Origin: a virus
Reading direction: 5' to 3' (one strand)
Length of the DNA: 23,274 nucleotides
Virus record (IMG/VR): IMGVR_UViG_3300035171_000026
Location: 1 to 23,274 of that record
Both the position numbers and the translations under genes were made by a program. A model generated the notes under the pieces. That model worked only from the letters and a program-made list of their open reading frames with translations. It searched no databases and was not told the origin of the DNA. Shown here piece by piece: positions 1 through 23,274 of this stretch. The number at the start of each line of letters is the position of its first letter. The first letter of the stretch is position 1.

Positions 1-876
1 GTTGACGTTGTTTAACCGCGCTAGAAAGTTCGACGATCCCCAAAATGCGTAGTTGGTTTGATAGGCGGCAAACTGCTGGCTGCTCAACACGACGTTGGTG
101 AATTGGTTGACGGTCACGAAGTTGGTGCCCGGCGTGCCGTTAGTGCCGTTCGCCCCGGCAGGAATACCAACCTCGTAATAAGCAATGCCACCGCTGATGC
201 CGAGATTGGTGGTGTAAGCCGGCGTGCCGGCGGGCAACGTCACCGTGTTGGTGATTTGAATATCCGTGATGCCGCCGCCGCTGGGTGCCGCCCAGTAAAA
301 GTTGCCCGATCCATTCGCCGTGGGAACGTAGCCGGAATGACCGATGGCGACACTGCCGCCCTGGTCATACAAATAATCCAAAAACAGTCCATGCGTGTGG
401 ATGTTCCCGGCCCCGTCGCTGGTGATGACGCCGCTGTCAAAGTTCATAGTGGCAGCCGGGGCGAACGAAGTGATCCAGGCGATGGCGGCCGCATCCAGCG
501 CATTACTGCTTACCGTGCCGTCTGCGAGGTTGGTGCCGTTGATGGCGAGTTGCTGACCATCGCCGATGAAGGTGCCGCTAAGCGTGTAGTTGGTGCCTCC
601 ATTGGTGAGTGCCACATTGTAAAGATTTGCGATGGCCGTGTTCTGGTTCGTGATGCTGGTCAACATGAAGGTGAGGTCGGCGCCAATCACCGGCCAGTAG
701 TTGCTGCCGGCACTTAAAACACTGGCAAAATAGTTGATGTTGTAATTTATTTTCGTGAACGCCACCGGCAGGGTATCGCCAGTGCCATCGTTCGGCGCAG
801 AGCCGATGAACACGTTGGTGATCTGTGCGGACAGCAGCATCGGCATCAGGGCAATCAGGAGAATTATTTTTTTCAT
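1..876 (-). CDS. Putative tail fibre / virion surface protein, cut by window edge
   Basis: The frame is open for 292 codons from the ATG at 876 to the window edge with no stop, so the C-terminus is missing. The ATG overlaps the stop of the upstream gene (ATGA), which suggests translational coupling. Residues 1-18 look like a signal peptide (MKK, hydrophobic core, LLSAQ). Next comes APNDGTGDTLPVAFTKINYN, which matches the NDGTGDxLRxAFxKxNxNF motif common at the start of phage fibre and head-decoration proteins. A GDGQQL...NLADGTV stretch resembles repeats of trimeric fibres, and residues 241-252 are four collagen-like Gly-X-Y triplets (GANGTNGTPGTN). The likely role is host recognition at the tail tip. 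A signal peptide on such a protein is odd. The fibre call is inferred from motifs and position. Confidence 0.7.
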   Translation of the reverse strand, partial: MKKIILLIALMPMLLSAQITNVFIGSAPNDGTGDTLPVAFTKINYNINYFASVLSAGSNYWPVIGADLTFMLTSITNQNTAIANLYNVALTNGGTNYTLSGTFIGDGQQLAINGTNLADGTVSSNALDAAAIAWITSFAPAATMNFDSGVITSDGAGNIHTHGLFLDYLYDQGGSVAIGHSGYVPTANGSGNFYWAAPSGGGITDIQITNTVTLPAGTPAYTTNLGISGGIAYYEVGIPAGANGTNGTPGTNFVTVNQFTNVVLSSQQFAAYQTNYAFWGSSNFLARLNNVN

Positions 877-2276
877 ATTGTTTGGGTGTTATCAGCGGTG
901 ATGAAGGTGTTGTCGGCCGTCACGGAGTAATGGAGATTGTTTGCCTTCGCCCAGCCCGCCGGGTCCTGCCCGATGACGACGAAAAAATAACGCGCCACGA
1001 CCGGCGCATCACCGACCGAGAGAACGGGGAACGGCGGCACGGTTGGAAACGGCAGATAGAACGGACTCGTCGGTGACTGATCGTTGGAAATGATGTCCCC
1101 TGGGTTAATCACGCCGTGCCGGATGACTTTGATTTCCACCAGCGGAAAATGGCCGTGCGTCCCGTAGTAGCTATTGTTCCAGCCTTCATGGTTGCCACCA
1201 GAATCCCACCATTGAACCGTCGTGGACATCTGCGTGCATTCCCCAATCCAAAACGGAATGTCTATCGGAAAAGAAAACGTGCTGTCCAGCTTGGACTGCC
1301 CGCGAAAAATACACAGCCCGCCGCCGCCGCCGGAGGAGCTTCCCTGGTCGCTGATTGTCCAGCCGCATTTTGCGGCGATGTTGGGAAGCCCGGCGGCCGA
1401 CACTCCGAGTGGTCCCGATGACTGAATCGACCCGTTATAGGTCGCAGGTGATACGCCCGCGATGTTGTCACCGGGATTGACCAGAAAATCCTTGTAGTAA
1501 ATATCCCCGAACGCCGTGGCCCAGGTGGATGAGAAACTCTTGGCGAAAAAATCGTTGTAGCAGCCCGTGTAAATGGGCGGCAGCGAAATCAGGCCGGACA
1601 GCGTTGTGGTGTAGTCCGCCGAATACATTTTATATGGGCTGCTGTAAAACGGTAGGATCGCACCACCGCTATAGGTAACGTATCTGATTTGACGAAAATA
1701 GGTGTCACTGAAATTTGTTGAGTCAACACTGACGCAATTGATCGTGCCGGCGGGCATGTTGCCAGCAAAGCAACCCCAGCCCGTATTGGTGCCCGCATCG
1801 GGATTAGAGGTTGCGGGGTAGCCTGCCGTGGTCGGGCAATTACCAGAAAGCGACGCGACGCCTGTGAAGGTTTCCACCGTCACCCCGTTTGAAATAACGG
1901 TGCCCGTGGAGTAATCCCAAAAGGTTCCATTGCTGGTATAAACCTGCGTGGCCGTAGTGTATAGCTTCCACGCTCGGAGGCATGAATCGTAGGGCGTTAC
2001 GGGCGGTGGAATCAACGTCTGTGATGGCGGGACGTCGTAACCGTAATCAGGAAACAGAGCCACGACATAGCCGGGGCTGAGGAGCTGCGCGGAAAGGAAG
2101 CTGGCAAAACCGTTGATGCGCTTGTGCAAATAGCCCATGCGCGTCAGCACGGCGGGCGGAAGCTGATTTCCATTCAAGTGCTTGACGGGTGATTCTTGAA
2201 GTGCCGATTGCCCCGCGCCGCTCCCGACGCGGCCACTGATGATCGCACACATCACTTTCATTCCAGCAGCAGGCAT
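873..2276 (-). CDS. Unrecognised 467-aa protein in the tail-tip region
   Basis: I do not recognise the family. The ATG at 2276 lies 3 nt after the upstream stop, and the gene ends in an ATGA overlap with the fibre gene, so it belongs to the tail-tip block. The protein is rich in Gly, Ser, Thr, Tyr and Trp and has about nine Cys residues (for example in GNCPT, GWGCF, GCYND, AKCGW, LCIFR, GECTQ), with a Ser/Gly run (SSSGGGGG) near the middle. This composition suits an extracellular beta-rich protein that may be disulphide-stabilised, such as a tail-tip or receptor-binding component. The start is uncertain: residues 1-30 are poorly structured and a later Met could be used. The frame is supported by its length and its tight junctions; the role is inferred from position only. 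Confidence 0.65.
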   Translation of the reverse strand: MPAAGMKVMCAIISGRVGSGAGQSALQESPVKHLNGNQLPPAVLTRMGYLHKRINGFASFLSAQLLSPGYVVALFPDYGYDVPPSQTLIPPPVTPYDSCLRAWKLYTTATQVYTSNGTFWDYSTGTVISNGVTVETFTGVASLSGNCPTTAGYPATSNPDAGTNTGWGCFAGNMPAGTINCVSVDSTNFSDTYFRQIRYVTYSGGAILPFYSSPYKMYSADYTTTLSGLISLPPIYTGCYNDFFAKSFSSTWATAFGDIYYKDFLVNPGDNIAGVSPATYNGSIQSSGPLGVSAAGLPNIAAKCGWTISDQGSSSGGGGGLCIFRGQSKLDSTFSFPIDIPFWIGECTQMSTTVQWWDSGGNHEGWNNSYYGTHGHFPLVEIKVIRHGVINPGDIISNDQSPTSPFYLPFPTVPPFPVLSVGDAPVVARYFFVVIGQDPAGWAKANNLHYSVTADNTFITADNTQTI

Positions 2277-2279
2277 AAA

Positions 2280-3257
2280 TCATTGAATAAATCTACGCGC
2301 CCAAACACGGGGAACAGATTCCTCCAGAACCACCGGGACGGAGGACACAACCATTCCAGTGGGCATCGAGACAACCTTGATGACGCATTGAGAGGTGAGA
2401 AAAGTATAAGCGGTGCTACCGGTTGGCGGAGTGGTCAGGTAACTGGAAAAACCCAGCGTCGCCATCGTGACATATCGCGGATAGCAGACTTCATATTCCG
2501 TGTTGGTGCCATCATTGGCCGTGCGAGTGTTGTCGCCGGTGTAGCTGGAATAATTCACCGTAATGCCATCAATCAATTCGGACGCAACGCTGACGCGCTG
2601 CCGGTTGTATTTAGCAACATTGACCGCCGTGCCGAAAGCCAGCGTCAGGACGCCAGACGGGAAGGTGACAGAGATGGGAACCGCCACAAAGTAATCCGCA
2701 TTGCTAAGAGTGGTGATGGCATACATCTGCGCACCACCGCCGCCGATCTGCGACCAGACGCTCGTCGAATTACTGCCGGCGGTCGTGCAGGCGTAAAGCG
2801 CCTTGGCCGTGCTGTCGAAATAAAAGTCCGCCGGTTGCAGCGCGAGGTTGAACGTCGCGCCGGTGCCACTACCCGTCGAGTTGGTCGTCGTCACCGGGTT
2901 GGCGGAATAAACGCTATAAATCCCCACCGTGGAAACATGATAATCCGTGATGACGCCAGCCAGCACCGCGTCCACCGTAATCCGGGCCACCTGCGAGGCC
3001 GTTCCCGCTCCCACCACGCAATACAAAATATCACCCACAACATAGCCCGTGCCGGCGGCCACCAAAGAGGCGGCCATAACAAAACCGCTGGTCGCGGCGC
3101 AGTAGCGACCATTGCCGGCGACGAGCGTGGAAGAGGTAGGCGCTCCGCTCCCGTTAAAGAGCCGCTGCACCAGCAACGGATCGTCTGCGGCCACGTTGAT
3201 AACCGCCGGGGCGTTGGCGATGACGGCGTGGGTGGCCTGAAATTTTACGATGCTCAT
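2280..3257 (-). CDS. Gly-rich beta structural protein of the tail tip
   Basis: 325 aa. The ATG overlaps the stop of the hub-like gene (ATGA). Residues about 68-140 contain AGTGYVVGDILYCVVGAGTA, then a Val-rich stretch, then GSGTGATFNL. This GxGYxxGD...GxGATF pattern is common in phage virion proteins (tail fibres, baseplate and head fibres), where it forms a small beta unit. The rest is beta-rich with no catalytic motif, and there is no signal peptide. Its position between the hub-like protein and the putative fibre suggests a tail-tip or fibre-connector role. The pattern match is seen directly; the exact role is inference. Confidence 0.65.
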   Translation of the reverse strand: MSIVKFQATHAVIANAPAVINVAADDPLLVQRLFNGSGAPTSSTLVAGNGRYCAATSGFVMAASLVAAGTGYVVGDILYCVVGAGTASQVARITVDAVLAGVITDYHVSTVGIYSVYSANPVTTTNSTGSGTGATFNLALQPADFYFDSTAKALYACTTAGSNSTSVWSQIGGGGAQMYAITTLSNADYFVAVPISVTFPSGVLTLAFGTAVNVAKYNRQRVSVASELIDGITVNYSSYTGDNTRTANDGTNTEYEVCYPRYVTMATLGFSSYLTTPPTGSTAYTFLTSQCVIKVVSMPTGMVVSSVPVVLEESVPRVWARRFIQ

Positions 3258-5290
3258 AACGCGCGGTTAACGGCCACCTGCTTGGAATCTAAATTGACCT
3301 GGCTCACGACCGCCGTGGCCGGATCGCCTTCGGTCGTGTAGTTGATCAGTGTGAGCGCCGAGTCCACGGACAGCCCGGCCACGGTGTTCGCGTCCGGGGT
3401 GTTGCGGGCCATGTCCACGTTGGCGTTCTGGTCGCCGTAGCCGGTCGCGCGCTGCCCGGCGAACATGAACACCTGACGCGTGCGGAAAAATTGCAGCAGC
3501 TCGTTCCAGTCCTGCGGCGACAAGTGTTTGGCCGGGCCGATGTCAATCCGCTGATGGTTGGTCGTCAGATCAATCTCGCTGCCGGCCACGGTCAAATTCA
3601 CCCATGCCGCATCGCCGCCAGAAAGATTCAGCACATTCCAGTGACCGATGATCTGCGCGAGCGGGATGCGCGGCGCATTACCAATCAGGCCGGGATCAAC
3701 AATCTCGTGCTCGCCGTCGAAATCCAAATCTTTGCGCGAGTTGTAAATGTTCTGCGCGAGGCCGTTCGCGGCCGTCTCGGCGAGCTGGTTGATGTTCAGC
3801 CCGTTGTAAGTCGTCACGCCGGCGGGAGAATTGGTGAGCGTGATGTGGCACTCAAAATTGTGGGACGTGCTTTTGCGGATGGCCCGGCCGTTCATGTCCG
3901 TCTCGGCCGGTGTCGTTCCCGCCACGTCGTATTCGACGAACTGGACTTTGACTTTGACGGTGGCGCGGATGGCGTTGATCTGCGTGCCATCGTTTTTTTT
4001 CATCCAGGCGTGATAAGTGCCCTTGACGAGCCGGCAGGGATAGTTCGCCAGGTTGATGGCCGCGCCCGTGTCATCGGTCACCGTGGCGTCGCCGATCACC
4101 ACGGCGGCACCAGCCGTGTCTTGAAAGCGGATCTTCCAATCGCTCACGATCGCACCACCGGAGGTTGTGTTCAGTTTGCCCTGCTCGCCGCCACGCTTGC
4201 TCGCCCACCACGCGCGCTTTTGCGCGTGGGTGCCGCCGACGCACGCGAGGGCTTCGCAATCGAGCTGGCCGGTCATGGTGGTGAAGCTCGCGCCCGTCAG
4301 ATCAATCGGCACCACGAGCGCGAAGGGAACCTGCCCGGTGCTGGCGGGCGGATAAACATCATTGAACCAGGACGGCGCGGCCAGGCCGTTGACGGTGTTA
4401 TTCGTCTGGTATTGGATCACGACCTGCGGCGGAATGAGGTCGTAACGCGGCGTTAACTCGCTGTTAAAATGCTTGCGGCCGGCGCTGTCGGTGCCCTTGT
4501 AAGGCAGTGTCACCGGGCCGGGTGCGGTCGTGGTGGGAGCCGTCATGGCGGCGATGGCCGCGCGCGTGCGGACGTGGAGCTGTGGCGTCGCGGGTGAACC
4601 ATCAATCCAGACCTTCGCGTCCGGAATCGGTTCGAGGCATTTCAGCAGCGCATCCCAAATGCTGATGGCTTTGACGTGACAATAGTTGATATACCAGCCG
4701 CTGTAATCAATCGTCCCCGCCGCGATCAGGATGCCGCAGGCCGCCGCATACGTCAGAATCTCGTTGATCTCCCATTGCACGGATTTAATGGACCACGGCG
4801 TCGTGATGTAGCTGTTGATGTCCATGAACAGCACCACACGGGCGGCCGGCACCGTGGTCGTCGTCACGCCGCCGCCGGAGGCAGCTACATTCTGCGTCCA
4901 GAGCTGCTGGAAGGTGGTGTTCTTCATCAACCAGATCGCATCGCCAAAATCCAGCAGGATGCCCTGGCGGTGGCCGTCTTTACGTCCGCGCTGCGTCATC
5001 AGGTAGCCGGTGAAGATGTAGCCGGAGCCATTCCACGCCGCGCCGTCGAATGTGCGGTTCTGTTTGATGATGATCTTGGCCTGGATCATGGCCGTGGCTG
5101 CCGCCACGCCGGCCTTGATCAGCGCCGGGTAATGCGGAAAAGGAATGCCACCTTCCGGGGCCGCGCCAGCCATGCGGAAACTGAAAACGGTTTCGCTGCG
5201 ATCGCGCGTGCGGATGATGGGTTGCGCGTTCAGCCCCCAATCGGCGGCCGCCTGCTCCACGCCGTTGTAAGTGATCGTCCAGACGCTCAT
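3254..5290 (-). CDS. Putative tail hub / tail-tip protein
   Basis: 678 aa, directly downstream of the tape measure, where siphophages encode distal-tail and hub proteins. The N-terminal half has short beta-strand patterns (IFTGYL, GILLDFGDAIWLMKNTTF) followed by ISIWDALLKCLEPIPDAKVW and TPQLHVRTRA. That layout resembles the hub fold of the T4 gp27 / late-control gpD type, in which a domain binding the tube end is followed by a helical segment and a second beta domain. The C-terminal part is mixed and ends with an ATGA overlap to the next gene. The ATG at 5290 is preceded by heptamer repeats and no Shine-Dalgarno site. The hub call is from position and pattern; a purely structural tail-tip protein of another family is possible. 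Confidence 0.55.
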   Translation of the reverse strand: MSVWTITYNGVEQAAADWGLNAQPIIRTRDRSETVFSFRMAGAAPEGGIPFPHYPALIKAGVAAATAMIQAKIIIKQNRTFDGAAWNGSGYIFTGYLMTQRGRKDGHRQGILLDFGDAIWLMKNTTFQQLWTQNVAASGGGVTTTTVPAARVVLFMDINSYITTPWSIKSVQWEINEILTYAAACGILIAAGTIDYSGWYINYCHVKAISIWDALLKCLEPIPDAKVWIDGSPATPQLHVRTRAAIAAMTAPTTTAPGPVTLPYKGTDSAGRKHFNSELTPRYDLIPPQVVIQYQTNNTVNGLAAPSWFNDVYPPASTGQVPFALVVPIDLTGASFTTMTGQLDCEALACVGGTHAQKRAWWASKRGGEQGKLNTTSGGAIVSDWKIRFQDTAGAAVVIGDATVTDDTGAAINLANYPCRLVKGTYHAWMKKNDGTQINAIRATVKVKVQFVEYDVAGTTPAETDMNGRAIRKSTSHNFECHITLTNSPAGVTTYNGLNINQLAETAANGLAQNIYNSRKDLDFDGEHEIVDPGLIGNAPRIPLAQIIGHWNVLNLSGGDAAWVNLTVAGSEIDLTTNHQRIDIGPAKHLSPQDWNELLQFFRTRQVFMFAGQRATGYGDQNANVDMARNTPDANTVAGLSVDSALTLINYTTEGDPATAVVSQVNLDSKQVAVNRAL

Positions 5291-5293
5291 GCC

Positions 5294-5326
5294 ATTTATG
5301 ATTTACGATTACCGATTTATGATTTA
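5294..5326. repeat. Heptamer tandem repeat ATTTAYG between tape measure and hub genes
   Basis: On the plus strand it reads ATTTATG, ATTTACG, ATTACCG, ATTTATG and then ATTTA, i.e. 4.7 heptamer copies. The tape-measure stop codon (TAA, 5324-5326) lies inside the tract, and the hub ATG follows it. The same heptamer occurs at 7679-7692 and, in the opposite orientation, at 9531-9562. Confidence 0.9.
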
Positions 5327-7666
5327 GCCGCTCGTGCGGTTGCGACCATTCGCACCTTGCTGCGCCAGTTGCTTCAATTCCGCCGCCATGCGTTTTTGTT
5401 CGGCGGCGACGGCATCCAGTCCTTGCTGGTTTTTTTGGTGCAGTGCGAGATTCGCGGCGTGATATTCGCCCGAGGAGGCCTGCAATGGCGCGAGGTTCAA
5501 TGATGCCGCCGTCGGCGCGGCCGCTGGTGGCGTGGCGGGATGGTTTTTCCGCCAGTCAGCTTCATCAAACGGTTTGGTGGCGGGATGGTTTTTCCGCCAC
5601 TCCTCCAGATTGAATGGCTGCTCAGGCAAGAAAGGCTTTGCCACCTTCACCTGCTTCGGCGCCACCACTGGAATCTCACCAGTCTTCGCCACCTTCGCCG
5701 CCGGCGGCGGCGTCACCGGGATCTCGCCCGGCGTTTCAACTTTCACCGCCGCCGGTTTCTCCACCGCGATTTTTTGTGGAGCTTCAATTTCCACCTTCGG
5801 CGTCGCCACCTTCACCGCCGGCACCGGTTCCACTGGAATCTCACCAGTCTTCGCCACCTTCGCCGCCGGCGGCGGCGTCACCGGGATCTCGCCCGGCGTT
5901 TCAACTTTCGCTGCCGCCGGTTTCTCCACCGCGATTTTCTCCGGCGCAGCCACCTCCGCCTTCGGCGTCGCTGGTGAAACTGGCGCGGCTGGTGCCGGGA
6001 CAGTTTTTATCGAAGCCAGTAAACTACTGATGAAGAAATTAGCCGCCGCTGCCAGTTGCGGTTCCGGCAATGCCGGGGCATCCGGTTTATTTATCTTCGT
6101 CGCCAGTTGGATGGTGGCTTCCCATTGCGCTTTAAGTCCGGCCACCAATTCGGGCAAGGCGGAGCTGTCGGCAGCCTTGGCCTCTTTGACCGCCGCAATC
6201 AAGGCCCGCGTGGTGGACTGTGATTCTGCCAGTCCGGTTTTGGTTTCCTCGGGCGTAGCGTGGCCGTCAATTATTTTCTGTTCAACTGTTTTGGTTTTTC
6301 CGAGGCCCTTTTCCAGCGTGGCGGCGAGGTCGAAAAATACTTCATCCTGCTTGGTCTTGACCGTGGCGTTTTCGGTGGGGCGATTAACCTTGAGGGCGCT
6401 GGTTAGCGCTGTGATTTCGCCGGACAACTTTGCTTGCGCGCCGGTAGTTTCGTCCGCTTTTTTGACCGCCGCCTCCATCGCGATTTTCAACGCGTTGAAA
6501 TCCGGGTCAGATTTTACATCCGCCTCATACTGCGCACGACCAGCCCGGAGGTTGTTTAGTTCAACCGTGGCCTGTTGTGCATGATCCAGCGCGAACTTCA
6601 CCTTGTCGGGCAAGGTGGCCATCAGATTTTTGATTTCACCCTCCAGCGTGACCTTTATTTCCGGTGTGAGCGCCCCGCCGCCGAAGATGGAAGGTGCGCG
6701 GCCCTTGTCAATGTAATCTCTCTGGAGCGCCTGGGCGTTGCGATAATTCGCATCCTTTTCCGCCGTAGCATTGGCATCATCAATGATTTTCTGCGCGGCC
6801 TTTTGCGCGGCGGCAATTTTATCAGCATCCCCAAAATCTTTGGCCGTCTTTTCGCGCTGCCCCTTTTCCGCCGTGTAGGTATCAGTCAACGCTTTTGCGT
6901 TCGCCTGGTCGCCGGGCACATCCAGTTTTTCCAGCGACCGTGTTTTGGTGACGACTTCCTGATCTTCAGCATTCTGTTTGGCCTTGGTGCCATCGGCGAT
7001 GGATTTGCGTTTAGCATCGGCGATGGCGACCTCGCCGGCCTCCGGCGTGATTTTTCCACGGGCGACCTGTGCCCGGATACGCGCCTGCGCCAGGGCTTCC
7101 TCGGCGGTCGCTTGCGCTGTCCGCGCTTCATTGATGGATTTTTGCAGGGCGAGCTGCGCGGTCAGTTCGGCGGTGACATTGTGTTCACCGCCGGCGATGT
7201 CGTCCAAGTGCGCGGCGTATTCCTGCGCGGCGGCGGCGGCTTCCCGCAAAATTTCCTGTTTAGCATGGATGCCTTCCAGAAAAGCCGGCTCGGCGGCTTT
7301 CTCCGCCATGTCGTCCAGCTCTTTATTAACCTCCTTGATGTGCTCCTTCATCAGCACAAACAAGCCGATGGCGGCGGCGACAGTGCCGGCGACCGGGTGC
7401 ATGGCCACGCGGAGCGCTTCGCCCAGCAACGGACTGATGCGCGTGACCTCGTGGATGACCCGGTGCATCTCACGGCCTTGGCCATGGAATAGCTGGATTT
7501 TTTCGGCGGCGTGCTCTGACTCTTTGCCCAATCCTTCCGTGGCTTTGGCCGCTTCCGTGGTGGTATGGCCAGTCTGCGCCAGCTCGGCGTTCGCGGCCTG
7601 GACATCTTCCTTGCCGGTCACGCCCATGTCGATGAGCAGCTTTAAGATTTTATCGGCATCGGGCAT
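5324..7666 (-). CDS. Tail tape measure protein
   Basis: 780 aa, the longest tail protein, located upstream of the hub-like gene as expected. Most of residues 20-560 is Ala/Lys/Glu/Gln-rich helix with coiled-coil character. Residues about 91-106 form a hydrophobic segment (VAGTVAAAIGLFVLM) of the kind tape measures use to insert into the host membrane. Residues about 565-735 are an unusual Pro/Val/Ala/Lys-rich tandem-repeat region, with units such as KVETPGEIPVTPPPAAK, followed by two WRKNHPAT units. Tape measure length sets tail length; at about 0.15 nm per residue this predicts a tail near 115-120 nm, less if the Pro-rich part does not count. The start ATG at 7666 has no clear Shine-Dalgarno site. 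Confidence 0.8.
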   Translation of the reverse strand: MPDADKILKLLIDMGVTGKEDVQAANAELAQTGHTTTEAAKATEGLGKESEHAAEKIQLFHGQGREMHRVIHEVTRISPLLGEALRVAMHPVAGTVAAAIGLFVLMKEHIKEVNKELDDMAEKAAEPAFLEGIHAKQEILREAAAAAQEYAAHLDDIAGGEHNVTAELTAQLALQKSINEARTAQATAEEALAQARIRAQVARGKITPEAGEVAIADAKRKSIADGTKAKQNAEDQEVVTKTRSLEKLDVPGDQANAKALTDTYTAEKGQREKTAKDFGDADKIAAAQKAAQKIIDDANATAEKDANYRNAQALQRDYIDKGRAPSIFGGGALTPEIKVTLEGEIKNLMATLPDKVKFALDHAQQATVELNNLRAGRAQYEADVKSDPDFNALKIAMEAAVKKADETTGAQAKLSGEITALTSALKVNRPTENATVKTKQDEVFFDLAATLEKGLGKTKTVEQKIIDGHATPEETKTGLAESQSTTRALIAAVKEAKAADSSALPELVAGLKAQWEATIQLATKINKPDAPALPEPQLAAAANFFISSLLASIKTVPAPAAPVSPATPKAEVAAPEKIAVEKPAAAKVETPGEIPVTPPPAAKVAKTGEIPVEPVPAVKVATPKVEIEAPQKIAVEKPAAVKVETPGEIPVTPPPAAKVAKTGEIPVVAPKQVKVAKPFLPEQPFNLEEWRKNHPATKPFDEADWRKNHPATPPAAAPTAASLNLAPLQASSGEYHAANLALHQKNQQGLDAVAAEQKRMAAELKQLAQQGANGRNRTSG
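5532..5599. repeat. Direct repeat of 23 bp in tape measure gene
   Basis: An identical 23-bp sequence occurs at 5532-5554 and 5577-5599, a 45-bp (15-codon) period. It encodes the two WRKNHPAT units near residues 689-711 of the tape measure protein. Confidence 0.9.
5665..5941. repeat. 165-bp period repeat in tape measure gene
   Basis: The segment 5665-5776 recurs at 5830-5941 (offset 165 bp, 55 codons) with only a few mismatches. It encodes the repeated VETPGEIPVTPPPAAKVAKTG region. The period is a multiple of three, so copy number can change without breaking the frame. Confidence 0.85.
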
Positions 7667-7678
7667 GGCAGGTTTTTA

Positions 7679-7692
7679 ATTTACGATTTACG
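7679..7692. repeat. Two-copy ATTTACG heptamer upstream of tape measure
   Basis: Two perfect tandem ATTTACG copies in the short gap between the 68-aa gene and the tape measure start at 7666. This is the same unit as at 5294-5326 and 9531-9562. Confidence 0.8.
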
Positions 7693-7718
7693 TTCACCGC
7701 ATAACCAGGTCACTGAAC

Positions 7719-7925
7719 TCAGAAAGTTTTCAGATAATCGTGGTGCGCCTTTAAGGTGCCACCGAGGTTGCGGAGGCGGGAGGCGTCCATCGTCACCTTG
7801 TAATCTTGCCGGTCCAGCGCCGTCTGAAATTTTTTACTGCGCGATACGTTGCCGTTAATCATGGTGCCCGCCGCCAACGCGGCCGCGATGACCGGCTTCA
7901 GTTTGAGGCGTTGGATCGGACTCAT
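7719..7925 (-). CDS. Small basic protein of unknown function
   Basis: 68 aa, ATG at 7925, 7 nt after the stop of the upstream gene. The protein is basic, with an N-terminal KLKPVIAAALAAGTMI segment that could be a short membrane or amphipathic helix, followed by a Lys/Arg-rich C-terminal half. I do not recognise a family. It sits immediately before the tape measure, where many phages place tail-assembly chaperones, but its size and basic charge do not resemble the usual chaperone pair. No frameshift signal is apparent. Confidence 0.5.
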   Translation of the reverse strand: MSPIQRLKLKPVIAAALAAGTMINGNVSRSKKFQTALDRQDYKVTMDASRLRNLGGTLKAHHDYLKTF

Positions 7926-7932
7926 GACGTGG

Positions 7933-8949
7933 TTATTTCAAAAGCCAGACGGTGTTTGACCGCACGAAAAATTGCCCGTTCGTCGTCGAACAAAACGAAC
8001 CGCTCGGCGCGCTGATGGCCGGCGTGTTGTTCGTCTTCAAATAAAACCAGACCACGCCGCCATTGGTGATGATACCGGCAATGGAGTTGATTTGATTGGT
8101 GATGGTGGGAAGGCTGTATGCCGGAACAGTGCCCGTGGTCAGGCTGCTGGCGTTGAGCGCATAGATATTGTTCCCATTTCCATAAAGGTTGCCAGCAGCG
8201 TCGGCAATGATGGCACCGCCTGCGGTATAAACACCGCTGTTGTTTGCCAAAGCCCAGCCATTTGGATAATAGATCGTGCCGGCGGAATCCATGAACACGC
8301 TGCCATCGTAATGGTGTAGACTTCCATCCATCGCCTTGTATAAAGCCACGTTGGGGCCACCATCGGTAAGCGACTCGTCGTAATATATTGATCCATCCGC
8401 ACCCAAAAACGGAGTGCCATCGGCAAAATTGACGATCCCTGTCAAAACCACATTCGTTCCGCTCGCGTTATTAATGTTGGTGGTCGCCCACGGAACCGCA
8501 TTGGTGCCGTCGCGGCCCGGCGCTCCGTTGGTTCCGTTTATGCCGTTCACCGGCGGCGGCGTGTAGTTATATGTCGGCAGCGTGGTGCCCGGCGTAGTCA
8601 GCCGCAACGCGTTCAACACCACGGGCGCATTCGACACGGAAATACGCCAGGGCGTGCGGGCGTCCGGGAAGATCACCAGGTAATCATTCGGCGTGAGTTC
8701 CACGATGGGATTCGTGACGCCCGTCGGCGTGACGCTTTGATAACTGCCCACAAAGACGTTCGTGTTGTCCGTGATCAACGGCCGGACAGCGTTCACCTGA
8801 AAACTTTTGGTGTAGGCGGTGTGCCCGAACATCGTGGTGAGCGGAAACTCGACGAGCGTGCAAAAAGCAGAAATTGAAAAGCTAAAAGCTAAAACGCTGA
8901 CAAGCTGACACACTGACAGCCAGCGACGGGAGTTTGTTTGTAGTTTCAT
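7933..8949 (-). CDS. Signal-peptide-bearing, fibre-like beta protein
   Basis: 338 aa. Residues 1-30 look like a signal peptide (basic NSRR, then a hydrophobic core ending SISAFC). Residues 136-150 are five collagen-like triplets (GINGTNGAPGRDGTN). After that come short repeats with ADGSIYY, DGSVFMDSAGTIYY and DAAGNLYGNG, then NASSLTTGTVPAYSL, which resembles the LNAsnLtsGTVP repeat of phage tail fibres and trimeric surface proteins. This suggests an extended trimeric fibre. It lies between the tail tube and tape measure genes, not with the other tip genes, which is unusual. A 20-bp inverted repeat brackets the start codon. The fibre call is inference from motifs. Confidence 0.6.
   Translation of the reverse strand: MKLQTNSRRWLSVCQLVSVLAFSFSISAFCTLVEFPLTTMFGHTAYTKSFQVNAVRPLITDNTNVFVGSYQSVTPTGVTNPIVELTPNDYLVIFPDARTPWRISVSNAPVVLNALRLTTPGTTLPTYNYTPPPVNGINGTNGAPGRDGTNAVPWATTNINNASGTNVVLTGIVNFADGTPFLGADGSIYYDESLTDGGPNVALYKAMDGSLHHYDGSVFMDSAGTIYYPNGWALANNSGVYTAGGAIIADAAGNLYGNGNNIYALNASSLTTGTVPAYSLPTITNQINSIAGIITNGGVVWFYLKTNNTPAISAPSGSFCSTTNGQFFVRSNTVWLLK
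8864..8891. repeat. Degenerate heptamer tract encoding a signal peptide core
   Basis: On the plus strand four heptamer units are visible: AAAGCAG, AAATTGA, AAAGCTA, AAAGCTA. The tract lies inside the 338-aa gene and encodes part of its hydrophobic leader. It is related to the AAAGCAG tract at 9484-9504. Confidence 0.7.
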
Positions 8950-8972
8950 ATTTCAGTGTTTCAGCGTGTCAG
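8897..8972 (-). promoter_or_regulatory. Inverted repeat enclosing the start codon of the 338-aa gene
   Basis: The 20-bp arm at 8897-8916 (early coding sequence) and the arm at 8953-8972 (leader) are reverse complements at 18 of 20 positions. The 36-nt loop contains the ATG at 8947-8949. In RNA this could hold the start codon in a stem-loop and affect initiation. Both arms are built from the CTGACA-like repeats common in the gaps nearby, so the pairing could be a by-product of repeat growth. Confidence 0.5.
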
Positions 8973-8982
8973 TTTTCAGAAT

Positions 8983-9558
8983 TTACCTTTGCTGGTAATT
9001 GACCGTGTTGGTGCCGAACGTGACGGTGAGGTTGGTGACCACGCCGCTCGCGTTGGTGATGCTGCTGACACCGGAGACATAGATGATCGTGTTCGTCGCC
9101 GGGCTGTTGGTGGCGGGCGCGAAGCCGGTCCAGTTCGTCACCAGGCTGTAGCCGTTCAAGTAAGTGCCGGAAATCACCGGCACGTTCGTCACATACGTCG
9201 CGAGGGGCAGGACGTTGGTGGTATTCGGGATGTTGGCGTAAAAGGTGGTGTTGAGGCTGGCGATCTGGAACCGGTAGCCGTTCGGTGAAACCGCGTTGGA
9301 CACATAGCCGTTGGTCGTGGGCGTGAGCGTGATGGTCTGCAAGCCGTAGAACATGTTCGTGCCGACCACCGTCCAGGTGTTCGCGGCCGGATACGCCTGC
9401 CCGGTGATGACATTGGTCTGTGGCGTGCCGTCGGCGTTGTAGAAATACTGGTAGAACGACGTCAGGGCGTGGCCGGAAAACGGAAAGCAGAAAGCAGAAA
9501 GCAGCAACCAGACCGCCAGCAGACGTTTCCAAATCGTAAATCGTAAATCGTAAATCAT
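8983..9558 (-). CDS. Signal-peptide-bearing Thr/Asn-rich protein, unknown function
   Basis: 191 aa. The N-terminus MIYDLRFTIWKR comes from the heptamer repeat at 9531-9562. It is followed by a hydrophobic core (LLAVWLLLSAFCFPF) and a possible signal peptidase site after GHA (residue 31). The mature part is rich in Thr, Asn, Val and Tyr (TNT, TNV and TTNG patterns), typical of beta-rich surface proteins in Verrucomicrobiota. No catalytic motif is seen. It lies between a 155-aa tail-region protein and the 338-aa fibre-like protein, with no Shine-Dalgarno site at the ATG. A later start is possible, but the first in-frame ATG is 5 nt after the upstream stop, so I keep it. Confidence 0.55.
   Translation of the reverse strand: MIYDLRFTIWKRLLAVWLLLSAFCFPFSGHALTSFYQYFYNADGTPQTNVITGQAYPAANTWTVVGTNMFYGLQTITLTPTTNGYVSNAVSPNGYRFQIASLNTTFYANIPNTTNVLPLATYVTNVPVISGTYLNGYSLVTNWTGFAPATNSPATNTIIYVSGVSSITNASGVVTNLTVTFGTNTVNYQQR
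9484..9504. repeat. Three perfect AAAGCAG heptamers
   Basis: Three uninterrupted AAAGCAG copies on the plus strand. Read on the minus strand they encode the Leu/Ser/Ala/Phe/Cys core of the 191-aa protein's signal peptide. Confidence 0.85.
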
Positions 9559-9562
9559 AAAT
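9531..9562. repeat. Heptamer tract AAATCGT forming the start of the 191-aa gene
   Basis: Three perfect AAATCGT units, one AAATCAT and a partial AAAT. On the minus strand this is the ATTTACG heptamer, which provides the ATG at 9556-9558 and the first codons (IYDLRFT) of the 191-aa gene. Confidence 0.9.
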
Positions 9563-9563
9563 G

Positions 9564-10031
9564 TTAGAAGGGGGAATCTTTGGTGATGAGGCCGCCGTCG
9601 AACTGGTAATCAAAGGCCGGCGCGACGCCGAGGTCTTCAAAACGGTTTTCGATGCCCTTGACGGCCGTGTTGAGCAGCCAGCGCGTGGCGGTCGTGCTCA
9701 CGCCCGTCACCTTGATCTGCAAGATGCCGGTGGTGGGAAAGCTCGCCGGCTGGTCGAGCGCAAAAATAAACGCGGCCTCCGGATCGGGAAATTTGACCGC
9801 GCTGAAATCCACGTCCCGGCGCACCCGCAAATCCAGGATGTTCCGCCAGTTCGCGAAGTCCTGGGCCAGCGCCGCCGCGCCGCTGCCGAGCGCGGTGGCG
9901 AGCTGTTCCAGGCTGATGATGCGCTGATGGTTGAACTTGACGTTCAGCTCCGCGAGCGAGCGGCTGCTGGCGCACAGCAAAATGCCGTCCGCCAGCAGCG
10001 CCCCGTCCGGAATGAACGTCAGTTGCAACAT
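9564..10031 (-). CDS. Tail-region protein of unknown function
   Basis: 155 aa, ATG at 10031, 7 nt after the stop of the 97-aa gene. It has no signal peptide or membrane segment. It shows alternating hydrophobic strands (TFIPDGALLADGILLCAS, ILQIKVTGVSTTATRW) with one helical middle section (LEQLATALGSGAAALAQDF), so it looks like a compact alpha/beta or beta-sandwich virion protein. Position between the tail tube and tape measure genes suggests a tail assembly or tail completion role. I do not recognise the family. It contains one FAN tripeptide (FANW), but without the acidic residue or domain-border placement seen in the head proteins. Confidence 0.55.
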   Translation of the reverse strand: MLQLTFIPDGALLADGILLCASSRSLAELNVKFNHQRIISLEQLATALGSGAAALAQDFANWRNILDLRVRRDVDFSAVKFPDPEAAFIFALDQPASFPTTGILQIKVTGVSTTATRWLLNTAVKGIENRFEDLGVAPAFDYQFDGGLITKDSPF

Positions 10032-10038
10032 GGCTCAC

Positions 10039-10332
10039 TTATTTCGCAGCGGGCGGGGCGGGCGCTTTCGGCGCGGGCGTGGCCGGCGCGCTGGCGGCGA
10101 GCTTCTTGGCGGCGGTCGTCGCGGGCGAGTCCTGGACCGAGAACGCATTCAACATGTCAATCTCGCTGTTGAAGGCTTGTTCCCACGTCGGGAAATCGGC
10201 GCTGTCAAAACCGCTGGCCTTGAACTCGGCGAGCTTGGTGGTTTGCTGGGTCAGGGCGTCATCGGCCTCGAAGGCTTTTTGCCCGGCATTGCGGGCGCTG
10301 ATGACGAGGTCGGCTAAGGTGGCGTTTTTCAT
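10039..10332 (-). CDS. Small helical protein after the tail tube, possible tail assembly protein
   Basis: 97 aa. Residues 1-65 are helical and acidic with an F/W-containing middle (FPTWEQAFNSEIDML). The last 30 residues are a low-complexity Ala/Pro/Lys tail (PATPAPKAPAPPAAK). It is the first gene after the tail tube gene, where tail-assembly chaperones are normally encoded, and its size and acidic helical nature would suit one. I see no slippery sequence joining it to the next gene. The start ATG has an exact CAACCAAAA element 7 nt upstream and no Shine-Dalgarno site. The assembly role is positional inference. Confidence 0.55.
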   Translation of the reverse strand: MKNATLADLVISARNAGQKAFEADDALTQQTTKLAEFKASGFDSADFPTWEQAFNSEIDMLNAFSVQDSPATTAAKKLAASAPATPAPKAPAPPAAK

Positions 10333-10339
10333 ATTTGTT

Positions 10340-10348
10340 TTTTGGTTG
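10340..10348 (-). promoter_or_regulatory. CAACCAAAA leader element, 7 nt before the 97-aa gene start
   Basis: Exact CAACCAAAA on the minus strand, ending 7 nt before the ATG at 10332. Upstream of it lies a CTGAAAT-type low-complexity tract. No Shine-Dalgarno site is seen. The same 9-mer at the same distance precedes the starts at 11352 and 17701. Confidence 0.6.
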
Positions 10349-10389
10349 GTGTTTTAGTTTTTCAGTATTTCAGATTTCAGCGTTTGGGA

Positions 10390-11352
10390 TCAGGCGATCG
10401 GCGTGGTGAAATACGCGCCGCGCACGCCGGAGGTCAGCACCGGCAACGCTTCCCAGGCGACTTCGCCTTCGCGCAACTGCTCGATGCCGTTCACCAGCTT
10501 GCTCTTGATGAGCTGGCCGAGCGGGAACGTGAGATAGACCTTGGCATCCGCGCCGGTCACCGTGACCGCCGCCGCCTTGGCCGCACCGCTCGCGCCGCGC
10601 ACGGCGCCGGAACCCTGGATCTGGAGCTGCGTGTCAATCTGCGCGCGTGTGATCCCGATCGGGATGCCGCGCAATATGCCGCCCACGGATTTGATGCGCT
10701 TATTGAACAGGCCGTGCACCGCGACGTTGTCGTCCACGAATTCAATCTTCGGCTCGAACACCAGGCCGTCATAGAAGTCGAGGCCGGACCAGCCAGAGAA
10801 CGCGCCCCAGGTGACCGTGTAATCCTGCGTGATGATGCCGGCGGTGGTCATCGTCGCGTCGGTGAAGGTGCCGCCGCTGTTCGCAAAGGTGCGCAGCGAA
10901 TTCGCCGTGGCCCACGGATCGGATGCGCCAGTGGTGGTGCCGCGCAGGCAGAGCAGCTTGAGCTGGCCGAGCAGGGTTTTGAGCGGATGAAAAATCATCT
11001 GTGGCATCTGGACCAGCGCGGCGCTTTTGTGCGTGTCCAATGAAGCGTCGTTGCCGTGGACGACCGCCGGCACATCCGTGTCGTTGAAGATGCCCGCGCC
11101 GAGGGTCGGGTTGCGATACGCGCTGGGATAAAGCACGGCGGCGATCGCGGTGGTCATGCGGCCGTCGGGCGTGAGGGTGATCTCGTCGTAGGCTTCCGCA
11201 TCGCGATTGTCGAGCGGCCCCATGCCGGCCGCGCCCACCTTGACCTGGTTATAGACCAGGTCGGTGTCAATCGTGGTGTCTTGTTTCGAGTAGAGGTTGA
11301 TGCTGTTGTAGGCCAGCCGGCCGGGGACGCGATTTAATTGGCTGCGTGTCAT
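10390..11352 (-). CDS. Putative major tail tube protein
   Basis: 320 aa. It follows the tail terminator gene and precedes the small genes before the tape measure, the standard place for a tube protein. The sequence is beta-rich with strands such as DEITLTPDG, AKVYLTFPLG and DYTVTWGAFSGW, and has no signal peptide. Its size is at the upper end for tube proteins. There is no second long protein beside it that could be a sheath, so the tail appears non-contractile. The ATG at 11352 has an exact CAACCAAAA element 7 nt upstream, which suits a highly expressed structural gene. A capsid-vertex or other virion protein cannot be excluded from sequence alone. Confidence 0.6.
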   Translation of the reverse strand: MTRSQLNRVPGRLAYNSINLYSKQDTTIDTDLVYNQVKVGAAGMGPLDNRDAEAYDEITLTPDGRMTTAIAAVLYPSAYRNPTLGAGIFNDTDVPAVVHGNDASLDTHKSAALVQMPQMIFHPLKTLLGQLKLLCLRGTTTGASDPWATANSLRTFANSGGTFTDATMTTAGIITQDYTVTWGAFSGWSGLDFYDGLVFEPKIEFVDDNVAVHGLFNKRIKSVGGILRGIPIGITRAQIDTQLQIQGSGAVRGASGAAKAAAVTVTGADAKVYLTFPLGQLIKSKLVNGIEQLREGEVAWEALPVLTSGVRGAYFTTPIA

Positions 11353-11359
11353 AGTTTAT

Positions 11360-11368
11360 TTTTGGTTG
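11360..11368 (-). promoter_or_regulatory. CAACCAAAA leader element, 7 nt before the tail tube start
   Basis: Exact CAACCAAAA on the minus strand, ending 7 nt before the ATG at 11352, within an A/C-rich, unstructured leader without a Shine-Dalgarno site. Confidence 0.6.
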
Positions 11369-11384
11369 ATGGTTGTGGTTTGGC

Positions 11385-12173
11385 TTAGACGAAATTTTTG
11401 GCGGCGGTGTCGCTCGCGATCTGGCCGTCGCCCACGCCAAAGGCGCGCGCGCGGAACAGGCACGCGGCGGCGATGGCCACCGGGGCGGAATAAAGCACGG
11501 CCGACGGATTGCCCTCCCACGGATGCGACCCGTCGAGCGTGTAATAGATTTTGGCGGCGCTGGCCTGCACCACGGTCGCCAGCGGCGAGCCGGAATTGAT
11601 CTGGTAGCGGATGTCGCTCAATTGCGTGACGTCACCGGCCACGGTGATCTGCGGCCGGTTGAGCCGGCGCATGGGCGCGTCGTCCGCCTCGGTCGCGGTG
11701 AACTCCACGTTGCCGATGCGCAACGCCTTGTTCAGGTCATCGGTGAACTCGGTGATCACCGGCGTCGCCGGCACCAGGCTGTTGGTGAAACCGACCGGCG
11801 TGTAAAGCTTCAGGATTTTTTCCGCGCGCGCGGCGTAGATGCGGATCGGAATATCCGTGCCCTGCTTGGACTGATTGATGTTCACGTTCTCGCAGAACTG
11901 GATCGTGAGCCACAGTTTCAGCGGGCCGCCGGGGATGTTCGGGTTCTCGTCTTCGGCGCGTTCCACCGGCAGCACCAGAAAGCCGACGCCGAGTTTGCCG
12001 TCGCGGCCGGGGCCGACCACTTTGGCGATCTTGGTGTTGATGTTCGATTGCGTATCGCCCGGCTCAATGGCGACGCCGAGGCGCTGGCCGATCAAGTCAT
12101 CAGCGGAGAGCAGTCCGAGGATGTCCGCCTGCAACAGCGGCCACATATCCTGGTATTGAAGCGCGTCGCTCAA
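11385..12173 (-). CDS. Gp37-like tail terminator with C-terminal chitobiase-like domain
   Basis: 262 aa. The start codon is TTG at 12173. It is preceded by a strong Shine-Dalgarno sequence (AGGAGGTGA), and the TTG overlaps the upstream stop (TTGA), so I prefer it over the ATG nine codons later. Residues 1-180 fit the tail terminator (Mu gp37-like) layout: an N-terminal helix, strands such as VGFLVLPVERA, and LWLTIQFCENVNIN. Residues about 205-255 (KIYYTLDGSHPWEGNPSAVL, then LFRARAFGVGDG) match the chitobiase/beta-hexosaminidase C-terminal domain, a small Ig-like fold with the YTLDGSxP signature. This fusion could expose an Ig-like domain at the head-tail joint. The terminator call is partly positional. 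Confidence 0.6.
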   Translation of the reverse strand: MSDALQYQDMWPLLQADILGLLSADDLIGQRLGVAIEPGDTQSNINTKIAKVVGPGRDGKLGVGFLVLPVERAEDENPNIPGGPLKLWLTIQFCENVNINQSKQGTDIPIRIYAARAEKILKLYTPVGFTNSLVPATPVITEFTDDLNKALRIGNVEFTATEADDAPMRRLNRPQITVAGDVTQLSDIRYQINSGSPLATVVQASAAKIYYTLDGSHPWEGNPSAVLYSAPVAIAAACLFRARAFGVGDGQIASDTAAKNFV

Positions 12174-12814
12174 TTGTCACCTCCTGCCGGGCCGAGCACG
12201 GCGGAAAGCGCAGTTGTCAGATATTGCTCGTCGCCGGGCAGCACGTCGCGGTTGCCGGCCTGCGTGACGCTGCGCACGAGCTTGAACAGAAAACTGATGT
12301 CAGTGCGAATGCGGCGTCCGGCGTTGCCGCCGAGGCGGTGACCGATCACCGTGTGCCCGGTCTTTTCGGAAATCGCCTCGGCGCGCTGGCAGAGATACGC
12401 GCCCCTGACGGTCTTCAATAAAAACAGATTTGGAAAATCGCTGGGCACATGGCCGTAAGAAATCGGCGAGATCGGGATGGCGAGCCGGTCCACCGTCTGC
12501 GGTGTGATGGTGCCGCCGAACACGCGCAGGCCGAGGCCGACCTGCCGGCCGTTGACGACCGCCGGGAGGATCGTGACCGCCACGCCGTTCGGTTGCGGCA
12601 GCCAGCGGACGTTGCGCGCAAACTTTTCGTAGAAGCGCGTCGAGGGATAACCCTTCACATTGCCACCCAATCCAGCCAGGTGCGTCTCGGTGAGTTCCGC
12701 CACCTTGGGGCCGACGCGGGCCGCGAAGCGTTCCGGCGTTAGCTCCGCCATCTGCTCGCGCAGCGCGGGCGTGGCGGTGTCGGAAACGATGCGGATGGAA
12801 ACGCCGGCCCTCAT
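12170..12814 (-). CDS. Putative virion morphogenesis / tail completion protein (Mu gpG-like)
   Basis: 214 aa, start ATG at 12814 overlapping the upstream stop (ATGA). The N-terminal half has the pattern of neck and tail-completion proteins: a helix with conserved Gly-Pro (ARVGPKVAELTETHLAGLGG) followed by a beta section (GVAVTILPAVVNGRQVGLGL). These features recall the Mu gpG / HK97 gp10 group, which joins tail to head. The C-terminal part (RRIRTDISFLFKLVRSV) is helical. The gene ends with TTGA coupled to the next gene. The family assignment is tentative; the frame itself is well supported by length and overlaps at both ends. Confidence 0.55.
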   Translation of the reverse strand: MRAGVSIRIVSDTATPALREQMAELTPERFAARVGPKVAELTETHLAGLGGNVKGYPSTRFYEKFARNVRWLPQPNGVAVTILPAVVNGRQVGLGLRVFGGTITPQTVDRLAIPISPISYGHVPSDFPNLFLLKTVRGAYLCQRAEAISEKTGHTVIGHRLGGNAGRRIRTDISFLFKLVRSVTQAGNRDVLPGDEQYLTTALSAVLGPAGGDN

Positions 12815-13590
12815 GCGGCCACCTCCGCGAATAATTTACCCAGGTCGAACCGCGCCGGTTTCGCTTCCTCAGCCTCACCGATGAGTCCGAGTTCAACGGC
12901 GTCGGCGCGGCTGACGACGTAAGTCATGTAGCCGCTGTTGAACGCGAACGGCGGAAAGGGATTGCCCAAGGCATCGTCGCGCAGGTTGCCGAGCTGGTTC
13001 CAGATATCGGAGGACTTCAACGCCACCATGCGGCCGGCGTCGAAGGCATCCTGCATCGCGGCCTTCTGGTCGTCGTCATCCGCGCACGCATCGAGCGCCT
13101 CCTGCCAGCGGCCGTTGTCGGTGTCCCAGGCGTCTTCGGGAACTTCCACCACCGTCTTGCCTTCGCGCTTCAGGCCGCGTGGCAAGGAACGGTTAAACAT
13201 CCGTTTAAGTTCGAGCGCGGGATATTCATCGAGCACTTCGGGCGAAAGATTCTGGTTCAGGAACCGGCCCGCACCGCTGGAAACTTCCTGGGCGACGTGG
13301 AGGGAAAATTTAATCTGGTCCGCGATGCCCTCGCTGCCGACGGCGCGCGTCAGATCGGCAATGACGCCGCGCATCTGTTCAGGCGCGACCTGGCTTTGCG
13401 CGGTCTGGATTTTGGAATTGTAGTCCGCGAAGATTTTATCAATGACGCGCTGCCCGACTTCGCCGGCATATTTTTGCAGCGATTTTTGCAGCAGCGCGAT
13501 CTGCTGCGCCGACAGCCCACGCGGCAGCTTGCCGGCCTTCTGCAAGGCGGCGATCGCTTCGGCGTAACTGGCTGGCGCGGCTAAAAGCAT
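12811..13590 (-). CDS. Putative minor head morphogenesis protein
   Basis: 259 aa, ATG at 13590, one base after the upstream stop; the end overlaps the next gene by ATGA. The protein is mainly helical. The C-terminal region has LKRMFNRSLPRG, a WDTDNGRWQEAL segment, and then DALGNPFPPFAFNSGYM...SRADAVELGL. I associate the NPFPPFAFNSG pattern with proteins encoded among head genes of Mu-like elements, near the SPP1 gp7 / Mu F type minor head proteins. In Mu the F gene follows the portal gene, whereas here this gene lies after the capsid and connector genes. The assignment is moderate; a connector-associated protein is the main alternative. Confidence 0.5.
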   Translation of the reverse strand: MLLAAPASYAEAIAALQKAGKLPRGLSAQQIALLQKSLQKYAGEVGQRVIDKIFADYNSKIQTAQSQVAPEQMRGVIADLTRAVGSEGIADQIKFSLHVAQEVSSGAGRFLNQNLSPEVLDEYPALELKRMFNRSLPRGLKREGKTVVEVPEDAWDTDNGRWQEALDACADDDDQKAAMQDAFDAGRMVALKSSDIWNQLGNLRDDALGNPFPPFAFNSGYMTYVVSRADAVELGLIGEAEEAKPARFDLGKLFAEVAA

Positions 13591-13591
13591 A

Positions 13592-14053
13592 TCAAATCAA
13601 TCCCTCCGTTTTTTTGGCGCTGGCGTGGCGGCGGCCGGCCTTGAAGGTCACACCCTGGCTCACCTGCATCTCTTCTGAACTCGGCAGCGGATTGTCCGGC
13701 TGCTCGATCACGTCATCGCCGCTGGCGATGCGGTTCAGGTTCCGCTCGTGCGTCACGAGCTGGGCGCGCTCGTCGTCGGACAAATCCTGTTCGATGGAAA
13801 TCTTCAGCTTCGCGATGATCAGATCGACCGCGAGGTTCTTGAGGCCGGTGGGGATGGCCGTCACGTCCACGTCCAGGCGGTTGCGCGGGCAGCTCGCGAT
13901 CTTGCGGCGGATGTCGTCCACGACGCCCTGGATGATTCCCGGCGAGCGCGCCGTCTGGTTGTCGGCGAGCGCGGCCGTGTCGCAGGCGTCCACGAGCGCC
14001 GCGATCTTCGCGTCATACAAGTTCGCCAGCGTGATGGGAATCCAGTTGGGCAT
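13592..14053 (-). CDS. Head-tail connector protein (Mu gp36 / DUF1320-like)
   Basis: 153 aa. The first 110 residues have the gp36/gp6 connector layout: a short N-terminal strand, helix (LYDAKIAALVDAC), helix (IIQGVVDDIRRKIASCPRN), a conserved IPTGLKNLAVDLIIAKLK helix and a final helix ending in NLNRIASG. The C-terminal 40 residues are polar and probably flexible. It lies downstream of the capsid genes and upstream of the neck genes, as expected for a connector that extends the portal. The ATG at 14053 has an ACCAAATCAA leader after a strong hairpin and no Shine-Dalgarno site. Confidence 0.55.
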   Translation of the reverse strand: MPNWIPITLANLYDAKIAALVDACDTAALADNQTARSPGIIQGVVDDIRRKIASCPRNRLDVDVTAIPTGLKNLAVDLIIAKLKISIEQDLSDDERAQLVTHERNLNRIASGDDVIEQPDNPLPSSEEMQVSQGVTFKAGRRHASAKKTEGLI

Positions 14054-14063
14054 TTGATTTGGT

Positions 14064-14097
14064 GGCGGCGGCGCGTCCTAGGTTTCGCGCCGCCGCC
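14064..14097 (-). terminator. 12-bp GC stem-loop after the 181-aa gene
   Basis: The arms 14064-14075 and 14086-14097 are perfect reverse complements, made only of G and C, around a 10-nt loop. The stem lies about 10 nt after the stop of the 181-aa gene. No T-tract follows on the minus strand, so it may act as an attenuator or an mRNA-stabilising or processing hairpin, not necessarily a full terminator. Confidence 0.6.
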
Positions 14098-14106
14098 CGG
14101 TGTCGG

Positions 14107-14652
14107 TTATGGGTAAACGCTGAAGAACGTGTTCGTCGGATCGAAGAACAGCGTGGACAGGTGGTTGTTCGTGACCGTGGTGAACTGCACCAGGTCAATG
14201 TTGTCGGCAAACGTCGGCGGGATGTTTGTGCTGTAGAACACCTCCGTCGTGCCGCTGTTGGCCACGTTGATGGCCATCGGCGCATACTGGCCGGTGGTGA
14301 TCCAGTTCGTGATGACCGTGCCGCCGACCGTATGGCGGGCGGCAAACCGGAGCGTCATGCACACGTTCGAACCGCTGGCGTTCGTGCAATAGAAGCCGGC
14401 GTTGAACGCAAACCCGCGTCCGCGCCAGATTTGCACCGGCGGGGCGCTGATGCTGACACTGGTGGCGGTGAGGATGTTCGATGCCCCGTTGGCGATGCCA
14501 AACCCGACGCTGTTCGTCAGGGGATAGATTTTCAACGGGATGGCTTGCTGCGCGCCGGCGGAGCCGGCACCCAACATGAGGACACTGGCGGTAGCCAGCG
14601 GTGCGAACAGGCGCGTGGCGCCAGCTTTAAGTTTTTCGATTAAGTTTTTCAT
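14107..14652 (-). CDS. Signal-peptide-bearing protein next to the major capsid gene
   Basis: 181 aa, ATG at 14652. Residues 1-34 form a convincing signal peptide: basic MKNLIEKLK, hydrophobic ATASVLMLGAG and an AxA-type site (AGA before QQ). The mature part is beta-rich with Thr/Asn patterns (SISAPPVQIWRG, TVITNWITTGQY, TLFFDPTNTFFSVYP) and two Cys (FYCTN, NVCMTL). I do not recognise the family. It lies alone between two strong GC hairpins, directly after the major capsid gene, so it may be expressed at a separate level. Position suggests a head decoration or head fibre protein; the signal peptide argues for membrane or periplasmic passage. Both are inference. Confidence 0.6.
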   Translation of the reverse strand: MKNLIEKLKAGATRLFAPLATASVLMLGAGSAGAQQAIPLKIYPLTNSVGFGIANGASNILTATSVSISAPPVQIWRGRGFAFNAGFYCTNASGSNVCMTLRFAARHTVGGTVITNWITTGQYAPMAINVANSGTTEVFYSTNIPPTFADNIDLVQFTTVTNNHLSTLFFDPTNTFFSVYP

Positions 14653-14686
14653 GGTCGTTTAATTTGGAATTAAAGGTTGGTTAAAT

Positions 14687-14710
14687 GGGGGCGGCGTTTC
14701 CGCCGCCCCC
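14687..14710 (-). terminator. 10-bp GC stem with GAAA loop after the major capsid gene
   Basis: The arms 14687-14696 and 14701-14710 are perfect reverse complements. On the minus strand the loop is GAAA, a GNRA tetraloop, giving a very stable hairpin that starts 6 nt after the capsid stop codon. It is followed by ATTTAACC, not a T-run. It may attenuate transcription into the next gene or protect the 3' end of the capsid mRNA. Confidence 0.7.
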
Positions 14711-14716
14711 GATGCT

Positions 14717-15925
14717 TCAGCCGTTCGCGATGGTGAGCTGGCGGATGCCGCCCGCATAGGTGATCACGATCTTCTCGTAGAACTCGACCGTGACGGCCAC
14801 GAGCTTCGTGCTGATCTGCTGGACATACACGCGGAACAAGCCGCCGCCCTGCTCGCCGTCGAAGTTCGAGACGAAGCGTTTGATGTTGGACGGATCTTCC
14901 GTGTCCACGTTGTCCTGGGCGTAGAAGGAATAAACCTTTGAGCCGAGGATTTCCGATTTGGCGGACGCGCCGGACTGGTAGCGTTCGCGGGAGACATAGA
15001 CCTTGTCCACGCCGAGCGCCGCCGCCAGCGCGGCTTCAGGATTCGTCCCGTAGCCGAGGTAGCCGGCGGGATTGTTCTGCGCGCCGTAAGCCTGCTGGCG
15101 ATACAGCGCCGCCGTGTCGCCGAACGCGATCCGGTTGTTGCGGATGCCGGTGATGTTCGTCTGCGTGACGAGATCAGCGGCGATGTCCATGTCCGGGTTG
15201 ACGGGGATCACACCGGGATTCACCGGCTGCGCCGCCCACACCAGGTTGTTGTTCACGGCGGCGGCCGCGATGGCCGCGAGCGCGCGGCGATAGCTGTTGC
15301 GATACAGCCGGCGCGTGAGCTTAGCCACGGCGTTCTGCTGCCAGCCCGGCACCTGGCCGGCCCCGACGCCGGTGTTCGCGACGTTGTCCAGGTCAACGAT
15401 CAACGTGAGACCACGGTTGAGCGTTTTGTCCGTCACGTCCGTGCCGGTGTATTTCACGGCCTTGAAGTCGGCCCCTATCGCGCGCTGGTCGTCCACAAGT
15501 TCGGACATGAACTCCTCGGCGTTGTTCGCCGCCTTCCACTCGAACCGGCGGCCGACCGGAACGGCGGGGGCGAAGAACTGAAGCGTGGCTTCAATGTCAT
15601 TCGGATCACGCCAGCCGGTGGTGAAGTTCGTCAGCGGCTCGCTGTAATACGTTTCGAGGAACTGCGAATCGTTGGCGAAGATCGCCGCGAGACGCGGGTT
15701 CGTGTTCATGAAGCCGGACAGGCGTTCATCGTAGTTGCTGGGGTGGTAGGAGCCTTCGTTGGCGAAGAACACCTGGCCGGCCCGGTAGCCCTGGCCGCGA
15801 TCCGCACCCACGATGGGATGCTGGCTGTCGCGTTCGTTGGCGAACTGCGGCAAGGTGACCTTGCCGAACGTGGGCAGCGCGCCGGCCATCGCCAGGGCTG
15901 CCGTTAATTTGAGGTTCTTTTTCAT
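14717..15925 (-). CDS. Major capsid protein
   Basis: 402 aa, ATG at 15925. It lies downstream of protease/scaffold and decoration genes. Residues from about 100 onward have the look of an HK97-fold capsid subunit: LTLIVDLDNV, a long Ala-rich helix (RRALAAIAAAAVNNNL) and a C-terminal beta section (VAVTVEFYEKIVITY). The N-terminus is unusual: a hydrophobic leader (MKKNLKLTAALAMAGALPTF), then FANE at 28-31, FANE at 54-57 and FAND at 83-86. All three lie before the main fold, which suits a propeptide removed at maturation. The reading frame remains open upstream to 16168, but that part overlaps the decoration gene and the ATG at 15925 has a proper leader, so I use 15925. Confidence 0.8.
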   Translation of the reverse strand: MKKNLKLTAALAMAGALPTFGKVTLPQFANERDSQHPIVGADRGQGYRAGQVFFANEGSYHPSNYDERLSGFMNTNPRLAAIFANDSQFLETYYSEPLTNFTTGWRDPNDIEATLQFFAPAVPVGRRFEWKAANNAEEFMSELVDDQRAIGADFKAVKYTGTDVTDKTLNRGLTLIVDLDNVANTGVGAGQVPGWQQNAVAKLTRRLYRNSYRRALAAIAAAAVNNNLVWAAQPVNPGVIPVNPDMDIAADLVTQTNITGIRNNRIAFGDTAALYRQQAYGAQNNPAGYLGYGTNPEAALAAALGVDKVYVSRERYQSGASAKSEILGSKVYSFYAQDNVDTEDPSNIKRFVSNFDGEQGGGLFRVYVQQISTKLVAVTVEFYEKIVITYAGGIRQLTIANG

Positions 15926-15943
15926 TTTAATTTTCAGTTGATG

Positions 15944-15952
15944 TTTTGGTTG
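15944..15952 (-). promoter_or_regulatory. CAACCAAAA leader element before the major capsid gene
   Basis: Exact CAACCAAAA on the minus strand, 18 nt before the ATG at 15925. The remaining leader is A/C/T-rich (TGAAAATTAAA next to the ATG) with no Shine-Dalgarno site. Confidence 0.55.
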
Positions 15953-15960
15953 AGGGTTGA

Positions 15961-16605
15961 TCAGAACGAGACCTTGCTCGGCACGTCGTGCACGAAGGTG
16001 ATCGCGTCGCCGGCCGCCGAGCTGGTGTCGGTGCCGAAGAGCGCCTTGCCGAAGATGCCCGCGTCGCCGGTCGTGGCCTTGGTGGCCTGGCCCGCTGCGC
16101 CGGCTTTCATGTAGTCGCCGTTGGCGATGGTGCCGTCCGTCTGCACCCGCAACATGCCGGGCTTGCAACCGAACAACTGGATGGCGATCGGCATCGCCGC
16201 TTCCGCCTGGTCGTTCGAGACGCCGATGGCGACATCATTCAACCCGGCGATCGCGACGTGGTCGGCGTCCGTCCCGATCTTGTAGATCAGGTAACGGCCG
16301 CTGGTCGCAGCGTCGGCGACGTAGGTTTTGACGCCGCCTTCAAACGTGCCTTCCCCGATGTTGGCGAACATCACGCGGCCTTGCGGCGCGCGGGTGAAGC
16401 CCATCGCGTGGAAGATCCGTTCGAGCAGCAGCGGGGCGAGCCAGACCTTGCGCATGTGACGGCGGAAGAATTTCCGGTTCGCGTTGCCGATGACCGGACG
16501 ACGCGGAGATTGATTGGCCTTTTGGATGTTTGCGACCGCCAAGGCGAACATGGCGACCACAACCGCGACGAGCGCGACAACGAGTAACAGTGCGTTCAGT
16601 TTCAT
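15961..16605 (-). CDS. Capsid decoration-like protein (DUF2190 type) with hydrophobic N-terminal extension
   Basis: 214 aa. Residues about 90-214 match the DUF2190 decoration pattern: SGRYLIYKIG, NDVAIGVSNDQA, RVQTDGTIANGDYMKAG, TKATTGDAGIFGKALFG and a closing ITFVHDV strand. These proteins trimerise on the capsid surface. Residues 1-27 are strongly hydrophobic (LLLVVALVAVVVAMFALAVA) and look like a membrane anchor or uncleaved signal peptide. Residues 35-65 are basic. FAN at 80-82 marks the border between this extension and the decoration domain, followed by IGEG. Family members usually lack such an extension. An anchor removed at the FAN site would release the mature domain; this is inference. 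Confidence 0.65.
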   Translation of the reverse strand: MKLNALLLVVALVAVVVAMFALAVANIQKANQSPRRPVIGNANRKFFRRHMRKVWLAPLLLERIFHAMGFTRAPQGRVMFANIGEGTFEGGVKTYVADAATSGRYLIYKIGTDADHVAIAGLNDVAIGVSNDQAEAAMPIAIQLFGCKPGMLRVQTDGTIANGDYMKAGAAGQATKATTGDAGIFGKALFGTDTSSAAGDAITFVHDVPSKVSF

Positions 16606-16629
16606 TTTCGTATTTTCGTTTGTTGTTTG

Positions 16630-16638
16630 TTTTGGTTG
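16630..16638 (-). promoter_or_regulatory. CAACCAAAA leader element before the decoration gene
   Basis: Exact CAACCAAAA on the minus strand, 24 nt before the ATG at 16605 and directly after the 16645-16664 hairpin. The spacer is a CAAACAA-type unstructured stretch without a Shine-Dalgarno site. Confidence 0.55.
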
Positions 16639-16644
16639 TGCCCG

Positions 16645-16664
16645 GCTGCGCCGTGAGGCGCAGC
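16645..16664 (-). terminator. 8-bp stem-loop between the 93-aa gene and the decoration gene
   Basis: The arms 16645-16652 and 16657-16664 are perfect reverse complements with a 4-nt loop (TCAC on the minus strand). It is placed 10 nt after the stop of the 93-aa gene and just before the CAACCAAAA leader. No T-run follows, so attenuation or RNA processing is as likely as termination. Confidence 0.5.
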
Positions 16665-16674
16665 ATGGCGGTGA

Positions 16675-16956
16675 TTATTTTTTCTTGGCCGGCTTCGACT
16701 TGTTGCCGTGTTCTTCCTGGTGCTGGATCGCGATGAGCGCCTGCACGCGGTTCAGCGCCCCGCCGGACTCGGAGATTTTCCGGGCGATGGCCGATTCCAG
16801 TTTTTGCACGTTGGTCTCCGGCGGGGTCTCCTTCAATTGCTCAACGCGCTCTTTGAGTTCGCCGATCTGGTCCAGATGGGCATGGATCGCGGTTTCAATT
16901 TCTTCGATCGAGGCGTCGGGTTTCAGGCCGAGCCGTTTCAATAATGCTTCGTTCAT
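16675..16956 (-). CDS. Small coiled-coil, Lys-tailed head-region protein
   Basis: 93 aa, ATG at 16956. The protein is almost entirely helical, with heptad-like segments (IEEIETAIHAHLDQIGELKE, RVEQLKETP, NVQKLESAIARKISES), and ends in a basic tail (KSKPAKKK). It lies between the protease/scaffold and decoration genes. Its size, charge and coiled coil would suit a scaffold accessory or head assembly factor, but I do not recognise a family. It carries no FAN motif, unlike its neighbours. The leader is A/C-rich (CAACCTGAACC) without a Shine-Dalgarno site. Confidence 0.6.
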   Translation of the reverse strand: MNEALLKRLGLKPDASIEEIETAIHAHLDQIGELKERVEQLKETPPETNVQKLESAIARKISESGGALNRVQALIAIQHQEEHGNKSKPAKKK

Positions 16957-16993
16957 GATTTTAATAATGGTTCAGGTTGCGGTTGGTAACGGT

Positions 16994-17701
16994 TCAGCCT
17001 TTCTTCGGCATCTTGATCTCCACCGACTTCATCCCCTCGAACAGCGCGGGGTGGCGGCGCTGCGCCTCGTTGTAGATCGCGGTGTGGTGCGTCTTGCGGC
17101 TCAACTTCAATTCCTTGGCCACGGCGTCCATCACCTCGTTGGCGAAGGTCGCGCGGTTCGTCGGATCGGAGATGTCCACCTGTTCGGTGCGGCCGCCGCG
17201 CTGGAGCGAGATGGACGTGGTTTTCACTTTCGGCGCGAGCGCCCGGAGCGCGGTGCGCTCGTTGGCAAACTGCGCCGCGACTTTCAAGCGGCCTTCCCAG
17301 GTGGTCTGCTCGGCGGCGGTGATGCGGCCGGTGGTCAGCGCCAGCGCCAGCTCGTCGCCGATGCGCGCGGTGCGCTCGTTGGCGAACATTGTCAGCGCGT
17401 CCGTCAGGTCGGTGTTCAGCTTCGTGACCTTCTCTTCGATCTGCGTGACGGTCGCCGCGACGTCGGTGATCTCCGCCTCGTTGGCGAACTGGATCTTCAC
17501 CGCCGCGCACAGGCCGAGCAGTTTTTTCTTGAGGCCCGTCGTGGCGGTTTCCCACGCGGTGCGTTCATTCGCGAAGGTCGCGACTTTGGTTTCCATCTCG
17601 GTGATGGCCGTTTCCATTTCCGCTTCGGTCGGTTCAGCGGCGTTGGCGAACTGCGGTTTCATTGCGAGCGCTGCGAAGAGCGCGATTAGCTTTTTCTTCA
17701 T
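16994..17701 (-). CDS. Nested scaffold protein from an internal start of the protease gene
   Basis: An in-frame ATG at 17701 lies inside the protease gene. It is preceded by an exact CAACCAAAA element 7 nt upstream, the same signal and spacing that precede the independent starts at 11352 and 10332. Translation from here gives a 235-aa protein with a hydrophobic N-terminus (MKKKLIALFAALAM, then PQFAN), close in pattern to the capsid N-terminus (AALAM...PQFAN). The rest is Ala/Glu/Thr-rich helix with six FAN motifs at intervals of 25, 29, 34, 39 and 41 residues. Nested scaffold starts are known in Mu (I/Z) and lambda (C/Nu3). That this start is used is inference. Confidence 0.6.
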   Translation of the reverse strand: MKKKLIALFAALAMKPQFANAAEPTEAEMETAITEMETKVATFANERTAWETATTGLKKKLLGLCAAVKIQFANEAEITDVAATVTQIEEKVTKLNTDLTDALTMFANERTARIGDELALALTTGRITAAEQTTWEGRLKVAAQFANERTALRALAPKVKTTSISLQRGGRTEQVDISDPTNRATFANEVMDAVAKELKLSRKTHHTAIYNEAQRRHPALFEGMKSVEIKMPKKG

Positions 17702-18337
17702 TGTATTATTTTGGTTGTGGTTTTTGTTGGCTGCCTCGGCGGGAGCTTCGGCGAGAGTGTCGTCGGAATTAAAAAAGTGGACCGGTAGATGCGGATGGTT
17801 CGTCAGGCCGGCGCTGAAAATCTTGGTGGGGCGGAAGACCGGCACGCCGTTGAGATCGCCGCAGGGTTCGCTCTCGCCGAGATCGCCGCTGAACGCCTTC
17901 AGCCGTTTCGCCGGGTCAGCGTTCTCCACGAGGTCGCTGCCTTCGTTGGTGAACACCGGCATCCCGTATAGGCCGTCCGCGCGCACTTCCAGTTCGGCGA
18001 ACACGCCCTTCGGCTCCTTGTCCGGATAAAATTTTCCAAGGCCGGGGACGTGCGGGTGCCCGACGTAGATGTTGCAGCCCTTCAGGAATTTTCGGAACCC
18101 GCGCCGGTCATTGTGGAAGCCGGCGACCATCGCCTCCGCGCCCGCCTTATCAATGCGCTGGATGGCTGGTTGCTTTTTCATCCCGCCTTTGCCGTCCGGG
18201 AACAGGGCCGGCGAGGGATGATCTCCGAACGGCGCGATCATGGCCCAGCCGTCCGCGCCGATGCTGATCTCATTACAGAAGCCGACCAGCGCCACTTCCG
18301 TGGACTCGTTGGCGAACATGACGAACTTGGTTTTCAT
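16994..18337 (-). CDS. Prohead protease fused to scaffold (Mu I-like)
   Basis: 447 aa, ATG at 18337 overlapping the portal stop (ATGA). Residues 1-190 are protease: KGCNIYVGHPHVPG with a candidate catalytic His at 94, LKAFSGDLGE, and FSAGLTNHPHLP with a candidate Ser at 175. The latter matches the aLTNxP signature of Mu I-type (PF10123-like) proteases. Residues 190-212 are a linker encoded by a leader-like DNA sequence. Residues 213-447 are a helical scaffold with FANA at 230 and FANE at 255, 284, 318, 357 and 398. FANE also lies at 8-11, and FTNE at 129-132. The protease would cut the scaffold, and possibly itself and other head proteins, at these sites. Which residues are catalytic is a prediction. 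Confidence 0.7.
   Translation of the reverse strand: MKTKFVMFANESTEVALVGFCNEISIGADGWAMIAPFGDHPSPALFPDGKGGMKKQPAIQRIDKAGAEAMVAGFHNDRRGFRKFLKGCNIYVGHPHVPGLGKFYPDKEPKGVFAELEVRADGLYGMPVFTNEGSDLVENADPAKRLKAFSGDLGESEPCGDLNGVPVFRPTKIFSAGLTNHPHLPVHFFNSDDTLAEAPAEAANKNHNQNNTMKKKLIALFAALAMKPQFANAAEPTEAEMETAITEMETKVATFANERTAWETATTGLKKKLLGLCAAVKIQFANEAEITDVAATVTQIEEKVTKLNTDLTDALTMFANERTARIGDELALALTTGRITAAEQTTWEGRLKVAAQFANERTALRALAPKVKTTSISLQRGGRTEQVDISDPTNRATFANEVMDAVAKELKLSRKTHHTAIYNEAQRRHPALFEGMKSVEIKMPKKG
17709..17717 (-). promoter_or_regulatory. CAACCAAAA element inside the protease coding sequence
   Basis: Exact CAACCAAAA on the minus strand, 7 nt before the internal ATG at 17701. Being inside the protease frame it is translated as part of the Asn-rich linker (ANKNHNQNN). 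It is the main sequence evidence for a separate scaffold start. Confidence 0.55.
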
Positions 18338-20163
18338 GATTTGGTTTTTTCCGCAATCCCGTTGGCGAGATTCGCCGCGAGGATTTTGTAGATGGCGTTG
18401 GCCACGGCCGGATCGTGGTCGAGATTCTTTTTCAGCGCCGCCAGGTCATCGAGGATTGTGGCGAGCTTTTGCTTCTGCATGGCCGCGTCGTCGATCTGCG
18501 CGACGGCCGCGAGCCGTTCGTTGATGGATTGGAAATCCGCCAGCACGGCCTCGACGAGCAACGCCTGGCTGTTTTCGTTGAGGGTGGACGTGTTGGAAAA
18601 TTCCGGGTTCTTGTCCGTTTCGCCCGGCGGAACTTCCTTGCCTGGCGTAGTGGCCGGCGCAGTGACTTCCACCACGTCTTCATCTGGCTTGGGCAGCGGG
18701 CGCGAGTAGCGTTCCATCATCGTCTGCAAGCCGAGCAGGCCGCGACCATCCTTGTCGGTCAGCGTGGAGAGGAACGTGTCCACCGCGAGATCGTCCTGGA
18801 TGTTGCGGCGGGGCGTCGTGCGCAGTTTGATATAGGCGAGCGCCGGGGCGTCCGGGCCAAATTTCCAAGCGAGGGCGTATTTAGTCACCTTGCTTTCGAG
18901 CGTCTCCTCCAGATTCTTCGCATCGTCGGTTTCCAGAATTTCCGATTCATCTTCCTGAAGACTTGCGCCAGTGCCGTGCGCGCTGCTCGTGGTGCCGAGG
19001 TCAGCCCCGCGCCAGAGCTGCGTGATGGCCCGGTCGAAGATGGCGAGAAAATCCTTGAAGCCGGCCTCGCCGTTGGCCTTGGCCTCGACGAGCGTCAGGT
19101 CGGCGTTGCGGTTGGTGACCGCGCTCCATTCCTGCGCGAAGTCCTGGACGGCGGAAACAAAATCATTCCACTCGGGTGAATCCTTGGCCGCATCCGTTTT
19201 GCCGTGGATGCCCGGCATCCCGAACTTGTCCAGGAACGCGAGGGCGGACTTCAGCACCAGCGACTTCATCAGATGGACGACGCTGCACGCCTCCATGATG
19301 CCGTCGCCGCAGGTGACCATCCATTCACCCGGCAACATCTCGTTGCCGTAGATCTGAAACTCGCTGGGCAGGAACCGCAGCTTCCCGCGCGTGCCTTCAA
19401 ACCACCAGATGGGGCAGAAGATGAATTTCGCAGTGAGCGTGCCGTCTGGCAGCGGCTGCCAGATGATTTCGTGGATGGCGTAGTATTTGCCGACCGCATC
19501 CATCATCTGCCGAACCAGCAGCGAGAAGCCGCCCTCTTCATCCGGGTTGAGCGCGGTGGTCGCGCTGGCGTTGCCGTAAAACTGGTTGAGAAAATCTTTC
19601 TGCGCCTGCGCGAGCGGCTGCTGGCTTTCCTGCACGTCGTCACGGATCAGGATGTCGTAACCGTGCCGGGCGACACTCTTCAACCGCTTGGGCCGGCAAA
19701 TCTGCAACTGATAGTCGCGGCGCTCCATCGTGTCCCAGGCCATGCCCGCGCCCCGGAAGAAACCAAGCCGCCACTGGTCGAGATGATTGACGAGCTTCTC
19801 AAACGTCAAACCCTTGATCGGATTGTTACGCATCCTCACCGAGGTCGTGACCCGGCCGGGTGTGATGCTGGCATCCGGCTCCTCAGTATATTGGCCGGGC
19901 CGGTTCCGGGGTTTGCGGAAATAATCTGACTGGTCGGGCGATGCCTTGCCGGCCTGGCTGGTGGCCGGGCGCTGGGCACCCCCCCGCGATTCCTTGGAAG
20001 AGTTGCCAAGCTTGGGGTTGGTCGGCAGCTCATTGGAGACCACGTTGGCGAACCGGCGTTGCTCTCTCGGCGAGAGCTTCTGGAAGCCGGCCACCACCCG
20101 CGCCAACTTCGGCTCAAGTTGTCCACCGGCCAGACGGGAACCCTTTTGAGCGGTTTTAGCCAT
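18334..20163 (-). CDS. Portal protein (DUF935 / Mu gp29-like)
   Basis: 609 aa. Start ATG at 20163 with a clear GGAGG 5 nt upstream; the frame remains open further upstream, but no other start has such a site. Residues about 100-500 fit DUF935 portals: MRNNPIKGLTFEKLVNHLDQ, AWDTMERRDYQLQICRPKR, GKYYAIHEIIWQPLPDG, DLTLVEAKANG and ITQLWRGADLGTTSS. The portal forms the dodecameric ring through which the terminase pumps DNA. Residues 1-100 are a basic, low-complexity extension that includes RRFANVV at 36-42, a FAN site without the following Glu. Residues about 500-609 are a helical C-terminal tail. The stop overlaps the protease start by ATGA. Confidence 0.8.
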   Translation of the reverse strand: MAKTAQKGSRLAGGQLEPKLARVVAGFQKLSPREQRRFANVVSNELPTNPKLGNSSKESRGGAQRPATSQAGKASPDQSDYFRKPRNRPGQYTEEPDASITPGRVTTSVRMRNNPIKGLTFEKLVNHLDQWRLGFFRGAGMAWDTMERRDYQLQICRPKRLKSVARHGYDILIRDDVQESQQPLAQAQKDFLNQFYGNASATTALNPDEEGGFSLLVRQMMDAVGKYYAIHEIIWQPLPDGTLTAKFIFCPIWWFEGTRGKLRFLPSEFQIYGNEMLPGEWMVTCGDGIMEACSVVHLMKSLVLKSALAFLDKFGMPGIHGKTDAAKDSPEWNDFVSAVQDFAQEWSAVTNRNADLTLVEAKANGEAGFKDFLAIFDRAITQLWRGADLGTTSSAHGTGASLQEDESEILETDDAKNLEETLESKVTKYALAWKFGPDAPALAYIKLRTTPRRNIQDDLAVDTFLSTLTDKDGRGLLGLQTMMERYSRPLPKPDEDVVEVTAPATTPGKEVPPGETDKNPEFSNTSTLNENSQALLVEAVLADFQSINERLAAVAQIDDAAMQKQKLATILDDLAALKKNLDHDPAVANAIYKILAANLANGIAEKTKS

Positions 20164-20320
20164 GATGACCTCCGAAGATTCCGGTCGGTGCAGCGCATTG
20201 CAGCACCACTGGCGGGTTTTTGGACGCCTGCGCTCCGAAGTCCGGCTGCCGGACGGCGGCAAACGTCCTGCGGGCAGGCGGCAGCGGTCTGGCAGCGGGG
20301 GATGTAAGGCGGTTACTCAT
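20156..20320 (-). CDS. Small 54-aa overlapping ORF between terminase and portal genes
   Basis: The ATG at 20320 overlaps the terminase stop (ATGA), and its TAA lies 5 nt beyond the first base of the portal start, so the ORF fills the only gap here exactly and covers the portal Shine-Dalgarno site. The peptide is Pro/Ala/Arg-rich at the start (SPAARPLPPARR) and ends IFGGHHG, with no recognised domain. Its role may simply be to carry ribosomes from the terminase gene to the portal gene. Expression is uncertain; composition alone does not prove it is a real protein. Confidence 0.35.
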   Translation of the reverse strand: MSNRLTSPAARPLPPARRTFAAVRQPDFGAQASKNPPVVLQCAAPTGIFGGHHG

Positions 20321-22425
20321 CCCATGATCCCTTTCCCACGACCAAGGCCAGTCCGACCCGGTAAATTGATTTTGGTGAAGGCAAATTTGCCGGTGCCGCT
20401 GCCGGCACCACAGACCTCCGCTAGTCCGCTATAAGCATTCGCCAGCAAAAAATGGTTGTCGCATTTGTCAACGTAGTCACCCAGCTCGCCGGTTTTCTCT
20501 TCCTTGGCGCGCTGGCTGCCGGTCAGAAGATGCTCGTCGAGGGTTTCCAGTATGCCGGGCGCACCGGGTGTCCGGTGCGGCAGGCGCATGACCGGCTGCT
20601 GCCGCACGCTGCGCTTGCCGGCGATGCTCACGACCTCGATGACGTTTTCCGCAGGGGTTAAAAATTCCTTAACCACTCGATCAATGGACTCAAAACGGTT
20701 GCAGGCGATGTAGGGCACAAACTTTTTCTGGCCGCCCTGATCAAACTCAACCGCGCCCTGCTCGATGCCCATGCCGAGTTGCTTTTTAGAAAATCGCACG
20801 ACCGCGCATTTGAGGCCGCGCCATTCCTGCCGGTTTCCGTCCCAGGATAATTTGCCGCAGGCGAAGCTGGAGTCCTTCGATTTGAAGTCCACACGCGGCC
20901 AGCGTTCCAAGGTGTCGAGGCCGTTCAGGATGAGCGCCAGCGTGCGGGCTTCATCCACGGCTGGATTCTCGTCAATCATCAATGCCGAGATGCCGCGTGC
21001 CTCGCAGAGCAGCCGCACGCGGGCGACCATGTCGCCGAGCGCGATCTTGTCCACCGCCACGCAGCGCTTTTCCGCCGGGCTGTGGATCTCGCGAGTGTAA
21101 AGCCAGCAGCGGCCACCAGTGTCGAGACCAGCCACGCGGATTTTTTCCGGCGTGGTCTGGCCGAAGTTGAACGGCGAAACACTCCGGGCGCGGTTGAGGA
21201 TTTGCGGCGAGAGACTTTGCGCGGCGCTCTTGGGCATCGCCTTGCGATCGCAACAGAACGCGATCATCTCCTCGTCATCCATCACGGCGCGCGTCCAGTG
21301 CGCCACGATCTGTGCCAGGTCAATGGCCGGCGTGCCGATCTGCGCCACCCGGAGCGACCAGCGTCGTTGCTTGATCCGTTCCGGCATCCGGTAGTGAACC
21401 GCCGTCATGTGCGCGTCGAGTTCCACACCCGTCTCCGGGTGCGCGTAATAATATATGGCGTCCGGTGTATAGACGGCGGCGACCTCGGTTGAGCCGGCGC
21501 GGCGGAAATCCCCCTCGTAAGTCAGGCGCGGATCGTTGGGCGACGGCTTCGCGCCGAGCTGCACCCGGCAAATCTGCGGCCAGTTTTCCTCCGGGTTGAT
21601 CCAGCCCGCCGGCACGGCGGAAACCACGACGCAGGTTTCATCCGCTTTTTCTGTGATGAGCTTCGCGGGAATTTTTGCACCGACCGGCCCGATCAATTTC
21701 ACGCCCTGGCTGCCGGCCTCAAACTGCTTGTTCTGGCCCGCGCCGTGAACGCGCATCGTGCCGACCACGATCTGCAACCGGAGCTGCGAGGCCGTCATAC
21801 GACCGGAGAGGAACTTCGCGTTCGCGCGCGGGATGTCATCTTCCTCGTCGCGGATTACCACGTCGGCGCTGAAGGTGGTCGGAACTTTTTTCAGGCCGCG
21901 AAACATTCCTGACGCCTTGCGCTTGCCGTCGGTCACGATGAACGCGCCCTTCGTGTTCACCGATTTGCCGGACTTGTTCACGGCCTTGCCGATCTGCGTC
22001 ATCTGCGCGAGCCAGCCGATGTTGTCCAGGACGACGGGCCGGAACTTCATGTCCACGATGCCGTCGGCCAGACCATCATCCGGGAGATAAACACCCACAT
22101 TCAAAAATCGCTGCGACGTGATGTAGGCGGCGAGATAGAGTTCAAGGATCGTCTTGCCGAACTGCGCGCCACCGCAGAGTGCGAAGGTGGAATCCTTCAA
22201 CGGCACGCCGGTGTCACTACCGAGGATTTCGTCGAGCACCCGGCACGCTTCAAAAAGGATCTCGCGACCGAAGAATGAAAATGGATCGAACTCGCCCGCG
22301 CGTTTGAAATCAGACGTCGGCACTTTGGCCTGCTGCAACAGGAAATCGCGGAAGTGACGGATCTCCGGGATGGACATCGCGCGCAGTTCAGTGGCGGCAT
22401 CAATTTGGGCGAAGGCGTCTTTCAT
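20317..22425 (-). CDS. terL: Terminase large subunit (Mu gp28-like)
   Basis: 702 aa, the packaging motor ATPase and nuclease. Start ATG at 22425 overlaps the small terminase stop (ATGA); the frame remains open upstream to 23040, but that part overlaps the small terminase gene and is rejected. ATPase domain: Walker A GGAQFGKT at residues 85-92, Walker B-like DVVIRDEED near 188-196, and a coupling-type IVVGTMR near 219-225. Nuclease domain (RNase H-like): VAGLDTGG with Asp435, ALMIDENPAVDEA with Asp485, and DKCDNHFLLANAYSG with Asp656, the usual third acidic position followed by an aromatic helix. All key residues are present, so the enzyme appears intact. Confidence 0.85.
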   Translation of the reverse strand: MKDAFAQIDAATELRAMSIPEIRHFRDFLLQQAKVPTSDFKRAGEFDPFSFFGREILFEACRVLDEILGSDTGVPLKDSTFALCGGAQFGKTILELYLAAYITSQRFLNVGVYLPDDGLADGIVDMKFRPVVLDNIGWLAQMTQIGKAVNKSGKSVNTKGAFIVTDGKRKASGMFRGLKKVPTTFSADVVIRDEEDDIPRANAKFLSGRMTASQLRLQIVVGTMRVHGAGQNKQFEAGSQGVKLIGPVGAKIPAKLITEKADETCVVVSAVPAGWINPEENWPQICRVQLGAKPSPNDPRLTYEGDFRRAGSTEVAAVYTPDAIYYYAHPETGVELDAHMTAVHYRMPERIKQRRWSLRVAQIGTPAIDLAQIVAHWTRAVMDDEEMIAFCCDRKAMPKSAAQSLSPQILNRARSVSPFNFGQTTPEKIRVAGLDTGGRCWLYTREIHSPAEKRCVAVDKIALGDMVARVRLLCEARGISALMIDENPAVDEARTLALILNGLDTLERWPRVDFKSKDSSFACGKLSWDGNRQEWRGLKCAVVRFSKKQLGMGIEQGAVEFDQGGQKKFVPYIACNRFESIDRVVKEFLTPAENVIEVVSIAGKRSVRQQPVMRLPHRTPGAPGILETLDEHLLTGSQRAKEEKTGELGDYVDKCDNHFLLANAYSGLAEVCGAGSGTGKFAFTKINLPGRTGLGRGKGIMG

Positions 22426-22991
22426 TTGGTCGCTGCCTTCACCTCGGCCTTGAACGTCTCGTAAGCTGCCTGCGCTTTGGGATTGCCCTTGATATGCGTC
22501 GCCAGCTCCGCGAGGCCGGATTCCAGTTTCGTCCGCAGACCTTCCTTGAACTTCTCCTGGTCGAACTTCAGCGCCTGCTCGGCGATGTCCGATTTGCGCG
22601 CCGCCAGCCCCAGCTTGAAGTTGCCGGTCGCCAACGTCTCGAAATACGCCTGCCGCAACACTTCCTCCCGCACCTGGTCCAGCGTCCAGTCCGGATGCTC
22701 CGTGTGGATGCGCCGCATGTTCTCCTCCACCCGCTCCGCCTGCGCATCCCGCAAATCCTGATCCGCCAGCCAGTCCCGGAACTTCGTCAGCTTGGAATCG
22801 CTCGGCAGCTTCACTGAAAATTTCTTGGCCAGTTCCGCCCGCAAATCCGACTGCTTGCACGCCGAGGAAAATTGCTCCCGCCAGTAATCCCGCACGGCCT
22901 CGGGCGAACGCAGCCAGACGGCCTTGAGTTGCTGCATGGCCGTCTCCGGCTGGCCGCTGTCCGTTCCGCGTGGTTTTGGTGACGTGCTCAT
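22422..22991 (-). CDS. Putative terminase small subunit (DUF3486 / Mu gp27-like)
   Basis: 189 aa, almost entirely helical and charged. It directly precedes and overlaps the large terminase gene, which is the place of gp27 in Mu. The middle part (KLTKFRDWLADQDLRDAQAE, then a long helix with LRQAYFETLATGNFKLGLAA) resembles the helical core of Mu-type small terminases, followed by a coiled coil (LKFDQEKFKEGLRTKL) and a Lys-rich end. It would bind DNA and regulate the large subunit. The assignment depends on position and helical layout as much as on sequence. Confidence 0.6.
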   Translation of the reverse strand: MSTSPKPRGTDSGQPETAMQQLKAVWLRSPEAVRDYWREQFSSACKQSDLRAELAKKFSVKLPSDSKLTKFRDWLADQDLRDAQAERVEENMRRIHTEHPDWTLDQVREEVLRQAYFETLATGNFKLGLAARKSDIAEQALKFDQEKFKEGLRTKLESGLAELATHIKGNPKAQAAYETFKAEVKAATK

Positions 22992-22994
22992 TCA

Positions 22995-23243
22995 TTACAT
23001 CTCCAGTCTCGCCGCTTCGCCGGCGTCGCTGATGTTCCACAACACACCCTTGAATTTGGTTTTGATGCCGATGATTAGTTTTTTCTGGTCCAGTTCGGCC
23101 AGCACAGCGTCAAACTCCGCCGAGGGGCACAAGCTCAAGCCGCCGATCTCGCCGTGAATGGTCAGCGCGTGCTCCTGGCCGCCATCGATCTCGTGGAGGC
23201 GGCCGAGGATTTTTTTGGCAATGTAGGTTTCGCGCGTGGTCAT
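22995..23243 (-). CDS. Small winged-helix-like protein upstream of the terminase genes
   Basis: 82 aa, ATG at 23243, ending 3 nt before the small terminase start. The layout is helix (YIAKKILGRLHEI), short strand and turn, helix (PSAEFDAVLAELDQKKLI), then two short strands (IGIKTKFKGVLWNIS) and a final helix (DAGEAARLEM). That order, including the WNISDAGEA ending, resembles a winged-helix fold. Similar small proteins often precede the terminase genes in Mu-like elements. A DNA-binding or terminase accessory role is possible but unproven. Confidence 0.5.
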   Translation of the reverse strand: MTTRETYIAKKILGRLHEIDGGQEHALTIHGEIGGLSLCPSAEFDAVLAELDQKKLIIGIKTKFKGVLWNISDAGEAARLEM

Positions 23244-23274
23244 GATTCGTTGCGGATACGGAGTTCAGTTTTGA

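Follow-up and report, generated by a model that had tools for sequence, protein, structure and literature searches.

Why does one three-residue word, FAN, recur throughout the head proteins of an uncultured phage? The window, that is, the whole 23-kb viral record analysed here, carries its head module on the minus strand, in the order large terminase, Mu-type portal, protease/scaffold, small coiled-coil protein, decoration protein and HK97-fold capsid (Table 1). The phage has a Mu-type head and relatives in Verrucomicrobia, and the same gene order is found in IMG/VR records and in metagenome-assembled genomes named Verrucomicrobia subdivision 3, Pedosphaera, Spartobacteria and Kiritimatiellaeota. 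The relatives were retrieved by a contig search with a capsid alignment as query; a single protease sequence retrieved none from genome contigs, and no capsid relatives were found among 50,697 phage records. A preliminary description proposed that FAN is the site recognised by this phage's prohead protease. This reading is very probably right: head-only enrichment, placement before folded domains, conservation relative to the flanks and changes common to capsid, decoration protein and scaffold all argue for it.

Table 1. Head proteins of the window and the predicted sites and domains within them (positions in the window).
Feature	Position	Strand	Remarks
Portal protein, PF06074	18334..20163	-	Pfam match 150 bits vs 23.9 cut-off (Portal_Mu)
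FAN 38, portal N-terminal tail	20044..20052	-	
FSN 522, portal C-terminal tail	18592..18600	-	FAN in L001, L002
Protease/scaffold fusion, 447 aa, relative of Mu gpI/gpZ	16994..18337	-	Fold ~28-189 predicted, helical scaffold ~209-447
FAN 8-10, protease N-terminal propeptide	18308..18316	-	
FCN 20-22, N-terminal edge of protease fold	18272..18280	-	Asn invariant, 35 relatives
Predicted protease domain (residues 28-189), invariant H94 and S150	17771..18256	-	AF2 confident here
FFN 188-190, protease/scaffold junction	17768..17776	-	Asn invariant, 35 relatives
Likely separate scaffold product, internal ATG (M213, MKKKL...)	16994..17701	-	Predicted; like Mu Z inside I
FAN 230, scaffold	17642..17650	-	
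FAN 255 (TTC GCG AAT), scaffold	17567..17575	-	Predicted mid-helix
FAN 284, scaffold	17480..17488	-	Predicted loop
FAN 318, scaffold	17378..17386	-	Predicted mid-helix
FAN 357, scaffold	17261..17269	-	
FAN 398, scaffold	17138..17146	-	
Decoration (cement) protein, 214 aa	15961..16605	-	phrog_673; relative L061 matches PF09956
Strongly hydrophobic helix, decoration propeptide, 5' of FAN80	16534..16590	-	
FAN 80, directly before decoration fold	16360..16368	-	
Major capsid protein, HK97 fold, 402 aa	14717..15925	-	Residues 1-106 mostly low confidence
FAN 28, capsid propeptide	15836..15844	-	
FAN 54, capsid propeptide	15758..15766	-	
FAN 83, last site before capsid fold (FANDSQF)	15671..15679	-	

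The positions first listed for the word are all correct: residues 8, 230, 255, 284, 318, 357 and 398 of the protease/scaffold (with FTNE at 129), 28, 54 and 83 of the capsid, 80 of the decoration protein and 38 of the portal. These four head proteins contain 12 copies of FAN, their most over-represented tripeptide, where shuffling predicts 0.58 and none of 2000 shuffles reaches 12; for FAN[ED], 9 are observed and 0.06 expected from shuffles. The other genes of the window have no excess (FAN, 2 vs 1.22 expected; FAN[ED], 0 vs 0.09). Across 37 related contigs, a generalised form of the word is enriched 17.6-fold in the protease/scaffold (180 vs 10.2 expected), 8.8-fold in the decoration protein (29 vs 3.3), 6-fold in the capsid (57 vs 9.5) and 3.8-fold in the portal (33 vs 8.7), and 1.1-fold in the 503 other, non-head ORFs (79 vs 71.8). 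A helical and repetitive scaffold half invites an explanation by chance, composition or coiled-coil repetition, but the shuffle controls, the lack of excess in the 503 other ORFs and the conservation in divergent relatives contradict it and leave it practically no probability.

Selection on the protein had been deduced from varying codons. Within the window the codons hardly vary, as 10 of the 12 FAN copies are encoded by an identical TTCGCCAAC; the deduction still holds because the relatives encode FAN by 11 different 9-mers, with a codon use near background apart from a mild preference for GCC. A signal at the DNA level, suggested by the 10 copies of TTCGCCAAC, all on the coding strand, is ruled out by the same diversity of 9-mers.

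Which enzyme would read such a word? The protease/scaffold protein lies between the Mu-type portal and the capsid, with the scaffold as its C-terminal half, as in the architecture of PF10123 (Mu I protease). The window protein gives weak profile matches and no Pfam match, and its homologues L017 (60.7 bits), L026, L054 and L061 pass the PF10123 cut-off of 25.2 bits. In the AF2 model, pLDDT falls below 50 on either side of the protease fold, at residues 1-27 and 192-210. The best Foldseek matches of the fold among solved structures are T4 gp21, followed by HCMV protease, both weak (E 0.04-0.4). H94 and S150 are invariant among 35 proteases and are candidates for the catalytic His and Ser of an assemblin-type protease. 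A further invariant residue, S175, is found 25 residues past S150. In HCMV protease, His157 is located 25 residues past Ser132. The third catalytic residue of SPN3US gp245, D178, has the same distance from S153 (PMC5694885), and the catalytic set of the window protease may differ. A Met is present in the relatives at the place equivalent to M213, after an Asn-rich linker, and Mu Z is annotated as an internal start within I.

In the mechanism proposed here, FAN (LAN, IAN, AAN or FCN in relatives) would be the P3-P2-P1 word of a prohead protease formed by the N-terminal half of the protease/scaffold protein. Inside the prohead, the protease would release itself at FCN22 and FFN190 and cut the scaffold at six FAN sites, giving fragments small enough to exit. 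The disordered N-terminal arm of the capsid would be removed, with the last cut between FAN85 and D, as would the decoration arm, between FAN82 and I, and the portal tails. That the proteins are cut, and by this protease, we infer from their sequences.

FCN20 and FFN188, both missing from the first list, flank the predicted protease fold. In the FAN clade, conservation is 90% in the scaffold FAN triplets (matched by 2 of 20000 random sets) and 58% elsewhere in the scaffold; LAN-clade scaffolds have just 2-3 clear sites. FTNE129, counted as a site at first, is probably none: it closes a strand in the protease fold, and close relatives invariably read FTNEG there. An LTN-P stretch was also rejected as a site, since it too belongs to the protease fold. 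FAN255 and FAN318 are predicted to lie in the middle of long helices, which speaks against simple cutting; a dynamic scaffold would remove this difficulty.

All three capsid copies are located in the N-terminal arm, for most of which, up to residue 106, AlphaFold predicts no structure with confidence. Just before the fold, [F/L/I/A]-[A/C/S/V/H]-N is present in every full-length capsid and decoration relative examined, and its Asn is found in 35/35 of both proteins (the decoration ORF of L045 was read from a later start and left out of this scoring). Between FAN54 and FAN83, the capsid arm (15668-15766, minus strand) has an extra segment of ~29 residues that L009, L016 and L010 lack; it looks like the insertion of a unit that brought a site with it. 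The scaffold, from Met213 (17699-17701), and the capsid (15923-15925), both on the minus strand, have similar starts, MKK followed by a hydrophobic, Ala-rich stretch leading to P-Q-FAN; this may be a helix that both use in co-assembly.

Concerted switches of the word are expected where a single enzyme reads every site. FAN is the variant close to the window, a large clade has LAN, and L055 has AAN, AHN or ACN; FCN is common to capsid and decoration protein in L007, L033 and L034. The P3 letter is identical in capsid and decoration protein in 83% of 35 genomes, vs a best agreement of 74% and a mean of 19% in control column pairs (n=1296); discordant genomes are L051, L027, L039 and L054. In a portal and capsid tree, L057, with F in all three proteins, is nevertheless placed among LAN relatives, and L055, with A in capsid, decoration protein and scaffold, stands apart from its like. 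These two changes and the FCN of L007, L033 and L034 look like independent concerted switches. Because the word changed together in capsid, decoration protein and scaffold of some relatives, it looks like a recognition code that evolves together with the enzyme.

The decoration protein of the window matches only phrog_673, and its homologue L061 passes PF09956 (Phage_cement_2). In 29 of 36 relatives its propeptide has a helix of membrane grade, mostly with basic residues after it. The helix and basic residues precede FAN80, and the predicted FAN cut would remove them, which suggests a membrane-tethered precursor. In JBD30, a related Mu-like phage, the decoration protein binds to the outside of the head, and not before expansion (PMC11445458), out of reach of an internal protease; a possible alternative is that the precursor is cut earlier, at a membrane. 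Could a host enzyme, such as signal peptidase, process all these proteins? The decoration helix ahead of the site would fit, and the N-termini of scaffold, capsid and decoration protein resemble export signals (for example MKKKLIALFAALAMKPQFANA before AEP). However, such a helix is found in just 1 of 39 capsid propeptides, most scaffold sites are not preceded by a hydrophobic helix, and the word changes together in three phage proteins, so that processing by the host is very improbable.

In the portal, FSN522 adds a C-terminal copy to those first listed. The portals of L007 (8010-10370) and L033 (4059-6398) carry a C-terminal PBECR3 nuclease-like domain directly after FAN, and the L034 portal ends shortly past the same FAN, without this domain. 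Portal-PBECR fusions have already been described among polyvalent proteins (PMC5512222); the L007 and L033 portals share their architecture and differ in having FAN at the junction, which predicts release of the nuclease in the head. It might be argued that FAN is a docking word, itself uncut, that brings head proteins to the scaffold/protease much as the T4 capsid targeting sequence does. The proteins that share it must co-assemble, two scaffold copies lie within predicted helices, and a common binding partner would likewise produce concerted change. Cutting is better suited by the copy between portal and fused nuclease, by the placement exactly at fold edges and by the invariant Asn on either side of the protease domain, and docking keeps a slim chance.

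If FAN is a cleavage site, which bond is cut? Of the residues at the two pre-fold sites, in capsid and decoration protein, Asn alone shows no variation. It is followed by D, E or A in the capsid (Glu or Asp in 30/35), by I, V, N, S or G, and once L, in the decoration protein (no Glu in any relative), and mostly by E, A, S or D in the scaffold (Glu in 90/178). The proteases of T4, phiKZ, 201phi2-1 and SPN3US cut after Glu (PMC5694885, PMC10052503, PMC9026906), and so do all the mass-spectrometry-mapped T4/phiKZ-type enzymes named in PMC5694885. Together with the frequent acidic residue after Asn in capsid and scaffold, this precedent speaks for a cut one residue further on, after the Glu of FANE, as in the A-X-E words of SPN3US and phiKZ. 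The decoration residues and the Ala common after Asn in the scaffold speak against it, as does the Asn that never varies at the pre-fold sites, and this position is rather unlikely. The cut would thus probably fall after Asn (P1 = N). Glu at the scissile position of all sites, the rule in T4, phiKZ and SPN3US, is not what these proteins have. The preliminary link to the phiKZ S/A/G-X-E rule finds no support: it is possible for the capsid but not for the decoration protein, and the invariant residue is Asn, not Glu. A better fit seems to be a T4-like scheme in which P3 is hydrophobic, P2 is small and Asn replaces Glu at P1.

The T4 cleavage rule is (L/I)-X-E. T4-like enzymes act at short words of three residues, fragmenting the scaffold and trimming off N-terminal propeptides (PMC5694885, PMC10052503), as is proposed for the window, whose predicted protease fold is closest, if weakly, to gp21 and which would likewise use one short word with hydrophobic P3. 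Differently to T4, which cuts after Glu and encodes protease and scaffold in separate genes, the window clade has Asn as its invariant residue, and the window has a single Mu-like polypeptide. Like the words of phiKZ gp175 (S/A-X-E) and SPN3US gp245 (A-X-E), FAN is a short P3-P2-P1 word repeated in propeptides at redundant sites (PMC10052503); unlike these, with Glu at P1 and a small P3, the decoration sites of the window clade have no Glu and have Phe or Leu at P3. The locus shares with Mu gpI/gpZ the order portal-protease-decoration-capsid, a probable internal scaffold start, relatives matching PF10123 and repeated words, but in Mu the start of T is confirmed by sequencing. The SuMu and JBD30 papers give no mapped cut sites.

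Repeated words also occur in the scaffolds of classical Mu-type phages (protease/scaffolds L063, L068, L069, L073, L074, L075 and L076 were compared): LSA in Mu (6 copies), FAE in B3 (5), ALN in B23 (5) and martha (3) and [LFMV]AS in PeaS-P1 (6). Further words of this kind are [AS]LQ in RC1 and ALT in D3112. FAN thus seems to be a single dialect among several in a broader pattern. This generalisation is only suggestive, because the words of the other phages were chosen by eye before testing and an automatic search for repeated tripeptides is significant for some classical scaffolds (Mu, martha) and not for those of POA1180, MMP7 and Rctr16k. Unlike Mu, B3, martha and B23, in whose capsid proteins the scaffold words were searched and not found, the window clade has its word in capsid, decoration protein and portal too. 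Since the words are present in classical scaffolds and not found in these capsids, the distribution suggests that the repeated word first served to dismantle the scaffold and that the window clade extended it to the shell proteins.

Taken together, it is possible, if somewhat short of probable, that each Mu-type protease/scaffold has a lineage-specific three-letter cleavage code in its scaffold (FAN, LAN, AAN, FAE, ALN or LSA) that drifts with the enzyme. In the clade with Verrucomicrobia relatives the code would also mark capsid, decoration protein and portal, its cleavage would free a decoration precursor anchored in the membrane and, in some of the relatives, a nuclease carried by the portal, and FAN would belong to the first known prohead protease with Asn at P1. 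Mapped prohead-protease cleavage words are few in the literature compared, and each has Glu at the cut. Where the word is legible in the sequence, the mature N-termini of uncultured phages can be predicted and packaged proteins found; a word that changes across several substrates offers a way to study joint specificity change in a viral protease and its substrates. The same approach may suit Mu itself.

Elsewhere in the window, a probable tape measure protein (5324-7666, minus strand) contains a long repeat region rich in Ala, Pro, Lys and Val, built of KVETPGEIPVTPPPAAKVAKTGEIPV units.
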